Shown here one piece after another: positions 1 to 64,000 of a stretch of 64,000 nt of DNA; positions within the stretch are counted from its first letter, which is position 1, and every line of letters starts with the position of its first letter. The stretch covers positions 2,852,001 through 2,916,000 of the forward strand of contig CP134604.1 of NCBI GenBank assembly GCA_021555105.2, in the 5' to 3' direction. The translations under genes were made by a program, and so were the position numbers. The DNA is from Thalassospiraceae bacterium LMO-JJ14. GTDB taxonomy: Bacteria > Pseudomonadota > Alphaproteobacteria > Rhodospirillales > Casp-alpha2. The notes under the pieces are model-generated. The model searched no databases and was not told the origin of the DNA. It worked only from the letters and a program-made list of their open reading frames with translations.

Positions 1-1
1 C

Positions 2-1390
2 CTACTTCACCTCAGCGTAGACACTCTCCAGCGCCTTCGAGACGGCGCCGACGATTTCGTCGACCTCGCCCCTGGTGATGCAGAACGGCGGCGCGAAGCC
101 CAGCATGTCGCCGTGCGGCATGGCGCGTGCGATGACGCCGTTTTCCAGCGCCGCTGCGGACATCTTCGCACCGACCTTGAGCGCCGGATCGAAGAACGTC
201 TTTGTGTCCTTGTCGGCAACGAACTCGATTGCCGCCAGCAGACCCTCGCCCCTGACTTCGCCGACCATCGGGTGGTCTGCGAACGCGGCGCGCAGGCTTT
301 CCTGAAAATAGGCCCCGGTTGAACGCACGTTGGCGATCATGTCCTCGTTCTCGATCAGAGTCAGGTTGGCGAGACCGGCGGCGGCCCCGATCGGGTGCGC
401 CGAATAGGTCCAGCCGTGGCCGATCGGTCCGATATCTTCCGATCCCCGGTCGAGAATTTCACAGACGCGTTCGCTCAGGATCGACCCTGACAGCGGCGCA
501 TAGGCGCTGGTCAGGCCCTTGGCGATGGTGATGATGTCCGGCTTCATGCCGTAGTGTTCGGAACCGAACCACGACCCCAGACGGCCAAAGCCCGTCACCA
601 CTTCGTCGGCGATCAGCATCACGTCGTGCTTGTCGAGCACCTTCTGGATCGCCGGCCAGTAGCCCGCGGGCGGCGGGATCAGCCCGCCGGTTCCCATGAA
701 CGGTTCGCCGATGAAGGCCGCAACCGTATCCGGGCCTTCGGCGACGATCATCGCGTCGAGCTTGGCGGCGCAGTCGTCGACGAACGCCTGCTCGCTCATG
801 CCGTCCGGGGCGAATTTCCAGTAATGCGGACATTGCGTGTGTAGCACCTTGTCCAGCGGCAGGTCGAATGCCTTGTGGAACAACGGCAGACCGGTGAGGC
901 TGCCGGTCATCAGCCCGGAGCCGTGATAGCCGCGGTCGCGCGAGATGATCTTCTTTTTTTCCGGCCGGCCGAGCACGTTGTTCATGTACCAGACGAGCTT
1001 GATGTTGGTTTCGTTGGCATCCGATCCGGACAATCCGAAATAGACCCGGCTCATGTGATCAGGGGCCAGTTCGACGACTTTCGCGGCGAGGCGGATCGAG
1101 GCTTCGGTGCCGTGCCCGACATAGGCGTGATAGTACGCCAGCTTGTGCGCCTGTTCGGCGATGGCGTCGGCGACTTCGCTGCGCCCGTAACCGATATTGA
1201 CGCAATAAAGACCGGCAAACGCATCGAGGCTCTTTTTCCCGTCACGGTCGGTGATGTAGACCCCCTTGCCGCTTTCGATGACACGGGTCGGCGTGGTGCC
1301 GTTGGCGTGTCCCTTGATGTCCGAAGACGCATGCACGAAATGCGCCCGGTCCAGGGTTTCAAGTTCGTCCATGTTGCGGCGCTCGGTCAT
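2..1390 (-). CDS. Class III (omega) aminotransferase, PLP-dependent
   Basis: A 462-aa fold-type I aminotransferase, probably moving an amino group from an amine or omega-amino acid to pyruvate or another keto acid in the cytoplasm. Visible family features are the SGSDANET segment of the PLP-phosphate region, the RDRGYHGSG motif, the IADEVVTGFGRLG segment with the cofactor-binding Asp, and the PLP lysine in TIAKGLTS. I start at the ATG at 1390 because GAGGAGG lies just upstream; an in-frame extension to 1417 has no better site. The stop lies at bases 2-4, so the gene is complete. Relatives include putrescine-, beta-alanine- and taurine-pyruvate aminotransferases; substrate cannot be assigned. 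A taurine role would fit the xsc gene at 46.4-48.2 kb, but the sequence reads more like the SpuC-type group. Divergent from the SDR gene. Confidence 0.9.
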   Translation of the reverse strand: MTERRNMDELETLDRAHFVHASSDIKGHANGTTPTRVIESGKGVYITDRDGKKSLDAFAGLYCVNIGYGRSEVADAIAEQAHKLAYYHAYVGHGTEASIRLAAKVVELAPDHMSRVYFGLSGSDANETNIKLVWYMNNVLGRPEKKKIISRDRGYHGSGLMTGSLTGLPLFHKAFDLPLDKVLHTQCPHYWKFAPDGMSEQAFVDDCAAKLDAMIVAEGPDTVAAFIGEPFMGTGGLIPPPAGYWPAIQKVLDKHDVMLIADEVVTGFGRLGSWFGSEHYGMKPDIITIAKGLTSAYAPLSGSILSERVCEILDRGSEDIGPIGHGWTYSAHPIGAAAGLANLTLIENEDMIANVRSTGAYFQESLRAAFADHPMVGEVRGEGLLAAIEFVADKDTKTFFDPALKVGAKMSAAALENGVIARAMPHGDMLGFAPPFCITRGEVDEIVGAVSKALESVYAEVK

Positions 1391-1544
1391 AACAGCCTCC
1401 TCGGATAATTCGTTCACGCCGCTTGATAGCGGCTATGGCGCAGGACTTACAACCCCCCTGCCGCTGTTATTTATCCCGAGGGGCATCTATGGTTTAGTGA
1501 AGCCCACGACACCCCACCTATGGCCCCTCGACGGAGAAAAAATT

Positions 1545-2288
1545 ATGGGAGACACACGCCGCACCGCCCTGATCACGGGCTCGGGACGCAATATCGGACG
1601 CGCATCCGCATTGGCACTGGCCAAGAACGGCATCAACGTGATCGTCAACGGATCAAGCAATCGGGCAAATTGCGACATCGTCGCCGACGAAGTCCGCGCC
1701 TTGGGCGTGGAGGCGCTGGTGTGCATGGCCGATGTCGGCAACCCGGCCGATCTTGAAAAGATGGTCACCGACGGCACCAAGGCCTTCGGGTGCATCGACA
1801 TTCTCGTCAACAATGCCGCCGTGCGTCCGAACAGCCCGTTTCTGGAAACCGGCGAGGACGAGTGGGAACGCATCCTGAATATCGATTTCCATGCCGCGCG
1901 CAGGCTGGCCAGATTGTGCCTGCCGGGGATGCTGGAAAACGGCTGGGGGCGGATCGTCAATTTCGCCGGCATGAACGCCATTCACGGCTATAACGGCCGC
2001 GCCCCGGTCAGTGTCTCGAAGCATGCGTCCTGGGGCCTGACCAAATCGCTGGCCAAGGAATTCGGCAAGCAGGGCGTGACCACGAACATCATTTCCCCCG
2101 GCCCAATCGCGCCGGACGAAGCCGAGCCGGAAATGCGCGAACACATCGAAAGCATGGTCGGCCGTGTGCCGGTCGGACGTCTCGGCAGGAACGAGGAAAT
2201 CGGCGCCATGGTGGCGCTGCTGGCGTCCGACGACGGCGCCTTCATCAACGGCCAGTTGCTGCAGGTCAACGGCGGCGCGGAGACTTAA
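1545..2288 (+). CDS. SDR-family protein lacking canonical Ser/Tyr catalytic residues
   Basis: A 247-aa classical-length short-chain dehydrogenase/reductase fold protein. The N-terminal TGSGRNIG dinucleotide motif and the NNAA motif are intact, so NAD(P) binding is likely. The active site is unusual. In the segment GRAPVSVSKHA the position four residues before the catalytic Lys, normally Tyr, is Val, and the position 13 residues earlier, normally Ser, is Gly (IVNFAGMNA). It may be a non-redox or altered-chemistry SDR. The start at 1545 follows ACGGAG; a longer reading from 1266 runs back through the divergent aminotransferase and is rejected. It converges on the downstream dioxygenase with a hairpin between them. 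Confidence 0.85.
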   Translation: MGDTRRTALITGSGRNIGRASALALAKNGINVIVNGSSNRANCDIVADEVRALGVEALVCMADVGNPADLEKMVTDGTKAFGCIDILVNNAAVRPNSPFLETGEDEWERILNIDFHAARRLARLCLPGMLENGWGRIVNFAGMNAIHGYNGRAPVSVSKHASWGLTKSLAKEFGKQGVTTNIISPGPIAPDEAEPEMREHIESMVGRVPVGRLGRNEEIGAMVALLASDDGAFINGQLLQVNGGAET

Positions 2289-2296
2289 GCTCCCCC

Positions 2297-2331
2297 CTCT
2301 CCCTGGAGGCGAGTATCGCGAGCCGGGAGAG
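2297..2331. terminator. Hairpin between convergent genes
   Basis: CTCTCCC at 2297-2303 pairs with GGGAGAG at 2325-2331 across a 21-nt loop, between the converging SDR and dioxygenase genes. It may act as a bidirectional terminator, although no long T-tract follows on either strand. It resembles the hairpin at 3257-3276. Confidence 0.4.
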
Positions 2332-2342
2332 AGGAAATCCCC

Positions 2343-3176
2343 TCAAGCCGCCGGGCGTTCCCCGGCCGCCGTGGTGCGGTGCATGCGGCGGTGATCGTCC
2401 GGCGCGTAATCGTACTCGGCGAAATGCATGGTGCAGCGGTTATCCCACATCAGGGCGTCGCCGGGCTGCCACTTGTGGCGGTAGATATTGTCTTCGCGGG
2501 TCGCCGATGCTTCGATCGCATCCATGACGTCGGCGTTCTCGGCCTCGCTCAGCCCCAGGATGCGGGTCGTGAAGAACTTGTTCACATAAAGCGCGCGGCG
2601 GCCGGTCTCGGCGTGGCGGCGCACCACCGGGTGGCGTTCCGGTGCAGGCACATCCATCTCGCGATTGCCGTCCGTCTCAGCCGACAGGTTGCGCCGGCGG
2701 ATGGCCTCGCCGGAATGTTCCGCTTCGGCGGCATCCAGTTTCGCCTTCAACGCCGGGTCCAGATCGTCCCAGGCCCGGTACATGTTGCAGATCAACGTAT
2801 CGCCGCGCCCGACGGGAACGGTGATGGCGTGCAGGAACGTCGCCGACGGCGGTCGCGCCACGCAACTGATATCGGAATGCCAGAAATCGTTTCTGGCACC
2901 GCGGCGCTGGGCATTGTTCTCGAGCACCAGAAGGTTCTCGTATTCGGGATGACCGGCGCGGGCACGTAGCGGATGCGGCTCGACGGCGCCGAAGCGTTCG
3001 GTGTAGGCGATCTGTTCGGCAGGGCTGATATCCTGATCGCGAAAAACCAGAACCAGATGATCAAGATACGCCTGCTTGATGACGGCGAAGTCTTCATCGC
3101 TGAGGTCCGGGCCGATCTTCACGCCCAGGACCTCTGCGCCGATATGCGGTGTCAGTTTTCTGATTTCGATGGTCAT
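2343..3176 (-). CDS. TauD/TfdA-family Fe(II)/2-oxoglutarate dioxygenase
   Basis: A 277-aa TauD/TfdA-type dioxygenase, which would couple 2-oxoglutarate decarboxylation to substrate hydroxylation in the cytoplasm. The iron-binding His-x-Asp is in FWHSDISC, the distal His in CTMHFAEYDY, and the 2OG-binding Arg region in DHRRMHRTT near the C-terminus. The ATG at 3176 is chosen because GGGAGGG lies about 6 nt upstream, five codons inside the longest frame. Length and motif order are normal. Taurine, other sulfonates, sulfate esters and aryloxyacids are all possible substrates. No sulfonate ABC transporter is adjacent, so tauD is not assigned. Confidence 0.88.
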   Translation of the reverse strand: MTIEIRKLTPHIGAEVLGVKIGPDLSDEDFAVIKQAYLDHLVLVFRDQDISPAEQIAYTERFGAVEPHPLRARAGHPEYENLLVLENNAQRRGARNDFWHSDISCVARPPSATFLHAITVPVGRGDTLICNMYRAWDDLDPALKAKLDAAEAEHSGEAIRRRNLSAETDGNREMDVPAPERHPVVRRHAETGRRALYVNKFFTTRILGLSEAENADVMDAIEASATREDNIYRHKWQPGDALMWDNRCTMHFAEYDYAPDDHRRMHRTTAAGERPAA

Positions 3177-3508
3177 TTTTGGCCCTCCCAATCCGGGAGT
3201 TTAGACCTGAGAATTCAGGGGGCTCAAGTCCCCTCTTCCGGCTCGCCATGATCTTCCCCTCTCCCCAAGGAGAGGGTGAAGCCCGCGCACCAGTGCATGG
3301 GAGGGAGAGGGACCGGTGATTGAAATCAGCACCCTATGACGTCGTTAGTGAGGTCACCTTGACGGCGGTGTTCCCCTCATGAAAACATCAGACGTGGTAT
3401 TAGCGAATTACGACAATCGATAAACGTGAATTGAATGTCCCTTAGCTTACATTACCGAACTTGCGATCCTAAACCGACCCGATAACGCCGATAAAAGTGG
3501 GAGACTTT
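3177..3508. other. Non-coding region with GC-rich hairpins
   Basis: A 332-bp gap between the outward-facing dioxygenase and hemerythrin genes. It holds a GC-rich hairpin (CCCTCTCC at 3257-3264 pairing with GGAGAGGG at 3269-3276) and a second CCCTCTCC-like inverted copy near 3300-3312, resembling a dispersed intergenic repeat. The right half (about 3380-3490) is AT-rich and probably carries the hemerythrin promoter. I see no credible gene here. Confidence 0.5.
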
Positions 3509-3937
3509 ATGAATACCCCTGCACCTTTTCGACTGCCCGAAGCGTTCAAAATCGGCATATCATCCATCGATGATGATCATCTAAATCTGGTCGAGTCCAT
3601 CAATCGCAGTCTGCTCACTCAAGACGGCAACAACATCAAAGATTTCAAGAAGGTATTCGAAAGTTTTATTTCAGATCTGAAGCAGCATTTCGAAAACGAG
3701 GAAGAACTCATGCGCGAGGCCGGATATCCAGGCCTTGATGATCATGCAAATCATCACAAAGCCTGTTTGAATCAGCTCAACATGTCACTTGAAACCTGCA
3801 ACAGACGCGGATATGCCGACCGCAAAGACATTACCGGATTGTTCCACAATCTTATCGGCATTATCGCAAAGGCGGACTTGAAATTCGTTGAATATCTGTG
3901 GAACGAAGACTTGGTCGACTCCTTCAAGGGCCGCTGA
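3509..3937 (+). CDS. Hemerythrin-like protein missing one His ligand
   Basis: A 142-aa single-domain bacteriohemerythrin, a four-helix bundle that normally binds O2 at a diiron site. Conserved ligands are visible as IDDDH (helix 1), HFENEEEL (His plus Glu) and HANHH (two His). The last motif, normally His-Ile-x3-Asp, reads IIAKAD, so the His is replaced by Ile while the bridging Asp remains. The site therefore has six of the seven usual ligands. The ATG at 3509 has GGGAGA 5 nt upstream; an earlier GTG at 3497 overlaps that ribosome-binding site and is less likely. It converges on sdaA with 6 bp between stops. It may act in O2, NO or sulfide sensing, or iron storage. Confidence 0.85.
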
Positions 3938-3943
3938 CCCGGG

Positions 3944-5326
3944 TCAGCACTCCGTGACGTTGACGGCAAGACCGCCTTCGGACGTTTCCTTGTACTTCGA
4001 GAGCATGTCGACACCGGTCTGGCGCATGGTTTCGATGGCGCTGTCGAGCGGCACGAAATGCGTCCCGTCACCCAGCAGTGCCAGCGATGCCGCGTTGACT
4101 GCCTTGACCGCCCCCATGGCGTTGCGTTCGATGCACGGCACCTGCACCAGGCCACCGACCGGGTCGCAGGTCATACCCAGGTGATGTTCGATGGCGATTT
4201 CGGCGGCGTTTTCGATCTGCTCATTGGTGCCGCCGAGCACTGCGCACAGCCCCGCCGCCGCCATCGCCGCCGCCGAGCCGACCTCGCCCTGGCAGCCGAC
4301 CTCGGCACCGGAAATCGAGGCCTTGGTCTTGATGATCCCGCCGATCGCCGCCGCTGTCAGCAGGAAGTCATCGACCGTGTCTTCGGATGCGTCCGGGCAG
4401 AATTCCAGATAATAGCGGATCGTCGCCGGGATGACGCCGGCGGCCCCGTTGGTCGGCGCCGTGACGATGCGCCCGCCAGCGGCGTTTTCCTCGTTCACGG
4501 CAATAGCGTACAAGCTGATCCAGTCCATCACCGAATGCGCATATTTGACGTTCCGGGTCTGATCCGCTTGCAGCGTGTTTGAAATCTGCCGTGCACGCCG
4601 TTTGACCCTGAGCCCGCCCGGCAACTGCCCGTCGGTGGCGATGCCCCGCTCCATGCAATCCTTCATGACCGCCCAGATGCGGTCCAGGCCGGTACGCACA
4701 TCGTGCTCGGTGCGCAAAACGTTTTCATTCGCCAGCTTCATCTCGGCGATCGACATCTTTGCCGCCTTGCCCATCGCCAGCATCTCGGCGGCACTTTCGA
4801 AGGGATACGGGACGTCGGGATATTCGATACCGCTGTCGACATAATCCGCGAACTCGGAACGGGTGACGACGAACCCGCCGCCGACGGAAAAATAAGTATT
4901 GCTGTGCAGCGGATTGCCGGCGGCGTCATAGGTGACCGCGAGCATGCCGTTGGTGTGCTCGTCCAGCGGGGCGTCGAAATCGAAAATAATATCGTGATCG
5001 ACGTCGAACGCATGCCCCGCCAGCGGCCCGGCATGCAAAGCCTTGTCGTCGATCACCCGGTCGACCAGGGCGCCGGCTGCCGCAGGATCGATGCTGTCGG
5101 GCTTTTCTCCCAAAAGACCCAACACCACGGCGCGGTCAGTGCCGTGCCCCTTGCCGGTATAGGCCAGCGAGCCGTACAACGTAACGACGATGCGCCGGAC
5201 GTCAGCCGTCTTTGCGGCCGTTTCCAGTTCATCCAGAAAGCGGCCCATCGCGACCATCGGCCCGACCGTATGCGAGCTGGACGGCCCGATACCGATTTTA
5301 AACAAGTCAAATACGCTCAGAAACAT
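3944..5326 (-). CDS. sdaA: L-serine ammonia-lyase, [4Fe-4S], single chain
   Basis: A 460-aa one-chain L-serine dehydratase that converts L-serine to pyruvate and ammonia. The N-terminal beta domain carries the diagnostic GIGPSSSHT segment. The C-terminal alpha domain has cysteines in [10 protein letters not shown] and [15 protein letters not shown], which fit iron-sulfur cluster binding. Length matches the fused bacterial enzymes. The start at 5326 follows GGAG. The gene is divergent from the fumarase-type operon across a roughly 200-bp promoter region and convergent with the hemerythrin gene. A specific role in serine-cycle or amino-acid catabolism cannot be told from position alone. Confidence 0.95.
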
Positions 5327-5532
5327 GATCGATACTCCACAACGGCTGGACGGTACTTACTCGTCCTGAGTACGGCAAGCGATGCATCGACATGAAATAT
5401 CGCCCGGGCGACGTCAGTACTGTAATTTTCGAGACAGATGAGAGGGTTACGTGATTGGACACACCCCCCGCCACTCTGTAAGTTTGACCCTACGAACGAT
5501 CCGATGCCCTGCACCGTGTGGAGGAATTTCTG

Positions 5533-6498
5533 ATGATACCGATGCCCGTCGTCAAGGAGACGGCGCTCACCCTCATGGACAAGGCGGCAATCGAAATCCC
5601 GGACGATTATCTGACGGGTCTCGAAAAAGCCGCCGACGCCGAAGATGGCGATCTGTCATCTTTCGTGCTGCATGCCATGCTCGACAACTACAAGGCCGCC
5701 AAGGAAGACCGCCGCGCCATGTGCGCCGACACCGGTGTGCCGCGCTGGTACGTGAAGATGGGCAACGAGGCCCGGCTGGAGGGCGGCCCGGTGGCGCTGG
5801 AGGAAGCGCTGCGCGGCGCCACGGCCGAGGCCACCAACGGCGTGCCGCTCAGGCCCAACCGCGTGCACCCGTTGTGGCGCACGGATCACAACAACAACGT
5901 CGGCCTGAATGCACCGGAAATCGAGTATTCGTTCGAGCCGGACGGCGACTGGATCGACATCATCACCGTGCACAAGGGCGGGCTGTTCGGGACCGACTAC
6001 CGGATGCTGTTCCCGGGCGACGGGATCGAGGGTATCAAGCGCTTCTATCTGGATTGCCTCGTCGCCTTCGGCAAGCGCGGCCTTGCCTGTCAGCCGGCAA
6101 TCATCGGCGTCGGGCTTGGCGGGTCGAAGGACATCTGCTCGGTACTCGGCAAGCAGGCGGCATGTCTCAGGACCGTCGGCGACCGCAATCCGGACCCACG
6201 CACGGCGGCACTGGAGCTGGAACTGATGGAGCTCGGCAATTCCATCGGTATGGGCGCCATGGGGTTCGTTGGCAAGTCGATGGTCATCGACTGTCATATC
6301 GAATGCGGCTACACGCACACCGGCGGCATGCCGATGAGCGTGCATGCCTTTTGCCTGTCATCGAGGCGCGCCGTGGCGCGTATCCATGCAGACGGCCGGG
6401 TCGAATTTCGTACCGACCCGAACTGGTTTACCCCTTACATGAGACGGGAGACGGTCGGATGGGAACCGAACACGGAAACCTTAAGACAGTCAGTCTGA
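5533..6498 (+). CDS. Class I fumarase / L(+)-tartrate dehydratase alpha subunit
   Basis: A 321-aa alpha subunit of the two-subunit iron-sulfur hydro-lyases, the family that interconverts fumarate and malate or dehydrates tartrate. Family signatures are MCADTGVPRW, the VHPLWRTDHNNNVG region and GVGLGGSKD. Cysteines in the CADTG, SVLGKQAAC and HIECGYTH contexts could supply the [4Fe-4S] cluster. The ATG at 5533 has GGAGGAA 6 nt upstream; the GTG at 5518 is too close to that site. It overlaps the beta-subunit gene by 40 bp, implying translational coupling. A sulfur-free class II fumarase is not in the window, so substrate (fumarate or tartrate) stays open. Confidence 0.85.
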   Translation: MIPMPVVKETALTLMDKAAIEIPDDYLTGLEKAADAEDGDLSSFVLHAMLDNYKAAKEDRRAMCADTGVPRWYVKMGNEARLEGGPVALEEALRGATAEATNGVPLRPNRVHPLWRTDHNNNVGLNAPEIEYSFEPDGDWIDIITVHKGGLFGTDYRMLFPGDGIEGIKRFYLDCLVAFGKRGLACQPAIIGVGLGGSKDICSVLGKQAACLRTVGDRNPDPRTAALELELMELGNSIGMGAMGFVGKSMVIDCHIECGYTHTGGMPMSVHAFCLSSRRAVARIHADGRVEFRTDPNWFTPYMRRETVGWEPNTETLRQSV

Positions 6499-7139
6499 AC
6501 CTGCCGGTTACGACGGACGACCTGAAGGACATCGAAATCGGCACGGTGGTGTACCTCAACGGCGTCGTCTATACGGCGCGCGAAGGCGTGTACCAGAAAG
6601 TCATCGCCGACGGCGAACAACTGCCGGCGCATCTGGATGAAATCTCCAACGCTAATTTTCACTGCTCCCCTGCGGCGCGGCAAAACGATGACGGCAGTTT
6701 CACCATCGGCGCCATGACCGGCACCGCGTCGTTCCGCTTTTCCAAGTGGCTCGACAAATGGTTCACGGTGTCCGGCGCCAAGATCATCATCGGCAAGGGC
6801 GGCATGTCGTCGGCGGACTACAAGAAATATTTCGTGCCGCACGGCGCGATCTACCTGACCACGGTCGGCTACGGCACCGGCGCGTTGCTGGGACGCGGCA
6901 TCAAGGGGATCCGCGACGTACACTGGTACGATCAGCTTGGCGTCGCGCAAGCGATGTGGATGGTCGAGGTGGAGAATTTCGGCCCCTTCATCGCCGACAG
7001 CGACCTTGAAGGGAATTCCCTGTTCGAACGCGAAAACGCCAAGACCAGAGCCGGCATCGACAAGCTGTATGAGGGCACGAAATCCCCCGCCCTGCATCGC
7101 TACGGCGAGACCGACGACCGCGGCGAAGAGGTGATCTGA
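6459..7139 (+). CDS. Class I fumarase / L(+)-tartrate dehydratase beta subunit
   Basis: A 226-aa beta subunit, equivalent to the C-terminal half of one-chain class I fumarases. It has the KIIIGKGGMSS phosphate/substrate-loop motif and the YGTGALLGRGI segment typical of the swivelling beta domain. The ATG at 6459 is inside the end of the alpha gene and is preceded by GGGAGACGG; the open frame continues far upstream only because of overlap with alpha. With its partner it would form an oxygen-sensitive alpha2beta2 hydro-lyase. The downstream M23 gene begins 74 bp later with its own ribosome-binding site. Confidence 0.85.
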   Translation: MGTEHGNLKTVSLNLPVTTDDLKDIEIGTVVYLNGVVYTAREGVYQKVIADGEQLPAHLDEISNANFHCSPAARQNDDGSFTIGAMTGTASFRFSKWLDKWFTVSGAKIIIGKGGMSSADYKKYFVPHGAIYLTTVGYGTGALLGRGIKGIRDVHWYDQLGVAQAMWMVEVENFGPFIADSDLEGNSLFERENAKTRAGIDKLYEGTKSPALHRYGETDDRGEEVI

Positions 7140-7213
7140 ACGCTGCAATTACGTGCGGTAATTTCGTTGCGGGTGTATAATCGGCGCTCCGCTTTCATGC
7201 AGGAGAGCCCACG

Positions 7214-8230
7214 ATGTTCAAATATACCATCTGCTTCGTTATTGCTCTGAGCGCATTCATTTCTGCGGCGCCCCGTGAAGCCACCGCGCAAATGACACCG
7301 GAGAGATTCATCAAGAAATTCGATGCCGACAAGGACGGCAACGTCTCGAAGGAGGAATATACCGGCAGACGGCGCCCGTTCAGTTTTTTCGATGCCGACG
7401 GCAACGACATTGCGACAGGTGATGAAATCAATGCCGCCCTCGGTGGCGTGGCAAGCAAGTTGAAACAGAAGCCGATGCTTGACGGGCAGGTGCCGCCCGA
7501 CACGATCGACGCCCGGACCCGCTGTGGGCTCGGCCGCTTCAAACACGACTGCTCGATCAAGGTCGCTATTGAAAAAGGCCTGTTCGAGACGGGCCTGAAA
7601 CCGAAGTTCCCGGATGGGCTCGGCTGCCGGCGCATCGACGAGGCATGGGCGATATCTTATTCCGCGAAACGCGATCAGGAACAGTATCATGGCGGCATCG
7701 ACATGCCGGCCCCCTTCGGCACACCGATGCTGGCCGCCGCGGACGGCACGGTCGTCTCAAAAACCGCGGATCCCATGAGCTACCGGGGTATCGAGCTGAT
7801 CTTGCGGCACAGCCCCGAAGAAACCGGCCTGCCGGTCTGGACCTATACGCAGTACGCCCATTTCAACGAACCCCCCACGGTCAATGTCGGGGACCGGGTC
7901 CGCATGGGACAGAACCTCGGCCCGACCGGCAATTCCGGTTTTCAGAAATCCCAGGGCTCCAGGTCAAGGCCACGCCGCCCTGCGATCCACTTCGCGGTGT
8001 GGTTTTCGGACAAGCCCGGATTTGCCGCCGACCACAACCGCATCATCCCCGTCGACGGCTGGTGGATGGACCCCAACGCCATGTACCGGTTGAAGCCGCC
8101 GTTCGATTCCGCGTCCCTGAAGGCGCTGCCGGATGCGGAAAAGGACGTCGCCATTCCGGTGATGCTGGAAAGCGGCGAGACGGTCCCGGCGAACACCAAG
8201 CTGATCTGGCCGTATGCCTGCCGGCGTTGA
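7214..8230 (+). CDS. Secreted EF-hand plus M23-peptidase domain protein
   Basis: A 338-aa exported protein. Residues 1-25 form a signal peptide ending near ATAQ. Two EF-hand loops follow, FDADKDGNVSKEE (about 35-47) and a shorter FDADGNDIATGDE (about 58-70). A peptidase M23/LytM-like domain occupies about 155-300, with zinc-ligand motif HGGID, the YAHF histidine and the GTPMLAAADGTVV strand. The usual HxH motif reads RPAIHFAV, so the first (catalytic) His is Ala while the zinc-binding second His remains. It may be a calcium-responsive, weakly active or non-catalytic cell-wall factor, like LytM activators. AGGAGAG precedes the ATG. Convergent with the TRIC gene. Confidence 0.8.
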   Translation: MFKYTICFVIALSAFISAAPREATAQMTPERFIKKFDADKDGNVSKEEYTGRRRPFSFFDADGNDIATGDEINAALGGVASKLKQKPMLDGQVPPDTIDARTRCGLGRFKHDCSIKVAIEKGLFETGLKPKFPDGLGCRRIDEAWAISYSAKRDQEQYHGGIDMPAPFGTPMLAAADGTVVSKTADPMSYRGIELILRHSPEETGLPVWTYTQYAHFNEPPTVNVGDRVRMGQNLGPTGNSGFQKSQGSRSRPRRPAIHFAVWFSDKPGFAADHNRIIPVDGWWMDPNAMYRLKPPFDSASLKALPDAEKDVAIPVMLESGETVPANTKLIWPYACRR

Positions 8231-8233
8231 GGC

Positions 8234-8857
8234 CTAATAATCCCGCCCCGGCCTGGCCTTGTAGGATGGTAGCGACAACCCTTTGACGATGCCCAGCGCG
8301 CGCAGTGCAAAGCCCGCGCCGAACCCGGCCGCCGCAGACATTTCGAACGTCACGCCCATCTGGTTCAACAGTATATGCGTCGCCGCTGCCAGTGCGGCAC
8401 AGGTGGCGTAGACTTCCTTTCTGAGGATCAACGGCGTCTCCGCACAGACAACATCCCTGAGCAGCCCGCCGAACGTCGCCGTCATCATACCCATGACGAT
8501 GGCGACCAGCGGCCCGGCGCCGCTGCGGCGCGCCAGTTCGGCGCCCATGACGCCATACAGCGCAATCCCCAGCGCATCCGCCCACAGCAACACCGGATAG
8601 CGCCGCTGCACCCGGTGCGCCGTGAAGAACAGCAACACGGCAATCGCCAGACAAATCCAGATAGCCAGCGGATCGGCGATCCAGAACACGGTCCGGTCGA
8701 GCAGGACATCCCTGAGCGTACCGCCGCCGACACCTGTCAGGCACGCCATCAGGCCGAAGCCGATCAGGTCCATTTCCTTGCGGCTGGCGACCAGCGCGCC
8801 CGACGCCGCAAAGACGATGACCCCCATGATATCGAGAACGGAAATGATTGTGTGCAT
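8234..8857 (-). CDS. TRIC-type cation channel family (UPF0126) membrane protein
   Basis: A 207-aa inner-membrane protein with about seven hydrophobic segments. It is built as two similar halves, each with a glycine-rich GVGGGTLRD-like motif (GVGGGTLRDVLLD, then ATFGGLLRDVVC). That architecture matches prokaryotic homologues of trimeric intracellular cation channels (YicG/UPF0126 family), which conduct monovalent cations. The start at 8857 follows GGGGGAGGAG. Only 3 bp separate its stop from the convergent M23 gene. Physiological role is unknown; potassium or sodium balance would suit a halotolerant organism but is inference. Confidence 0.85.
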   Translation of the reverse strand: MHTIISVLDIMGVIVFAASGALVASRKEMDLIGFGLMACLTGVGGGTLRDVLLDRTVFWIADPLAIWICLAIAVLLFFTAHRVQRRYPVLLWADALGIALYGVMGAELARRSGAGPLVAIVMGMMTATFGGLLRDVVCAETPLILRKEVYATCAALAAATHILLNQMGVTFEMSAAAGFGAGFALRALGIVKGLSLPSYKARPGRDY

Positions 8858-8874
8858 GCCTGGCGCTCCTCCCC

Positions 8875-8961
8875 CGTCATCCTGAATTTAATTCAGGATC
8901 CATATATACGCACGCAAATGGTGCCGGGGCTTATGGGTCCTTAATCAAGTTCAGGACGACG
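8875..8961. repeat. Palindromic intergenic repeat, family A
   Basis: Two inverted arms: GTCATCCTGAAT...CAGGATCCAT from about 8877 and ATGGGTCC...AGTTCAGGACGAC ending about 8961. Each arm itself contains a CCTGAA/TTCAGG palindrome. The same unit recurs at 42861-42945 and as a half-copy at 14210-14238. It is probably a REP-like or MITE-like element. Confidence 0.7.
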
Positions 8962-8967
8962 AACCCG

Positions 8968-11007
8968 CTAAATCACCATGCACAGTCTGAGCGCGTCATA
9001 GATGGCGGCGTGGATATTGCGGCTGGCGACCGCATCGCCGATACGGAACAACTGGAACGCACCGTCCTTGTTGGGCGACAGAATCTGCGGCCGGCCGGCG
9101 ACGAAAGCATCCATGTCGACGGCGCCGAGATTGCGGCTCAACGGCTTAAGGGCGAAATAGAGATCGTCCAGGGGCAGTGTGCCGTGCTCGATCACCACCT
9201 GGTCGACGCGGCGCCGTTCCCGGCGGTCGGAATAATCCGAACCGATCACCGCCGTCAGCGTATTGCCATCCTTTTCAATCGCCATCAGCCGTTTGTTGAT
9301 GGTCAGCGTGACGCCGTGCGCATCGAAGCATTCGGCGTACTTGACGTGGTTGAGGCCACCGATCTCGACGGCGAAGAAACGCTCCGGCGTGACGATCTCC
9401 AGCTCGCTGCCCGAAAGCGCAATCATCTCGGCCGCCGCCAATCCCGGATGCGCCGCGTTATCATCGAACAGCAACACCCGTTCCGCCGGCTTCACGTCGC
9501 CGGACAGGATATCCCAGCCCGATATGGCATGCTGGGCGCCGGACACGATGTCGGTGTTCGGCAGACCGCCCGTGGCGACGATCACCACGTCGGGGTCAAG
9601 CGCCTCCACATCGGCCACCTCCGCGAACGTGTTGAAGCGGAACGTGACGCCCGCCTTTTCGCACTGTGCCATGCGCCAGTCGACAATGCCGATCAGTTCC
9701 GACCGCCGTTTGACGCGCGCCGCAAGTTGCACCTGTCCGCCCGGCTGATCGGCGGCTTCGAGCACAGTAACCTTGTGTCCGCGCGCGGCCAGCACCCGCG
9801 CCGCCTCCAAACCCGCCGGGCCGGCGCCGACGACGACACAGAACTTGTGCGCGCCCGTGCTCGCCGGTACGAGGTGCGGGATCGTTCCCTCGCGCCCCGT
9901 CGCCGGGTTGTGGATACAAAGCGCCTCGTTCCCTTCGTAGATCCGGTCCAGGCAATAGGTCGCGCCGACGCAGGGGCGGATATCGTCCTCCGTTCCCGCC
10001 GCGACCTTGTTGGCGATGTGCGGGTCGGCGATATGGGCCCGGGTCATGCCGACCATATCCAGCTTGCCCTCGGCGACGGCGTGACGGGCCGTCGCCACGT
10101 CCGAGATACGCGCCGCATGGAACACCGGGAATTTCGTCCGCGCCCGAACCTCGCCGCAAAAATCCAGATGCGGCGCCGACGGCATGCCGCCGACGGGAAT
10201 GACCTTGGTCAGTGCGGCGTCGGTCTCGATGTGGCCGCGGATGAGGTTGAGGAAGTCGATCTTGCCGGTGGCGACGAGGCATTCGGCGATTTTTACCCCC
10301 TCTTCCTTGCTGATCCCGGCATCCCAGTCTTCGTCAGCGACCATACGGATACCGACAATGAAATCGGGGCCGACGCGGTCGCGGACGGCATCGATCACGC
10401 GCCTGGAAAACCGCATGCGGTTTTCCAGGCTACCGCCCCATTCGTCGTCGCGCATGTTCGTGGCGGGCGACCAGAACTGATCCATCAGATGGCCGGAGGC
10501 TTCGATCTCGATCCCATCGAGACCGCCCGTCTTCATCCGCTCCGCGGCATCGGCGTATTCGCCGATGATACGTTCGATTTCCCAATCTTCGATTGTTTTC
10601 GGGAAGGCCCGGTGCGCCGCCTCGCGGACCGGGCTCGGCGCCAGCACCGGCAGCCAGTCGGAATGGTTCCAGTTTGTGCGCCTTCCCAGGTGCGTGATCT
10701 GCATCATGACCGCCGCGCCGTGCCCGTGGCACGCATCGGACAACTCGCGCAGCCACGGCACGATCTCGTCCTTGTAGGCGTGCAGGTTGCCGAATGCGGG
10801 CGGGCTGTCCGGGGACACCACGGCGGAGCCTGCGGTCATGGTGAGCGCAATGCCGCCTTTGGCCTTTTCCTCGTGATACAGCCGGTAGCGCGCTTTCGGC
10901 ATGCCGTCCTCGGAATATGCCGGCTCGTGCGCCGTCGACATGATGCGATTGCGAAGCGTCAGATGCTTCAGCCGGTAGGGCTGAAGAAGCGGGTCATTTG
11001 CGGACAT
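8968..11007 (-). CDS. NADH:flavin oxidoreductase, N-methylproline demethylase-like
   Basis: A 679-aa two-part flavoenzyme of the trimethylamine dehydrogenase / 2,4-dienoyl-CoA reductase superfamily. Residues 1-370 form an OYE-type FMN TIM barrel (MQITHLGRR, EIEASGHLMDQFWSP, DEWGGSLENRMRF). An iron-sulfur region follows (RPCVGATYC...ALCIHNPATGRE), then an FAD/NAD domain starting at VVVGAGPAGLEAARVLA. The N-terminus and cluster region resemble alphaproteobacterial N-methylproline (stachydrine pathway) demethylases as I remember them. Only three cysteines lie in the usual four-Cys region. The ATG at 11007 is chosen by homology; 11034 and 11061 are in-frame alternatives. No stachydrine Rieske genes are adjacent. 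Confidence 0.8.
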   Translation of the reverse strand: MSANDPLLQPYRLKHLTLRNRIMSTAHEPAYSEDGMPKARYRLYHEEKAKGGIALTMTAGSAVVSPDSPPAFGNLHAYKDEIVPWLRELSDACHGHGAAVMMQITHLGRRTNWNHSDWLPVLAPSPVREAAHRAFPKTIEDWEIERIIGEYADAAERMKTGGLDGIEIEASGHLMDQFWSPATNMRDDEWGGSLENRMRFSRRVIDAVRDRVGPDFIVGIRMVADEDWDAGISKEEGVKIAECLVATGKIDFLNLIRGHIETDAALTKVIPVGGMPSAPHLDFCGEVRARTKFPVFHAARISDVATARHAVAEGKLDMVGMTRAHIADPHIANKVAAGTEDDIRPCVGATYCLDRIYEGNEALCIHNPATGREGTIPHLVPASTGAHKFCVVVGAGPAGLEAARVLAARGHKVTVLEAADQPGGQVQLAARVKRRSELIGIVDWRMAQCEKAGVTFRFNTFAEVADVEALDPDVVIVATGGLPNTDIVSGAQHAISGWDILSGDVKPAERVLLFDDNAAHPGLAAAEMIALSGSELEIVTPERFFAVEIGGLNHVKYAECFDAHGVTLTINKRLMAIEKDGNTLTAVIGSDYSDRRERRRVDQVVIEHGTLPLDDLYFALKPLSRNLGAVDMDAFVAGRPQILSPNKDGAFQLFRIGDAVASRNIHAAIYDALRLCMVI

Positions 11008-11298
11008 ATGCACTCTCGTATCAGTAACAGGCATCTTCCATTTTGCGCTACTTCCGGTCAATAAGTCTCGGAATGCTTGATCGACATGGCGGGAGGTTCA
11101 TACGTCTCGTGCCGCTCTTGCCAAAGTGCATTGGCACGCTTCTGGACGGGCCAGTTGTATTGTGAGCACCGCACTCGGCTGGCGGCATTTGGTCAAAGGG
11201 CTGGTCGAGTTTGTGCAAAAGTGAAATTTTAATCAACTTGTGGTATAGTTCCATTGCACGACGTGATTATCCGTACACATAACCTCAAGGAGTTGCAC

Positions 11299-11490
11299 AT
11301 GGGTAAGTATCACGACAAAGCACAGCAGGACTATTCATCCTCAAACGGTCGGCGCCCCGAAGCGCCGAGCATTACAAGCAGCTTCGGCAGTTCTGAGCAA
11401 TTGGAACGTGAAGTTGCGGACCGCAAAGATTATGAGGATGGTTGGCGAAATGCCGATAAGCAGGACAGGAAGAACAAAAAGGGCTGGTAA
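11299..11490 (+). CDS. Small hypothetical hydrophilic protein, 63 aa
   Basis: A short gene with a strong ribosome-binding site (AAGGAG, 7 nt before the ATG). The product is very polar, rich in Asp, Lys, Ser and Arg, with no membrane segment or cysteine. Its C-terminus (KDYEDGWRNADKQDRKNKKGW) is strongly charged. I do not recognise a family. The good initiation signal and an upstream AT-rich region with TATAGT near 11244 support a real gene. It stands alone between the divergent flavoenzyme gene and the convergent tcuB-like gene. Composition hints at a disordered, possibly stress-related protein. Confidence 0.55.
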   Translation: MGKYHDKAQQDYSSSNGRRPEAPSITSSFGSSEQLEREVADRKDYEDGWRNADKQDRKNKKGW

Positions 11491-11584
11491 ACTTCTACCA
11501 CCGATAATTCCTGCCCGTCTGACTTGGTGAAGGCGGATTCAACTGTAAATGTACGCATTCACTTCCTAGCGGATAGAAAATACT

Positions 11585-12679
11585 CTATTCGCGCCGTTCG
11601 TGCGCGAACTTGATCAGCGCGCCGAGGCGATAGACGGCATGCACCATCTTGCCATACGGGAAGGTCGCGAACATCGCCAGCACGATCCCAAGGTGCACGG
11701 CCAAGAGCGTACCCATGGCCGACGTTTCGCGCAGCCCCAGCAGCGCCAACCCCGTGACACCGGTAAGGATCAGCAGCCACAGAAAGGCGATGTCCATACC
11801 TGTGCGTTTCGTGTCCTGCGGCGCGGGGTCGGCTTTCTTCTTGATCATCAACAGGCCGACCGGGCCGATGACGATGCCGATACCGCCGAGCGTCCCCAGG
11901 ATCACCGGGATCGAAAGATAGTCATACGGCGCTTCCCAGCCGAACGCGTAATGATAGAGCGTCGCCACGGAGGTCGCCGCGAAGCACAGCATGAAGCCCC
12001 ACATGGTCATCTGGTGCGCATGGCGCCGGGCCATGGAGAAGTTGTCGTCGGGATAATTGCAGCCATGCCCGCCGCCGGCCATGTACTTCATCTGCCCGGC
12101 GTCCTTGAGCGCCTGCGCGAGCGCCCCCGGATGCACCAGATCGGCGGGCCTGGCGCCGATATCGCGCCAGAACTTCAGCAACCCGATCAGGAACGCGAGC
12201 CCCGCAAACGCGAACGGCACGATCGCCAGATAGACAATGACGTTGTGCGGGATGACGTTATAGAACGCCCCCGGTCCCGTATGCACGCCGCCCAGCACGT
12301 CCGCGCCCTGCACCAGATAGACACCGGCCAACACCGCAACCGCCAGCACAGCGGTGATCAGCGCGATCCACTTCGCATTACCCTCGAACAGGCCCTTGAA
12401 GATACCGGGCCAGGCGTAATCGCGGTAGGTCTCTGCCCGTAGCTCGGCGAAAACCTTCGGCACGTTGACCGCGAACTCGTGCGGCGGAGCGTACTGGCAG
12501 GCGTAATAGCAGCCCTGGCAGCCGTGGCACAGGTTGGCCAGATACGTCACGTCCCCTTCCGAAAACGTGAGCCGCTTGTTCATTGCCGGGAACACGGCGC
12601 AATAGCCCTCGCAGTATCTGCAGGCGTTGCAGATCTGCATGACGCGCTTGGCTTCTTCCAATGTCTCAGTTGCGGGCAT
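11585..12679 (-). CDS. tcuB: Tricarballylate/citrate-utilisation protein B (TcuB-like)
   Basis: A 364-aa membrane iron-sulfur electron-transfer protein. The N-terminus has two ferredoxin-like clusters of cysteines: CNACRYCEGYC (about 17-27) and CHGCQGCYYACQ (about 51-62). At least five transmembrane helices follow, with histidines suited to haem b. In Salmonella TcuB passes electrons from the TcuA flavoprotein to the quinone pool, reoxidising FADH2. The ATG at 12679 lies inside the last 14 bp of tcuA and has GAGGAGG upstream, so the two are translationally coupled. No TcuC transporter or TcuR regulator is adjacent, so the true substrate may differ from tricarballylate. Confidence 0.88.
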   Translation of the reverse strand: MPATETLEEAKRVMQICNACRYCEGYCAVFPAMNKRLTFSEGDVTYLANLCHGCQGCYYACQYAPPHEFAVNVPKVFAELRAETYRDYAWPGIFKGLFEGNAKWIALITAVLAVAVLAGVYLVQGADVLGGVHTGPGAFYNVIPHNVIVYLAIVPFAFAGLAFLIGLLKFWRDIGARPADLVHPGALAQALKDAGQMKYMAGGGHGCNYPDDNFSMARRHAHQMTMWGFMLCFAATSVATLYHYAFGWEAPYDYLSIPVILGTLGGIGIVIGPVGLLMIKKKADPAPQDTKRTGMDIAFLWLLILTGVTGLALLGLRETSAMGTLLAVHLGIVLAMFATFPYGKMVHAVYRLGALIKFAHERRE

Positions 12680-14069
12680 GGCGTGCGGCCTCCTCACCGG
12701 CGATGCGGCCGAACACGTTGCCGATGGCCATGCCGGTACCGCCGGCATAGCCCTGACCGAGAATGTTCCCGGCCATGATCTCGCCGGCCGCCCATATATT
12801 GTCGGCGGGCTTGCCGTCGTTCATGAAAACCTGTGCGCTTTTGTTCACCTCGAGCCCCAGATACGTAAAGGTAATGCCCATCTTCACCGGATAGCCGTAA
12901 TAAGGCGGCGTATCGATCTTTCGCGCCCAGTTGGATTTCTTCGGTTCCAGCCCCTCGGTATGGCAGCCATCCGGCTCCGTCGCGTTGAATTCACCCGGCT
13001 GCACCGCAGCGTTGAAGTCGGCGATGGTCTTTTCCATGGTCGGCGCATCGACGCCCAACTGTTCGGCAAGGTCGCCCAGCGTATCGGCCTGAAACGGCGC
13101 GTAGACCGTCGGCATGAACAGCCCCATGGATTTGCTGTCGATGATCGCATAGGCGACCTGATCGGGCTGCTTGGCGACGAGGCGGCCCCAGATGGCATAA
13201 CGCTTGGGCCAGATGTCCTCGCCCTCGTCATAGAACCGTTCGCCGTTCTTGTTCACCACGGCGGAGAAAATGACGCAATCGATGCGCGTCGAGATACCGC
13301 CGTCGAACTTCGGTGCACGGCCATCGATGGCAACGGCGTGGCACTGATCGGGCGCGCCGATTGGCTTGGCGCCATTGTCCAGCATCGATCTGAGCACCTT
13401 GCCGGTGTTCATCGGCGAGCCGCGCACCAGAAAATTCTCGGCGATCTCGCCCCAGCCTTCCTTGAGCCATTCGATGTTGGCCTCGAAGCCGCCCGACGCC
13501 AGTACGACCGTGCGCGCTTCGACCCGGTGCAGTTCGCCCCCGTGGCGGACCATGGCGGCCTTGAACGTGCTGCCGTCCAGCTCCATTTCCTCGACCTCGG
13601 CCTCGTAGACGATGTCTATTCCGGCTTTTTCGGCGGCTTTGAAATAACTGTTCATCATCGCTCTGCCGCCGCCCAGGAAGAAAGCGTTGGTGCGGGCCAG
13701 GCCGAGCGTGCCGGAAAGCGGCGGCTGGAACTTGATGCCCTGCGCCAGCATCCAGTCGGCGCAGTCTTCGGACGCGTCGATCATGAAGCGCATCAGCTCT
13801 TCGTTGGTGTTGCCGTCGGTGACACGCATCAAATCCTTGAAGTATTCGTCGGCGTCGTAGCGCCCGGTGACGTAATCCGTCGCGGCGTTGTGGGTATAGC
13901 GGATGTTGCGAACATGGCGGCTGTTGCCGCCGCGCAGGTCCTTGTTCGCGCTTTCGATCATCAAAACGCTGGCGCCCCGCGCGCGCGCCGTCAGCGCCGC
14001 CGACATCGCAGCGTTTCCAGCGCCGAGCACAAGCACGTCATGCGGCTGCAAAAATTCTTTGGGGGGCAA
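12666..14069 (-). CDS. tcuA: FAD-dependent tricarballylate dehydrogenase (TcuA-like)
   Basis: A 467-aa flavoprotein of the fumarate reductase/succinate dehydrogenase FAD superfamily. It shows the N-terminal VLVLGAGNAAMSAALTA dinucleotide motif, RGGNSRHVRNIRY substrate-side segment, and a C-terminal GEIMAGNILGQGYAGGTG FAD-binding motif. TcuA oxidises tricarballylate to cis-aconitate. No ATG fits the N-terminus. A TTG at 14069 has GGGAG 6 nt upstream, whereas the TTG at 14075 abuts that site, so 14069 is preferred. It is the first gene of a two-gene unit with tcuB. The region upstream holds no transporter, and related dehydrogenases act on other carboxylates. Confidence 0.87.
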   Translation of the reverse strand: MPPKEFLQPHDVLVLGAGNAAMSAALTARARGASVLMIESANKDLRGGNSRHVRNIRYTHNAATDYVTGRYDADEYFKDLMRVTDGNTNEELMRFMIDASEDCADWMLAQGIKFQPPLSGTLGLARTNAFFLGGGRAMMNSYFKAAEKAGIDIVYEAEVEEMELDGSTFKAAMVRHGGELHRVEARTVVLASGGFEANIEWLKEGWGEIAENFLVRGSPMNTGKVLRSMLDNGAKPIGAPDQCHAVAIDGRAPKFDGGISTRIDCVIFSAVVNKNGERFYDEGEDIWPKRYAIWGRLVAKQPDQVAYAIIDSKSMGLFMPTVYAPFQADTLGDLAEQLGVDAPTMEKTIADFNAAVQPGEFNATEPDGCHTEGLEPKKSNWARKIDTPPYYGYPVKMGITFTYLGLEVNKSAQVFMNDGKPADNIWAAGEIMAGNILGQGYAGGTGMAIGNVFGRIAGEEAARHARN

Positions 14070-14209
14070 GATCAACTCCCGGAAACGTCAAAAGGGGCGA
14101 ATATTCGGTGTCATCAAACATAGCCGCCGGGATCGGGGGCGGCAAAAGAATTCAGCTTAACGGGCAATACCGGACAGGTGTTTCTCGCCGCGATTCACAC
14201 ACACCTCAC

Positions 14210-14238
14210 GTCACCCTGAACTTGATTGGGGGTCCATG
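14210..14238. repeat. Half-copy of repeat family A joined to family B sequence
   Basis: GTCACCCTGAACTTGATT and GGGTCCATG match one arm of the family A element at 42861. The sequence then continues as CTTCGAGACGCTCTC, matching the start of the family B element at 31069. The remaining arms are absent, so this looks like a decayed or recombined copy. Confidence 0.55.
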
Positions 14239-14251
14239 CTTCGAGACGCTC

Positions 14252-14833
14252 TCAGTCGAACGCCGGCTCCACGCCCGACGGCAGGCCGACCTCGAAGGCG
14301 TTCAGGATGTGCGAGATGGTCGCATAGTATCCGGCGAGGAATACAAGCTCCGTAAGGCCTTGTTCGCCCAGAAGCTCGAACGTTTCGGCATAAAGAGAAT
14401 CGTCGACGCGTGTCTCTGTCTGCAGATCCGAAACAAACCGGTAGACAATCGCCTCGGCCGCATCCACCGGCACCAACCCGTTCATCACACGCTCGATGGT
14501 ATCGTCGGAAAGCCCTTCCTTCTTGCCCACCTTGACGTGCGCCCACCATTCGTATTCGGCATTGAAATGCCGGCCGACAGTGATGATCGCAAGCTCGCGA
14601 AGCGGCGCCGGTATAACCGTCTCGTAACGAAGCTTGCCGCCCAGTTGCTGCAGCAGATCGCCCATTTCCGGCGAATACAGCATGGCATTGAAGGGACCGC
14701 GAAGTGCCCCTTCCTCGTTCAGAAACTCCGCCGGATCGCCCTTGGCGCGGGGGCCGCCGGTAATACCGTCAAAAACGCGGCGCTGCGCGTCGCTCATCGT
14801 GTCGGTGGGGATCGGTCCTAGTCTGCTCATCAT
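14252..14833 (-). CDS. Carboxymuconolactone decarboxylase-family protein
   Basis: A 193-aa all-helical protein of the carboxymuconolactone decarboxylase/AhpD superfamily. The recognisable core is RELAIITVGRHFNAEYEWWAH, followed by a helical region with a DDTIERV segment. It lacks the CxxC of AhpD-type peroxidases, so a lactone decarboxylase-like or unknown catabolic function is more likely. Its ATG at 14833 overlaps the stop of the preceding OYE-type gene (ATGA), which points to translational coupling. A second ATG at 14830 is possible. The operon partner suggests degradation of an unsaturated or aromatic compound. Confidence 0.85.
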   Translation of the reverse strand: MMSRLGPIPTDTMSDAQRRVFDGITGGPRAKGDPAEFLNEEGALRGPFNAMLYSPEMGDLLQQLGGKLRYETVIPAPLRELAIITVGRHFNAEYEWWAHVKVGKKEGLSDDTIERVMNGLVPVDAAEAIVYRFVSDLQTETRVDDSLYAETFELLGEQGLTELVFLAGYYATISHILNAFEVGLPSGVEPAFD

Positions 14834-15969
14834 TTACCTGCCGCTTTTGCTACCTGTTCGGGGGAAGGCGGATTGCCGGGCACCGGCTCGCCGGACAAAG
14901 CCGGATGCGAGCGCTGATACTGCGGCGGGAAAGCCGCATTGGCGCGGAGCACCTCGGCGGCATGCCAGGCCCAGTGCGGATCATACAGCATGCCCCGGGC
15001 CAGGGCGACCATATCGGCCTGCCCGGACTTGACGATGTGCTCGGCCTGGACCGGATCGGTGATCTTGCCTACCGCCATCACCGGAATTTCGCTCTCGCGG
15101 CGGATATCGGCGGCGAAATGCGTTTGATAACCCGGTCCGACGGGAATTTCCTGCTTCGGCGAATTGCCGCCCGAAGACACGTCGATGAAGTCACAACCCG
15201 CGGCCTTGAGCAGCTTCGTATAGGCGATGCTGCCGGCGATATCCCAGCCGCCTTCGACCCAGTCGGATGCCGAGATCCTAACGCCGACGGCGATGTCGTC
15301 GGGCACGACGGCGCGAACCGCCTCGAAGATTTCCAGGGGATAGCGCATCCGCCCTTCCAATGAGCCGCCGTAGGCATCGTTGCGCTTGTTCGACAGCGGC
15401 GAGAGGAACTGATGCAGCAGATAGCCGTGCGCGTTGTGCAACTCGATCACGCGAAATCCCATTCGCACGGCCCGCTTGGCGGCTTCGACAAAGCTGACGC
15501 GCACCCGCTCCAGGGTCTCGTCCGTCATCGCCTCGGGTGTATGCCAGCCATCGGCATAGGGTTCCGCCGACGGGCCGACCGTCTGCCAGGCGCCGTCATC
15601 CGCCCCGAGCGGCGTGCCGCCCTTCCAAGGCACCTTGCACGATGCCTTGCGCCCGGCATGCGCGAGCTGGATGCCGAGCGGGGAATTGCCGTACGCATTG
15701 CAGAAATCGAGTACCCGCTTGAGCGCCGCTTCGTTCTCATCGGAATACAGGCCGACACAGCCGGGCGTGATGCGGCCTTCGGCTTCGGTCGCCGTCGCCT
15801 CGACGAACAGCAGGCCGACACCGGAAACGGCGAACTGGCCCAGATGCATGATGTGCCAGTCGCCGACGGTGCCGTCCGCGGCCGAATACTGGCACATCGG
15901 GGCGACGACAATGCGGTTGGGCATTTCCAGACCGCGCAAGTGAATGGGCGTGAAGAGTTCGCTGCTCAT
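14830..15969 (-). CDS. Old yellow enzyme family ene-reductase (YqjM/NamA-like)
   Basis: A 379-aa FMN TIM-barrel oxidoreductase of the thermophilic-like OYE class. Markers are VVAPMCQYSA (Cys near FMN), GIQLAHAGRKAS, the substrate-binding pair in ELHNAHGYLLHQFLSP, and NDAYGGSLEGRMR. Such enzymes use NADPH to reduce activated C=C bonds. The ATG at 15969 has GGGGGA about 5 nt upstream; the frame extends 21 bp further without a better site. It is the first gene of a two-gene unit with the carboxymuconolactone decarboxylase-like gene. Native substrate is unknown. Confidence 0.9.
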   Translation of the reverse strand: MSSELFTPIHLRGLEMPNRIVVAPMCQYSAADGTVGDWHIMHLGQFAVSGVGLLFVEATATEAEGRITPGCVGLYSDENEAALKRVLDFCNAYGNSPLGIQLAHAGRKASCKVPWKGGTPLGADDGAWQTVGPSAEPYADGWHTPEAMTDETLERVRVSFVEAAKRAVRMGFRVIELHNAHGYLLHQFLSPLSNKRNDAYGGSLEGRMRYPLEIFEAVRAVVPDDIAVGVRISASDWVEGGWDIAGSIAYTKLLKAAGCDFIDVSSGGNSPKQEIPVGPGYQTHFAADIRRESEIPVMAVGKITDPVQAEHIVKSGQADMVALARGMLYDPHWAWHAAEVLRANAAFPPQYQRSHPALSGEPVPGNPPSPEQVAKAAGK

Positions 15970-16061
15970 GTTTCCCCCGGGAATAAACACTGGATGGTAG
16001 GTGCACCCTATGTTGGCACGCCACGCCCGTGCGTCAATAACCGGAGGGGGTCAGACAAGTA

Positions 16062-17546
16062 TTATGCCGCGGCCGAGTGCAGCCCGGCGGCGTGGTTGCC
16101 GCCTTCGTCCGCCTTTTCAACCAGTACCTGGTGCAGGATCTTGACCGCATCGCCGTATGAGCCGTCGGCGAACACGAACTGGATATCCACACCGCGCCCC
16201 GATGCATGCGTGGCAATCAGCTCCAACGGGCTGTCGGCCAGTGCCGACAGCGCTGTATCGAGAAACCGTTTGTCGCGCATGTTGGTGCCGATGGCCGATA
16301 CGATGTCGACCTTGCGGGTCTGAATCGCGGCTTCCGGCTGTCGCTTCTGAATGAGTTCGATCACCCGGCGCACCTGTTTCAGCGGCGCCGAAACATAGAA
16401 CGACATGGTGTTGGCGTTCAGGCTCCAGTTGACCAGCGGCAGCTTGAAGCGGCGGAACGCGGCCAGTGCGTCCTCGCCGGCACCCGGAATCCCGACCATG
16501 TCCTGATCGAAGACCTCGACCTCGATGGCATTTTCAAGACCGGTAACGATTTCGATGCGCGGCTCATCGGTGCTCCAGCTCTCGTCGATAACGGTGCCGG
16601 GGTGCTCGGGCTCGAAGGTGTTGACGATCCTGAGCGGGATACCCTGCTTGCGCAGCCCTTTGGCGGCGCGGGGATGAATGGCCTCCATTCCCATGTTGGA
16701 AAGCTGATCGGCAACGTCGTAATTGGTGTGGCCGATGGGCGCAACCTTGTCGATGCCGACGATATTCGGGTCGGCGCTGGACAGGTGAAATTCCTTGTGA
16801 ATGACCGCTTCCCTGGCGTTGGTGACGCAGGCGACGGCCGAAAACGTGACTTCCGAATAGCCGCGCCCGTATATCCCCATCAGGCCGTCCGCCGCCTGCG
16901 TATAGCCGGTGACGATCGGCAGCACGTTCGCGACGTCGATTTCGGCGAAGCCCTCGCGGATACGCTCCTCAAGGCTTAGGCTTTCGCTTTCGCGCCAGCC
17001 CGACAGGTCGACGAATTCCGCGTTCACGCCGCGCCGGCGCAACAGCAGCATGGTATTGTGCGCGCTGTGCGCCTCACCGATTCCGCTGATCATTTCACGC
17101 ACCGTCATCAGGTGCTCTTCGAGCTTGAAGTGGCCATAGCCGCAGATCCGCTGCAGGTCGATCAGGCAATTGCGCACACCTTCGATGCGTTCCTGCACGA
17201 AACGGTCCGCGAGTTTGCGGTCCGCCTCGTCATCGAAGGCCTTGGCGTTCAGGTCCAGCATGTGGTCCTGCACCTTCGACAGGGCATCGCCCCACGCCCA
17301 GTCGTTTTCCGAACCGGCATAAAGCGCATACACACCCTGTTCGCCGGTCTTCTTGTTTTCCAGCAGCATGTCGGTGATCCCGCCATAGGCGGAAACGACA
17401 AAGATGCGGTTATACAGGTCTGGACCGCTTCTGGAACCGATCAGGATATTGTCGAAGACGGCGTCGATTTCCGTCATCGACGTGCCGCCGATCTTGTGAA
17501 CGGTGTGATTTCCGCCCGCTGTTCCTTCAGCTCTTTCTTCAGGCAT
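16062..17546 (-). CDS. ask: Ectoine-type aspartate kinase
   Basis: A 494-aa aspartokinase that phosphorylates L-aspartate, feeding aspartate semialdehyde to EctB. The N-terminal VHKIGGTSM motif, the IIGxGRG-like [11 protein letters not shown] segment and two C-terminal ACT-type regulatory repeats are visible. The KIGGTS form and the position after ectC mark it as the ectoine-specific isoform (Ask_Ect), thought to escape normal feedback inhibition. The ATG at 17546 overlaps the ectC stop by 8 bp; a TTG at 17552 is an alternative. It is the last gene of ectABC-ask. The C-terminal tail is Ala/His-rich and probably not functional. Confidence 0.95.
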
Positions 17547-17943
17547 CTGCAAGGGCCTCTTCGTTCAGTTTGTAGGCGCCGTCCGCGTCATGCACTTCGC
17601 GGCCGTTCAGTGCCGGGTTGAAGGCACAGGCCAGATGCATGTCTTCGGTGCCGCCGCGCAGAATATGCTGGTCGTTCTTATCAAGGATATAAACCGTGCC
17701 GGGCTCGATCTTGTAGACTTTGCCGTCGGCGACGGTTTCGACCTCGCCGTTGCCGGACATGCAGTAAACGGTCTCAAGATGGTTCTTGTACCAGATCGGC
17801 GTTTCCGTACCGGCATAGATGGTGGTGATGTGGAACGAGAACCCCATCCCGTCATCGGCCAGCGACAGGCGCACGCTTTTCCAGGTGTCGGTTTTGACGG
17901 TGCGGTTGGAATCTTCACACGCGGCAAGGGTGCGGACGATCAT
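17539..17943 (-). CDS. ectC: L-ectoine synthase
   Basis: A 134-aa cupin-fold enzyme closing N-gamma-acetyl-diaminobutyrate to ectoine. Characteristic segments are [14 protein letters not shown] at the N-terminus, [30 protein letters not shown] and [16 protein letters not shown], which hold the metal-binding Glu, Tyr and His positions known for EctC. CAGGAG precedes the ATG. It lies between ectB (56 bp upstream) and ask (overlapping). No ectD-type hydroxylase follows, so the cluster makes ectoine rather than 5-hydroxyectoine unless ectD lies elsewhere. Confidence 0.98.
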
Positions 17944-17999
17944 CGGTGTATCTCCTGGTTCGTTGATTTCTGTTATGCGTCTGTCGGCTTCAGGCAGGC

Positions 18000-19280
18000 T
18001 TATTCAGCCGCGACCTGTGCAGCCGTCATATCGCAGATCGCCGCATCGAAAGCCTGACCCAGGATATCGATCCCGCGCTTCAGTTCATCCTCGGTGATGG
18101 TCAGCGAGGCCAGGCACTTCACGACCTCGTCGTGTGCGCCGGAGGTTTCGATGACCAGCCCGCGTTTGAAGGACTCTGCGACGATACGCCCGGCCAGTTC
18201 GCCGGATTCGACGACGATGCCCTGCATCATGCCCCGGCCGCGCAGTTCAACGACGCTATCGCCGTATTTGTCCTGCAAGGCCTTGAAGCCGTCACGCAGC
18301 AGATCGCCCTTGGCCCGGACAGACGCGGCAAAGGCGTCGTCTTTCCAGAATTTCTCGATCGCCACCGTGGCGGTGACGAATGCATGGTTGTTGCCGCGGA
18401 AGGTGCCGTTGTGCTCGCCCGGTCCCCAGACATCAAGATCACGCTTGATCAACGTCACCGCGAACGGCAGGCCGAAGCCCGAAAGCGATTTCGACAGGGT
18501 CACGATATCCGGCTTGATGCCCGCCGGCTCGAAGCTGAAGAATGAGCCGGTCCGACCGCAGCCGGCCTGAATGTCATCGACGATCAGCATCACGTTATAC
18601 TTGCGGCAGACCTTTTCGAGATTTTTGAGCCAATCCGTACGGGCCGCGGTCAGGCCGCCCTCGCCCTGCACGCACTCGACGATGACGGCCGCCGGCATAT
18701 CGACACCGCTCGACGGGTCGCCAAGCACGCGGTCCAGATATTCGGTGCTGTCGGTGTCTTGGCCGAGATAGCCGTCATACGGCATGCGCGTCACGCCCGG
18801 CATGCCGACACCTGCGGCGCCGCGATGGTGCTGATTGCCGGTCGCCGCCAATGCGCCCAGCGTCACGCCGTGAAAGCCGTTGGTGAAGGATATGATGTTG
18901 CTGCGTCCGGTAATCTTGCGCGCCAGCTTCAATGCCGCTTCGACGGCGTTGGCGCCGGTCGGGCCGGTGAACTGCAGCACGTAATCCATGTCTCGCGGTT
19001 CAAGAATATATTTCTCGAACGTCGTCAGGAATTTTTCCTTGGCCCGCGTATGCATATCAAGGCCGTGCGTGATCCCGCCCGAACCGAGGTAATCGACGAG
19101 CGCGTCGCGCATGTCGGGATCGTTGTGTCCATAGTTCAGGCTGCCGGCACCGGCCAGAAAATCGATGTATTCATTCCCCTTCTCGTCGGCAAGGATCGCA
19201 CCATGCGCCTTGTCGAAGGTCACCGGAAATGAACGTGCATAGCTCTGCACCTGTGATTCGCGTCTTTCGAAAATAGACAT
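18000..19280 (-). CDS. ectB: Diaminobutyrate-2-oxoglutarate transaminase
   Basis: A 426-aa class III aminotransferase that makes L-2,4-diaminobutyrate from aspartate semialdehyde and glutamate, the first committed ectoine step. Visible features are [31 protein letters not shown], the [13 protein letters not shown] cofactor segment and the PLP lysine in [11 protein letters not shown]. The N-terminus [17 protein letters not shown] is typical of EctB. Length is normal. It sits 129 bp downstream of ectA and shares its orientation. GAGG precedes the ATG. Confidence 0.98.
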
Positions 19281-19409
19281 ACTGAAGGACCTCGTTTCTC
19301 GTCGTCAGTTAAAAGTCACCGTTTCATGGCTGTGTCGAAAACCGGCGCCGCCGATGCGACATCCGATGAAACGGGGGATTGATTGATTTGTTGTCGCCCG
19401 GTTAGGCGA

Positions 19410-19961
19410 TCAGGCGGCGCGGCTCAGCACCGGCATCAGATCGGACCGCTTGAACGGACCGATGTTCCACAGCATCTCGGTTTTTTGCTGGCCGTCGAAA
19501 TGCTCTTCACGGTCGAACAGAACATCCCTTTCGATATCCGCGCCAAGTTCGCGGGCAATCGACTTGAAAACGCCGTGCGATGCCTTGTTATCCGGCGTGA
19601 TCGTCGTCTTGATGTGGCGGATGCCCTTGATCGAAGGGCGCCGCAGAATATCGAACACCATCCGTTTGGCCAACGACAGGCCGCGTGCTTCGGGCGCCAC
19701 GGCAACCTGCCAGACGAACAGGCTGTCTTCGTGTTCAGGCATCACATAGCCCGAAACAAAGCCGGCAACGTCGCCATCCAGTTCGGCAAGCGCGCTGGTC
19801 TGGCTGAAATGCGAACATTGCAGCAGATTGCAGTAGACCGAGTTCTCGTCGAGCGGCTTGCACTGTTCAACCAGTTCATTCACCGCCACCCCGTCTTCGG
19901 GGGTCGGGCGGCGCAGAATCAGGTCGCTGTCAATACGGTCAAGGCGTTCGGAAATCGTCAT
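19410..19961 (-). CDS. ectA: L-2,4-diaminobutyrate N-gamma-acetyltransferase
   Basis: A 183-aa GNAT-fold acetyltransferase, the first gene of the ectoine operon. It acetylates diaminobutyrate with acetyl-CoA. The CoA-binding motif lies in WQVAVAPEARGLSLAKRM, and the family-specific segments LDENSVYCNLLQCSHF and TTITPDNKASHGVF are intact. AGGAA precedes the ATG at 19961. The AT-rich 287-bp region to the divergent ectR gene probably contains the osmotically regulated promoter. Confidence 0.98.
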   Translation of the reverse strand: MTISERLDRIDSDLILRRPTPEDGVAVNELVEQCKPLDENSVYCNLLQCSHFSQTSALAELDGDVAGFVSGYVMPEHEDSLFVWQVAVAPEARGLSLAKRMVFDILRRPSIKGIRHIKTTITPDNKASHGVFKSIARELGADIERDVLFDREEHFDGQQKTEMLWNIGPFKRSDLMPVLSRAA

Positions 19962-20058
19962 GGTTCTTGCTGTTCCTCTTATTTATATCAATTACCGATA
20001 TAATTTTCTTGCGCATGACATAGCTTTTCATACGAGGGGCGTCAACAGGTGCGCCATA

Positions 20059-20134
20059 AATTCATGAATTAATTTAAATATTTCAATTTTCCGCAACATT
20101 CTGAGAGAATGCGCTATCAGAGAGTACTATAATT
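20059..20134. promoter_or_regulatory. Candidate EctR operator/promoter region
   Basis: In the 287-bp ectA-ectR gap, AATTCATGAATT at 20059-20070 is a perfect 12-bp palindrome. It is followed by the palindrome ATTTAAAT (20072-20079). AGTACTATAATT at 20123-20134 contains a -10-like TATAAT and resembles the AGTGTACTATATA part of the EctR1 site I recall from Methylomicrobium. Whether any of these binds EctR is inference. Confidence 0.4.
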
Positions 20135-20248
20135 ACATTGTATTTTGATGGTTTTAGGCTTATCTCCCATTTCATGCAGGAAGACATGTCATTTCTGGGG
20201 TATGTTTCGCTGTCTGGCCCTGATTCGGGCCTTCGGGGAGCGGGAAAC

Positions 20249-20728
20249 ATGGATCAACTGAACGAAGCGCTGGTCTCGATCAGACAGATTCTCCGCGCCA
20301 CGGAACTGCACGGCAAGGCGCTGCGCGTGGCCACCGGGCTCAAAACATCGCAACTACTGGTGTTGCAGGCGCTGGAAGACACGCCGGAAATGACCGTCGG
20401 CAAAATTACCGCCCAGGTACACATGGCCCAGGCCACGGTGACCATGATCGTCGTCAGACTTGAAGAGCTGGGCCTTGTCGTCCGCAGCCGCGGCACGACG
20501 GACAAGCGCAAGGTCTTCGTCAGCCTGACCAAAGCCGGCCATGAAATTCTGGAGCAGGCACCGGAAGCGCTGCACCAGCGGTTCGCGGAACAGTTCGTCC
20601 CCCTGAAGGAATGGGAAAAGACCATGCTCGTCGCATCCCTGCAACGGGTCGCATCCATGCTGGATGCATCCGACATAGACGCCGCACCAATCTTGCAGTT
20701 TGGATCAACCGATCAATCGGAAAGCTGA
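20249..20728 (+). CDS. ectR: MarR-family regulator of ectoine genes
   Basis: A 159-aa MarR-type winged-helix regulator. The DNA-binding core is MTVGKITAQVHMAQATVTMIV with the wing RSRGTTDKRKVFVSLT. Its divergent position beside ectABC-ask is the standard arrangement for EctR, a repressor of the ectoine operon at low salinity. The ATG at 20249 follows GGGGAGCGGGAAAC; the open frame extends to 20138 but that extension looks non-coding and would include the promoter region. Effector, if any, is unknown. Confidence 0.9.
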   Translation: MDQLNEALVSIRQILRATELHGKALRVATGLKTSQLLVLQALEDTPEMTVGKITAQVHMAQATVTMIVVRLEELGLVVRSRGTTDKRKVFVSLTKAGHEILEQAPEALHQRFAEQFVPLKEWEKTMLVASLQRVASMLDASDIDAAPILQFGSTDQSES

Positions 20729-20916
20729 AACAAGCTCCGTCATTGACAAATAAGGGGCCTGCCAGTAAACCCGCGCATGGTTTGGAGCACCTGCCGCTCG
20801 CGGGCACTGCCTTGGTGAAGCTCCGGTTTTGTTCTGTCCTACTGATCTTTGCAGTCAGCGGATCGATGGAAATGCGAGCCCCGTCAAGTATCCGGCACTG
20901 ACTAGGGGATTGAGCA

Positions 20917-21354
20917 ATGGACAAATCGAACCTATTACCACCTATTGAAGATATCAAAAGCCAGGCGAAAGCCCTGCGCCGAGCACTCAATGACGATGGC
21001 TCAGACATCAGTCATAGCCGTTCACTTGAGCTTGTCGCAAAGACTTATGGGTATCGAGATTGGAACACCCTGTACGCAACAGCCGGCAATCGTCGTGATC
21101 TGAAATTACGGCCCGGGCAGCGCGTATCCGGCGAATACCTCGGTCAACGATTTGCCGCCGAGATCATTGGTATTGTCCGCCATTCCGAAGACCGGCAGCG
21201 GATAACGCTCCAATTCGATCGCCCTGTTGACGTCATTACCTTCGAAGGTATGTCCAACTACAGATCGCGTGTTTCGTGCGTCATTAACAACGACGGTGTG
21301 ACGGCAGAAAAAACGTCGAACGGCCGCCATCACCTACGTCTTGAGCGGCCGTGA
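20917..21354 (+). CDS. Hypothetical protein with SHSxxLELVAxxxGxRDWNTL domain
   Basis: A 145-aa protein whose N-terminal half holds the motif AKALRRALNDDG, then ISHSRSLELVAKTYGYRDWNTL. That motif is often found in proteins labelled 'glyoxalase superfamily' and in plasmid-associated small proteins. The C-terminal half is beta-rich and basic, with no metal-ligand pattern that I can identify. The predicted soluble protein starts 12 nt after a GGGGA sequence. It stands alone between ectR and the convergent CoA-ligase alpha gene. Function is unknown. Confidence 0.7.
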   Translation: MDKSNLLPPIEDIKSQAKALRRALNDDGSDISHSRSLELVAKTYGYRDWNTLYATAGNRRDLKLRPGQRVSGEYLGQRFAAEIIGIVRHSEDRQRITLQFDRPVDVITFEGMSNYRSRVSCVINNDGVTAEKTSNGRHHLRLERP

Positions 21355-21376
21355 TCTTGACGGAGAAGACATCGCC

Positions 21377-22249
21377 TTAAGAAAACGCCTCTTTCAAAGC
21401 GTCACCGACATGCACGGGCGTCGACAGCACGTTGACGCCGGCCGCTTCGAGCGCGGTTTTCTTCGACGCATACGTTCCCTTGTCACCCATGACGATGGCG
21501 CCCGCATGGCCCATTTTCTTGCCCGGCGGGGCGGCGCCCCCGGCAATAAAGGCAATGACCGGCTTCGACATCGCCTTTGCATATTCGGCTGCGTCTTCTT
21601 CCATCGCGCCGCCGATCTCGCCGACCATGACGACGGCTTCGGTACCGGGGAAATTATCGAGCGCTTCCAGGGCATTACGGGTCGTCGTGCCGATCACCGG
21701 GTCGCCGCCTATACCAACGAACGCCGTCTGGCCATAACCCGCCGAGACGATGTTCTGGCACATCAGCGTGCCGAGCGAGCCTGAGCGCGACAGTACGCCG
21801 ACCGTCCCCTTCTTGAAGATGCGCTGATTGAACGCCGGCATGAAGCCCATGAAGGTTTCGTCGACCGTGACGCCACCCGCGGTGTTGGGACCGACGATCT
21901 GCGTGCCGGCTTCTTTTGCCGCCGCCATGACGTACATGACGTCGTGCACCGGCACGTGTTCGGTCAGGCACAGGATCATTTTCGCACCGGCCTCGATGGC
22001 GTCGAGCGCTGCGGCTTTGACGCCCAGCGGCGGAATGAACAGCAACGAAGCATCGAAGCCCGTATCGTTCTGGGCATCGACGGCGGACGCGTGCACCGGC
22101 ACGCCACAGTGTTCGGTCCCTGCCTTTTTCGGGTTCACGCCGCCGACCACGGTGGCGCCGTATTCCTGCATCCGTTCGGTCCAGAAGGTGCCCTGCTTGC
22201 CGGTGATGCCCTGCACCAGAATGCGCGTTTCCTTGCGTGGGATAATCAT
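21377..22249 (-). CDS. ADP-forming acyl-CoA ligase alpha subunit (SucD/SauD-like)
   Basis: A 290-aa alpha subunit of the succinyl-CoA synthetase superfamily. It carries the N-terminal CoA-binding Rossmann domain (VQGITGKQGTFW) and the phosphorylated active-site His in GKKMGHAGAIV. It follows the beta subunit with overlapping signals; the ATG at 22249 has GGGAG 8 nt upstream, while GTG at 22258 is less likely. The operon begins with an acylating aldehyde dehydrogenase rather than TCA-cycle genes such as sucAB. That points to a dedicated acid, perhaps sulfoacetate, instead of succinate. Malate-CoA ligase (mtkB) is another option, but no serine-cycle partners are adjacent. Confidence 0.85.
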   Translation of the reverse strand: MIIPRKETRILVQGITGKQGTFWTERMQEYGATVVGGVNPKKAGTEHCGVPVHASAVDAQNDTGFDASLLFIPPLGVKAAALDAIEAGAKMILCLTEHVPVHDVMYVMAAAKEAGTQIVGPNTAGGVTVDETFMGFMPAFNQRIFKKGTVGVLSRSGSLGTLMCQNIVSAGYGQTAFVGIGGDPVIGTTTRNALEALDNFPGTEAVVMVGEIGGAMEEDAAEYAKAMSKPVIAFIAGGAAPPGKKMGHAGAIVMGDKGTYASKKTALEAAGVNVLSTPVHVGDALKEAFS

Positions 22250-22250
22250 G

Positions 22251-23384
22251 TCATGCACTCCCTTTCGCGGCGTCCACGGCGGCCTTGCAGGCCTCGCTCA
22301 TGTTGGGCAGCGGATCCATGCCGAGCTTTTCCTTCAGCATCCGGATCGCTTCCTCGTCGCCGGTTCCGGCGATGGAAAAGAACACCGGGATATCGGGTTT
22401 CAGCTCTTCCCAGGCGCCCAGCAGCCCTTCCATCATCACGTCGCAACGCGCGAAGGCGCCGCAGAAATTGACGACCAGACTTTTGATGCCGGGCTTGGCC
22501 AGCACCATTTCCAGGGCGAATTTCGCTTTCGTATAGGCCTCGCCGCCGATCTCGCAGAAGTTGGCGGGCGCGCCGCCGTGGTGGCGGACAACATCCATCG
22601 TCGTCATTGTCAGACCGGCGCCGTTGGCCAGTACACAGACGTCGCCGTCGAGTTCGATGTATTTGATCCCGGCAGCCTCACCGCGCGCTTCAAGTTCCGT
22701 CAGCTTTTCCGGCGCACCTTTGGTGGCCAGGTCCTCCTGACGTTTGATGGCGCTGTCATCGAGCGTGAACTTGCAGTCCAGCGCCACGACCGAACCGTCG
22801 CCGGTGACGATCAGCGGATTGATTTCCAGCAGCTCCGCATCGTTGACCATGTAGGCGTCGTAGAGTTTCACCAGCGTGTCCGCGACGCCCGCTTCGGCGC
22901 CCGACAGATCGAGACCGGCGATCAGCGCCGCCGCGTCATCGAGGCTGAAGCCTTTGCGGATGTCGACAGCGTGGGATTTCAGTTTCTCCGGCGTATCGGC
23001 GGCGATCTCCTCGATATCCATGCCGCCCTCGGTCGAGAACATGACCATCGGTCCCTTGGACACCGGATCGTTCAGCACCGCGGCATAGAACTCTCGGCGG
23101 ATATCGGATTTTTCCTCGACCAGCACCTTTTCGACGGTGTGTGTGCCGATGGTCATGCCGAGGATCGCCTTGGCGTGCGCCCTGGCTTCATCCGGGCTGT
23201 CGGCGAGTTTGATGCCGCCCGCCTTGCCGCGCTTGCCGGTCGGCACCTGCGCCTTGACGACGCAGCCGCCCAGCCGCTCGGCCGCTTCCGCCGCCGCATC
23301 CGGATGATATACCAGCATGCTTTCCGGTACCTTGATGCCGCTTTGCGCCAAAAGCGGCTTCGCCGCATATTCCTCGAAGTTCAT
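22251..23384 (-). CDS. ADP-forming acyl-CoA ligase beta subunit (SucC/SauC-like)
   Basis: A 377-aa ATP-grasp beta subunit partnered with the gene just downstream. It shows the N-terminal MNFEEYAAKPLLAQSGI, the VVKAQVPTGKRGKAGGI nucleotide-binding loop, the metal-site segment NDAELLEINPLIVT, and a C-terminal CoA-ligase domain (NFCGAFARCDVMMEGLL). Sequence details differ from housekeeping SucC, for example GGHAPANFC-type positions that read GGAPANFCEIGG, which is also used in malate- and other acyl-CoA ligases. A family C repeat separates it from the upstream dehydrogenase gene by 140 bp. Confidence 0.85.
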   Translation of the reverse strand: MNFEEYAAKPLLAQSGIKVPESMLVYHPDAAAEAAERLGGCVVKAQVPTGKRGKAGGIKLADSPDEARAHAKAILGMTIGTHTVEKVLVEEKSDIRREFYAAVLNDPVSKGPMVMFSTEGGMDIEEIAADTPEKLKSHAVDIRKGFSLDDAAALIAGLDLSGAEAGVADTLVKLYDAYMVNDAELLEINPLIVTGDGSVVALDCKFTLDDSAIKRQEDLATKGAPEKLTELEARGEAAGIKYIELDGDVCVLANGAGLTMTTMDVVRHHGGAPANFCEIGGEAYTKAKFALEMVLAKPGIKSLVVNFCGAFARCDVMMEGLLGAWEELKPDIPVFFSIAGTGDEEAIRMLKEKLGMDPLPNMSEACKAAVDAAKGSA

Positions 23385-23423
23385 TTGGATATTTCCCTTG
23401 GTCTTCGTTTGTTATGGCTTCAC

Positions 23424-23516
23424 GTCATTCCGGCGAAGGCCGGAATCCAGAGAGGGAGTGACACCCATGAGACAGCAGGCCCGCCGTTCTGGACCCCGGC
23501 CTGCGCCGGGGTGACG
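23424..23516. repeat. Palindromic intergenic repeat, family C
   Basis: GTCATTCCGGCGAAGGCCGG at 23424 begins one arm. The other arm ends GGCCTGCGCCGGGGTGACG near 23516. The arms are inverted with respect to each other around a roughly 40-bp spacer. It lies between the dehydrogenase and CoA-ligase genes, so it would be transcribed in their mRNA. The type is common in alphaproteobacterial intergenic regions. Confidence 0.65.
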
Positions 23517-23524
23517 CAAAAGTG

Positions 23525-24955
23525 TTATCGCCCGAATTTTTCCCAATAGCCGCCGAACAGCTCTTCTTCGGAAGGCTTGTCCTCGGGAATGGTTTTGACG
23601 AGATGCGTGATGTTGATGAAGTGCGTGTAGTTCAGGTTGTCGGAAATCGAGTTCCCGGCCCACGTCCCGCCGCCCATGGAAAGCGTGAAGTTGAGGCCGT
23701 TGTTGAAGCCGCCGCCGTTTCCGAACGTGTGCGCCTGATTGACCAGCACGCGGACCACGTCGATTTCCTCGGCCAGGCGTGTCGCATGCTCTGGCACGTT
23801 GGTGTGGATACCGACCGAATGGCCCTTGCCGCAGACATCGAGGATCGTATTCAACTGGCGGATGACGTCGTCCATGTCCTTGGCGCGGTAAACGGTCAGC
23901 ACCAGCGAGAGTTTCTCGTCGATAAACGGGCTGTCGGCATCGGCCGAGCCTTCCTCGACCATGAAGAACTTGTTGCCCTTGGCCTGCTCGCCCAAGCCGA
24001 AGACATCGGCCAGCACGTCGGCATCCTTGGCGATGACGTGGCGGTTCAGATGCCCGTCGACCCAAAGGTTTTCCTCGACCTTGTCCTTTTCCTCGGCCGA
24101 GCAGAGATAGCCCCCGGCGCGCTTGAGCGCATCCATCGCCTTGTCATAGACGCTGTCGAGAATGATCAGAGAGTTTTCCGACGAGCACGAGGTTGAGTTG
24201 TCGAAGATCTTCGACATGGTGATCTTTTCCGCCGCATCGTCGAAATCCGCCGTCTCGTCGATGATCACCGGGACGTTCCCGGCGCCGACGCCAATGGCCG
24301 GCGTGCCCGATGAATAGGCGCGTTTCACGTTGTTCTGCGAGCCGGTGACGATGACCAGATCGGACTGGTTCATGAGCTGCTGCGTCAGTTCCTTGTTCAC
24401 GGGCGCCGGCAGGACCTGCACCAGATCGGCGGGAAGGCCGATTTTTTCAAGTTCGGCGCGCATGTAGCTGACGGTTTTCGTCGTCGTGCCGAGACCGGCC
24501 GGCGACGGCGCAATGATCACCGCGTTGCGGCCCTTGATGGCAAACATTGCCTTGTTGACCGGGGTCGCGGCCGGGTTGGTCGACGGCGTCACGGCAGCGA
24601 CGACACCGACCGGCTTGGCGTATTTGACGAGGCCCTTTTCGGGAATTTCCTCGATGATGCCGACCGATTTGACGCGGCTGAGATCGCGCAGGCAACCGAA
24701 GGTCTTGCGCGTGTTCTTGATGACCTTGCTTTCGACGTTGCCGAGGCCCGTATCCTCAACCGCCAGCTCGGCAAGCTCGCGCGCCCGGCCCGGCTCGTAA
24801 ATCGACCACGCCAGCGCCGTCACCGCTTCATCGACGCGGGCCTGGTCGGCATTGGCGAACTGCGCCATCGCGGCGCGGGCCTTGGCGACCAATCCACGGA
24901 TGATTTCTTTTTCAGGTCCTTGTTCAGATGCTTTTGCAGCAGCTTGGGTGCTCAT
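23525..24955 (-). CDS. sauS: Acylating aldehyde dehydrogenase, sulfoacetaldehyde dehydrogenase-like
   Basis: A 476-aa CoA-acylating aldehyde dehydrogenase. Such enzymes convert an aldehyde, CoA and NAD(P)+ to acyl-CoA. The catalytic Cys lies in FDNSTSCSSENSLI, the cofactor region in TPSTNPAATPVNKA, and the C-terminal AHTFGNGGGFNNGL segment is typical of the EutE/SauS/AdhE group. I favour sulfoacetaldehyde dehydrogenase (acylating) by recollection of family sequence and because xsc, the other sulfoacetaldehyde enzyme, is in the same window. The ATG at 24955 has AGAGGAAA upstream. It leads a unit with the ADP-forming CoA ligase. Other C2-C3 aldehydes cannot be excluded. Confidence 0.75.
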   Translation of the reverse strand: MSTQAAAKASEQGPEKEIIRGLVAKARAAMAQFANADQARVDEAVTALAWSIYEPGRARELAELAVEDTGLGNVESKVIKNTRKTFGCLRDLSRVKSVGIIEEIPEKGLVKYAKPVGVVAAVTPSTNPAATPVNKAMFAIKGRNAVIIAPSPAGLGTTTKTVSYMRAELEKIGLPADLVQVLPAPVNKELTQQLMNQSDLVIVTGSQNNVKRAYSSGTPAIGVGAGNVPVIIDETADFDDAAEKITMSKIFDNSTSCSSENSLIILDSVYDKAMDALKRAGGYLCSAEEKDKVEENLWVDGHLNRHVIAKDADVLADVFGLGEQAKGNKFFMVEEGSADADSPFIDEKLSLVLTVYRAKDMDDVIRQLNTILDVCGKGHSVGIHTNVPEHATRLAEEIDVVRVLVNQAHTFGNGGGFNNGLNFTLSMGGGTWAGNSISDNLNYTHFINITHLVKTIPEDKPSEEELFGGYWEKFGR

Positions 24956-25031
24956 GACGTTTCCTCTGGGCAGATTTTCTCGGGAACCGGATTGAGTATA
25001 AAGCATACGCAAATCGAATCATAAATCAACA

Positions 25032-25051
25032 ATTAATGAGATTAATCGTCC
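25032..25051 (-). promoter_or_regulatory. Motif upstream of sauS shared with xsc
   Basis: ATTAATGAGA, six other bases, then GTCC on the plus strand, 77 bp upstream of the sauS start. The same arrangement, in the same orientation, is at 48284-48303, 80 bp upstream of xsc. It could be a common operator; no regulator gene lies beside either copy. Confidence 0.4.
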
Positions 25052-25075
25052 CATAAAATGAGATCAAAGCATATT

Positions 25076-25492
25076 CTAGTCGTGACTGCAGGCACCGCAA
25101 TGTCCATGCAATTCGACGACGGCGCGCTCGGTCACGAAGCCGTTGCCTCCCGCCAGTGCGCCCAGGGTTTTCACGGCTTTCGGGACCGGAATTTCCGAAA
25201 CCGCGCCGCAGTCGTCACAAATCGCAAACGCGACGGCGGCGTTATGGCGGTGTTCGTGCCCACCGCTGTCATGTTCATGTGCACACGCGACAAAGGCGTT
25301 CATGCTTTCAATACGATGTACGAGCGACAGTTCCATCAGGCTTTCGAGGGCGCGGTAGACCTGCGCCGGGGCGCGGATGCCCTGTGCGCGGACATCGTCG
25401 AGGATTTCGTACGCCGTCATCGCCCTACCCGCCTTTTCAAGGCGACCGAGCACGGCCTTCTGGTTCTTCGTCAGGCGGTCCGCATCGGTCAT
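25076..25492 (-). CDS. zur: Zinc uptake regulator, Fur family
   Basis: A 138-aa Fur-family repressor. The N-terminal winged helix includes LTKNQKAVLGRLEKAGRAMTA region residues and the recognition-helix segment RAPAQVYRALESL. The metal-binding C-terminal half has CAHEH, a His-rich stretch, and the structural-zinc cysteine pairs ICDDCG and HCGAC. Placement directly after znuB (ATGA overlap at 25489-25492) and the operator-like palindrome before znuA/znuC identify it as Zur rather than Fur or PerR. It would repress znu genes when zinc is plentiful. Confidence 0.93.
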   Translation of the reverse strand: MTDADRLTKNQKAVLGRLEKAGRAMTAYEILDDVRAQGIRAPAQVYRALESLMELSLVHRIESMNAFVACAHEHDSGGHEHRHNAAVAFAICDDCGAVSEIPVPKAVKTLGALAGGNGFVTERAVVELHGHCGACSHD

Positions 25493-26304
25493 CGCCGCCC
25501 CCCGTCACCTAAGGCCACCCGGCGAAACCGGCGGGGCAGCAAACTGACCAGAAAAATAACGGCCGCCGCAACGACGATGCTGGGTCCCGATGGCGTATCC
25601 CATGCCAGCGAGCCGCCAAGACCGGCAAAAACAGCGCCACTCCCCGCGAGCGCGGCAAGGACGGCCATGATCTCTGGCCCGGACGCATACCGCCTGGCCG
25701 TTGCCGCGGGAATGATCAGCAAGGACGTAATCAGCAAGATTCCCACCACCTTCATGGCGATGGCGATCACCGCAGCCATCAAAAGCATGAAGACGACCCG
25801 CGCACGTTCCGGGTGCAGGCCTTCGGCTGCCGCCAGTTCGCTACTGATGGTGCCGGCCAGCAAAGGCCGCCAGATTATGGCGAGAACGCCCAGGACAACG
25901 GCACCGCCGCCGTAAATCATCACGATATCGGTCCACGACACGGCAAGGATATCGCCGAACAGAAACGCCATCAGATCGATCCTGAGCCAGGTCATCATGG
26001 CAACGATGACGATCCCCAGCGCCAGCGTCGAATGCGAAAGAATCCCCAGCAGCGCATCGCTGGACAGGGTTGCGCGCCGCTGCAGGGCGATCAGCGCCAA
26101 GGCACCGAGGGCGGCGACGGCAAACACGGCCCCCGTGATTGAGACATCGAAAAGCACGGCCAGTGCGACGCCGAGCAGCGCCGAATGTGCCATGGTATCG
26201 CCGAAATACGCCATCCTCCGCCAGATGATGAAACAGCCGAGCGGCCCCGCGACCAGCGCAACGCCGATCCCGGCCAACAGGGCGCGGAGCAGAAAATCAT
26301 CCAT
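25489..26304 (-). CDS. znuB: Zinc ABC transporter permease
   Basis: A 271-aa ABC-3 family permease with about eight membrane helices. Recognisable are RRMAYFGDTMAHSALLG near the N-terminus and the LLITSLLIIPAATARR coupling-region segment. The ATG at 26304 lies within the last 8 bp of znuC, and the frame upstream of it (to 26499) is an antisense-like His/Arg-rich shadow. It forms the membrane channel for ZnuA-delivered zinc. Confidence 0.95.
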   Translation of the reverse strand: MDDFLLRALLAGIGVALVAGPLGCFIIWRRMAYFGDTMAHSALLGVALAVLFDVSITGAVFAVAALGALALIALQRRATLSSDALLGILSHSTLALGIVIVAMMTWLRIDLMAFLFGDILAVSWTDIVMIYGGGAVVLGVLAIIWRPLLAGTISSELAAAEGLHPERARVVFMLLMAAVIAIAMKVVGILLITSLLIIPAATARRYASGPEIMAVLAALAGSGAVFAGLGGSLAWDTPSGPSIVVAAAVIFLVSLLPRRFRRVALGDGGRR

Positions 26305-27121
26305 GCGGCTCGTGCTCCGGGTGCGTACAGGCCGAATGATCGTCGGCGCCGTCGGTATGAACCACCGTACCGTCGGGTAGGTGCCGGTGATCGTGATGAT
26401 GGTGATAGACGGCCAGCGCCTCGGCGGCGCGGGCACCGAACAAGGAGCGGTATTCGGGACTTTCCGATACCGTCTGCGGCGTCCCGGAGCAGCACACATG
26501 CCCGTTCAGACAAACAACGGTATCCGTCGCCGCCATGACGATGTGCAGATCGTGCGATATCAGCAAGATGCCGCAATCGTGCCGGTTGCGGAGTTCGGCG
26601 ATAAGTTCGTAAAGCGCGATTTCCCCCGTCGCGTCGACACCCTGCACCGGCTCATCGAGAACCAGCAGTTCCGGCTCTGCAATGATCGCGCGGGCCAGCA
26701 AAAGGCGCTGGAATTCACCACCGGACAGAACCTGGACGTCGCGATTGGAAAATCCGTTCAGACCGACCTCGTCCAGGGCACGGTCGATGGCCTGGGCGGC
26801 ATGTTGCGCGGTCAGCGTCATGAAACGGCGCACCGTCAGCGGCATTGTCCAGTCGATGGCAAGTTTCTGCGGTACATAACCGACCCTGAGCCCCGGCGCC
26901 CGCTCAATGCGCCCGGCATCGTGCGCAATCAACCCGAGCAGGGCGCGTACCGTGGTGCTCTTGCCGGAACCGTTCGGACCGATCAACGTAACGATCTCGC
27001 CGGCATGCACTTGCAGATCGACATGGTCGATCAGCCAACGCTGGCCATGGCGTACACCGACCCCGGCCGAGGCAATCAGCAGACGGGCAGACGATGCATT
27101 TGTTTGACCGGTAAAATTCAT
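26297..27121 (-). CDS. znuC: Zinc ABC transporter ATP-binding protein
   Basis: A 274-aa ABC ATPase energising zinc import. Walker A is GPNGSGKST, the signature is LSGGEFQR, Walker B is LLVLDEP, and the switch His is in LLISHDLH. The C-terminal 45 residues are His-rich (VYHHHHDHRH), a common extension in zinc transporters. The ATG at 27121 has no visible Shine-Dalgarno site and lies 3 bp from the putative Zur operator, so translation may be leaderless. It is divergent from znuA. Confidence 0.95.
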   Translation of the reverse strand: MNFTGQTNASSARLLIASAGVGVRHGQRWLIDHVDLQVHAGEIVTLIGPNGSGKSTTVRALLGLIAHDAGRIERAPGLRVGYVPQKLAIDWTMPLTVRRFMTLTAQHAAQAIDRALDEVGLNGFSNRDVQVLSGGEFQRLLLARAIIAEPELLVLDEPVQGVDATGEIALYELIAELRNRHDCGILLISHDLHIVMAATDTVVCLNGHVCCSGTPQTVSESPEYRSLFGARAAEALAVYHHHHDHRHLPDGTVVHTDGADDHSACTHPEHEPHG

Positions 27122-27123
27122 GA

Positions 27124-27138
27124 TGTTATATCATAACA
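27124..27138. promoter_or_regulatory. Putative Zur operator
   Basis: TGTTAT-ATC-ATAACA is a perfect 6-3-6 inverted repeat in the 61-bp gap between znuC and znuA. It matches the ATGTTATA-type AT-rich palindrome used by alphaproteobacterial Zur proteins. One site could repress both directions. It overlaps the likely -10 region (TATGAT on the minus strand) of znuC. Confidence 0.8.
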
Positions 27139-27182
27139 ACATCTGCATTCCCGAAACAACATTAAAAGCGAGTTTTCCGACG

Positions 27183-28088
27183 ATGCGTACCCCTTTTGTT
27201 ATCGGCGTTCTGGCACTGTGTCTGTCCTTGCGTGCCGTTTCCGCAACCGCCGAACCGGTGCGCGTCGTTACCACGATAAAACCCGTCCACTCTCTGGTTT
27301 CGATGGTGCTGGCGGGTGTGGCTGAGCCTTATCTGATCGTGCGCGGTGCCAGTTCGCCGCACGGCTTCGCGATGCGCCCGTCGGATGCCAGGGCATTGGC
27401 GCATGCCGATGTCATTTTCTGGGTCGGCCCGGAACTGGAAACGTTCATGATCAAGCCGCTTGAAACCCTGCCCGCCTCTGCACGCGTGGTTGCTTTCGTC
27501 GACGATGACGATGCGCACGGCAAGGAAAACGGCGCACACGAACACCAAGGCCACCTGCACAGCGATGGCGAGGATTTACATATCTGGCTCGACCCGGCGC
27601 AAGCCGTGGAAATGATCGAGCAGATCGCCGCCACCATGTCGGCCGCATTGCCGGCGCAAGCACCCAGAATTAAGAAGAACACTGCCGACGCCATCGAACA
27701 ACTGATCAGTGTCGATGCCGAGGTCCGCCGTCTTGTCGCGCCGCTGCAAGACGATTATCTGGTCGTCCTGCACGACGCTTATGACCACTTCACACATCAT
27801 TTCGGGCTACTGGAATTCATCGCACTTTCGGTAACGCCCGAACACGAACCGGGACCGGGAAAGATCAGCGAAATCCGCAGGAAAATCAGCGACTACAATG
27901 TCCGCTGTGTCTTCGCTGAACCGCAGTTCTCAGACACCTTCGTCCGCCTCCTGATCGAGGGCACGGGCGCGAAGGCGGCCGAGATCGATCCGCTGGGCGC
28001 ACAGTTGATGCCTGGTCCGGAACTTTACCTGCAACTCCTCCGGCACATGGGTTTTGCGCTCAGGGGATGTTTCGAAGAGACCTCGTAA
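27183..28088 (+). CDS. znuA: Periplasmic zinc-binding protein
   Basis: A 301-aa substrate-binding protein of the cluster A-I metal transporters. A signal peptide (about residues 1-24) ends near ATAEP. Metal-site His residues lie in KPVHSLVS, the DLHIWLDP motif and LHDAYDHFTHHFG. A short acidic/His-rich loop (DDDDAHGKENGAHEHQGHLH, about 111-130) is typical of ZnuA and absent from manganese proteins. The ATG at 27183 is chosen because the signal peptide starts there; a frame to 27120 would run through the operator. It faces away from znuCB-zur. Confidence 0.95.
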   Translation: MRTPFVIGVLALCLSLRAVSATAEPVRVVTTIKPVHSLVSMVLAGVAEPYLIVRGASSPHGFAMRPSDARALAHADVIFWVGPELETFMIKPLETLPASARVVAFVDDDDAHGKENGAHEHQGHLHSDGEDLHIWLDPAQAVEMIEQIAATMSAALPAQAPRIKKNTADAIEQLISVDAEVRRLVAPLQDDYLVVLHDAYDHFTHHFGLLEFIALSVTPEHEPGPGKISEIRRKISDYNVRCVFAEPQFSDTFVRLLIEGTGAKAAEIDPLGAQLMPGPELYLQLLRHMGFALRGCFEETS

Positions 28089-28096
28089 GCGGTTTC

Positions 28097-28933
28097 TCAG
28101 GCCAGAACGCGGGCGAAGGTCCGCACCTCGATCGAGCGGCGCGGCGGCATATCCGCCGTCGTTTCCGGATGCTCGAACGCGGAATGCGGCGTAAAGCGCG
28201 CACGGCCGTCCAGCAAACTGTCGTAACCCTTGATCAGAATTGCCTCGGACATGGTCATTTCCGGGAAATAGAACCAGCGATGCCCTTCACGGTGCGCGAC
28301 ACTGTAGATCCTGCCGACACGCCCGTTCTGGCGTTGGTTGACGATACGGGTGTCGACCAGGTCGCGCGCGTCCATGCTTGAGGCATCAAGCAGCGCCAGC
28401 GGCATGCGCCGCACCGGCTCGGCAATCGGCCGCCATACATTGACCTGCACCAGACGGTCCTTGCGCCAGGCCTGGGCACGTTCCTCGCCGATCATGTCGC
28501 TGAGCCGGTCCGGACCGGATTCCTCGGTATAGTCATTATGCGCATGGCTGGCCGGGCGGCGGTAAGACGTCTGCGGATCGGTGACGCGCAGGGTGTGATC
28601 GAAAATCTCGACCTCGGCGGCACCGGTGGCAGCGGTGACGAGCTTTCTGATTTCGGGGTAGTACACTCGCTCGATTTCGGCGTCGTCTTCGAAATTCCTG
28701 ACCGCGCTGGCCCCGCTGACAAAGGCGAAGCCTTCCTTGTCGAGGGAGAAGCTCGCCGCCGCATCGCGTCCGCTGGCGATCAGCACCTCGCGCAGATCGA
28801 GCCCACCCCGGCACGTCGTCCCCTGGTCATCCTTCGGAATGATGACGCTCGGCGTTTCGCCATCGGGATCGGCAAACAGCAACTCGGCCCTGACGTGGCG
28901 TAGATCGGCAATCTGTCTGAGTATCTTGCTCAT
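28097..28933 (-). CDS. CmcJ/NvfI-family oxygenase-like protein
   Basis: A 278-aa protein matching the CmcJ/NvfI (GA4-desaturase-like) family, best known from fungal and actinobacterial natural-product pathways. Likely metal-binding residues are in SHAHNDYT and, toward the C-terminus, TPHSAFEHP, with an Arg-rich RRSIEVR strand after it. Many members are Fe(II)/2OG-dependent oxygenases or catalyse endoperoxide/hydroxylation steps. The ATG follows GGAGGAGA. It is convergent with znuA and divergent from the ArsR regulator. No other secondary-metabolite genes are adjacent, so substrate is unknown. Confidence 0.8.
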   Translation of the reverse strand: MSKILRQIADLRHVRAELLFADPDGETPSVIIPKDDQGTTCRGGLDLREVLIASGRDAAASFSLDKEGFAFVSGASAVRNFEDDAEIERVYYPEIRKLVTAATGAAEVEIFDHTLRVTDPQTSYRRPASHAHNDYTEESGPDRLSDMIGEERAQAWRKDRLVQVNVWRPIAEPVRRMPLALLDASSMDARDLVDTRIVNQRQNGRVGRIYSVAHREGHRWFYFPEMTMSEAILIKGYDSLLDGRARFTPHSAFEHPETTADMPPRRSIEVRTFARVLA

Positions 28934-29189
28934 GGTCTCCTCCTCAAATGGAAGGCCAAGCTTATTATATTCTAAAATGGAAACAATAAGATCATTTTAC
29001 CGAGTGTTGTTCCTCACAGGAATTAATACAAGGTAATAACATTTTTACAATGTGGTAGGATTCATTTCTACGCATGAAACATATCACCGACCCTGAATAT
29101 ATCTGGCAAATGCCCGGGAAAGTTATTACACTGCAATGCAATATACGATTCGTAGCGTTCGGGGTTATTCCCGCTAAAGGATAAATGAG

Positions 29190-29540
29190 ATGGTAGATCA
29201 AGCAATGCTCGCAGGCGCCTCACAGGCGGCGGATTTTCTTAAGGCGCTCGGCAATGAGAACAGACTTCTTATTCTGTGTCACCTGAGTGAAGGCGAACTG
29301 TCGGTTTCCGAGCTTGAAACCGCGCTGGGGCTGCGTCAGCCGACCCTGTCGCAACAGCTTGCCCGGCTACGCGCCGACGGTCTTGTGGAAACTCGCCGCG
29401 ACGGCAAAACCATCTATTACTCGCTCGCCAGCGATGACGTCGGCCAGATTCTCGAACTGATGTACAACCTGTTCTGCTCGGCCGAAGCAAAAGCCGCACG
29501 CGAAAAGATGTCTGCACAACGTAAAAGCGCCGCAGCCTGA
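29190..29540 (+). CDS. ArsR-family persulfide-type regulator (SoxR/BigR/SqrR-like)
   Basis: A 116-aa winged-helix repressor. The recognition helix is in LRQPTLSQQLARLRADGLV. Cys30 (LLILCHLSE) and Cys96 (MYNLFCSAE) are 66 residues apart, the same spacing as the reactive pair in BigR and SqrR. Those proteins form a tetrasulfide or disulfide bridge when reactive sulfur is present and then release DNA. It neighbours the sox cluster and is the likely repressor of it. AAAGG precedes the ATG. It is not the MerR-type redox protein also called SoxR in enteric bacteria. Confidence 0.88.
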   Translation: MVDQAMLAGASQAADFLKALGNENRLLILCHLSEGELSVSELETALGLRQPTLSQQLARLRADGLVETRRDGKTIYYSLASDDVGQILELMYNLFCSAEAKAAREKMSAQRKSAAA

Positions 29541-29633
29541 TTTCCCTGTAAATTTAAATGCTGTTTCCGCAAGACGGTTACGTCCCCGAAACCTTTGCCA
29601 TGAGCAAATTTCGGCACGATCCAGGCGCCGACG

Positions 29634-30233
29634 TCATCCCGCGGACTGGGCGCGCACGAATTCGTGGAATTTCTGCTTGGTGTAGGCTTTTGCCTCGACA
29701 TATTTAAACATGGCGAGAAAATGCGCCGGTTTGAAATAACCGGGGATCCGCGCCACTTCATTTTCACGCCCATTCTTGCCGTCCGCGGCTTCCGCATCGT
29801 CGGTAAAGAACTGAATAGTCGGTGTAAAACGAACCTGCCACTTGCGCGCCAGTTCCTTTTCCGACAGTTCCTCGCCATCGAAATCGGTCACCATACGCGA
29901 CCCGATAACATTCAGCTGCAGGATCGTGAAATTGCTTTTCACATAGTCGAGGATTTCAGGCTGCGCCAGGTTGACGCGGTGCGTCTCCTTGCAATACGGG
30001 CAGCCTTTGAGTTCCCAGAACACCGCAAACCGCTTGCCGTTCGACGTCGCCTCAGCCAGATCCTCTTTCAGGATCAGAAACGATTCCAGAAACCACGGCT
30101 GAATAATCAGCCCGTCATCGTTGTATTTCAGATCATCGGCAAGAAGCCTACCCGGCCACGTGCCGATCGCCGTAGCGGCGGTGGCCAGTCCAAGTTGGTG
30201 AAAACGTCGGCGCGTCAGTGTATTTTTTTGCAC
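29634..30233 (-). CDS. soxW: Thioredoxin-fold SoxW-like protein, Tat-exported
   Basis: A 199-aa periplasmic thioredoxin-like protein. The N-terminus carries a twin-arginine-type signal (TRRRFHQLGLATAAT) and the redox motif is GCPYCKE. C-terminal cis-Pro is in RFTPTIQFF. SoxW proteins help keep Sox components reduced, probably taking electrons from SoxV/CcdA. A GTG at 30233 has AGAGG 5 nt upstream, so I start there; ATGs at 30251 and 30257 are in-frame alternatives. It is convergent with the ArsR gene and divergent from the next gene, with which it shares a promoter region. Confidence 0.85.
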   Translation of the reverse strand: MQKNTLTRRRFHQLGLATAATAIGTWPGRLLADDLKYNDDGLIIQPWFLESFLILKEDLAEATSNGKRFAVFWELKGCPYCKETHRVNLAQPEILDYVKSNFTILQLNVIGSRMVTDFDGEELSEKELARKWQVRFTPTIQFFTDDAEAADGKNGRENEVARIPGYFKPAHFLAMFKYVEAKAYTKQKFHEFVRAQSAG

Positions 30234-30332
30234 GGTAACCTCTAAACGCATTCCCATTATCGAATGTGTAGATTAGTCTAGACGTTGTCGTTCGCCAAGA
30301 TGGCAAATGCATTCTCAACAGGATACAGCACG

Positions 30333-31058
30333 ATGTTTCGTTTCATACTCGTCCTCGGCCTTTTTGTATTCATGACAGGCACGTCCGCACGTGCCGACAG
30401 GAATACCGCGTTCCACGATGCCCTGAGTGAGGCATACGGCGGCTACCGGGCAGCGACGAGTTATCTCAGAACGGAAAACCCGGGTCTCGCCTCTCTGGAA
30501 ATCGCCGGCGCGCTGGATGTCTGGCGCGATATTGTCCAGACCTACGCCGGATCGCCGCCGCCCGCCTATGCCAAGGACAGCAGCTTCAGGGACACGCTCA
30601 GCGGAATCGGAAAGGTACTCGAGGCCGCCCTCGCCGCGGCTGAAGAAGGCGACACCAAAGCTGCCGCCAAGTACCTGACCCCGGTTCGCGACACGCTTTA
30701 CGATCTTCGCAAACGCAACGGCGTGCGGCTTTATGCGGATTGCATTACCGAGCTGAACCGCGCCGTCGAGCCGCTCTACAAGCATCGGCACCTGACACCC
30801 GAGCTGGGAATTCCAAAAGTCCGCGAACAGATCACCGGGGAAAGCCGGACTTACGAAACGCTCTTGTTGGATTGCCGGGGCATGGCGCCGAAAAAATACA
30901 CCGAAGACCCTGAATTCATCCGCCTTTTCGACGGCACAACCGATTCCATCCGTTCCATGTACCCGGCCATCAAAAGCGAAGACCCAGTCCGAGTCATCAA
31001 CGTGCTGCGTGAACTGCGCTCGTTCGACCGGATCATATACTTCCGCTTCGGCGGCTGA
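30333..31058 (+). CDS. Secreted protein of unknown function in the sox region
   Basis: A 241-aa exported protein. Residues 1-21 form a signal peptide ending near TSARADR. The mature part is mostly helical, with EITGESRTYETLL-like amphipathic stretches, and contains two single cysteines (YADCITEL, LLDCRGM). There is no CxxCH haem motif, CxxC or transmembrane anchor. I do not recognise the family. Location between soxW and ccdA suggests a periplasmic accessory of sulfur oxidation, but gene orientation is opposite to the sox operon. The ATG at 30333 is chosen for the signal peptide; the frame extends to 30285. Confidence 0.7.
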   Translation: MFRFILVLGLFVFMTGTSARADRNTAFHDALSEAYGGYRAATSYLRTENPGLASLEIAGALDVWRDIVQTYAGSPPPAYAKDSSFRDTLSGIGKVLEAALAAAEEGDTKAAAKYLTPVRDTLYDLRKRNGVRLYADCITELNRAVEPLYKHRHLTPELGIPKVREQITGESRTYETLLLDCRGMAPKKYTEDPEFIRLFDGTTDSIRSMYPAIKSEDPVRVINVLRELRSFDRIIYFRFGG

Positions 31059-31068
31059 CGATCAACCT

Positions 31069-31173
31069 CCCCATGCTTCGAGACGAGCGCAATGCGCTCT
31101 CCTCAGCATGAGGGCGGTAAAAAGCTGCGCCTCATCCTGAGGAACGGCGCAGCCGTGTCTCGAAGGATGGGGT
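31069..31173. repeat. Palindromic intergenic repeat, family B
   Basis: One arm begins CCCCATGCTTCGAGACG and ends CCTCAGCATGAGG near 31113. The other runs from CCTCATCCTGAGG (31130) to CTCGAAGGATGGGG (31173) and is its inverted counterpart. A second copy is at 53968-54072 and a fragment at 14234. Confidence 0.7.
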
Positions 31174-31179
31174 GAAGAC

Positions 31180-31923
31180 TCAGCCGACCTTGCCGAGTGA
31201 CGGGAAGGCTTCGAGAAGCCAATAGGCGACGTCGGCAATATTCCCGGTCAGGAACAGTATGCCGGTCAGAATCAGGAATACCCCGATCACCTTTTCCACC
31301 GTCCCCATATGCTTGCGGACACCCGGCATGAGCCGGAGGAACGGCCCGATCCCGAGTGCCGCAATCAGAAATGGAATACCGATCCCGGCCGCGTAACTGG
31401 CCAGCAAAAGCGTACCACGGGACACGGATTCCTCGCTACCCGCCATCATGAGGATCGCCGCCAGCACCGGCCCGACGCAGGGCGTCCAGCCGAACGCGAA
31501 CGCCAGGCCCATCAGGAAAGCCCCGAAAAAGCCGACCGGCTTGGCCGGTCCCTGAAACCGCGCTTCACGGTACAGCAGCGGAATTTTGACGATGCCGAGG
31601 AAGTGCACCCCCATGACGATGACCAGCACGCCGGCAAAGCGGCCGATCCAGATCATGTTTTCAGCCAGCAGTTGGCCAAGGAAGGATGCCGTCGCGCCGA
31701 ACAGGATAAAGACCAGTGAAAAGCCGATGACGAAGAACAGCGCCGACATGAACACGCGGCGGTTGGCGCCTGGCGGCGGCCCGTCATCCCCTGTCATCTC
31801 CGTCAGGCTGACACCGCCAATGAAACAGAGATACGGCGGCACCAGCGGCAGCACGCACGGTGACAGAAAGCTCAGCAATCCGGCGATAAACGCACCGGCA
31901 AACCCGATATCAAGACCTGCCAT
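31180..31923 (-). CDS. soxV: CcdA/SoxV-type thiol-electron transporter
   Basis: A 247-aa inner-membrane protein of the CcdA/DsbD-beta family with six predicted helices. The two membrane cysteines are in SFLSPCVLPLVPPY and GWTPCVGPVL. These proteins move electrons from cytoplasmic thioredoxin to periplasmic thiol proteins. Next to soxB and with soxW and a soxS-like thioredoxin nearby, SoxV is the best reading, though cytochrome c maturation is possible. It starts 53 bp downstream of soxB's stop and is probably the end of the soxXYZAB unit. Confidence 0.85.
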   Translation of the reverse strand: MAGLDIGFAGAFIAGLLSFLSPCVLPLVPPYLCFIGGVSLTEMTGDDGPPPGANRRVFMSALFFVIGFSLVFILFGATASFLGQLLAENMIWIGRFAGVLVIVMGVHFLGIVKIPLLYREARFQGPAKPVGFFGAFLMGLAFAFGWTPCVGPVLAAILMMAGSEESVSRGTLLLASYAAGIGIPFLIAALGIGPFLRLMPGVRKHMGTVEKVIGVFLILTGILFLTGNIADVAYWLLEAFPSLGKVG

Positions 31924-31976
31924 GGCCAGTCCACCCTTAGATGTTCACATGGGCCGCCCCGACGGAACGGCGTTTA

Positions 31977-33665
31977 TCAGGCGCCCCGGACCGTTACGGT
32001 CTGGTTCTCCGGTATGTTAACCGTCTTTTTCTTGGCAATATAGCCGGCAACAAGATCGTACGCGGGCGGCCCCTCGGTGCCTTCGTTGACCGAAGCCCAG
32101 CCGGACACAACATAGTTGCGGTTGGGATCGATCGGCTTGCCGTCCTTGTTGGTGGTCATGTTGGAAATACGCGAACCGATTTTCTTGCCGACATCGATGG
32201 TGTAGCTCATGCCGCCGACGCGCACCATGTCTCCGCCCTGTTGATAATACGGATCGGGGTTGAACAGGTTATCGGCAACATCTTCGAGGATTTCCTTGAT
32301 GAAGGATCCCTTCATTTCGGTCCGGTACACGTTCGGATAAGTGATCGAGGTGTGGTGGTGCACATGCTCGACGGTGATTTCCTGACCCGGTAACAGGCTT
32401 GAGCCCCAGCGGAAGCCCGGCGACAAGGCGATTTCCGCATCGCGTTCTTCCAAAAGCGCCTGACAGATCAGATCGTCGAAGGTGCCGTTGAAATTGCCGC
32501 GGCGGTAAAGCGTGGTGTCGGCCGTCCCGAGAACCTTTTCGATCTCGTCCTTGTGCGGCGCGCGGATTTTCTCGACCAGTGCCGCCATTTCCGCATCCGG
32601 CGTGATGACATCCGAAAAAACGGGGATCAGCTTGAAGCGGTAGGCATTGACCTTGCCGCCCTGCACATCGAGATCGAGGCGGGACAGGAACTTGCCGTGA
32701 CTGCCCGAGGCGACGAGGATCGCGTTGTTGACGATCTCGACCTTCGGCAGCGCGTCGTGCGTATGCCCGGTCAGGATTACATCGATGCCGTTGACCCGGC
32801 TGGCCAGCTTGCGATCGACGTCAAAGCCGTTGTGCGACAGCAGCACCACAAGCCCGGCGCCCTGGGCGCGTGCATTGTCGACGTGCTTTTGGACTGTCTT
32901 TTCATTGATCCCGAACGACCAGTCGGGCATCAGGTAGCGCGGGTTGGCAACCGGCGTATAGGGGAATGCCTGGCCGATGACCGCAACCTTGACGCCGCCG
33001 CGGTCGAAATAGGCGGTCGATTCGAATACCGGCTCTTTCCATTCCGTATCGGTGACGTTCCCGGCGAGGAACGGAAACGCGAGCATGTCCTTCAGCTCGT
33101 TGACACGGTCCTGCCCATAGGTGAATTCCCAGTGCGCCGTCATGGCATCGAGGCCGAGCGCATTTTGTACCTGAACCATATCCTCGCCCTGGGTTTCAAG
33201 CGACGTAAATGATCCTTGCCAGGTGTCGCCGCCGTCCAGGAACAGGGTGTTGTTCGGCCGTTCGGCGCGGATCGCCTTTACCAGGGTCGCCATGCGGTCG
33301 ATACCGCCGACCTTGCCGTATTCCTTGGCCAGGGATGTGAAGTCCTGGCTGGACATGGCATAGGCTTCGGGCGTGCCGGGCTTGATGCCGTAATGGCCGA
33401 GGAAATCCTTGCCGGTAATATGCGGCGGCAGTCCGTTAACCTCGCCGACACCGATGTTGACGGACGGCTCGCGGAAATAAACCGGGGTCAATTGCGCATG
33501 GAGATCGGTGAAATGCAGAAGCGTCACCTGGCCCAGAGCGTCGAACTCCAGAAGGCTGGACTGATCGATTTTCTGCTGTGCCATGGCACGGCCGAACGGC
33601 ATGCTGGTACCGGTAACGGCTGCCGTTGCGGCGGCAAGATGGAAGAATTCGCGACGGGAGATCAC
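31977..33665 (-). CDS. soxB: Thiosulfohydrolase SoxB
   Basis: A 562-aa dimanganese enzyme that hydrolyses the sulfone group from SoxY-bound thiosulfonate, releasing sulfate. A Tat signal (MISRREFFHLAAATAAV) targets it to the periplasm. Metallophosphoesterase motifs are visible as LHFTDLHAQL, DGGDTWQGS, LLSHNGFDVD and LTGHTHDALPK. Length is normal for SoxB. The start is a GTG at 33665 with AGAGGG 8 nt upstream. It follows soxA by 78 bp in the sox operon. Confidence 0.97.
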   Translation of the reverse strand: MISRREFFHLAAATAAVTGTSMPFGRAMAQQKIDQSSLLEFDALGQVTLLHFTDLHAQLTPVYFREPSVNIGVGEVNGLPPHITGKDFLGHYGIKPGTPEAYAMSSQDFTSLAKEYGKVGGIDRMATLVKAIRAERPNNTLFLDGGDTWQGSFTSLETQGEDMVQVQNALGLDAMTAHWEFTYGQDRVNELKDMLAFPFLAGNVTDTEWKEPVFESTAYFDRGGVKVAVIGQAFPYTPVANPRYLMPDWSFGINEKTVQKHVDNARAQGAGLVVLLSHNGFDVDRKLASRVNGIDVILTGHTHDALPKVEIVNNAILVASGSHGKFLSRLDLDVQGGKVNAYRFKLIPVFSDVITPDAEMAALVEKIRAPHKDEIEKVLGTADTTLYRRGNFNGTFDDLICQALLEERDAEIALSPGFRWGSSLLPGQEITVEHVHHHTSITYPNVYRTEMKGSFIKEILEDVADNLFNPDPYYQQGGDMVRVGGMSYTIDVGKKIGSRISNMTTNKDGKPIDPNRNYVVSGWASVNEGTEGPPAYDLVAGYIAKKKTVNIPENQTVTVRGA

Positions 33666-33743
33666 GGCGCAGACCCTCTGTACTGGAATTTGAAAATTAG
33701 ACCGGAGGGACGATCACGCCCCTCCGGTCCAGGCTGTGGTTTG

Positions 33744-34553
33744 CTAGTTGCGAACTGCCGGCGTTTCGACCGGAAGTCCCATGCCACGAGATTTCACGTA
33801 AAGTTCGAGGTTCACATACTCATCCGAACCATAGGCATACGGTTTCGCGCGAACCATCTTGTTACATCCGCGGAAGCGGCGGTGTACGGAACCCACCTTC
33901 TGCCATTTCAGACGGTACGTCGGGAACCCGTTGATCTGCCCCTGTGTCAGGGTATTGGCACGGATGATCCCGCCGGCATAGTCTTCGTGGCAATGCTTGC
34001 ACGCCAGATCGAGCTGGCCACGGCGCTCGTAATAGAACGCCTTGCCCTTTTCGAATGCGGCGGCAGCGGGGCCGTCGATCTTGACGTTGACCGGCATGCC
34101 GAGCGACTGGTTGTTGATGAACACCGTCATCGACAACATTTCACCCGATTCCCACTTGTACGGCTTGGCTTCCATGCGGTTCTCGAGGCAGTAGTTGATC
34201 TGCTGCTCAACGGTCTGCACTTTGCCGAGTTCCTGATCGTACTCAGGATAGCTCGCCGCAACGCCCTTCATGGTTTCTCCAGAATCGCCGTGACAACTGG
34301 CGCAGGATTTACCGGCCTTGCCGTCAACCTTGCTCCAAAGTTCGGCACCCTGTTCAGCCCAGAGCATGCCCGGGTTCTGGAAGTTGTCGACCTGCATGGC
34401 CCGGCTTTCGTCGGTCATGTAGGTGAAACCGCTTCGGCGGTCATCGACTTGATATTGTCCCCAATCCGCAGCATCGGCGGTAGCGGCGAACACGCTTAAA
34501 CCGACAGCAACGGCAGCCGACAGAAACGTGATCTGTTTCCAGTTCATTTTCAT
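33744..34553 (-). CDS. soxA: SoxA c-type cytochrome, dihaem form
   Basis: A 269-aa periplasmic cytochrome that with SoxX conjugates thiosulfate to the SoxY cysteine. After a signal peptide (about 1-28), haem motifs occur at CASCH (Cys84-His88) and CKHCH (Cys185-His189). The catalytic/haem-ligand cysteine is Cys230 in RFRGCNK. Two haem sites place it in the dihaem SoxA class rather than the monohaem class of some bacteria. GGGAGG precedes the ATG. It lies between soxZ and soxB. Confidence 0.97.
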   Translation of the reverse strand: MKMNWKQITFLSAAVAVGLSVFAATADAADWGQYQVDDRRSGFTYMTDESRAMQVDNFQNPGMLWAEQGAELWSKVDGKAGKSCASCHGDSGETMKGVAASYPEYDQELGKVQTVEQQINYCLENRMEAKPYKWESGEMLSMTVFINNQSLGMPVNVKIDGPAAAAFEKGKAFYYERRGQLDLACKHCHEDYAGGIIRANTLTQGQINGFPTYRLKWQKVGSVHRRFRGCNKMVRAKPYAYGSDEYVNLELYVKSRGMGLPVETPAVRN

Positions 34554-34585
34554 AGGTGTTTGCCTCCCAATGTTTTGTTAGCCGC

Positions 34586-34915
34586 TTATGCTACGGTGAT
34601 GCTCGCGGTTTTCTTATAAACGGAACCGTCGTCATCAGTCCAAGCGAAGGCAAACTCACCACTTTCTTCGACCTTCGCAAAGAAGGACATGTATGGATTT
34701 GCCGAAATAGCCGGAGCCCAGTCAGAACTGAACAACGGCTTGCCGTTAAACGTGACTTCCATCTTGTTGATGATGCTCCGGGGGATCAGCTTGCCGTCCT
34801 TACCTTTACGGCGACCGGATTCCATCTTGTGCGAAATCAGTGTCTTGATTTCGACGATCTCGCCTTTCGCAGCCTTCTTCTGGACACGAACGCGGGGTTT
34901 TACATTTTTAGCCAT
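34586..34915 (-). CDS. soxZ: Sulfur-carrier complex subunit SoxZ
   Basis: A 109-aa immunoglobulin-fold protein that binds SoxY. Typical segments are PRVRVQKKAAKGEIVEIKTLISH and the C-terminal WTDDDGSVYKKTASITVA. It has no signal peptide, which is normal, since SoxZ is exported with Tat-bearing SoxY. AAAGGAG precedes the ATG. It is 21 bp after soxY. Confidence 0.97.
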   Translation of the reverse strand: MAKNVKPRVRVQKKAAKGEIVEIKTLISHKMESGRRKGKDGKLIPRSIINKMEVTFNGKPLFSSDWAPAISANPYMSFFAKVEESGEFAFAWTDDDGSVYKKTASITVA

Positions 34916-34936
34916 GATATTCTCCTTTTGCTCGCG

Positions 34937-35416
34937 TCAGCCGCCGCAGCCGCCGATTGTGACTTTAACTTCCTGCTGGAAACGGAACGCACTGCCGTCG
35001 CTCATTTCGGCGACTGCAACAACGTTCTGCGTACCGGCAAGACGCATACGCGTCGACGCCGAAGCTTTCCCGCTCATCGGTGTGAAGTACATCGAAGCGA
35101 CTGCCGGCGCCGGGTTGCCGTCAGCGAACAGGTGCACGGCTTTCACATAGTTATCGGCGGTCATTGGGCTTTCGACCGTGAAACCGACCGGAACCGTGTT
35201 GCCGTTTTCGGCGATTTGCGGAAGATCGAGCGTGATCTTGCCTTCGGCCGGTTTTTTACCGACCAGTTTCATGACTGCTTCATCGACCATTTTCTGGTCT
35301 GCATTTGCGGTGCCGCTCGTCAAAACGACGCCCCCGGCGGCGACCATCGTCGCTCCGGCAGCCAGCAACAGTGCCTCGCGGCGCGTCAATGCTGAAAGTG
35401 CTTGTTTCGTGGACAT
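34937..35416 (-). CDS. soxY: Sulfur-carrier protein SoxY
   Basis: A 159-aa covalent sulfur carrier. The Tat signal contains TRREALLLAAG. The C-terminus ends in the swinging-arm motif GGCGG, whose cysteine holds thiosulfate-derived sulfur through the Sox cycle. AGAGGAA precedes the ATG. It lies 25 bp downstream of soxX. Because no SoxCD is found in the window, sulfane sulfur left on SoxY may go to another acceptor. Confidence 0.97.
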   Translation of the reverse strand: MSTKQALSALTRREALLLAAGATMVAAGGVVLTSGTANADQKMVDEAVMKLVGKKPAEGKITLDLPQIAENGNTVPVGFTVESPMTADNYVKAVHLFADGNPAPAVASMYFTPMSGKASASTRMRLAGTQNVVAVAEMSDGSAFRFQQEVKVTIGGCGG

Positions 35417-35441
35417 GTCTGTTCCTCTTGGTTTTTTATGC

Positions 35442-35894
35442 TTACTTGAGGGTTTTCAGATAAGCGACGACATCCTCGACCTCTTCGGCGTTGAGGATCG
35501 GCTTATCCTTGAATTTATCGAGTACTCGGTGAAAACCGTTAACGCGATAAAATGCCGGCATGATGGTGTCGGGGTTGATCACCTTTGCGTTGATGACCTG
35601 CATACGAAGCTGTCCTTCGCTGTAACGCCCCGCAACACCGTCTAGTGACGGGCCGATCTCACCGTGGAACGGCTGAGCCGACAATGCAGTCACTTGATGA
35701 CACGCCAGACAGTTCCCAAGCTTGCGGTTGGTGAACGTCTTAACCCCCTTTTGGGGATCGCCGGCTTTGCCGGTCAGTGATTTGTTTACGGAATTATCGA
35801 CGACCTCGTATTTCACGAGATCGGCGGCATAGGCCGTCCCTGCCAGCAAAAATGCAGCAGCAAGGGCCGGAACAAATGTTCTCAACTTTGGCAT
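35442..35894 (-). CDS. soxX: SoxX c-type cytochrome
   Basis: A 150-aa monohaem cytochrome, partner of SoxA. A signal peptide (about 1-23) precedes the haem motif CLACH (Cys62-His66), and a likely Met ligand is in DTIMPAFYR. The ATG at 35894 is chosen because GGGAGGCGAT precedes it and the signal peptide begins there; the longer frame to 35927 adds an implausible N-terminus. It is the first gene of soxXYZAB, facing a 168-bp AT-rich upstream region. Confidence 0.96.
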   Translation of the reverse strand: MPKLRTFVPALAAAFLLAGTAYAADLVKYEVVDNSVNKSLTGKAGDPQKGVKTFTNRKLGNCLACHQVTALSAQPFHGEIGPSLDGVAGRYSEGQLRMQVINAKVINPDTIMPAFYRVNGFHRVLDKFKDKPILNAEEVEDVVAYLKTLK

Positions 35895-35950
35895 AGGGCA
35901 ATCGCCTCCCAATAAAATGTGCCTCATTCAGGAGCGATCATTTTCCTTGT

Positions 35951-35980
35951 ATTCGGAATCATATTCCACACGTGGTGAAT
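35951..35980. promoter_or_regulatory. Candidate sulfur-regulator operator upstream of soxX
   Basis: A cluster of half-sites: ATTC (35951), GAAT (35956), ATTC (35963) and GAAT (35977). ATTC-N10-GAAT at 35963-35980 has a CACGTG core and is 14/18 palindromic. ATTC/GAAT inverted half-sites are characteristic of BigR/SqrR-type sites, although with 8-nt spacing as I recall it. AT-rich sequence at 36005-36060 may hold the promoter. Confidence 0.4.
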
Positions 35981-36062
35981 TATGATCGTCGCTCCAATTC
36001 CCTTAATCATATTCAAAATATATTATATATCAACATTGAATACGATTCCTAAATAACACATC

Positions 36063-36467
36063 CTAGTGTGAACAGGGTTGGGGGAGTTTGACAAGTTCCT
36101 GTGCCAGAAGCGGCCAGAAAAAATCTTCCCCCGCATAACCGACGAGACGGGCAACTTCCTTGCCCTCATGGAAAAGGACGAAGGTCGGAGTGTATACGAT
36201 GGCGGAAACACCACTAAGATCGTCGGGCCGCTGATCGTGAATATCCACACGGCGCAAAGGCGCACACTTGGATTCCGGCGTGTTAGGATAGGCTGGGCCG
36301 ATTTCATCATGCCAGCGCTTGCACCACGCGCAAGTCTCGCTTTCGAACATCACCAGCTCTGCACTTCCGGCTGTTCCGGAGATACCGCACAGCATCAAAG
36401 CAATCGCAAAACAGCGCCCCGCAGCCAGGATCGATTTTGTACCCATGGATTGTATTATACCCTTCAT
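36063..36467 (-). CDS. soxS: SoxS-like periplasmic thioredoxin
   Basis: A 134-aa exported thioredoxin-fold protein. A signal/anchor segment spans about residues 12-33, followed by VMFESETCAWCKRWHDEIG with redox motif CAWC and cis-Pro in YTPTFVLF. In Paracoccus a thioredoxin called SoxS keeps SoxYZ active. The start is uncertain: ATG at 36467 or 36446. It is upstream of soxX in the same direction but separated by 168 bp, so it may have its own promoter, shared with the divergent flavoprotein gene 46 bp away. Confidence 0.8.
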   Translation of the reverse strand: MKGIIQSMGTKSILAAGRCFAIALMLCGISGTAGSAELVMFESETCAWCKRWHDEIGPAYPNTPESKCAPLRRVDIHDQRPDDLSGVSAIVYTPTFVLFHEGKEVARLVGYAGEDFFWPLLAQELVKLPQPCSH

Positions 36468-36513
36468 TGACCGGCCCCACAGCTGCAACAATCGCTACAG
36501 GAATTCATACTAA

Positions 36514-37800
36514 ATGACCAAAACTCCGTACACACGCCGGAACATGCTGATAGGCAGTGCGGCTTTTCTTGCTACGGGCGGTGCCGTGCTTGCCGATGGC
36601 AAAAGCCCCAGAATGTCGCAGGCAAAGGTGCGGATCGTTATCATCGGCGGCGGCTTCGGCGGTGCAACGGCGGCGCGCGCGGCGCGGGCCAACATGCCGG
36701 CGGCCGAGGTGACCCTGCTGACCGACCAGCCGAAATTCTGGATGTGCCCGGGCAGCAATTCCGTCATCGCCGGATATCATGAACTTGCCTCGGTCGAAGT
36801 CGGCTACGACAGCATCAAGGCGCACGGCATCGCCGTCGAGCTTGACCCCGCCGTCGGCATCGACGCCACCGCCCACACCGTCACCACGGCCAGCGGCCGC
36901 AAGCTTGTCTATGACAAGCTGATCCTTTCGCCTGGCGTTGCCTTTAATTACGATTCCATCGACGGCATCTCGCTCGACACCGCCGAGCGCGTGCCGCATG
37001 CCTGGAAGGCCGGCCCGCAGACACTGCTTCTCAGAAGCCAGTTGCAAGCCATGCCCGACGGCGGGTTGTTTGTCATGACCATGCCGCCGGCGCCATACCG
37101 CTGCCCCCCGGCGCCGGCCGAGCGGGCCTGCCTTGTCGCGGATTATATCAAGAACAACAAACCCGGTGCGCGGTTGCTGATCCTCGACGCCAAGGACGAA
37201 TTTCCGTTTCAGGACCTTTTCAGCGAAGCCTGGGATCAGCTTTATCCGGATATTATCGAATACCGCTCGATCGCCGATGACGGCGTGGTGCGCGAGGTCG
37301 ACCCCGAGACCCTGACCGCAATTACCGATTTCGAAGAGATCAAGGCCGACGTGCTCAACGTTATTCCGCCGCAGACCGCCGGTCGTATCGCCATCGATGC
37401 CGGGGCCACCGATGAAACCGGCTGGTGTCCGGTCGACATCCGTACCTTTGCCTCGACGCTGCTCGACGACGTGTACGTCATCGGCGATGCCGCCCTCGCC
37501 GATCCGCTGCCCAAGGCGGGGTCTACGGCCGCCAGCCAGGCGCATGTCGCCATCGAGGCTATTGCCGCCGAACTCAACGGCGATCCGGTCCCCCAGCCGT
37601 CGTGGATTGCCAACTGCTATTCGCTGGCCGCGCCGGATTACGGTGTGCGTCTCGGCGCGACATATACATACGAAACGGATCACGTCATCCGCAACAGCAC
37701 CAACTTCTCCGAGCTGGGCGCCAGCGCCGGTGACCGCAAGGCCGACGCGGAATACACCGATGCATGGCTGCAGCAGATCAAGCTCGAAGTCTGGGGCTGA
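36514..37800 (+). CDS. soxF: Sulfide dehydrogenase (flavocytochrome c) flavoprotein
   Basis: A 428-aa FAD protein related to FccB/SoxF. A Tat signal (YTRRNMLIGSAAFLATGG) precedes the FAD motif RIVIIGGGFGGATAARAA. Cysteines in WMCPGSNSVIAGYHE and YRCPPAPAERACL suit FAD attachment and the redox-active site. The C-terminal dimer domain ends in KLEVWG. It would oxidise sulfide to sulfur in the periplasm, passing electrons to a cytochrome (SoxE/FccA). No such cytochrome gene is adjacent. Divergent from the soxS-like gene. Confidence 0.92.
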   Translation: MTKTPYTRRNMLIGSAAFLATGGAVLADGKSPRMSQAKVRIVIIGGGFGGATAARAARANMPAAEVTLLTDQPKFWMCPGSNSVIAGYHELASVEVGYDSIKAHGIAVELDPAVGIDATAHTVTTASGRKLVYDKLILSPGVAFNYDSIDGISLDTAERVPHAWKAGPQTLLLRSQLQAMPDGGLFVMTMPPAPYRCPPAPAERACLVADYIKNNKPGARLLILDAKDEFPFQDLFSEAWDQLYPDIIEYRSIADDGVVREVDPETLTAITDFEEIKADVLNVIPPQTAGRIAIDAGATDETGWCPVDIRTFASTLLDDVYVIGDAALADPLPKAGSTAASQAHVAIEAIAAELNGDPVPQPSWIANCYSLAAPDYGVRLGATYTYETDHVIRNSTNFSELGASAGDRKADAEYTDAWLQQIKLEVWG

Positions 37801-37892
37801 AAACACGTCGAAATTCCCTTCTTAACTCATCCAGAGGGGCGGCTGGTTGCGCCTCGTAGGATGAGACCCGCGCCACTGTCCGGGGCCGCGTT

Positions 37893-38843
37893 CTATTCGA
37901 ACTCCATCTGTACGAACACACGGCCTGCATTGCGGGTCGCCAGCTGTTCATAGGTATCGAGATGCTTGTACGGTGTCTGATCGACGTAATACGCCTGTTC
38001 AAGCGTGCCGCCGTTCTCCAGATGCGCCGCGATCTTGCCGCGAAGATAAACCAGATAATCATGGGTATAGCGGCGCACCTGCGCCATGTTCGTCGGGTGC
38101 CCGTGGCCCGGAATGACGTAGGTCGCTTTCAAGGCCTCGAACGGGCCCTCCCAGGTTTCCAGCCAGCCCTTGGTGTCGGTGTCGTCGAAGATCGGCAGCA
38201 TGCGTTCGTGAAACGCCATGTCCCCGGCGATGACCAGCGACTGTTCCGGCAACCAGACCTGAATATCGCCGGGGCTGTGTGCGGGGCCGAGATGCAGGAC
38301 CTCGATCCTGAAGTTGCCCATCTCGATCTCGTATTTGTCCTCGAAGGTTTCCGTCGGCCCCTGGATTTTCGTGCCCTGGGCACGCTCCCTCAGCTGCCGC
38401 TTGGCGCTATCCATAATTTGCCCGGCACGGTCGTTGAATTCGTGTGCGGCATCGGCATGCGCGAGAATCTTCACGTTCTGCTCGATCCAATAGCTGTTGC
38501 CGAGCATGGCGTGACCCTGACCGTTTTCATTGATCACCAGTTTCACCGGCTGATCGGTGATCAGTTTTATTTCGTCATGCAACGCCTTGGCCAGCAGGTA
38601 TGCCCCGCCGCCGTTGACGACGATCACCCCGTCGCCGGTGACGATGAAGCTCAGATTATTGTTATGCCCGGTGTTGTCGTAACCAGGCGGGGCCGTGGCG
38701 CCGATCGCCGACCAGACATGCGGGATCACCTCGACCGGTTTCGAATACAGCATTGATGCCGGATATTGATCGGGGATGTCCTCGCTGGCGAATGCCGTCA
38801 ACGGCACTATCAGAGCCATGAATAAACAGATGACTGAACGCAT
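37893..38843 (-). CDS. SoxH-like metallo-beta-lactamase-fold protein with altered metal motif
   Basis: A 316-aa exported MBL-fold protein. Signal peptide residues 1-18 end near TAFASED. Later MBL ligands are intact: GPAHSPGD, IAGDMAF and IPGHGHP. The first metal motif, normally THxHxDHxxGN, reads INENGQGHAMLGN, so most of its His/Asp ligands are missing. Length and position by the sox genes suggest SoxH, a poorly understood periplasmic member of Sox clusters. It could bind a single metal or no metal. The ATG at 38843 follows CGGAGGAATTC; the frame upstream to 39146 overlaps the next gene's promoter and is rejected. Confidence 0.75.
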   Translation of the reverse strand: MRSVICLFMALIVPLTAFASEDIPDQYPASMLYSKPVEVIPHVWSAIGATAPPGYDNTGHNNNLSFIVTGDGVIVVNGGGAYLLAKALHDEIKLITDQPVKLVINENGQGHAMLGNSYWIEQNVKILAHADAAHEFNDRAGQIMDSAKRQLRERAQGTKIQGPTETFEDKYEIEMGNFRIEVLHLGPAHSPGDIQVWLPEQSLVIAGDMAFHERMLPIFDDTDTKGWLETWEGPFEALKATYVIPGHGHPTNMAQVRRYTHDYLVYLRGKIAAHLENGGTLEQAYYVDQTPYKHLDTYEQLATRNAGRVFVQMEFE

Positions 38844-39087
38844 GAATTCCTCCGGTACTTTTTTGCTTACGGGAAGTATGCCTAAACAATTAAGAAAAAT
38901 CGAATATGAAAATCCGATGTACGCGGCGGGCTGGATTTCGGCGGCACGGGACATGATTTCAAGGCGCACCGGGGTGCTGCTCTGAGGCACGGATTTTCCG
39001 CAAATCCATTGTGCTACAAGGGAGGGTTGGCCATCATTGCATGACCGTCCCCTATGGGCCGGCAACAACTCCGGGAGACTCTGCTGA

Positions 39088-39948
39088 ATGACGGATACCC
39101 TACCCGAAGTCGCCGTCAGCGACGCCGATACGGAAACCCGCGACATCTACGAGCGTATCATGACCGCCACGGGGGTCGGCTCACCGGCGCTGATATACAG
39201 GCACTTTGCCGTGTATCCCGGCATGCTCGCCTGGGTCTGGTCGATCGTCGGCGCGTCCCTGGAAAGCGGACAGATCACCGCACACGCGCTCAAGGCCGTC
39301 GGCGACACTCCTATTGTCCCCTTGCCCGCCGTCAGCGCCGCTGAGATGCAGGCCACAGGAGTCGATGCCGACGGGCACCGGCTGATCGAGGCCATGATCG
39401 CCACCTATAATCGCATGAATCCGGTCAACCTGAGCCTGATCACGGCGATCCGAAATCTGCTCGACCCGACTCAACCGCCGGCACCGGCGGCATCGCTTCC
39501 ACCTGTTGCCGTGCAGCCACCACCCGTCGCGCACAAGCTGCCGGCGCCCTTGAGTCTGAATGCCATGCGCGGTGACGTGCGCGACGCGGTACTGGACCTC
39601 AGCGCCGCCATTCCAAGCGCGCTCCCCTCATCCGGGACGCAGGTGATCCCGACGCTGTACCGTCACCTGGCGATCTGGCCGGATTTTCTGATGCATGTGG
39701 CGCCGGGCCTTTTGCAGGCAATGCACCGCGGCGAGGTCGAGGCCCGCATGGCCGACCTGAACGCCGCCATGCAGCCGCTCATCGACAGCGTGACGGCTGC
39801 GGCCCGCGATGCAAACCCGCCGGCACCGCCGCTCGACGATCCGCAGGCGATGGTGACGACGCTGAATTCGTTTCTGTACACAATCCCGCAACTGGTTGTC
39901 GTCGGCACCGCATTACGCGCCGCCATTCCCACCGCGAAAACCACCTGA
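39088..39948 (+). CDS. Tandem-repeat helical protein, DehI (2-haloacid dehalogenase)-like
   Basis: A 286-aa soluble protein built from two similar halves. The first has IYERIMTATGVGSPALIYRH then FAVYPGMLAWVW (about 19-50). The second has TQVIPTLYRHLAIWPDFLMH (about 185-205), each followed by a long helical segment; a Pro/Ala-rich linker (about 130-155) joins them. This duplicated all-helical plan resembles group I 2-haloacid dehalogenase DehI, which hydrolyses D- and L-haloacids. I cannot confirm its catalytic Asp. GGGAG precedes the ATG. It converges closely with the FMN glutamate-synthase-like gene (6 bp). Confidence 0.6.
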   Translation: MTDTLPEVAVSDADTETRDIYERIMTATGVGSPALIYRHFAVYPGMLAWVWSIVGASLESGQITAHALKAVGDTPIVPLPAVSAAEMQATGVDADGHRLIEAMIATYNRMNPVNLSLITAIRNLLDPTQPPAPAASLPPVAVQPPPVAHKLPAPLSLNAMRGDVRDAVLDLSAAIPSALPSSGTQVIPTLYRHLAIWPDFLMHVAPGLLQAMHRGEVEARMADLNAAMQPLIDSVTAAARDANPPAPPLDDPQAMVTTLNSFLYTIPQLVVVGTALRAAIPTAKTT

Positions 39949-39954
39949 CAGGAT

Positions 39955-41544
39955 TCAGGCCGGCGCGTCGACCCGGCGGAACGTCGATGGATCGGCACGC
40001 CGCCAGTGCATGGCGTATTCCTCGGGACAGTCGTCGCGCAGCAGCTGACCCGGCTCCAGCGTCACCATGGTGGTGCCGCTCAGATGCGGTTCGCGGAAAT
40101 TGATCATGTTCAGCGTGATCTGATCCGGCGCGGTCAGGCCCATGGCACCCAGCATCTCGGCAAAGCCGAGCAGTGTGTTGCCGTGGAAATTGGCGACGCG
40201 TCGGGCCTTGTCGCCGACGTGCAGACCGGACTGGCGCATCTGATCCTGCGTTGCGACCCCGGTCGGGCAGCGGTTGGTATGGCAAGCCCGGGCCTGGATG
40301 CAGCCGATCGAGAACATGAAACCGCGCGCCGAGTTACACCAGTCCGCACCGAGCGCGAGCGCCCGCGCCATGTCGGCACCGGAGACGATCTTGCCGCTGG
40401 CGCCGAGCTTGACCTTGTCGCGGATACCGGCGCCGACCAGCGCCTGATGCACGAAATGCAGCCCGTCCCTGAGCGGCAGGCCGAGAGAGTTGGAAAATTC
40501 GACTGGTGCGGCCCCGGTGCCGCCTTCCTTGCCGTCGATGACGATGAAGTCGGGATAACAGTCATTGGCCAGCATCGCCTTGATCATGGCCATGAATTCG
40601 CGCCGGTGTCCGACGCAGAGCTTGAAACCGACCGGTTTGCCTTCGGCGTTATCGCGAAGCAGTTGAATGAAATCGACCAGACCCTGCGGGCTTGAAAATG
40701 CCGAATGCGCCGACGGCGAGATGCAGTTGACCCCAATCGGAACCCCCCGCGCTTCCGAGATTTCCTCGGTCACCTTGGCCCCCGGCAGCATGCCGCCATG
40801 CCCCGGCTTGGCACCCTGCGACAGCTTGATCTCGATCATCTTGATCTGATTGTCGGCGGCCTTCTCCCTGAAGGTGTCGAGACAGAAACGGCCGTCCGCC
40901 GTGCGACAGCCGAAATACCCCGAGCCGATTTCCCAGATAATGTCGCCGCCGTTCTCGCGATGATAACGCGAAATGCCGCCTTCCCCGGTGTCATGCGCAA
41001 AACCGCCCATCGCCGCGCCACGGTTCAGTGCCGCAATGGCATTGCCGCTGAGCGCACCGAAACTCATTGCCGAGACGTTCAGCAACGAGCAGCTATAGGG
41101 CTGTTTGCAGGCGTCCCCACCGATGCTGACCCTGAGCGTTTTCGGATCGACGTGTTCGGGCAGCATGGAATGGCTGAAGTACGTATAACCCGGCGCATAC
41201 ACATCTTGCTGGGTACCGAAGGGAATGGTCTGCAGATCGTTCTTGGCGCGCTGGTAAACCAGCGAACGTTGCTCGCGGTTGAACGGAAAAGCGTCGGCAT
41301 CGCTTTCGATCAGGTACTGGCGGATTTCCGGGCGGATGCCTTCGAACAGCCAGCGCATATGCGATATGATCGGGTAGTTGCGCCACAACGTATGCCGCGT
41401 CTGGATCAGGTCGTAGACCCCGAGTGCCGCCAGCGGCGCACAGACGCCAAGAACCCACCAGCCGATAAAGCTGCCGGCGACCAGCAACACAAACCCGGCC
41501 CCGATGCCGATACCGGCACCGATCAATGCGAAAAACCTCCCCAT
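39955..41544 (-). CDS. Membrane-anchored FMN glutamate-synthase-like protein
   Basis: A 529-aa protein containing the FMN/iron-sulfur synthase domain of glutamate synthase without the glutaminase domain. Two membrane helices occupy about residues 6-45. The synthase region begins near SLLNVSAMSFGALSGNA and includes KPGHGGMLPGAKVT, VIDGKEGGTGAAP, and the [3Fe-4S] cysteine motif GCIQARACHTNRCPTG. Stand-alone members of this family are common in proteobacteria, and their reaction is unproven. It probably transfers electrons or ammonia-derived groups at the cytoplasmic membrane face. It stands alone, divergent from nothing close. Confidence 0.85.
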   Translation of the reverse strand: MGRFFALIGAGIGIGAGFVLLVAGSFIGWWVLGVCAPLAALGVYDLIQTRHTLWRNYPIISHMRWLFEGIRPEIRQYLIESDADAFPFNREQRSLVYQRAKNDLQTIPFGTQQDVYAPGYTYFSHSMLPEHVDPKTLRVSIGGDACKQPYSCSLLNVSAMSFGALSGNAIAALNRGAAMGGFAHDTGEGGISRYHRENGGDIIWEIGSGYFGCRTADGRFCLDTFREKAADNQIKMIEIKLSQGAKPGHGGMLPGAKVTEEISEARGVPIGVNCISPSAHSAFSSPQGLVDFIQLLRDNAEGKPVGFKLCVGHRREFMAMIKAMLANDCYPDFIVIDGKEGGTGAAPVEFSNSLGLPLRDGLHFVHQALVGAGIRDKVKLGASGKIVSGADMARALALGADWCNSARGFMFSIGCIQARACHTNRCPTGVATQDQMRQSGLHVGDKARRVANFHGNTLLGFAEMLGAMGLTAPDQITLNMINFREPHLSGTTMVTLEPGQLLRDDCPEEYAMHWRRADPSTFRRVDAPA

Positions 41545-41646
41545 GGGTAACGTCTCCCCTCTACCCGAGCGATCACAAACGCTCCCCGATCATAAGTCGG
41601 GCAACGGTCATATTCTAATTTTATCAACGGCGTTGGTGAAGAAACC

Positions 41647-41919
41647 CTAAAAGCCTGCGACGTCGCCGTCGCTGCGCGGGTTGCTGGCCCCTTCGAGCAG
41701 ACCGTTCTCATGCCGGCAAACCGCCTCGGCGTGTCCCATGATGGACGTGAACGGCGCCATGATGTCGACGGCATGCCCGGAATCGCGCAACGCCTTGACG
41801 GTATCCGGGTCGAAGCGGCTTTCGAGCTTGAACGTGGTGTTGTCCTCGCCCCAGGTCCGCCCGAGCAGCCAACGCGGCGAGGTGATCATCCCGCGTGTTG
41901 CCGTGGGCGTATAGAGCAT
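41647..41919 (-). pseudogene. Gamma-glutamyltransferase C-terminal remnant
   Basis: The 90-codon frame matches only the last part of a gamma-glutamyltranspeptidase small subunit: PRWLLGRTWGE, LESRFDPDTVKALRDSGH, FTSIMGHAEAVCRH and LLEGASNPRSDGDVAGF. Full enzymes are about 530-590 aa and need the catalytic Thr and large subunit, none of which is encoded upstream. Sequence before PRWLL loses similarity. It is most likely what remains after a deletion. The divergent DUF1028 gene 244 bp away is a common neighbour of such transferases, which supports loss at this locus. Confidence 0.75.
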
Positions 41920-42163
41920 CCAGATCTCCCGATTGCGGCATTGCGCCGGCGCTGCTGTGTCAGCGCATATATGAGGCTCAGGGCCATTGCATCAAGCGAA
42001 GATGCCCAAAAACGCCCGCATAGCGGAATAGGCAGGTCTGAATTCCATGCTTTACGAGGCGGCCGGGGATGGTCGATCCTAGCCCCAGGACAAGATTAAC
42101 GGAGAATATTTGCATGATCCGCACCAGCCAAAGACAGCCCGGCACACAAACGGGAGGCGGCAT

Positions 42164-42847
42164 ATGACATTTTCCATCGTCGCCCGATGCCGCAATACCG
42201 GCATGTTCGGCGTTGCCGTCACATCGTCGAGCCCAGCCGTTACGGCACGCTGCGCATTCGCCGAAGCCGGCGTCGGCGCCGTCGCCACGCAGAATATTAC
42301 CGATCCGTCTCTCGGCCCCCGCGGACTCGGACTGCTGCGCGCCGAAGCCGACGCACTGGAAACCATCGAAACGCTATTGAGCAGTTCCCAACACATGGAA
42401 TTTCGCCAGGTCATGGTCATTGATCGTAGCGGCGACACAGCGATCCATTCGGGTACGGAAATTCTCGGCGCATGGGGCGAAGCGGCGACAAAAAATGCCG
42501 CCGCGGCGGGCAACCTTCTCGGCGACAAGTCCGTGCCGCGATCCATGATCCTTGCCTTCGAGGAATCGGAAAACAGCGCGATGCATCTTGCCGACAGGCT
42601 GATCGATGCCCTGAAATCGGGTCTTGCGGCAGGTGGCGAAGCGGGGCCGGTGCATTCCGCCGGCATCAAGGTCGTCGACCGTGTCTCGTGGCCGATCGTC
42701 GATCTCCGTATTGACTGGACGGATGGCTGCCCGATCAACGAGCTGGAAGCGCTGTGGCAGCGTTACAAGCCGCAGATGGATGATTACGTGACCCGTGCCC
42801 TCGACCCGTCCGCGGCGCCGAGTTACGGCGTACCGGGCGACGCGTAG
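42164..42847 (+). CDS. DUF1028 family Ntn-hydrolase-like protein
   Basis: A 227-aa protein of the DUF1028 family, which adopts an N-terminal-nucleophile amidohydrolase fold. Typical features are MTFSIVARCRNTGMFGVAVTSSSPAV at the N-terminus (residues here split for clarity), GAVATQN and SLGPRGLGLL. Substrates are unproven; peptide or amide hydrolysis is likely. The ATG at 42164 follows GGGAGGCGG; the frame extends to 42110. A family A repeat lies directly downstream. Its usual gamma-glutamyltransferase neighbour is present only as a fragment. Confidence 0.85.
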   Translation: MTFSIVARCRNTGMFGVAVTSSSPAVTARCAFAEAGVGAVATQNITDPSLGPRGLGLLRAEADALETIETLLSSSQHMEFRQVMVIDRSGDTAIHSGTEILGAWGEAATKNAAAAGNLLGDKSVPRSMILAFEESENSAMHLADRLIDALKSGLAAGGEAGPVHSAGIKVVDRVSWPIVDLRIDWTDGCPINELEALWQRYKPQMDDYVTRALDPSAAPSYGVPGDA

Positions 42848-42860
42848 GCTTTTTCCTTCC

Positions 42861-42945
42861 GTCACCCTGAACTCGATTCAGGGTCCATGCATACCAACCG
42901 AAATCACGCCGGAAATTATGGATCCTGAATCAAGTTCAGGATGTC
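42861..42945. repeat. Palindromic intergenic repeat, family A
   Basis: Left arm GTCACCCTGAACTCGATTC, then AGGGTCCATG. The inverted right arm is ATGGATCCTGAATC, then AAGTTCAGGATGTC, ending at 42945. It closely matches the copy at 8875-8961. It sits between the convergent DUF1028 and GMC genes and could also act as a terminator. Confidence 0.75.
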
Positions 42946-42963
42946 TGCGGAAATTCTCCGGTA

Positions 42964-44601
42964 TCAGTCCTTTAGAATAATCGGCTCCGGTGGCGCGATA
43001 CCGCGGATCATGTCGGCGGCTTTTTCGGCAATCATGATGGTCGGCGCATTCAGATTGGCCGACGGCATCATCGGCATCACCGAAGCATCGACGACGCGCA
43101 GCCCTTCCAGCCCGTGAACCCGAAGCCGGTCATCGACGACCGCCGTCGGGTCGGTATCGGGCGCCATGCGGCAGGTCCCCATCGGATGGAACGTCGTCGT
43201 GCCGCGTTCCTTGGCAACCTGCAGCAGTTCGTCATCCGACTGCACGTCCGCACCGGGATAGATCCAGTGATCGAAATAGCGTTGCATGGGTTCGGTCGTC
43301 AGCATCCTGCGTGCCAGCTTCATCGCCGCCAGCAGGACCCGGCGGTCTGTTTCGTGTTCCAGATAACGCGGTTGAATAACCGGTTTTTCGAACGGGTCGG
43401 ATGACTTCGCGCGCACGTATCCGCTGCTTTCCGGACGCTGCTGCCAGGATGCAATGGTCATACCCGGGAAGTCGTCGAGTTCGGACTGCACCCCTTCCTT
43501 GTAGCTGGCGGGCGTGAAGGTGAACTGCACGTCGTTATAGTCGATATCCGGATGCGAGCGCCAGAAGCAATAGACCAGGGTCGGGCTCAGCGACAGGATG
43601 CCCTTACGCGACATGCCCCAGCGCGCGATCTCGCTGAGCAGACGCAATCCCTTGGTCCGTTCGTTGAGGCTCTGGACATTCTTGACCCGCGCCGTGAAGC
43701 GGGGTGCGTAATGATCGCGGAGGTTTTCACCAACCCCCGGCAGGGCGTGCATGACCTCGATGCCGAGCGATTTCAGGAAATCGGGCGCACCGATCCCGGA
43801 AACCTGCAGTAGTTGCGGCGAATTGATGGACCCGCCGGACAGAATTACTTCCTTTCGCGCAATGACCTGCATCGGTTTGCCGTTGCGACCGCCCTTGTTA
43901 TAGGCGACCCCGGTCGCGCGCTTGCCGTCGAGAATGACACGGGTGGCATGCGCATTTGTAATGACACGGACATTGCCGCGCTTCACCGCCGGGCGCAGGA
44001 AAGCCCGCGCCGTCGACATCCGCCGGCCGCCTGCGATGGTCCTTTGCGAGTACGTCGCACCTTCCTGCTTGGCGCCGTTGTAGTCGTCCGCCTTGGGAAT
44101 GCCGATGGTCTGCACGCCTTCGATAAAGGCATCCGTCAGCGGGTGCGACCAGTCGATATCAGTGACCGTCAACGGCCCGCCCCGGCCACGAAAAGTGTCA
44201 TCGCCCGCACCGACCCGGTTTTCGGAACGCTTGAAGTACGGCAACACGTCGGCATAGCCCCAGCCCCGGTTGCCGCGTTGCGCCCAGCCGTCGTAATCCA
44301 TGCGGTTGCCGCGCGTATAGATATGCCCGTTGATCGAGCTTGAGCCGCCCAGCGTCTTGCCGCGCGGCTGCTGTATGGCGCGCCCGGCGGTCCATTCCGT
44401 CGGTTCGGTTTCATACAGCCAGTTAATGCGCGGGTTCTTGATGGTATAGATAAACCCGGCCGGAATATGGATGAAGGGATCCCAGTCCGACGGCCCGGCT
44501 TCGAGCACGCAGATGCTGACGTTCGAGTCTTCGCCGAGCCTGTTGGCGAGAACGCTGCCCGCCGAACCCGCACCGACGATCACATAATCAAAAGTTTCCA
44601 T
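42964..44601 (-). CDS. GMC-family FAD oxidoreductase (choline dehydrogenase-like)
   Basis: A 545-aa glucose-methanol-choline oxidoreductase. The FAD motif is VIVGAGSAGSVLANRL, the GMC signature 1 region GKTLGGSSSINGHIYTRG, signature 2 GSINSPQLLQVSGIG, and the catalytic His lies in FHPMGTCRM. It oxidises an alcohol to an aldehyde; choline and longer-chain or terpene alcohols are possible. No betB-type aldehyde dehydrogenase or choline transporter is adjacent, so betA is not assigned. It is convergent with DUF1028 and follows the sulfotransferase gene with 75 bp between. Confidence 0.92.
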   Translation of the reverse strand: METFDYVIVGAGSAGSVLANRLGEDSNVSICVLEAGPSDWDPFIHIPAGFIYTIKNPRINWLYETEPTEWTAGRAIQQPRGKTLGGSSSINGHIYTRGNRMDYDGWAQRGNRGWGYADVLPYFKRSENRVGAGDDTFRGRGGPLTVTDIDWSHPLTDAFIEGVQTIGIPKADDYNGAKQEGATYSQRTIAGGRRMSTARAFLRPAVKRGNVRVITNAHATRVILDGKRATGVAYNKGGRNGKPMQVIARKEVILSGGSINSPQLLQVSGIGAPDFLKSLGIEVMHALPGVGENLRDHYAPRFTARVKNVQSLNERTKGLRLLSEIARWGMSRKGILSLSPTLVYCFWRSHPDIDYNDVQFTFTPASYKEGVQSELDDFPGMTIASWQQRPESSGYVRAKSSDPFEKPVIQPRYLEHETDRRVLLAAMKLARRMLTTEPMQRYFDHWIYPGADVQSDDELLQVAKERGTTTFHPMGTCRMAPDTDPTAVVDDRLRVHGLEGLRVVDASVMPMMPSANLNAPTIMIAEKAADMIRGIAPPEPIILKD

Positions 44602-44676
44602 CCCGCACCCATTTCAATACCGGTTTATCCCGGCATTATGAAAATACTAGGCACCGGACCGGAGCTTGAAAAGCGT

Positions 44677-45354
44677 CTACAGGTGTGACGGCAAACCGCC
44701 GGGATCGAGCATAGGATAGTCGAAGGCGGCAAAATCCTCTGCATACAGATCGTTGACCAGTTGAACCGTCGCACGGTTGTATCGGGACAAGTATTTCGGC
44801 TGCTCTGGCGTACCTGCGGCGGGCTCACGCATATTGAACTTCTCCACCGTGCCGATTTCGATCCCGAGTTTATCCGCAAGCGCATGCAGGTCGCGCTCCA
44901 GATGCTCGGTGCGGCCGATCCAGTCGAGCGCGAAGGCCCCGTTCAGGTGCGAGAACGCGACCATCGGACAAAAGCAGACCCAGTCCCAGGCATGGACGAT
45001 ATCGGCCTTGGCGACGTATTCGTGCATGTAGAGGTTAAAGTCATCGCCGATCGCATCGAAGATCGGCTTCTTGGCGGCAATCCACGATGTCCATGTCTTC
45101 GACGCCAGCATGTCCTGGCGGAAACCGGAATACAGCCGGTCATAGGGATTGCGCACAAAGGTGAACTTGAAATATCGCTCGAAACGGTTTTCGCAATCGT
45201 ATTGCCCGAGGAATTTTTCGATCGTCACATGCTGTTCGAAATCCGTCACCGGATAGCCAATGTCCGTATACGGCGCCATCGCGTGCCGCACCGATGCCGA
45301 ACCGCATTTGGGGATGACGAAATACAGGTAACGATAGCAGTCCGAAATCACCAT
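44677..45354 (-). CDS. Sulfotransferase-family protein
   Basis: A 225-aa PAPS-dependent sulfotransferase (Sulfotransfer_2-like). The 5'-phosphosulfate loop is FVIPKCGSASVRHAM, and the 3'-phosphate motif is FVRNPYDRLYSGFRQDM. Such enzymes move sulfate from PAPS to a glycan, lipid or small molecule. It begins 15 bp after the stop of the FkbM-type methyltransferase gene, so the two are probably co-transcribed and may modify the same surface molecule. No glycosyltransferases are nearby. Acceptor is unknown. Confidence 0.85.
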   Translation of the reverse strand: MVISDCYRYLYFVIPKCGSASVRHAMAPYTDIGYPVTDFEQHVTIEKFLGQYDCENRFERYFKFTFVRNPYDRLYSGFRQDMLASKTWTSWIAAKKPIFDAIGDDFNLYMHEYVAKADIVHAWDWVCFCPMVAFSHLNGAFALDWIGRTEHLERDLHALADKLGIEIGTVEKFNMREPAAGTPEQPKYLSRYNRATVQLVNDLYAEDFAAFDYPMLDPGGLPSHL

Positions 45355-45369
45355 CCCGTCACCGGCTTG

Positions 45370-46200
45370 TCATGTCGCGGGCGCGGCGCGCTTGTGCATC
45401 GGATGATCCGCGAAGCTTTCAAGTTTATGCAGTCCGGCAGTGTCGAGCGGTTTCGACGCATGGCAGCACAGCAGGCTGAACGAATAGATGTTCGGGAAAA
45501 TGTTTTCCGCCTGCCCGGCCAGATTATCGGGGCGGAACAACGGCACCTGATGCCACCACACGTCATAGCCGAAACCGCGCACCGTTTCGTACAGTTCCTG
45601 CGACAGTGCCGGGCGGTCGTCTTCCAGATAAAGGACCGGCTTGTCCCGTTCGATCAGCCGGCGCGCGCCTTCAATGACCCGTACCTCCATCCCCTCGGCA
45701 TCGCACTTGATCAGGGCGGTTTTCAGCTCTGGTCCAATGATGTCGTCAAGCCGGACAATCGGCGTTTTCCCGAGCGCCATGCCGCCGCCGGCCTCGATAC
45801 GATCCTGATTGACGCCGATGCCGCCGAAGTTAAGCGGCATGGCCGGATCGGCATCCATCATGACGGTATTGCCGGCGACATCGCCGACAGCAGCGTTGAA
45901 GGTGGCGACATTGATGCAGTCGTTATTGATGACGTTCGCGCCCAGCATCTGAAAGCAGATGCGTTGCGGTTCGAAGGCAATGACCCGCCCCGCCGTCACA
46001 TGGCGGGCCAGCGGCACCGTGTGCGCGCCGATGTTGGCGCCGACCTCGACGACATTGGCATTGCGGTCTAGATAGCCGCACAACAGGTCGATTTCGCCAT
46101 ACGACCATTCGCCATAGGTCAGCAGCGATTTGCCGATGTACTGATCGTTCGGGTTTGCCGTCCAGTGAAAACCGGCAATGTCGGCATGAGCAAATTGCAT
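45370..46200 (-). CDS. FkbM-family SAM methyltransferase
   Basis: A 276-aa methyltransferase with the FkbM arrangement. The SAM-binding region is NVVEVGANIGAHTVPLA (about 51-67), followed by VIAFEPQRICFQ, LIKCDAEGMEVRVIEGA and a C-terminal VLYLEDDRPA segment. Family members often O-methylate sugars or polyketide-derived alcohols. GGTGAG precedes the ATG. It is the first gene of a pair with the sulfotransferase. A methylated and sulfated surface glycan or glycolipid is a reasonable inference. Confidence 0.88.
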   Translation of the reverse strand: MQFAHADIAGFHWTANPNDQYIGKSLLTYGEWSYGEIDLLCGYLDRNANVVEVGANIGAHTVPLARHVTAGRVIAFEPQRICFQMLGANVINNDCINVATFNAAVGDVAGNTVMMDADPAMPLNFGGIGVNQDRIEAGGGMALGKTPIVRLDDIIGPELKTALIKCDAEGMEVRVIEGARRLIERDKPVLYLEDDRPALSQELYETVRGFGYDVWWHQVPLFRPDNLAGQAENIFPNIYSFSLLCCHASKPLDTAGLHKLESFADHPMHKRAAPAT

Positions 46201-46364
46201 AGCGTTCTCACCCTGCCCGATGGCGGCCGGTCAACACACACGGGACAAGCGTGTCACATGCCGTTCCGGAAGGGCGACCATTTCCTGCGCGGACATGTTC
46301 TTGCACAGGCAAACCTTGGCACCGCCGATCACCCGCAATTAAAGCAGCGTCGCAGTTAAACGAA

Positions 46365-46395
46365 AAGCCCCGAAACCAACAAGGTTCCGGGGCTT
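46365..46395 (-). terminator. Rho-independent terminator after xsc
   Basis: AAGCCCCGAAACC (46365-46377) pairs with GGTTCCGGGGCTT (46383-46395), 12 of 13 pairs, with a 5-nt loop. On the minus strand the stem is followed by TTCGTTT. It is 28 bp past the xsc stop. Confidence 0.85.
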
Positions 46396-46422
46396 GTCTT
46401 AACGCCGGGTACAGGGTCGGCG

Positions 46423-48204
46423 TTAGTTTGCACCCTCTTGCGGGCACATGTCGGCGGGGTCGATGCCGGCGACCTGAACTGGCGCCTTCATGGCATCGCG
46501 GCGGAACGGCTCGCCCAGTTCCTGGTTAAGCACCACTTCGATGAAGGTGGTTTCACCGTTCTTCATCTGCGCATCGACGGCGGCGGCAAGCTGCTCGGTC
46601 AGTTCCGCCATCGTCGTCACCTGGACGCCTTTGACGCCACAGGCCTTGGCGATATCTGCGTACTTCACATCGAGATCAAGCTCGGTGCCGACGAAGTTGT
46701 CCGCATACCACAGTGTGGTGTTGCGTTTTTCCGCACCCCACTGGTAGTTGCGGAAGATTACCATCGTGACCGGCGGCCACGGATCGCGGCCGATCGCCGT
46801 CATCTCGTTCATGGAGATGCCGAATGCGCCGTCACCGGCAAAGCCGATCACCGGCATGTCCGGTTTTGCTATCTTGGCACCGACAATCGACGGCAGACCG
46901 TATCCGCAGGGGCCGAACAGGCCTGGTGCCAGATAGCGGCGACCATGTTCGAAGGTCGGATAAGCGTTACCGATGGCACAGTTGTTACCGATGTCCGACG
47001 AAATGATCACATCCTTCGGCATTGCCGCCTGAATGGCGCGCCACGCCATGCGCGGCGACATCCGTTCGGGCTGGCTGTTACGGGCACGCTCGTTCCAGGT
47101 GGTGCCCGGATCGTCGTCTTCGTGATCCATCGACGACAGTTGCTGCAGCCAGGCCGAACGGGTCTGGTGGATCAGCTTTTCACGGTCTTCGCGGTCGGCA
47201 TTACCGGCATCTGCAGAAAGCTGCGACAGCAGGCTTTCGGCAACCAGCTTGGCATCGCCCTGAATGGCGACGGTAACTTTCTTGGTCAGACCGATGCGAT
47301 CCGCGTTCATATCGACCTGGATCACCTTGGCATCCTTGGGCCAGTAATCGATACCATACCCCGGCAGGGTCGAGAACGGGTTGAGGCGCGTCCCCAGCGC
47401 GAGAACAACATCGGCCTTGGAGATCAGTTCCATCGCTGCCTTCGAGCCGTTGTAGCCGAGCGGCCCGGCGAATAGCGGATGCGAGCCCGGGAAGGCGTCA
47501 TTGTGCTGATAGCCGCAGCAGACCGGCGCGCTCAGTTTTTCGGCCAGCGCCGCGGATGCCGGGATGCCCCCCGACAGCACCACGCCGGCGCCGTTCAGGA
47601 TGACCGGGAACTTGGCTTCCGACAGCAGCTTGGCAGCATCGGCGATGGCGGCGGCGCCACCGGCCGGGCGTTCCAGCTTCACGGTGTCGGGAATTTCGAT
47701 ATCGACGACCTGGGTCCAGAAATCGCGCGGTACGTTGATCTGTGCCGGGCCGCTACCGCGCCAGGCCTGTTCGATGACGCGGTTCAGTACTTCGGCGATC
47801 CGCGTCGGATCGCGCACTTCTTCCTGATAGCAGACCATGTCCTCGAACAGGGCCATCTGCGGGATTTCCTGAAAACCGCCCTGACCGATGGTCTTGTTGG
47901 CAGCCTGCGGCGTCACCAGAAGCAACGGCGTATGGTTCCAGTATGCGGTTTTGACCGGCGTCACGAAGTTGGTAATGCCCGGGCCGTTCTGCGCGATCAT
48001 CATGCTCATCTTGCCGCTGGATCGGGTGAACCCGTCGGCCATCATGCCGGCATTGCACTCATGCGCGCAGTCCCAGAACGTGATCCCGGCCTTCGGGAAA
48101 ATATCGGACACCGGCATCATGGCCGAGCCAATAATCCCGAACGCATGTTCGATACCATGCTTTTGCAGAACTTTTACGAATGCTTCCTCGGTTGTCATTT
48201 TCAT
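46423..48204 (-). CDS. xsc: Sulfoacetaldehyde acetyltransferase
   Basis: A 593-aa thiamine-diphosphate enzyme that converts sulfoacetaldehyde and phosphate to sulfite and acetyl phosphate, the shared step in taurine, isethionate and sulfoacetate catabolism. Diagnostic Xsc segments include GIEHAFGIIGSAMMPVSDIFP, WDCAHECNAGMMADGF (catalytic-region Glu/His), QNGPGITNFVTPVKTAYWNH and the ThDP motif GFAGDGAFGISMNEMTA. Length matches known Xsc proteins. AAGGAG precedes the ATG at 48204. No pta gene for acetyl phosphate or sulfite exporter is adjacent. Upstream it shares a motif with sauS. Confidence 0.96.
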   Translation of the reverse strand: MKMTTEEAFVKVLQKHGIEHAFGIIGSAMMPVSDIFPKAGITFWDCAHECNAGMMADGFTRSSGKMSMMIAQNGPGITNFVTPVKTAYWNHTPLLLVTPQAANKTIGQGGFQEIPQMALFEDMVCYQEEVRDPTRIAEVLNRVIEQAWRGSGPAQINVPRDFWTQVVDIEIPDTVKLERPAGGAAAIADAAKLLSEAKFPVILNGAGVVLSGGIPASAALAEKLSAPVCCGYQHNDAFPGSHPLFAGPLGYNGSKAAMELISKADVVLALGTRLNPFSTLPGYGIDYWPKDAKVIQVDMNADRIGLTKKVTVAIQGDAKLVAESLLSQLSADAGNADREDREKLIHQTRSAWLQQLSSMDHEDDDPGTTWNERARNSQPERMSPRMAWRAIQAAMPKDVIISSDIGNNCAIGNAYPTFEHGRRYLAPGLFGPCGYGLPSIVGAKIAKPDMPVIGFAGDGAFGISMNEMTAIGRDPWPPVTMVIFRNYQWGAEKRNTTLWYADNFVGTELDLDVKYADIAKACGVKGVQVTTMAELTEQLAAAVDAQMKNGETTFIEVVLNQELGEPFRRDAMKAPVQVAGIDPADMCPQEGAN

Positions 48205-48283
48205 AGTTTCGGCTCCTTGCTTGCCAACTTTCCGGCCTTTTCGTCGGCCAGGTTTGAGCGATTATCAAAAAACAATAAAATTC

Positions 48284-48303
48284 ATTAATGAGACGTTATG
48301 TCC
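48284..48303 (-). promoter_or_regulatory. Motif upstream of xsc shared with sauS
   Basis: ATTAATGAGA, six other bases, then GTCC, 80 bp upstream of the xsc ATG; identical arrangement to 25032-25051 before sauS. The left end overlaps the palindrome TCATTAATGA. A regulator that responds to C2 sulfonates is the obvious hypothesis. Confidence 0.4.
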
Positions 48304-48512
48304 TAATTTTTCATATTTATGCATCGCCGTCAAATCTATTTATCAGCCCTGGCGCGGCATGGTCCTTTAGGTAAAAAGCCCTGTATTCCCAGTCCTCCCC
48401 TGTATGGGGTAGTAGTCATTGCAGATATGAGAAAGGGCCAGCACCGTGCGGATCATGGTGCCAGTTCCCTGCCCCGGCATTTCCCGGGAGAGAATACCTG
48501 CCTAAAAAACCA

Positions 48513-48552
48513 AAGGCGGCGTCCGCCGGCTTGCACCGTCAAACGCCGCCTT
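48513..48552 (-). terminator. Rho-independent terminator
   Basis: AAGGCGGCGT (48513-48522) pairs perfectly with ACGCCGCCTT (48543-48552). On the minus strand the stem is followed by TGGTTTTTTAGG. It lies 29 bp after the stop of the ketopantoate-reductase-like gene and separates that gene from xsc. Confidence 0.8.
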
Positions 48553-48581
48553 ATCGGCGGGACAAGTCCGTCAGGGATTGC

Positions 48582-49658
48582 TTAGCCTTTTGCGGCGCGG
48601 TTCGTCTGCAGACGCTTGTTGACCAGTTCGACCGTGTCTTCGACCATTTTCGAGTGCATACCGATCCCGTCCGACAGGGTCTTCACGAGAAGGTCCAGCC
48701 GCTCAATGTTCGGCGCACCGGCAAACAGTGCGCGCGCCGCCGACGACGGTTTCGACAGGCCCTGGGCGGCGTTCGCGTACTTTTCGAACGGTACCATGTC
48801 GGCCGGATCCGCACCCATCGTCTGGCACAGCTGATGCACCCAGTTGTAGACCTCCTTCGAGGCTTCCAGGTTGGAGTGCACGGCTTCCTTGATCGAGCGG
48901 GCCTCGTCCTCCATGACGCAGCGGTAATTGCCGGTCATCAGCATCGCCCATTTCGCCAGCGGCACGAAAACCGACTCATAGACCTTGAGCTTCACCGGCA
49001 GCTCGATCGGCGTGCCGTCACCCGGATCGAAGCGAATGTCCATAATGTCCTGTTCGATCTGGCGCAGCATGTCGGTGTGCGCGTCGGACGCAAAGCGTGC
49101 GACCTTGAAGTTGGTCGGCAGGCTGACCTGCAGAACGTTGACCGGCTCGTCCGGCGGGCGGAAAGCCTGCGGGTCGGGACTGGCCAGCGTCATCAGGTCG
49201 CTGTCGAAGTTTTCCCACACCGTCGGATCGGTATAGCAATGCTTGATGGCATCGGCCTGAATGCCCGGGAGGCGCAACAGGTACGGCAGCGGCGGCATGT
49301 TCATGATCGACATGCACGGCACGCCGGATGTGGCGACCTTGTCGAGAAGCTCGCGCACCCCGGGAGAGCGGTATTGCGGCTCCTGCATCGCCAGCGCGAC
49401 GAGATCGTAATCCTTGGGATCGACGTCGCCGGGGCCGGCGGCATTCAGCTTGCCGGGTGAATTGACGGAATCCACCTGCACAAGTTCATCTCGGCCGCGA
49501 ACAGGTATGCGGACATGAATGCCGTCCTTATTGATCAGGTCGGCCTCTTCCGGCAAGCAGATCAGGGTGGTGTTGTGACCCGCCAACAGAAGTTTTGTCG
49601 CCAGCAATGAGCCGTATGACGCCCCAAGGATCAGGACGTTATATTTTTTACCAGACAT
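48582..49658 (-). CDS. Ketopantoate reductase-like NAD(P)-binding protein
   Basis: A 358-aa protein with an N-terminal Rossmann motif VLILGASYGSLLATKLLLAG and an LVALAMQEPQY segment like that of 2-dehydropantoate 2-reductases and opine dehydrogenases. The C-terminal helical domain includes KWAMLMTGNYRCVMEDEARS, where the catalytic Lys would be expected. It is longer than PanE (about 300 aa). GGAGGAAAC precedes the ATG at 49658. It lies upstream of xsc in the same orientation, but a terminator divides them. The substrate is unknown; a reductase for a keto acid is likely. Confidence 0.75.
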   Translation of the reverse strand: MSGKKYNVLILGASYGSLLATKLLLAGHNTTLICLPEEADLINKDGIHVRIPVRGRDELVQVDSVNSPGKLNAAGPGDVDPKDYDLVALAMQEPQYRSPGVRELLDKVATSGVPCMSIMNMPPLPYLLRLPGIQADAIKHCYTDPTVWENFDSDLMTLASPDPQAFRPPDEPVNVLQVSLPTNFKVARFASDAHTDMLRQIEQDIMDIRFDPGDGTPIELPVKLKVYESVFVPLAKWAMLMTGNYRCVMEDEARSIKEAVHSNLEASKEVYNWVHQLCQTMGADPADMVPFEKYANAAQGLSKPSSAARALFAGAPNIERLDLLVKTLSDGIGMHSKMVEDTVELVNKRLQTNRAAKG

Positions 49659-49977
49659 GTTTCCTCCAAAGTTCAGGAAAAACGGCGGCGCTCCTTTTTT
49701 TCGCGAGAAGCGTCTCATCCGCACATAGATTTAATGTTTGAAACCGGTGTTCGGCCAGTCCCCTTTAGTATCTTGATCTTCATTGCAGCACTTGGGCATT
49801 CACGGTGCCAGTACCAATAAAAAATTCAAAATATACAGGGCCACTTTTAGCCCGCCCAGCATCCGGATTCAACCTTTCACGGAGGACGGTGCTGAAATAA
49901 ACTCGCCGCCGCATCAACATCGATCAAAGCACGACCAGGCGGAAGCGATTGCCAGGAAAAACCGCAAAGGTGAAGCC
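49659..49977. other. Divergent intergenic region
   Basis: A 319-bp gap between the ketopantoate-reductase-like and HI0933-like genes. It is AT-rich near 49725-49770 and 49810-49850 and probably contains promoters for both. The plus-strand frame is open from 49783 but its composition (Pro, His and Lys rich) differs from the flavoprotein that follows, so I treat it as untranslated. No repeats or structured RNA were recognised. Confidence 0.45.
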
Positions 49978-51168
49978 GTGACACAAAACCGCCCACTACA
50001 GTTCGACGTCATCGTCATCGGTGCCGGGGCCGCCGGCTTGATGTGCGCATTGACCGCAGGTGCCAGGGGGCGGCGCGTGCTGTTGCTGGATCACGCCGAC
50101 GCGGCGGGCAAGAAAATCCTGATTTCCGGCGGCGGGCGGTGCAACTTCACCAACACTCACTGCCGACCCGATAACTTCATTTCCACAAACCGGCATTTCT
50201 GCAAATCCGCCCTCGCCCGCTACACGCCTGCGGATTTCATACAAATGGTCGAAAAGCACGATATTGCCTGGCACGAAAAGACCCTGGGCCAGTTGTTTTG
50301 CGACGGGCGCGCCGGGGCAGTCGTCGAAATGCTGCTCAGGGAATGCCGCGCCGGGGCGGTCGATATCCGCCTCAACCACAACGTCACCGATGTTACCCGT
50401 GCCGAGCGTTTCAAGGTCGCGACCGACAAGGGGGACTTCGAAGCCGCATCGCTGGTGCTGGCCAGCGGCGGCCTGTCGATCCCGAAAATGGGTGCCAGCG
50501 ATTTCGCGCACCGCACCGCGCGCCGGTTCGGCCTGACGCTGATCCATCCCCGCCCGGCCCTGGTGCCGCTGAAGGTCGGCGCCGACGATCTCGCGTTGAT
50601 GAACCCCTTGAGCGGCGTCGCCACCGAATGCATCGCCCGACACGGCAAGACAAGCTTCCGCGAAGCCATGCTGCTGACGCACCGCGGCCTGTCCGGCCCG
50701 GCAATCCTGCAGATTTCATCATACTGGCGCGAAGGCGATGCGATCTCGCTCAACATCATTCCCGACACCGACGCCGCCGGGTATCTGCTGGCTGCCAAGC
50801 AGTCCGGCGCCAAGGCCAAGCCCGGCAACGTCCTCGGCCGTCTGCTGCCGGCGCGCCTGGCGACGGCGCTGGCCGCCGCCGACCTGCCTGACCGGCCCAT
50901 CGGCGAGATCACCGATCGCGATCTGTCGCAGTTCGGCCACAAACTCAACAACTGGCAGGTCGTGCCGACCGGCAGCGAGGGCTTTGCCAAGGCCGAGGTT
51001 ACGCTCGGCGGCATCGACACCAAGCACCTTTCCTCGCAGACCATGGAAGCCAAGAACGTGCCCGGTCTTTTCATCATCGGCGAGGCGGTCGACGTGACCG
51101 GCTGGCTCGGCGGCTATAATTTCCAGTGGGCCTGGGCCAGCGGCCGCGCTGCGGGCGAAGCGGTGTAG
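49978..51168 (+). CDS. HI0933/BaiN-type NAD(P)/FAD-dependent oxidoreductase
   Basis: A 396-aa flavoprotein of the HI0933/YhiN family. The FAD-binding motif is FDVIVIGAGAAGLMCALTA, followed by KKILISGGGRCNFTN (diagnostic of the family), LASGGLSIPKMGASDF and a C-terminal GEAVDVTGWLGGYNFQWAWASG. Cellular function is unproven. The start is a GTG at 49978 with AAGGTGA upstream; no ATG gives a natural N-terminus. It is followed 58 bp later by the cupin gene in the same direction. Confidence 0.88.
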   Translation: MTQNRPLQFDVIVIGAGAAGLMCALTAGARGRRVLLLDHADAAGKKILISGGGRCNFTNTHCRPDNFISTNRHFCKSALARYTPADFIQMVEKHDIAWHEKTLGQLFCDGRAGAVVEMLLRECRAGAVDIRLNHNVTDVTRAERFKVATDKGDFEAASLVLASGGLSIPKMGASDFAHRTARRFGLTLIHPRPALVPLKVGADDLALMNPLSGVATECIARHGKTSFREAMLLTHRGLSGPAILQISSYWREGDAISLNIIPDTDAAGYLLAAKQSGAKAKPGNVLGRLLPARLATALAAADLPDRPIGEITDRDLSQFGHKLNNWQVVPTGSEGFAKAEVTLGGIDTKHLSSQTMEAKNVPGLFIIGEAVDVTGWLGGYNFQWAWASGRAAGEAV

Positions 51169-51225
51169 GCATTTCACGCCGTATCAAAACCGTTATACTC
51201 GCGACAACATAGACCGGAGGATACC

Positions 51226-51621
51226 ATGACCGAGACCTGGACATTCAGCCACAGCATGGCCACCGACGCCGAATGGACACCGGGGCTTCGCGATATATTC
51301 GACTATCGTGACCTGGGCCTGAAGGCGTCCACCGACGGCGATTACGTGGCACACCTGATCCGCGCCAACGGCCGCAAGGAAGCAGACGCCGTGCAACAGT
51401 GGCACTGCCATCACTGCAGGTTCCAGGTTGTCCTGGTGCTGAACGGCTGGGCCGAATTCGAATACGAGGGCGAAGGCGTGCACCGCATCGAAAAAGGCGA
51501 CTTCATCCATCAGCGCCCAGGCATCCGCCACCGCGAAATCGCCTGCTCGGATGATTTCGAAGTGCTCGAGATTGTCTCGCCGGCCGACTTCAAGACCGAA
51601 ATCACCGACCCGCCCGCCTGA
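51226..51621 (+). CDS. Small cupin-domain protein
   Basis: A 131-aa single cupin. Metal-binding motif 1 is WHCHHCRFQVVLVLNG, with a Glu/Gln-poor variant, and motif 2 is GDFIHQRPGIRHREI. Function is unknown; some stand-alone cupins are thiol dioxygenases or sugar isomerases. It has its own GGAGG site and precedes the EgtB-EgtD fusion gene by 96 bp. A relationship to ergothioneine is possible only by position. Confidence 0.8.
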   Translation: MTETWTFSHSMATDAEWTPGLRDIFDYRDLGLKASTDGDYVAHLIRANGRKEADAVQQWHCHHCRFQVVLVLNGWAEFEYEGEGVHRIEKGDFIHQRPGIRHREIACSDDFEVLEIVSPADFKTEITDPPA

Positions 51622-51717
51622 CCGGCGTCATGACGTTGTCACGAATTTGTTACATGGGCGGGGTGCCATTTCCGTGGCCGACGCGCTAGGCTTTGTGCCA
51701 CAAGCAGGAGATTCCCC

Positions 51718-53955
51718 ATGTTGAAGTCACAGGCGCATGGCCTGAAAGCGCCGGATCCCGCCGAAATCGCCAAGCGTTTCAGCGCCATCCGCGAACAAAC
51801 GCAAAACCTGGCCCAGCCGCTCAGCGCCGAGGATCAGTGCATCCAGTCGATGCCAGATACCAGCCCGACGAAATGGCATCTGGCACATACCACATGGTTT
51901 TTCGAAACGTTTATCCTGAAATCATACGTCGACGGCTACGCGGTATTCGATCCGAACTACAATTACCTGTTCAATTCCTATTACGAGCAGATCGGCGCCC
52001 GCCATGCGCGGCCCGAACGCGGCATGCTGACGCGCCCGCCGCTCAGTGACATTCATGCCTTTCGTGCGCATGTCGATGCCGGGATGAAGGCCTATCTGGA
52101 AACCTCCCCGGCGCCCGACGTGCTCAACCTGATCGAGCTTGGCCTGCAGCACGAGCAGCAACATCAGGAACTTCTGCTCACCGACATCAAACACGCGCTT
52201 TCGATGAACCCGCTTTTCCCCGCCTACCACCGGCCCAGGCCGATGGATGCGACGCGCAACCGCGAAACAGGCTGGGCCGATCATCCGGGCGGCCTTGTCG
52301 AAATCGGCCACAAGGAAGGCGGCTTCGCTTTCGATTGCGAGGGGCCGCGCCACAAGGTCTGGCTGGAGCCGTTCCGTCTGGCGACGCACCCGGTGTCCAA
52401 CGGCGAATATGTTCGCTTCATCGAGGACGGCGGTTATCGAACCGCGGAGCTATGGCTGTCGGACGGCTGGGCGAAGTGTCAGGAAGACGGCTGGCAGGCC
52501 CCGATGTACTGGCAGAAAGGCGATGATGGCGCGTGGCGGATTTTCACGCTCGCGGGCCTGCGCCCCGTCGATCCGGATTCCCCGGTGTGTCACGTCAGCT
52601 ATTACGAGGCCGACGCCTTCGCCCGCTGGGCCGGCGCGCGGCTGGCGCGCGAGGCGGAATGGGAAGCCGTCGCCGCCGAACAGCATATGACCGGGAATTT
52701 CGCCGGCACCGGAATCTATCACCCGATGCCCGCGCCCACCGGCGGGCTGGCGCAGATGTTCGGTGATGTCTGGGAATGGACGGGGAGCGCCTACGACGCC
52801 TACCCGGGCTACCGTCCGGCCGAAGGTGCGGTCGGCGAATACAACGGCAAGTTCATGTCGGGACAGATGGTGCTGCGGGGCGGCTCCTGCGTCACGCCCG
52901 AAGCGCACATCCGCGCATCGTACCGGAACTTCTTTCATCCCTGGGCACGCTGGCAGTTTTCGGGCATCCGCCTCGCCGACGATGCCCCGGCGTCCCGCGT
53001 CGGCGCGGACGCCCCGGCAGACGGCAGCGAAGCGACGTTTCTGCACGATGTCGTCACCGGCCTTTCCGCGACGCCGAAGCGTTTGTCGCCGAAATATTTC
53101 TACGATGCCGAGGGGGCGCGGCTGTTTACGGAAATCTGCGAACTGGACGAGTATTATCCGACACGCACCGAAATGGGCATCCTGAGCAGTAACGCGGACG
53201 ACATCGCGGCCAAGCTCGGCCCCGACGTGATGCTGATCGAATACGGCTCCGGCGCGCTCGACAAGGTGCGTATCCTGCTCGATGCGCTGCACGATCCGGT
53301 GTCGCTGTGCGCGATCGACATTTCCGCCGAGCAACTGCAACAGGCGGCCGATGACGTCCGCGCCGCTTATCCAGATCTTGAAGTCCTCGCTGTCGAGGCT
53401 GACTTCACCCATGCCGTCGATCTGCCGCTGCCGAAGCGCAGCCCGAAAGCACGGGTCGCGTTCTTCCCCGGCTCGACCATCGGCAATTTCGACCCCGCCG
53501 ACGCCGAAGCCTTTCTTGCCGGTATCCGCCAGACCGTCGGGCGCCACGGCATGCTGGTGATCGGTGTCGATCTGAAAAAGGACGCAGGCCGCCTCGTCGA
53601 TGCCTATGACGACGCTCAGGGGATCACGGAAGCATTCAACAAGAACCTGCTGACGCGCATCAACAATGAACTGGATGGTGATTTCAACCCGTCGCTGTTC
53701 CGCCATATCGCGCGTTACAATGCGCTCGCCGGCCGGGTCGAGATGCATCTCGAAAGCTGCACCGACCAGACCGTCCACGTCGGCGGGACCGGCTTTCACT
53801 TCAGCGCCGGCGAGACCATACACACCGAGAATTCATACAAGTTCACGCCTGAGGAATTCGAGGCCATGGCGCAGGCGGCGGGCTTCGCCAAGCTCGCCAT
53901 GTGGTGCGATGCGGACAATCTGTTCGCGGTCATGCTGCTGCGCGTCAGGACATAA
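51718..53955 (+). CDS. Ergothioneine biosynthesis EgtB-EgtD fusion
   Basis: A single 745-aa chain combining two ergothioneine enzymes. Residues about 15-165 form the DinB-like domain with iron ligands in WHLAHTTWF (His54/57) and HEQQHQE (His145, His149). Residues about 190-425 are an FGE-sulfatase domain (GDVWEWTGSAY, LRGGSCVTPEAHIRASYRNFF), completing the EgtB sulfoxide synthase. A short Ala/Asp-rich linker leads to EgtD, the histidine trimethylase, from about 440 (YFYDAEGARLFTEICELDEY, SAM-motif EYGSGALDKVRILLDAL). The frame is continuous. Fungal Egt1 has the reverse order, EgtD then EgtB. EgtA, EgtC and EgtE are not in the window. Confidence 0.93.
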   Translation: MLKSQAHGLKAPDPAEIAKRFSAIREQTQNLAQPLSAEDQCIQSMPDTSPTKWHLAHTTWFFETFILKSYVDGYAVFDPNYNYLFNSYYEQIGARHARPERGMLTRPPLSDIHAFRAHVDAGMKAYLETSPAPDVLNLIELGLQHEQQHQELLLTDIKHALSMNPLFPAYHRPRPMDATRNRETGWADHPGGLVEIGHKEGGFAFDCEGPRHKVWLEPFRLATHPVSNGEYVRFIEDGGYRTAELWLSDGWAKCQEDGWQAPMYWQKGDDGAWRIFTLAGLRPVDPDSPVCHVSYYEADAFARWAGARLAREAEWEAVAAEQHMTGNFAGTGIYHPMPAPTGGLAQMFGDVWEWTGSAYDAYPGYRPAEGAVGEYNGKFMSGQMVLRGGSCVTPEAHIRASYRNFFHPWARWQFSGIRLADDAPASRVGADAPADGSEATFLHDVVTGLSATPKRLSPKYFYDAEGARLFTEICELDEYYPTRTEMGILSSNADDIAAKLGPDVMLIEYGSGALDKVRILLDALHDPVSLCAIDISAEQLQQAADDVRAAYPDLEVLAVEADFTHAVDLPLPKRSPKARVAFFPGSTIGNFDPADAEAFLAGIRQTVGRHGMLVIGVDLKKDAGRLVDAYDDAQGITEAFNKNLLTRINNELDGDFNPSLFRHIARYNALAGRVEMHLESCTDQTVHVGGTGFHFSAGETIHTENSYKFTPEEFEAMAQAAGFAKLAMWCDADNLFAVMLLRVRT

Positions 53956-53967
53956 AAACACGTCGGA

Positions 53968-54072
53968 TCATCCTTCGAGACGGCCTGTCGGCCTCCTCAT
54001 GACGAGGGTCAATTTAATCTCGGGTCCCACCTTATGCTGAGGAGGATGCGGTGCATCCGTCTCGAAGCATGA
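53968..54072. repeat. Palindromic intergenic repeat, family B
   Basis: Left arm from CATCCTTCGAGACGGCC to CCTCATGACGAGG. The inverted right arm runs from CCTTATGCTGAGGAGG to CGTCTCGAAGCATG at 54072. It resembles the copy at 31069-31173 with a different spacer. It lies between the convergent egtBD and dioxygenase genes. Confidence 0.7.
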
Positions 54073-54079
54073 GCTTTTG

Positions 54080-54910
54080 CTACAACTTGCCGGTATTGTT
54101 CTCGGCGCCGTGATACAGGACTTCGCGGAATGCCTGCGTGGCGCGTTCATGGAAAGCCACCGCGGCGGCGTCGAAGTCGTGCGCCGGGACCGGTGTCGGC
54201 TCGAAGTGACCGAACGGATCTTCGCCCCGCACCAGCGCCGCGCTGTCCCATGAGCCGACGATCTGTTCCGTTTCCGGCGGCATGAAGTGCATGGAAACGC
54301 CGATCCGCCGGTCGGGCGCATTGTTCGGCCCCGACGCGTGCGCGATCCGGTAGTTGTGAATCGACATCTGACCGGGTTGGAGCGGCATGAACACCGCATC
54401 CTCGTCGCGGGGCACGTTCGAGAGTTCCTGCCCGCGAGTCAGCATATTGTCCTCGTTGTAACGTTCGTCGTGTTCCAGAATATCGCCCCGGTGCGAGCCC
54501 GGCAGCACTTTCATGCACCCGGCTTCGATGCTTGCCGGGGACAGCGCCACCCAGGCGGTCACCACCTTGTCGCTGGAAAGCCCCCAGTACTTGGTGTCCT
54601 GATGCCAGCCGACAAAAGACCTGTGATCGGCTTCCTTGATCCAGAAAAGCGTGTTCCAGCAGAGGATATTCGGGCCGATCAGTTGTTCGACCGGATCGAG
54701 AACGCGCGGATCGCGGATCAGGTCATCGAGCCACTTGAAAAGAAGGTGCCCTTTCGAGCGCTGCCCGGGCAACAGCTTGCCGCCGTGCTTCGCTTCTTCC
54801 GCCTGAAGTTGCGCACGAATATCCGCAACCTCGGAAGAATCAAGGATATCGACGGGAAAAACATACCCGTCGCGGTGAAACTGTTCGATATCGGATGCTG
54901 TCAGCGTCAT
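54080..54910 (-). CDS. Phytanoyl-CoA dioxygenase (PhyH)-family protein
   Basis: A 276-aa Fe(II)/2-oxoglutarate dioxygenase of the PhyH family. Iron ligands are in VGWHQDTKYWG (His-x-Asp) and HNYRIAHASGPN (distal His), with the 2OG-binding Arg in DRRIGVSMHF. I considered ectoine hydroxylase because ectABC is present, but the EctD signature (WHSDFETWH) is missing. Many marine relatives act on small natural products or quaternary amines. It is convergent with egtBD and divergent from the SulP gene. Confidence 0.87.
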   Translation of the reverse strand: MTLTASDIEQFHRDGYVFPVDILDSSEVADIRAQLQAEEAKHGGKLLPGQRSKGHLLFKWLDDLIRDPRVLDPVEQLIGPNILCWNTLFWIKEADHRSFVGWHQDTKYWGLSSDKVVTAWVALSPASIEAGCMKVLPGSHRGDILEHDERYNEDNMLTRGQELSNVPRDEDAVFMPLQPGQMSIHNYRIAHASGPNNAPDRRIGVSMHFMPPETEQIVGSWDSAALVRGEDPFGHFEPTPVPAHDFDAAAVAFHERATQAFREVLYHGAENNTGKL

Positions 54911-55090
54911 ACCGGTCCTCCCAAACCTGCAGGGATTTTAAGTGGCCCTGTCGCCGTATCACAACCATTACCCGCCGATCCGTGATATTTATGTTGCAAT
55001 GCAGCATAAATGCTTTATCACCACCGCAACAACTCTTCCCCGGCTCAGGCCTGATATTGGATTTTCAAAACGTGGTTAAGCTTTCTCTGG

Positions 55091-55116
55091 CGACCCTCAC
55101 GGGTCGTTTTTCTTTT
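55091..55116 (+). terminator. Strong intrinsic terminator upstream of SulP gene
   Basis: CGACCC (55091-55096), loop TCAC, GGGTCG (55101-55106), then TTTTTCTTTT. It is a textbook Rho-independent terminator on the plus strand, but no annotated plus-strand gene ends before it. It is either the end of a small RNA that starts within about 180 nt upstream, or a transcription attenuator for the SulP gene. Confidence 0.8.
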
Positions 55117-55146
55117 GCCCGGCATGAAGGCGGCTGGGCCGCTTCG

Positions 55147-56682
55147 ATGTCGCCCCTCATCATCAAGACCGAAATACTGGCCGGACTGACCGTTGCCCTG
55201 GCCATGGTACCGGAAGCCGTGGCGTTTTCGTTCGTCGCCGGGGTGCACCCGCTGGTCGGCCTGTATGCGGCGTTTATCGTCGGTCTGGTGACGGCCTTGA
55301 TCGGCGGCCGTCCCGGCATGATTTCCGGCGCCACAGGCGCACTGGCCGTGGTCATGGTCGCGCTGGTTGCCCGCCACGGCGTCGAATATTTGTTCGCAAC
55401 CGTGATTCTGATGGGCATCATCCAGGTTTTTGCCGGTGTCTTTCACCTCGGCAAGTTCATCCGTCTGGTGCCGCACCCGGTGATGCTGGGATTCGTCAAC
55501 GGCCTCGCCATCATCATTTTCCTGGCGCAAATGTCACAATTTCAGCTTCCCGGCACAGACGGCCGGATGCAATGGATGACCGGCATGCCGCTTGCCGTGA
55601 TGCTGGGTCTGGTCGCTCTGACGATGGCCATCATCTGGCTGATGCCGAAGCTGACAAAGGCCGTGCCCGCGCCACTCTGCGCGATTGCCGTGGTCGCCGG
55701 TATCGTTATCGCCTTCGGCATCGATGTGCCGCGCGTCGGCGATCTGGCGTCGATCAAGGGCGGACTGCCTTCCCTGCACATCCCGATGGTGCCGCTGACA
55801 CTGGAGACGCTGAAGATCATCTTGCCGTTCGCGCTGATCCTGTCGGCCATCGGCCTGATTGAAAGTCTGCTCACGCTCAACCTTGTCGGCGACATCGTCA
55901 ACAAGCGCGGCGGCGCCTCGCAGGAATGTATCGCCCAAGGCATCGCCAACACGCTGACCGGATTCTTTGGTGGCATGGGCGGTTGCGCCATGATCGGCCA
56001 GTCTATCATCAACGTGAAATCCGGCGGCCGGCATCGCTTGTCGGGCATTTCCGCGGCGCTGTTCCTGCTGGCGTTTATTCTCGTCGCTTCGAGCATGATC
56101 GAGCAGATCCCGCTGGCCGCCCTGGTCGGCGTCATGTTCATGGTCGTCATCGGCACCTTCGCGTGGCAGAGCATCACCATCCTCAGGAAAATTCCGCTGA
56201 CGGATGCATTCGTCATGCTGCTGGTCACCGCCGTCACGGTGATGAGCGATCTGGCCGTCGCCGTCGTCGTCGGCGTGATCGTCTCGGCGCTGGCCTATGC
56301 GTGGAACAATTCCAAGCGCATCCATGCCAAAATCCACACCACGCCCGAAGGCGCCAAGGTCTACCGCATCGACGGGCCGCTGTTCTTCGGATCGGTGGAC
56401 GGATTTACAGAACTGTTCGAGCCGGCATCGGACCCAAGCCTGGTTATCGTCGACTTCATCGACAGCCGGGTCGTCGACCAGTCCGCCCTGCAGGCGATAG
56501 AAGCGCTGGCGATGAAGTACGAGACGCAGGGCAAGACGCTGCAGCTCAGGCACCTGTCACAGGACTGCCACCGGCTGCTGAACCGCGCCGGTCAGCTGAT
56601 GGTCGATTCAGACGACGACCCGAGCTACGGCCTGGCCGTCGATTACGATGTGAAGACCGGTATTCTCGGCAGCGGTCACTAA
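55147..56682 (+). CDS. SulP-family anion transporter with STAS domain
   Basis: A protein of about 511 aa. The membrane part starts at MSPLIIKTEILAGLTVALAM and has 10-12 helices, with the SulP segments VPEAVAFSFVAGVHPLVGLYAAF and ISGATGALAVVMVAL. A C-terminal STAS domain begins near residue 400 (AKVYRIDGPLFFGSVD). SulP proteins carry sulfate, bicarbonate or organic anions with sodium or protons. Start is uncertain: the frame is open to 54895, but earlier starts would put the strong terminator at 55091-55116 inside the coding sequence. No carbonic anhydrase or cys genes are adjacent, so substrate is open. Confidence 0.85.
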   Translation: MSPLIIKTEILAGLTVALAMVPEAVAFSFVAGVHPLVGLYAAFIVGLVTALIGGRPGMISGATGALAVVMVALVARHGVEYLFATVILMGIIQVFAGVFHLGKFIRLVPHPVMLGFVNGLAIIIFLAQMSQFQLPGTDGRMQWMTGMPLAVMLGLVALTMAIIWLMPKLTKAVPAPLCAIAVVAGIVIAFGIDVPRVGDLASIKGGLPSLHIPMVPLTLETLKIILPFALILSAIGLIESLLTLNLVGDIVNKRGGASQECIAQGIANTLTGFFGGMGGCAMIGQSIINVKSGGRHRLSGISAALFLLAFILVASSMIEQIPLAALVGVMFMVVIGTFAWQSITILRKIPLTDAFVMLLVTAVTVMSDLAVAVVVGVIVSALAYAWNNSKRIHAKIHTTPEGAKVYRIDGPLFFGSVDGFTELFEPASDPSLVIVDFIDSRVVDQSALQAIEALAMKYETQGKTLQLRHLSQDCHRLLNRAGQLMVDSDDDPSYGLAVDYDVKTGILGSGH

Positions 56683-56701
56683 GGCACCGCAGATTCGCGG
56701 C

Positions 56702-57796
56702 CTAGGGAACGATTGCCGCGCGCAAAACCGAACGGTCCGATGCCCGTGCGAACGCTTCGTCCAGTTGATCGAGCGAAAACTTGGAATCGACAAGATCGCC
56801 GAACGGAAAGCGGTCGCGATTGCTCATCACGAAATCAAGCGCCTGTATCAGGTGGCGCGGATGATAATTGTGGACCCCCTTGATATTGATCCAGCCGCGC
56901 AGGATCTGATTGCCGTCGATCGTGAATGTTGCATCCGGATTGACCAATCCGCCGATAACGTAACAGCCGCCGACCCTGAGCATGCGGATGCCAATCGGCA
57001 CCACATCCGGATAGCCGCAGACCTCGATACCGACATCCGCACCGTCGGGCGGGCATTCGGCCCGCACGGCAGCGACCAGTTCGTCATCGCTCATTTTCGA
57101 AACATCGAATGTCACATCGGCGCCGAAGCGCTCCGCGATTTCCAGCCGGCTGGCCACGGTATCCAGACCGATGACCCGCCTTGCACCGCGCGCCTTGGCA
57201 ATCGCGCAGCCGTAAAGCCCGAGAAGGCCGAGCCCCTGCACCACAACGGTATCGCCGATATCGATGGCCGCGGCTTCGGTCACCGAAATCATCGTCGCCA
57301 CGCCGCAGTTGAGCGGCGTCGCCTCTTCGTCGCTGATCTCGTCGGGCAATTTGAGAATCCCCGTCCCCGGCAGGATGTAGCAGTACTCGGCGAACCCGCC
57401 GAGGAAATGCGGATCATCTTCCGCCAAATCGTGACCGTATTTACGCAGGCCCTTGGATTTCTGCGGCATGTCGTGAACATCGCGGTAATACGACGGCCCA
57501 TGATGAAAGAACTCGGTCCAGGTAACCCGGTCGCCGATATTCAGCGTATCGCCTCGCATGTCGTGGGTAATCGTGTGCCCAAGCTGCTCTATAACGCCGA
57601 CGATCTCATGGCCGAGAATACCGGGACACGGGTTCGGCCGGTGCCCCTGATAGGAATGAATATCGGAGCGGCAGATCGTCGACATGGTGATCCGTACCAG
57701 CACCTCGTCAGGCGTGACATCGCGAACCGGATAGTCGCGGACTTTGAACGGTGCATTGGGAGCGTCATATACGACGGCGCGTCCTGTTTTTGACAT
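56702..57796 (-). CDS. Phosphonate-cluster medium-chain alcohol dehydrogenase
   Basis: A 364-aa zinc-dependent MDR alcohol dehydrogenase resembling the group linked to phosphonate catabolism. Catalytic zinc ligands are in ICRSDIHSYQGH and GHEIVG; the NAD motif is VVVQGLGLLGLYGCAIAKA. The loop that normally carries four structural-zinc cysteines reads TEFFHHGPSYYRDVHD and has none of them. The start at 57796 follows GGAG. It lies at the end of the phnDCEE-type operon, 102 bp after the second phnE, so it likely oxidises or reduces an aldehyde from the imported compound. Confidence 0.85.
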   Translation of the reverse strand: MSKTGRAVVYDAPNAPFKVRDYPVRDVTPDEVLVRITMSTICRSDIHSYQGHRPNPCPGILGHEIVGVIEQLGHTITHDMRGDTLNIGDRVTWTEFFHHGPSYYRDVHDMPQKSKGLRKYGHDLAEDDPHFLGGFAEYCYILPGTGILKLPDEISDEEATPLNCGVATMISVTEAAAIDIGDTVVVQGLGLLGLYGCAIAKARGARRVIGLDTVASRLEIAERFGADVTFDVSKMSDDELVAAVRAECPPDGADVGIEVCGYPDVVPIGIRMLRVGGCYVIGGLVNPDATFTIDGNQILRGWINIKGVHNYHPRHLIQALDFVMSNRDRFPFGDLVDSKFSLDQLDEAFARASDRSVLRAAIVP

Positions 57797-57898
57797 TTTG
57801 GTTACTCCAGCTTCTGTAAGGCACACCGCCACATGAACTTCGGTCGTGAATTCAGGCTTCCGGCGGCACACCCGCCGGCAAGTTAAAGTGAAAGAAAG

Positions 57899-58744
57899 CT
57901 ATTTCATCTTCATCACAGCATTTCTTGCCCAGGCGGAAAGCGCTTCCGAGATGATCACCAGCACAATGATCGACAGGATGATTGCCGCCACGCGCTCGGT
58001 TTCGATCTGCAGAACGTTACGCTTGAGATACCAGCCCATACCGCCGGCGCCGAAGAACCCGACCACCGTCGCCGCACGAAACGCCACATCCCAGGTGTAT
58101 ATCGCGATCCCGGTGAAGGCGACGCGGACCTGCGGCCAGACACCGAACACCATCACCTGAAACAGATTTGCGCCGGTTGCCCGCATGGCCTCGACTGGCC
58201 CCATATCGACGGATTCGATTTCCTCGGCAAACAGCTTGGCCGCGAAACCGGCACTGAACAGTGTCAGTGCAAGAACGCCGGGCAGCATCCCGAAGCCCAG
58301 GATCGACACAAACAGGATTGCCCAGATGGTTTCGTGCACGGCGCGGCACGACATACCGAAAAGACGCGCAACCGGGTACACGAACAGACGGCTTGGCGTC
58401 ATGTTATATGACGCGAACCAGGCAACCGGAATCGTGATGATGAGACCGAACAACGCGCCCAGGTACGCCATCTGGATGGTCTCGACGACATATTCGAAAT
58501 AGTCGCGGTCCATGATGTATTCGATATCCGGCGGATAGTAACGCGACGCCAGAATGTCGCCCATCCGGCCCAGCATGCCGAACAGCCGGTCGAGTGGAAT
58601 GTCCAGATACTCGATACTGAACACCACCACCGTGAACGCGAGCAGCCAGGCACCATAGGCGTAAAGGGAATCCGGATAGCGAAAGCGGCGCCATTTAAGG
58701 CGTTTGCCGTCGCCGAACAGGGTGATCGTTTCGTTTTCAGCCAT
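57899..58744 (-). CDS. phnE: Phosphonate-type ABC permease, second copy
   Basis: A 281-aa inner-membrane permease with about six helices. It shows the binding-protein-dependent transport signature around EEIESVDMGPVEAMRATGAN and the long first periplasmic loop typical of PhnE. It lies 12 bp after the other PhnE gene. The two proteins differ strongly outside the core, so they probably form a heterodimeric channel, as in other PhnE1/PhnE2 systems. Confidence 0.9.
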   Translation of the reverse strand: MAENETITLFGDGKRLKWRRFRYPDSLYAYGAWLLAFTVVVFSIEYLDIPLDRLFGMLGRMGDILASRYYPPDIEYIMDRDYFEYVVETIQMAYLGALFGLIITIPVAWFASYNMTPSRLFVYPVARLFGMSCRAVHETIWAILFVSILGFGMLPGVLALTLFSAGFAAKLFAEEIESVDMGPVEAMRATGANLFQVMVFGVWPQVRVAFTGIAIYTWDVAFRAATVVGFFGAGGMGWYLKRNVLQIETERVAAIILSIIVLVIISEALSAWARNAVMKMK

Positions 58745-58756
58745 CGTCGCGGGTTC

Positions 58757-59599
58757 CTATATCAGACGCCGGCGGATGAAATACGACACCGCCTCGCCCA
58801 GCAGAATGATGATCAGAATGGCAAGGATGACCGTCGTCACCCCGTGATAATTGAACGTGTTCATCTGCCGGAAGAACACCAGCCCGAGGCCGCCGGCCCC
58901 GACCAGACCGAGGATCGCCGAACGGCGGATATTAATTTCCCATTCGAAGATGACGACGCTGACGATTTGCGGCAGCACTTGCGGCAGAATGGCGTAGATT
59001 ATGATCTGCAAGGGCGAACCGCCGACGGCGCGGATTGCTTCGACCGGGCCATGATCGATATCCTCGATCGCTTCTGCCGACATCTTGGCGATAAACCCGA
59101 CCGAGCGGACGGCAATTGCCATCACGCCGGCCATGGCGCCAAGTCCGACCACGGCAACGAAGAACAATGCCCAGACGATCTCATGGATCGAGCGACTGAG
59201 CGTCATCATGAGGCGCGCCAGCGGATAGGTAACGGGCTTGTACGGCGTGATGTTCATGGCCCCGAACCACGCAGCCGGCACACACAGGATAAGACCGAAA
59301 AACGTCCCCAGACAGGCAATCAGCAGGGTTTCCAGCGCCGGCACCATGAGTGTGCCGAAAAGCTCGAAATCGATGCCGATGAAGCGGCTTGTCGCTTCCC
59401 ATACCTTTTCAACGCTGCCGATGCGTTCCCAGTCCGTGTCCTGGATGACCGTAACGTCGATACTCCACGCAACCAGCGCCAGCAGAACAACGGTGGCGCC
59501 TGCCGAGAACATACGGCTGCGCCGCCGCTTTTCGACGACACCGTCCGCGACCGCGGCCAGCGAGCCTTTGAGATTGGGTTTCAGGGGTGCTGATGCCAT
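58757..59599 (-). CDS. phnE: Phosphonate-type ABC permease, first copy
   Basis: A 280-aa permease with about six membrane helices. The coupling motif is AEAIEDIDHGPVEAIRAVGGS, and the RSIHEIVWALFFVAVVGLG segment matches the equivalent SCRAVHETIWAILFVSILGFG region in the second permease, confirming common ancestry. GAGGGAT precedes the ATG. It follows phnC by 9 bp. Confidence 0.9.
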   Translation of the reverse strand: MASAPLKPNLKGSLAAVADGVVEKRRRSRMFSAGATVVLLALVAWSIDVTVIQDTDWERIGSVEKVWEATSRFIGIDFELFGTLMVPALETLLIACLGTFFGLILCVPAAWFGAMNITPYKPVTYPLARLMMTLSRSIHEIVWALFFVAVVGLGAMAGVMAIAVRSVGFIAKMSAEAIEDIDHGPVEAIRAVGGSPLQIIIYAILPQVLPQIVSVVIFEWEINIRRSAILGLVGAGGLGLVFFRQMNTFNYHGVTTVILAILIIILLGEAVSYFIRRRLI

Positions 59600-59608
59600 G
59601 ATGATCCC

Positions 59609-60361
59609 TCAGAGCACTTCCATGGCATAAATCTCGCCAAGTTTTTCTTCGTTCATCAGTTCCGTCACGCCCGAGAACATGGTCACGCCGTCCTGCAGAC
59701 CGATGATCTTGTTACAGAACTCCTGTGCCAGCTTGACGTCGTGAATATTGCAAAGGCACGGCACCTTGAGTTCCTGCGCCATCTGCTTGATCAGTGCCAT
59801 GACCTCGCGCGAAATCTTCGGATCGAGCGCCGAGGTTGGCTCGTCGAGCAGCATCAGTTTCGGATTCTGCATCAATGCACGCGCGATTCCGACCCGCTGG
59901 CGTTGACCGCCGGACAGCTCGTCGGCGCGTTTGTCGACGTGATCGATCAGGCCGACACGTTCGAGCAGCATCAACGCATGGTCGATATCCTTGCGCGGAA
60001 AGGCCCGGAACAGGGTGCGCAGATCGGACGTATACCCGAGGCGGCCGGACAACACGTTGTCCATGACGCTCATCCGGTTGATGAGATTGAATTCCTGGAA
60101 AATCATGCCGATGTCACGGCGCAGACGCCTAAGCTCTCGCCGGCGTAGTGCCGTCACGTTGCGCCCGTCGAAAACGATACTGCCGGACGTCGGCTCGACA
60201 AGCCGGTTGATGCAGCGGATCAGGGTCGACTTGCCGGCGCCGCTGGGGCCGATAATCGCAAAGAAATCATTGTCTTCGACTTCGAATGAGATCCCCTTGA
60301 GGATTTCCGGGCCTGAGGCGCTGTAGCGCGCGCGTAGATCGCTGACTTGTAGGACAGCCAT
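59609..60361 (-). CDS. phnC: Phosphonate-type ABC transporter ATPase
   Basis: A 250-aa ABC ATPase. Walker A is GPSGAGKST, the Q-loop lies in GMIFQEFNLINR, the signature is LSGGQRQR, Walker B is LMLLDEP and the switch His is NIHD. The RELRRLRRDIGMIFQ region is typical of PhnC. AGGAA precedes the ATG. The binding-protein gene is upstream, separated by a 118-bp hairpin-bearing gap. Confidence 0.93.
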   Translation of the reverse strand: MAVLQVSDLRARYSASGPEILKGISFEVEDNDFFAIIGPSGAGKSTLIRCINRLVEPTSGSIVFDGRNVTALRRRELRRLRRDIGMIFQEFNLINRMSVMDNVLSGRLGYTSDLRTLFRAFPRKDIDHALMLLERVGLIDHVDKRADELSGGQRQRVGIARALMQNPKLMLLDEPTSALDPKISREVMALIKQMAQELKVPCLCNIHDVKLAQEFCNKIIGLQDGVTMFSGVTELMNEEKLGEIYAMEVL

Positions 60362-60418
60362 GTCAATAGTTCCTGTCGTCTCGAATGAGGCGGATAGATT
60401 AATTCAAGGCAAGATTGC

Positions 60419-60462
60419 GGGCGACCGGTTTCGGATTGCAACCAGGGTTAAACCGGCCGCCC
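60419..60462 (-). other. Intercistronic hairpin between phnD and phnC
   Basis: GGGCGACCGGTTT (60419-60431) pairs with AAACCGGCCGCCC (60450-60462), 12 of 13 pairs, with an 18-nt loop and no T-tract. Such hairpins after binding-protein genes usually protect the upstream mRNA or partly terminate transcription, giving more binding protein than permease. Confidence 0.6.
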
Positions 60463-60479
60463 GTGGGAGCTGGCGTTAA

Positions 60480-61430
60480 TCAGCTCTTCTTTTTCTTGCG
60501 TTCGTCTTTCGCTTTCTTCAGCGCGCGAATGATGTCGTAATCCTCGGACGTCATCGGAACGAATTTGTTCGACTTCACGTTGGCGAGGAATTTTTTCGCG
60601 GAAGCTTCCTTCGAGAGACCGAGGAACGTTTCGCGGACGTTCTTTTTAATGTCTTCGCAAAGCGTGTTGCGATAGACGAACGGATCCTGCGGGATCGGCT
60701 TCGACTGCCAGAGAATATTGACGTCGTCGAGTTTCGCTTCGCCCTTGGAAACGACATTGTCGAAACGGTGCGTGGCGACAAACGCGGCATCGACCTTGCC
60801 CTGGACGACAGCGACCGACGACAGTTCATGCGACCCGGTATAAGCGACCTTGCCGAAGAATTTGTCGATATCCATGCCGACGACCTGCGAGAACACGACA
60901 CGCGGCATCAGGTTGCCGGACGTGCTGCCCGGGTCGGTCAGACCGACGGTGGCGCCCTTCAGTGAATCGATGGTCGTGAACTTCGAGCCTTTTTTGGAAA
61001 TCAGCGCAGCGCGATAGCCGGGGCCTTCTTCCTGCATATGCCCCTTCTTCTTGGCATAAGTCGCAAAAACCTCGACGCTCGGATCTTTCTCGCTGGCGAT
61101 CACGTACGAGTACGGACCAAGCACGGCGACATCGACAAACTTGCTAAGCAGCCCTTCGACCACCGACGCATAAGATGTCGGCATGAAGAACTGAATTTTC
61201 TTGCCGGTCAGCTTGGCCATACGGTCGGTCACGGGCTTGTAAAGCTGCAACTCGGCAACGGATTCCTCGGTCGGTACGATGGCGAACGTCAACGCATCGG
61301 GGTTTTCACATTCGGCAGCCTTTACTGCACCGCTGAATGCGAGTCCGGCAATCGCCGCGATACCCAGAACGCCAATTGCCTGTTTACAGGCGCCGACGCA
61401 GGATTTGGTAAGTTTGGATCTGGACTTCAT
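60480..61430 (-). CDS. phnD: Phosphonate-type periplasmic binding protein
   Basis: A 316-aa substrate-binding protein. A signal peptide (about 1-38) ends near AVKAAEC. The mature protein has the PhnD-like TFAIVPTEESVAELQLYKP start, the FFMPTSYASVVEGL and VDVAVLGPYSY segments, and the phosphonate-pocket-like GSTSGNLMPR. The C-terminus is very Lys-rich (KKAKDERKKKKS). Phosphonate, phosphite and methylated or amino-phosphonate ligands cannot be told apart by eye. GAGGAGAC precedes the ATG. First gene of the operon. Confidence 0.9.
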   Translation of the reverse strand: MKSRSKLTKSCVGACKQAIGVLGIAAIAGLAFSGAVKAAECENPDALTFAIVPTEESVAELQLYKPVTDRMAKLTGKKIQFFMPTSYASVVEGLLSKFVDVAVLGPYSYVIASEKDPSVEVFATYAKKKGHMQEEGPGYRAALISKKGSKFTTIDSLKGATVGLTDPGSTSGNLMPRVVFSQVVGMDIDKFFGKVAYTGSHELSSVAVVQGKVDAAFVATHRFDNVVSKGEAKLDDVNILWQSKPIPQDPFVYRNTLCEDIKKNVRETFLGLSKEASAKKFLANVKSNKFVPMTSEDYDIIRALKKAKDERKKKKS

Positions 61431-61769
61431 TGGATGTCTCCTCATTGATGACTATTACGTCCACCGGCAACATGGCCGACGAACATTGCCCCGTCTCATT
61501 TCCATTTTCGGATTATTGGACGTGACCGGGGACCTGGGAAATCTCCGGGCATCGCCGTTTCGGCATGTTTTTCCGTGAATTTGCCGCCTTTGAAAAAAGG
61601 CAGCACACAGCAAAGTACAAAATCATGTGCAGAGTTATTCATCGCTTCTCCCAGCCATCGCTTGCCGATTATATTTACTGTTCGGCTTGGCGATCAGGCA
61701 AGATGATGATCCTATGAAGCTATCTATTGGACAAATTCATATTTAAGATGTTATCCATTTAAATAAGCA
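61431..61769. promoter_or_regulatory. Divergent phnD-lysR regulatory region
   Basis: A 339-bp gap between phnD and the LysR-family gene. It becomes AT-rich from about 61580 to 61769 (for example ATTCATATTTAAGATG near 61735), consistent with a promoter and LysR binding sites. I did not find a clear T-N11-A box or a Pho box, so the regulator's site is not assigned. No gene was seen. Confidence 0.5.
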
Positions 61770-62639
61770 ATGATATTTACACAGCTCAGATCCTTTCACG
61801 CCGTCGCTGCCGAGCATGGGTTCACCGCTGCTTCGCGGGTGCTGAATGTCGGCCAGCCGACATTGACCAGTCAGGTCCGCGCACTCGAGGAAATGTTCCA
61901 GGTCGAGCTTTTCCACCGCCGCGGCCGCGAGATCGCATTGACCGATGCCGGAAAAGCGCTGTTCGTGATCACCCGGCGTATCATGGATCTGGAAGGGGAA
62001 GCCCGAGATGTGCTGAATGCCTTCGGCGGGTTTCACACCGGCACGCTCAGGGTCGGTGCGGTCGGCCCGTTCCATGCGACGGAAATGCTCAGCGCCTTTA
62101 GCGAACGCTATCCCGGGATACGTTTGGCCGTGACCGTCGGGAACTCACGCGAGATGGTGAACAAGCTTCTGGATTACTCAGCCGATGTCGCTGTTCTCGC
62201 GCATGTCGAAGATGACCCGCATATCTTCGCTATGCCCTACAGCCGTCACAAGGTCGTTATCTTCAGCAATAAATCGCATCGCTTTGCCAGACGCCGAAGC
62301 ATCCGCATTGCCGAGCTTGAAGGCGAACGCATGGTGCTGCGCGAACGTGGCTCGACGACACGCCTCGCTCTTGAAGCCGCCCTTAAGGATCACGGCGTTT
62401 CAATCAACCCGGTCATGGAAATTGGCAGCCGCGAAGCGGTCTGGCTGGCCGTCGCGCGCGGCATCGGGATCGGGGTGGTATCGGACATTGAATTCATCCC
62501 CCACCCCGATCTGCATGTCTTCGGCGTTTCCGATGCCGATATCTACACCACGGCGCACGTCAACTGCCTGATGGAGCGACGCAACTCGCGGCTGATCGAC
62601 GCCTTCTTCGAGATCGCAAAACTGACCCGACGTTCATAG
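61770..62639 (+). CDS. LysR-family transcriptional regulator
   Basis: A 289-aa LysR-type regulator. The N-terminal winged helix is LRSFHAVAAEHGFTAASRVL with recognition segment GQPTLTSQVRALEEMF. The periplasmic-binding-like effector domain begins near residue 90 (TLRVGAVGPFHATEML). Its divergent position suggests control of phnDCEE-adh. In several proteobacteria LysR regulators next to 2-aminoethylphosphonate genes respond to the phosphonate, so control by substrate rather than phosphate starvation is plausible. Its ribosome-binding site is weak. Confidence 0.9.
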   Translation: MIFTQLRSFHAVAAEHGFTAASRVLNVGQPTLTSQVRALEEMFQVELFHRRGREIALTDAGKALFVITRRIMDLEGEARDVLNAFGGFHTGTLRVGAVGPFHATEMLSAFSERYPGIRLAVTVGNSREMVNKLLDYSADVAVLAHVEDDPHIFAMPYSRHKVVIFSNKSHRFARRRSIRIAELEGERMVLRERGSTTRLALEAALKDHGVSINPVMEIGSREAVWLAVARGIGIGVVSDIEFIPHPDLHVFGVSDADIYTTAHVNCLMERRNSRLIDAFFEIAKLTRRS

Positions 62640-62675
62640 TCCGAAAATTACGATGGCGCCGGGATCGGTTGCTGC

Positions 62676-63275
62676 TTACATATCACCTTCAACGACAGTC
62701 AGGCCGAGGATATGCCAGGCCTGCATGCCGCCCCGGTAATAAAGGATTTTATCCGCCGGATAGCCTTCCCGCAGCATCGCCTTGATTGCCATCGGCGACT
62801 GGCCACACCAGGGGCCGTTGCAGAAAAGCAGAACTTTTTCGGCTTTGGTGCAATCCCATTTGCCGGCAGCGCCGGTGCAGCCGATCTCGTCCAGCCGGTC
62901 GGCCATTTGCGTATAAGGCATGTTAACGGCGCCCGGGATCGTTCCATCAAGATGCCATTCCACCGTCCGGCCATCGATCAACTTGCCGCCGTTCTTGGCG
63001 AATTCAAGCAGTTCGACCTCGCCGACGGTGGTCACGCCGGGTGCGACCTGCATCGGCTGGATGCAGAACGGCGGACATTTGCGTGAGGTCTTCGCATATT
63101 TCGAATCGACCGTCGCATCCATGTCCTGATTGCGCATGATTTCGACCGGCCCTTTGGCCGTCGGCACGGTCACGCTCGGTGTCCGCGCATTGATTTTGAC
63201 ATCAAGTTCGGCAGCCGTTGCATTCGTAACAACCAGGCCCAGAACAAGCGTCAATACGGTAAAAAGCATCTTCAT
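62676..63275 (-). CDS. Periplasmic rhodanese-domain protein
   Basis: A 199-aa exported sulfurtransferase-like protein. Signal peptide residues 1-22 end near ATAAEL. The rhodanese active-site Cys is in LLFCNGPWCGQSPMA, with a second Cys six residues on. Another pair, CPPFC, lies near residues 67-71. The domain also has VEWHLDGTIPGAVNMPY. It could move sulfane sulfur from thiosulfate or persulfide. It resembles rhodaneses with a CNGPWC motif found near PQQ-dependent pathways. It follows the Blh-like gene end by 154 bp in the same direction and has AAGGGG before the ATG. Confidence 0.85.
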   Translation of the reverse strand: MKMLFTVLTLVLGLVVTNATAAELDVKINARTPSVTVPTAKGPVEIMRNQDMDATVDSKYAKTSRKCPPFCIQPMQVAPGVTTVGEVELLEFAKNGGKLIDGRTVEWHLDGTIPGAVNMPYTQMADRLDEIGCTGAAGKWDCTKAEKVLLFCNGPWCGQSPMAIKAMLREGYPADKILYYRGGMQAWHILGLTVVEGDM

Positions 63276-63337
63276 GGATATCCCCTTTCTTTCGTGGCCC
63301 TGATCGGGCGTTTTATAAAACGTCTTAATTTATACAT

Positions 63338-63352
63338 TATCATTATATGATA
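63338..63352. promoter_or_regulatory. Candidate operator upstream of the rhodanese gene
   Basis: TATCAT-TAT-ATGATA is a perfect 6-3-6 inverted repeat, 63 bp upstream of the rhodanese start in an AT-rich tract. A sulfur-responsive or metal regulator could bind it; which one is unknown. Confidence 0.4.
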
Positions 63353-63429
63353 TTTGAATGTATTAGTTGCTCGTTCAACGCCCCGTCAGGATTTACCTCC
63401 GTTATGCGCGTCTTCGTGCGGGCCGCGTC

Positions 63430-64000
63430 TCATAATGCGTTGATCGGGATTTTCATGTAGCTGGTGCCGTTGTCCTCGGCGGGCGGCAATGCGCCGGCAC
63501 GCATGTTGATCTGTACCGCCGGCAGGATCAGCTTGGGCATGCCGAGCGTCTTGTCACGTTCGGTCCGCATCTTGACGAACGCATCCTCGCTGATGCCGTC
63601 ATGCACATGAATATTGTTGGCGCGCTGGTCGGCGACGGTGCATTCCCAGGCGAATTCATCGCGGCCGGGCGCCTTGTAATCGTGACACATGAACAGGCGG
63701 GTTTCCGGCGGCAGCTCGAAAATCCGCTTGATCGAGGCATACAGCGCCCGCGCATCACCGCCCGGAAAATCACACCGTGCCGTACCGTAATCGGGCATGA
63801 AGATGGTGTCGCCGACAAAGGCCGCATCGCCGATCGTATACACCATGCATGCGGGTGTATGGCCGGGCGTATTCATGGCCTTCGCCTCGATGTTGCCAAG
63901 CATGAAGGTATCGCCGTCGGAAAGCAGCCGGTCGAACTGCGAGCCGTCTTTCTTGAATTCAGGTTCGGCATTGAAGATATCGGCGAAGACCGTCTGAACG
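63430..64000 (-). CDS. blh: Blh-type persulfide/sulfur dioxygenase, N-terminus beyond window
   Basis: At least 190 codons of a metallo-beta-lactamase-fold protein; the frame is open to the window edge, so the N-terminus with the HxHxDH motif is missing here. Visible parts match Blh-type sulfur dioxygenases related to ETHE1: NTPGHTPACMVYTIGDAAFVGDT (third His and Asp ligands), MPDYGTARCDFPGGDA, FMCHDYKAPGRDEFAWE and a C-terminal LILPAVQINMRAGALPPAE. These oxidise glutathione persulfide to sulfite. Blh is commonly controlled by BigR-type regulators like the one at 29190. Likely co-functions with the rhodanese gene. Confidence 0.85.
   Translation of the reverse strand, partial: VQTVFADIFNAEPEFKKDGSQFDRLLSDGDTFMLGNIEAKAMNTPGHTPACMVYTIGDAAFVGDTIFMPDYGTARCDFPGGDARALYASIKRIFELPPETRLFMCHDYKAPGRDEFAWECTVADQRANNIHVHDGISEDAFVKMRTERDKTLGMPKLILPAVQINMRAGALPPAEDNGTSYMKIPINAL

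Follow-up and report, generated by a model that had tools for sequence, protein, structure and literature searches.

Origin of the question and proposed pathway

Three consecutive minus-strand genes at positions 24955-21377 of the 64,000-nucleotide stretch analyzed here (the window; from the marine-type Thalassospiraceae bacterium LMO-JJ14, contig CP134604.1) code for an acylating aldehyde dehydrogenase and, downstream of it, the two subunits of an ADP-forming CoA ligase, which raises the question of which acid these enzymes handle and whether they supply sulfoacetaldehyde to Xsc, encoded in the same window. Sulfoacetate, a common organic sulfur compound formed in taurine and sulfoquinovose breakdown, is the candidate considered here. 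With a probability of roughly 0.78, we consider the three genes to be sauS, sauC and sauD, with SauCD and SauS making sulfoacetaldehyde from sulfoacetate and thereby feeding Xsc; this reading is very probable because of the match of SauS to its family, the sauS-linked clade of the ligase, the residue changes in the ligase, the co-occurrence with xsc and the gene clusters of relatives.

With substrate, direction and cofactor as predicted from sequence, SauCD would convert sulfoacetate, ATP and CoA to sulfoacetyl-CoA, ADP and Pi through an SCS-type phosphohistidine, and SauS would reduce sulfoacetyl-CoA to sulfoacetaldehyde with NAD(P)H. Xsc would then use phosphate to cleave sulfoacetaldehyde, releasing sulfite and acetyl phosphate, from which a phosphotransacetylase-type protein would form acetyl-CoA; the sulfite would be oxidized by a SoeABC-type sulfite dehydrogenase.

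Organization of the locus

The predicted CoA-acylating sulfoacetaldehyde dehydrogenase gene, sauS, occupies positions 23525..24955 (476 aa). It is followed by sauC (22251..23384; 377 aa), encoding a SucC-like beta subunit with the Pfam domains ATP-grasp_2 and Ligase_CoA, and by sauD (21377..22258; 293 aa), encoding the SucD-like alpha subunit of the same ligase (CoA-binding and phosphohistidine; Pfam CoA_binding and Ligase_CoA); sauD starts with GTG and overlaps sauC by 8 bases. Gene calls and family scans thus bear out a preliminary description of this DNA, which had noted the dehydrogenase and the two-subunit ligase in one orientation, the absence of TCA-cycle neighbors and the presence of xsc. 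Among the neighbors in the window, no TCA-cycle genes adjoin the trio, which is flanked by zur/znu-type genes on one side and by a MarR regulator gene and ectABC-ask on the other. The xsc gene, also on the minus strand (46423..48204), encodes the predicted consumer of sulfoacetaldehyde and scores 942 bits against TIGR03457 (cut-off 676). A GMC oxidoreductase gene lies downstream of xsc; its product is 44% identical to one encoded beside xsc in Paracoccus.

Association of sauS with sauCD and xsc

Among the sampled genomes of the order, xsc was present in 45 of the 49 genomes with a sauS over the cut-off, as compared to 12 of the 199 genomes without sauS; outside the family, the corresponding numbers were 17 of 20 and 6 of 191. 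In 43 of the 45 sauS loci of the order that could be read, the ligase pair follows sauS immediately, and this recurrence of the S-C-D order excludes chance adjacency. On a single strand, sauS-sauC-sauD-xsc was found in three genomes (G056, G081 and G032), with G056 presenting a single run TctA..TctC-sauSCD-xsc-pta-soeABC; the Xsc of the window shares 77% identity with the one encoded in this run. Related arrangements include xsc-IclR-pta-TTT-sauSCD-soeABC on an Indioceanicola plasmid, xsc/MFS/sauSCD/IclR/TauE in Rhodococcus, and sauSCD flanked by IclR and MFS genes in some relatives. The TTT-sauS-sauC-sauD-xsc-pta-soeABC runs found in relatives within the order, along with SauS family membership and xsc co-occurrence, support the sulfoacetate reading that had been put forward for the ligase and SauS. 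The window lineage, by comparison, retains sauSCD alone as a cluster, with xsc 21 kb off (21.5 kb from sauS). The sauSCD genes of the window have neither a transporter gene nor an IclR regulator gene linked to them, which counts against the pathway.

The remaining steps were assessed in the organism's own genome, where a phosphotransacetylase-type protein is encoded at C1:3548728-3549651 and a sulfite dehydrogenase of the SoeABC type at C1:1.995 Mb; the soeA frame of 957 aa is open. Uptake of sulfoacetate is presumed in the proposed route. A search of this genome for a close relative of the sau-linked MFS transporter found none (best match 26%), and none of its six TctA homologues is close to a sau-linked TctA: identities to the TctA proteins encoded next to sauCD or sauT are 27-38%, and one homologue is 47% identical to the Oceaniglobus TctA. 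In Cupriavidus necator H16, the regulator of the sau cluster is the IclR-type SauR; the best IclR match in the genome studied here shows 52% identity and is distant, at 3.52 Mb. No canonical taurine-pyruvate aminotransferase was recognized: of the ten class III aminotransferases found, two were scanned further, and neither received a Tpa name.

The gene clusters of relatives also bear on the direction of the route, as their ligase is found in uptake and desulfonation clusters (TTT or MFS, xsc, pta, soeABC), which fits consumption of sulfoacetate. The opposite flow, in which sulfoacetaldehyde from taurine or isethionate would be converted via sulfoacetyl-CoA to sulfoacetate with a gain of ATP and the sulfoacetate excreted, would face competition from Xsc for the same aldehyde, and we consider it unlikely, even though ADP-forming ligases are reversible, SqwD/SqwKL work in that direction in fermenters (PMC11489063, PMC12890257), the window copy lacks a linked uptake system, and the GMC oxidoreductase encoded downstream of xsc could make sulfoacetaldehyde from isethionate.

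Family membership of SauS

SauS belongs to NCBIfam family NF047625, with a score of 787 bits (cut-off 600) over residues 16-476 of 476, and was placed within the clade of SauS proteins linked to sauCD and xsc (support 96/99); SauT-linked SauS proteins form the sister clade (49-51% identity). The sauS product most likely acts here as a sulfoacetyl-CoA reductase. On the other hand, the nearest relatives of SauS outside the family, from Shimia, Roseovarius and Oceaniglobus (74-75% identity), occur without sauCD, and their genes adjoin beta-ketoacid, beta-oxidation or fused-ligase genes; these other gene contexts of Roseobacter SauS relatives also count against the pathway. Specifically, these genes lie beside genes for a BKACE-like protein and biotin carboxylase, acyl-CoA dehydrogenase, thiolase or enoyl-CoA hydratase, which would suit enzymes acting on another acid/aldehyde couple (malonate or succinate semialdehyde, 3-sulfopropionate or an omega-sulfonated beta-oxidation product), with the proximity of xsc being incidental. 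Given the tight genome-level association of sauS and xsc and the direct sauSCD-xsc runs, as well as ligase scores below the SucCD cut-offs and the lack of the HpfYZ signature (see below), such a couple appears improbable. The genomes of the Shimia, Roseovarius and Oceaniglobus relatives also carry xsc.

Identity of the CoA ligase

SauCD is recognized here as a two-subunit ATP-grasp/CoA-ligase pair encoded directly beside sauS, and such a pair is present in the window. In a tree comprising 17 sauS-linked pairs, SucCD and a ppc-linked MtkAB-type pair, the window ligase was located in a clade consisting solely of the 17 sauS-linked pairs (support 100/100), which includes the xsc-linked pairs of Indioceanicola and Rhodococcus and stands apart from both SucCD and the MtkAB-type pair. 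Grouping with housekeeping SucCD in a genome lacking another sucCD, which the preliminary description had named as evidence against the sulfoacetate reading, was not observed.

In the pocket of succinate-CoA ligase, a Tyr and a GIV motif hold the C4 (second) carboxylate of succinate (PMC11489063). The Tyr is replaced by Thr in all 17 SauD proteins (Thr164 in the window), and GIV is replaced by AFA in 32 of 33 SauC proteins, including that of the window, and by AIA in the remaining one. The GHAG phosphohistidine loop of SauD is retained, as are the Ser and Asn motifs. If the assignment is true, Thr in the alpha subunit and AFA in the beta subunit represent sequence signatures that separate SauCD from the many ligases annotated as succinyl-CoA synthetase.

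The preliminary description had allowed for a succinate or malate enzyme, and SucC and SucD are indeed the best general family names for the subunits, but it is extremely improbable that a housekeeping succinyl-CoA synthetase or a malate thiokinase has been misread here, as SauC and SauD fall below the SucC and SucD cut-offs (361 vs 370 bits and 331 vs 336 bits, respectively; the genome's own sucC scores 597), the beta subunit reaches 271 bits against the malate thiokinase family NF010647 (cut-off 604), a separate sucCD lies beside sucA, sucB and mdh in the same genome, the clade is fully supported, and the succinate-binding residues are lost. A 3-sulfopropionate-CoA ligase of the HpfYZ type was rejected, since Thr and Ala stand where its signature has an alpha His and a beta Asn. 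A relative on a plasmid of Enterococcus gilvus turned out to be a ptb/buk cluster and not HpfXYZ.

Comparison with known systems

As characterized by Liu et al. 2023, according to PMC12625764 and PMC12890257, Bilophila wadsworthia combines an acylating sulfoacetaldehyde dehydrogenase (SauS) with a two-subunit ADP-forming sulfoacetate-CoA ligase (SauCD), the same combination as predicted here. According to these accounts, Bilophila is an anaerobic gut bacterium that processes sulfoacetaldehyde via TauF to isethionate and IseG, whereas the predicted partner here is Xsc, in an oxygen-type pathway with no transporter linked in the window genus. The sauST cluster of C. necator H16 (Weinitschke et al. 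2010, as cited in PMC12625764) likewise provides an aerobic sulfoacetate route via sulfoacetyl-CoA and SauS; as described there, it includes the MFS transporter SauU and activates with the AMP-forming SauT, in contrast to the ADP-forming SauCD predicted here. SqwD/SqwKL (sulfo-TK variant) and HpfX/HpfYZ (E. gilvus) also pair an acylating aldehyde dehydrogenase with an ADP-forming ligase for a sulfonated C2/C3 acid, but operate in fermenters, where they generate ATP (PMC11489063). The HpfYZ signature His160/Asn312 is absent from the window ligase.

The sponge symbiont OTU3 (Arenicellales) is a probable aerobe with a predicted sauSCD and TTT cluster and with xsc and pta in the genome; sauSCD was also reported in 3 of 99 non-sponge bins (PMC12625764). 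OTU3 is a gammaproteobacterium with a linked TTT, whereas the genes studied here are alphaproteobacterial and conserved across the family, with relatives carrying sauSCD beside xsc on the same strand. The preliminary description had regarded an aerobic alphaproteobacterial SauCD-SauS route into Xsc as a notable combination; the route itself is supported by the sequence comparisons, but the combination is less new than supposed because a probable aerobe with predicted sauSCD, xsc and pta has been published before (PMC12625764), and the predicted window pathway is a recombination of known modules.

Other genomes presented different candidate activating enzymes, namely an AMP-forming ligase in the same slot beside sauS, with xsc, in Paracoccus, and sauS, two CoA-transferase subunits and xsc in genome G117. 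We tentatively suggest that Alphaproteobacteria may carry a self-contained aerobic TTT-sauSCD-xsc-pta-soeABC pathway that would save one phosphate bond per sulfoacetate as compared to SauT, and that the activation slot beside SauS may be swappable (SauT, SauCD, fused ADP-forming ligase or CoA-transferases), with all variants apparently converging on sulfoacetyl-CoA. If the assignment of the window genes is correct, aerobic sulfonate mineralization in a large alphaproteobacterial group would include, as a standard part, the type of ADP-forming activation described for the anaerobic Bilophila of the gut, and would spend less ATP on this step than with SauT.

Spacer between sauS and sauC

The 140-bp spacer between sauS and sauC (23385..23524) contains a long, imperfect and repeat-like hairpin with a predicted fold of -64.5 kcal/mol, and the arms of this hairpin are the sole matches to its core motif within the window.

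Gene content of the window and conservation of the module

Three genes follow one another on the minus strand, i.e., an acylating aldehyde dehydrogenase (candidate sauS; 24955-23525), an ATP-grasp CoA-ligase beta subunit (candidate sauC; 23384-22251) and a CoA-binding alpha subunit (candidate sauD; 22258-21377) that overlaps the beta gene by 8 bases. The dehydrogenase reached 787 bits against the NCBIfam SauS model NF047625 (cut-off 600), and xsc was found on the same strand (48204-46423). The preliminary description had reported this one-orientation arrangement, the presence of xsc and a lack of TCA-cycle neighbours, and all three observations held: the module lies between zur/znu-type genes (named from reading the sequence rather than by a family scan) and MarR-ectABC-ask, an order that is the same in three close relatives (loci L011-L013). 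The sauS-sauC spacer (23385-23524) holds a long imperfect, repeat-like hairpin (-64.5 kcal/mol); the spacers of two relatives (L011 and L012) are similar in length.

Among 248 genomes of the order, SauS (counted over its cut-off) occurred in 49 and Xsc (E of 1e-180 or better) in 57. Xsc was present in 45 of the 49 genomes with SauS as compared to 12 of 199 without it (Fisher P about 2e-33) and, beyond the window's family, in 17/20 as compared to 6/191 (P about 2e-17); as the genomes are related, these P values overstate independence, but the pattern recurs across several families. Four of the 49 sauS loci stop at a contig edge; sauC-sauD lies directly 3' of sauS in 43 of the 45 readable loci, the other two having a SauT-like (AMP-forming) ligase and a two-subunit CoA-transferase, respectively. 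Where contigs permit measuring, sauS and xsc are 17-35 kb apart in the window's family.

In two relatives (G056 and G081), TctA, TctC, sauS, sauC, sauD and xsc share a strand and are followed by soe genes; a phosphotransacetylase gene separates xsc from soeABC in G056, whose SauS and Xsc are 70% and 77% identical to the window proteins. Indioceanicola profundi shows xsc (divergent)-IclR-pta-TTT-sauS-sauC-sauD plus a SoeABC-like oxidoreductase, Azospirillum the same block with no xsc within the region viewed, and Rhodococcus DK180 has xsc, MFS, sauSCD, IclR and TauE together. An AMP-binding ligase occupies the sauCD slot in Paracoccus (with xsc, IclR and MFS around) and accompanies sauS in Caballeronia and Ruegeria. 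Given these gene contexts, sulfoacetate is by far the likeliest substrate of the window module.

Shimia, Roseovarius and Oceaniglobus (L018, L021 and L026) have SauS relatives that are 74-75% identical to the window SauS and cluster with it (support 100/98). These lack sauCD and instead adjoin BKACE-like, biotin-carboxylase, thiolase, acyl-CoA dehydrogenase or fused ADP-forming ligase genes, possibly a pathway by which longer sulfonated acids yield sulfoacetyl-CoA. All three genomes also have xsc, so SauS may, speculatively, still reduce sulfoacetyl-CoA that is formed in another way. The window route could also run the opposite way, toward sulfoacetate and ATP.

Identity of the ligase

In succinyl-CoA synthetase, an alpha-subunit Tyr and backbone amides of the beta-subunit GIV motif hold the succinate C4 carboxylate, and the 3-sulfopropionate ligase HpfYZ has His and Asn in their place (PMC11489063). 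In the sauS-linked clade, by contrast, Tyr is replaced by Thr in 17/17 complete alpha subunits and GIV by AFA in 32 of 33 beta subunits (AIA in the other), so that neither signature occurs among these subunits; most relatives' SucC have GIM at this position. The phosphohistidine loop GHAG, GPN and RSG are unchanged, so the ligase chemistry is intact, whereas the pocket for the distal group is altered.

Maximum-likelihood analysis of the concatenated beta and alpha subunits placed the window ligase in a clade with 16 other sauS-linked pairs (support 100/100). The malate enzyme that the preliminary description had allowed for was not borne out, as a ppc-linked MtkAB-type pair fell outside this clade. 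Neither was its succinate alternative: SucCD of E. coli, Bacillus and the organism itself also fell outside, the window subunits narrowly missed the curated succinate-CoA ligase cut-offs (beta, 361 vs. 370 bits; alpha, 331 vs. 336 bits), and, as one of the three SucD-type genes on the single 3.89 Mb contig stands with sucC, sucA, sucB and mdh (L109), the TCA ligase is encoded elsewhere. The third pair (L108, 7035-9091; contig position about 3.559 Mb) adjoins NuoF-like and molybdopterin oxidoreductase genes; it has a very long branch and an altered RSGTFYTD motif.

Remaining steps and relation to known systems

The genome encodes a protein of the Pta type (351 bits against NF006045; cut-off 282) and a putative sulfite dehydrogenase, soeABC (66, 68 and 52% identity to the Indioceanicola set), so named from cluster placement and knowledge of SoeABC. 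Its sox cluster (soxB, soxA, soxY and soxX; 31977-35927) lies between sauSCD and xsc, and the stretch resembles a region for sulfur metabolism. The proposed route is weakest at uptake; no transporter or IclR gene is linked to the window sauSCD, and no homologue stood out in a search of the genome.

The individual steps are already known, SauS-SauCD from Bilophila and Xsc-Pta from aerobes. The preliminary description had considered an aerobic alphaproteobacterial combination notable; gene content and relatives do suggest an aerobe, but a study from 2025 (PMC12625764) reported a predicted sauSCD with TTT in a gammaproteobacterial sponge symbiont that possesses xsc and pta as well, and sauSCD in 3 of 99 further bins. 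Compared to that symbiont, the present module is alphaproteobacterial and family-wide, with direct sauSCD-xsc runs in relatives, and is thus a well-documented aerobic version of a known module.

Several further loci were observed. On the same strand 3' of the window xsc (42964-46200) lie genes for an FkbM methyltransferase, a sulfotransferase and a GMC oxidoreductase, the last 44% identical to the GMC gene adjoining Paracoccus xsc and a possible isethionate dehydrogenase. A second, divergent Xsc-type protein (G000:C1:3630299-3631987; 678 bits, cut-off 676) adjoins Pta-like and GMC genes in a paralogous cluster (L138). In another relative (L141, G117:C138, 988-8998), sauS, two CoA-transferase subunits (TIGR02429/TIGR02428), xsc, a PF03601 membrane protein and phosphotransacetylase form a putative CoA-transferase version of sulfoacetate activation. 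A plasmid of the archaeon Haloterrigena (L073, 2925-8553) carries a TTT transporter, a SauS-family protein (676 bits) and an annotated CoA-transferase. In one group of genera (L030 and L150), sauSCD is immediately preceded by genes for a TauD-family dioxygenase and an IclR regulator.

Follow-up and report, generated by a model that had tools for sequence, protein, structure and literature searches.

Can two consecutive steps of ergothioneine biosynthesis be entrusted in a bacterium to one polypeptide, and what would the join between them bring? The question is raised by a single open reading frame in a 64,000-nucleotide stretch of the Thalassospiraceae bacterium LMO-JJ14 chromosome (contig CP134604.1, positions 2,852,001 to 2,916,000 of the forward strand), hereafter called the window. 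The frame is laid out as follows.

51718..53955, + strand: fused egtB-egtD open reading frame, 745 aa from an ATG, no internal stop
51778..52170, + strand: DinB-like part of EgtB, residues 21-151, with a HEQQH motif (Pfam, alignment)
52276..52977, + strand: FGE-type part of EgtB, residues 187-420, C-terminus RWQFSGIRLA
52984..53037, + strand: linker between the modules, residues 423-440, 18 codons (sister-species alignment, structure model)
53038..53946, + strand: EgtD histidine methyltransferase, residues 441-743 (NCBIfam, Pfam, alignment)

The original prediction of a complete EgtB (DinB-like plus FGE domain) followed by a complete EgtD is borne out by the NCBIfam models, both of which clear their cut-offs: TIGR03440 (EgtB) scores 587.3 bits against 360 over residues 18-420, covering positions 2-413 of the 413 in the model, and TIGR03438 (EgtD) scores 390.7 bits against 290.9 over residues 441-740. 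Pfam places DinB_2 at residues 21-151, the best FGE-sulfatase stretch at 187-320 and Methyltransf_33 at 443-742, and the RWQFSGIRLA that ends the FGE-type part is the usual EgtB C-terminus. The host genome, a single 3.89-Mb contig that is 99.16% complete, carries one copy of the fused gene and one Methyltransf_33 gene. Between codons 395 and 470 there is no in-frame ATG or GTG, and the sole TTG (codon 456) lies within the EgtD domain, so a separate start for the EgtD module is implausible. Elsewhere, the linkers of several fused genes contain GTG, TTG or ATG codons, and internal initiation may thus occur in those genes.

To which kind of EgtB does the N-terminal module belong? Its best match among PDB sequences is the enzyme from Chloracidobacterium thermophilum, EgtB_Cth (528 bits over residues 18-422, vs. 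146 bits for mycobacterial EgtB), and its predicted fold superposes on that enzyme with a TMt of ~0.95 at 53-56% identity. The alignment assigns H57, H145 and H149, which we take to be the iron ligands, and the tyrosines Y88 and Y89. All seven hercynine- and donor-binding residues named for EgtB_Cth (Asp52, Arg103, Arg106, Gln156, Asn414, Phe415, and Ala420, in the consulted parts of PMC9103826) are identical in the window (D47, R98, R101, Q148, N404, F405, and A410). Together with the closeness to EgtB_Cth, this identifies the EgtB half as a predicted cysteine-using type II enzyme.

The sulfur donor deserves some care. Chloracidobacterium type II EgtB is described as taking cysteine and not gamma-glutamylcysteine (PMC11993508, in part), but EgtB_Cth is also credited with both EgtB- and Egt1-type activity (PMC9103826), so the type of EgtB does not by itself fix the donor. 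No EgtC scores above cut-off anywhere in the genome (the best score is 26.7 bits, from a frame of 612 aa); the trimming step for a gamma-glutamylcysteine-derived ergothioneine adduct is thus missing, which favours cysteine. The genome also encodes a plant-type glutamate-cysteine ligase (699 bits; with the EgtA model it reaches 149, short of the cut-off), besides a YbdK-type ligase. Gamma-glutamylcysteine is therefore probably made in the host, and the presence of the glutamate-cysteine ligase keeps it a possible donor. On the strength of type II identity and the genome-wide lack of an EgtC above cut-off, cysteine is the likely donor, as had been proposed. The reason then given, that EgtA and EgtC are not encoded nearby, is weak, because egtA, C and E also lie far off in Methylobacterium (PMC4621440, in part).

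The C-terminal module can be placed too. Among PDB sequences it matches M. smegmatis EgtD (216 bits), its predicted fold agrees with EgtD structures at a TMt of ~0.9, and the six key histidine-binding residues listed in the part of PMC8593015 consulted (Tyr39, Tyr56, Asn166, Tyr206, Glu282, and Ser284) are all matched in the alignment (Y462, Y479, N590, Y630, E704, and S706). No EgtE scores above cut-off in the genome: the best match, a PLP enzyme (L033), reaches 154.5 bits against 400 and was not accepted, since it fits SufS better (182 bits, also below the SufS cut-off). With a probability of roughly 0.85, we read the 745-aa protein as a bifunctional ergothioneine-biosynthesis enzyme, its two modules on a flexible linker, whose fusion goes back to the loss of the egtB stop. 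Judging from the families and the conserved active-site residues, both modules are predicted to be catalytic. The EgtD module would trimethylate histidine with SAM to give hercynine, the type II EgtB module would then use iron, O2 and most likely cysteine to convert hercynine to hercynylcysteine sulfoxide, and a separate PLP lyase would finish ergothioneine.

How common is such a gene? Among 149 loci, 140 have an EgtB match. Both modules share one frame in 21 of these (among which the window and one other genome each appear twice), 114 have them on the same strand without a shared frame (110 with egtB first, 4 with egtD first), and in the remaining 5 no EgtD match was found within the fetched stretch. 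Once extra copies are removed, together with L007 and L044, which were not counted because a frame change has cost them the conserved EgtB C-terminus, 17 distinct fused genomes are left, the window included. Six further ones were confirmed (L156, L162, L165, L166, L168, and L169), which brings the total to 23 with the window and 22 without, some of which may be near-identical species. The search for the same domain order suggested in the original prediction has thus yielded 22 additional fused genomes. G303 (L167), apparently fused by the length of its open frame, was rejected for a stop between the modules. The 80 genome-contig loci are the best-scoring 80 of 587 and an unfair sample, as in-frame pairs probably rank high there. 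Two more even samples were drawn, a strong match being one at E <= 1e-100: 95 of 386 genomes of the class have such a match, 8 of them fused, and 96 of 397 genomes of the phylum, 9 of them fused, the window counting in each. All of these are full-length and stop-free with the junction checked, and the samples overlap (with the window, G138 and G339 as fused members of each). Unfused genes dominate both samples, in keeping with the expectation that separate genes are the usual bacterial state. Among plasmid records, 64 carry a match, and wherever gene names appear in the 40 rows listed, egtB and egtD are annotated separately. In the portions of the literature searched, to which Jones et al. 2014 does not belong, no description of a bacterial B-to-D EgtB-EgtD fusion was found.

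Comparison with split relatives suggests how the fusion came about. Their EgtB ends at the same RLA point and egtD mostly starts within tens of bases, while fused genes have a variable linker in place of the egtB stop; the fusion probably arose when neighbouring egtB and egtD genes in an ancestor lost that stop. On a 130-row tree (the window and 129 of the 140 loci, with extra copies, EgtD-less loci and short rows excluded), the fused state requires at least 3 changes when the two frame-change rows are not scored as fused. Trees of 69 rows require 5 changes for EgtB and 3 for EgtD, with starred branches forcing 2 in each, and an EgtD tree of 43 rows, two of them stand-alone copies from the window's genus, requires 4; none of these counts separates gains from losses. 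The window's clade comprises four members of its genus and a SAR116 genome (L040), and a split pair from the same family (L009) is near kin to it. A separate set of 11 fused rows includes Phenylobacterium, another Caulobacteraceae genome and Pseudomonas sp. KNUC1026, with a split row (L049) beside or inside it in the EgtD trees. The trees thus point to a fusion that recurs in several bacterial lineages. On the trees the L040 fusion clusters with those of the window's genus, and the ~5 kb around it yielded none of the genes that neighbour the fusion in the window; horizontal transfer is a possible origin.

What does the join do? The AlphaFold2 model has a mean pLDDT of 91.5 and a pTM of 0.63, with residues 426-435 below 50. 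It was computed from a 75-row alignment in which only 17 rows are fused and the rest are single modules, which limits what it could learn about packing. A fold search retrieves EgtB_Cth and EgtD as separate matches. The model describes two well-modelled domains with a linker predicted to be disordered and a relative placement left undefined. The linker is not conserved in sequence either: over its 18 codons, all of which align, the window's amino-acid identity is 22% to each of the three sister species. These results bear on the idea that the fusion channels hercynine, handing it directly from EgtD to EgtB. In its favour, the two modules catalyse consecutive steps, and the fusion recurs across trees. 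Structural support was sought in the AlphaFold2 model and none was found; with a disordered, variable linker, undefined packing (pTM 0.63) and unfused genes dominating the genome samples, channelling is unlikely, and this part of the original prediction is not upheld. On the preferred reading of a bifunctional enzyme, two independently folded modules would remain joined by a flexible linker, and the benefit would likely lie in a constant 1:1 expression ratio and in the nearness of the modules, not in a closed channel. It is doubtful, if conceivable, that bacteria repeatedly built a single protein that takes histidine to hercynylcysteine sulfoxide, its modules in the reverse of the fungal order, and that hercynine proximity or direct transfer makes it measurably advantageous.

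Is the single frame genuine? In a set of 80 genomes made up of the window's own and its relatives, 58 have some match at E <= 0.001, and within the genus the full-length, stop-free matches are those of the window, G001, G002 and G005. In the last three the fusion is likewise unbroken, 75-77% identical to the window's, and neighbouring genes are shared. In these four species dN is 0.05-0.21 and dS 0.8-1.5 in both modules, which indicates that both halves are under purifying selection. A sequencing or assembly error that joined two genes is thus highly improbable. Such joins do occur, as in L007 and L044, where a change of frame has abolished the EgtB C-terminus and made an apparent fusion, but the window retains RWQFSGIRLA in frame, and independent genomes of three sister species preserve that frame across a fast-evolving linker. 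L007 is the same-family genome G017, and the frame change that swaps out the conserved EgtB C-terminus in L007 and L044 reflects either assembly errors or damaged genes.

Orthologues in close relatives give a mixed answer as to whether they are split: the three sister species are fused, but three other genomes provide partial counter-evidence. G006, of the same genus, has a cupin gene directly followed by a stand-alone EgtD, with EgtB absent there (L150 = G006:C30, 2446-3805), in a neighbourhood that retains the window's 48582-49724 gene, HI0933-like gene and cupin gene. In the 43-row tree, this EgtD branches as the sister of the fused clade. Thus, the EgtD module does not depend on being fused, and G006 may either have lost its EgtB half or represent a stage preceding fusion, probably the former in view of the split B-D pair of L009. 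G004 has a split pair (54% and 44% identity), and G007 is unfused, with a more distant EgtD and other neighbours. In G007, G056, G073 and others there is an EgtB-like protein ~27-36% identical to the window's, in frames of ~430-460 aa that in some cases lie beside egtD. The genes around the fusion in the window include these.

46423-48204, - strand: sulfoacetaldehyde acetyltransferase (Xsc), 942 bits to TIGR03457
51226..51621, + strand: cupin-domain gene directly upstream of the fusion (Pfam), also beside the locus in G001, G002, G005 and G006
54080-54910, - strand: PhyH-family oxygenase (Pfam), with weak chlorinating-enzyme similarity (76 bits, below the cut-off of 226); G001 has a copy next to its fusion
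56702-60361, - strand: phosphonate-type cluster with an alcohol dehydrogenase near the HpnZ model (below cut-off), a PhnE permease and a PhnC ATPase
58757-59599: open reading frame lying among the phosphonate-type cluster genes

Two other identities can be set aside. An OvoA-like ovothiol enzyme, in which the methyltransferase acts on the thiol product of the sulfoxide synthase, would have the same module order, and OvoA_Th2 (8khq) is matched in the fold search; the OvoA N-terminal model TIGR04344 reaches just 98.4 bits against a cut-off of 400, however, 8khq spans the two modules with no more than 16-17% identity and an rmsd of 19 A, and the methyltransferase is an EgtD (391 bits) with conserved histidine-binding residues, so that we give this identity scarcely any credence. 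Selenoneine synthesis by a SenA-type enzyme is just as implausible and was likewise rejected, as the SenA model NF041186 scores 348.5 bits, below its cut-off of 420, and EgtB scores 587.

How, then, does the fusion stand beside known systems? Its N-terminal module is like the type II EgtB of Chloracidobacterium thermophilum (6qki, 6o6l, and 8qf6), and its C-terminal module shares ~40% identity and identical histidine-binding residues with Mycobacterium smegmatis EgtD (4pim and 4uy7), but each of these is a stand-alone protein. Bacterial OvoA (8khq, by its entry title) does combine a sulfoxide synthase and a methyltransferase in one polypeptide. In bacterial OvoA the sulfoxide synthase comes first and the methyltransferase second, the latter belonging to a different family and pathway. 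By this analogy, and taken broadly, the module order would have a bacterial precedent. Both activities are also united in one polypeptide by fungal Egt1 (N. crassa Egt-1 and A. fumigatus EgtA), with cysteine as donor, but in the reverse order: its methyltransferase is N-terminal and its sulfoxide synthase C-terminal (PMC5066259, in part), just as the original prediction had stated. In Methylobacterium aquaticum 22A the same two genes are adjacent, egtB and egtD standing in tandem (PMC4621440, in part), but encode two proteins; the Methylobacterium loci L063 and L065 share the B-D gene order. The fusion is thus a real, recurrent and modest variant of a known enzyme pair, which leaves the known chemistry unchanged. 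The fused gene may offer a compact part for engineered ergothioneine production. It also provides a natural B-to-D fusion to set beside the D-to-B fungal Egt1 and beside OvoA, making module order and linkage testable within one pathway.
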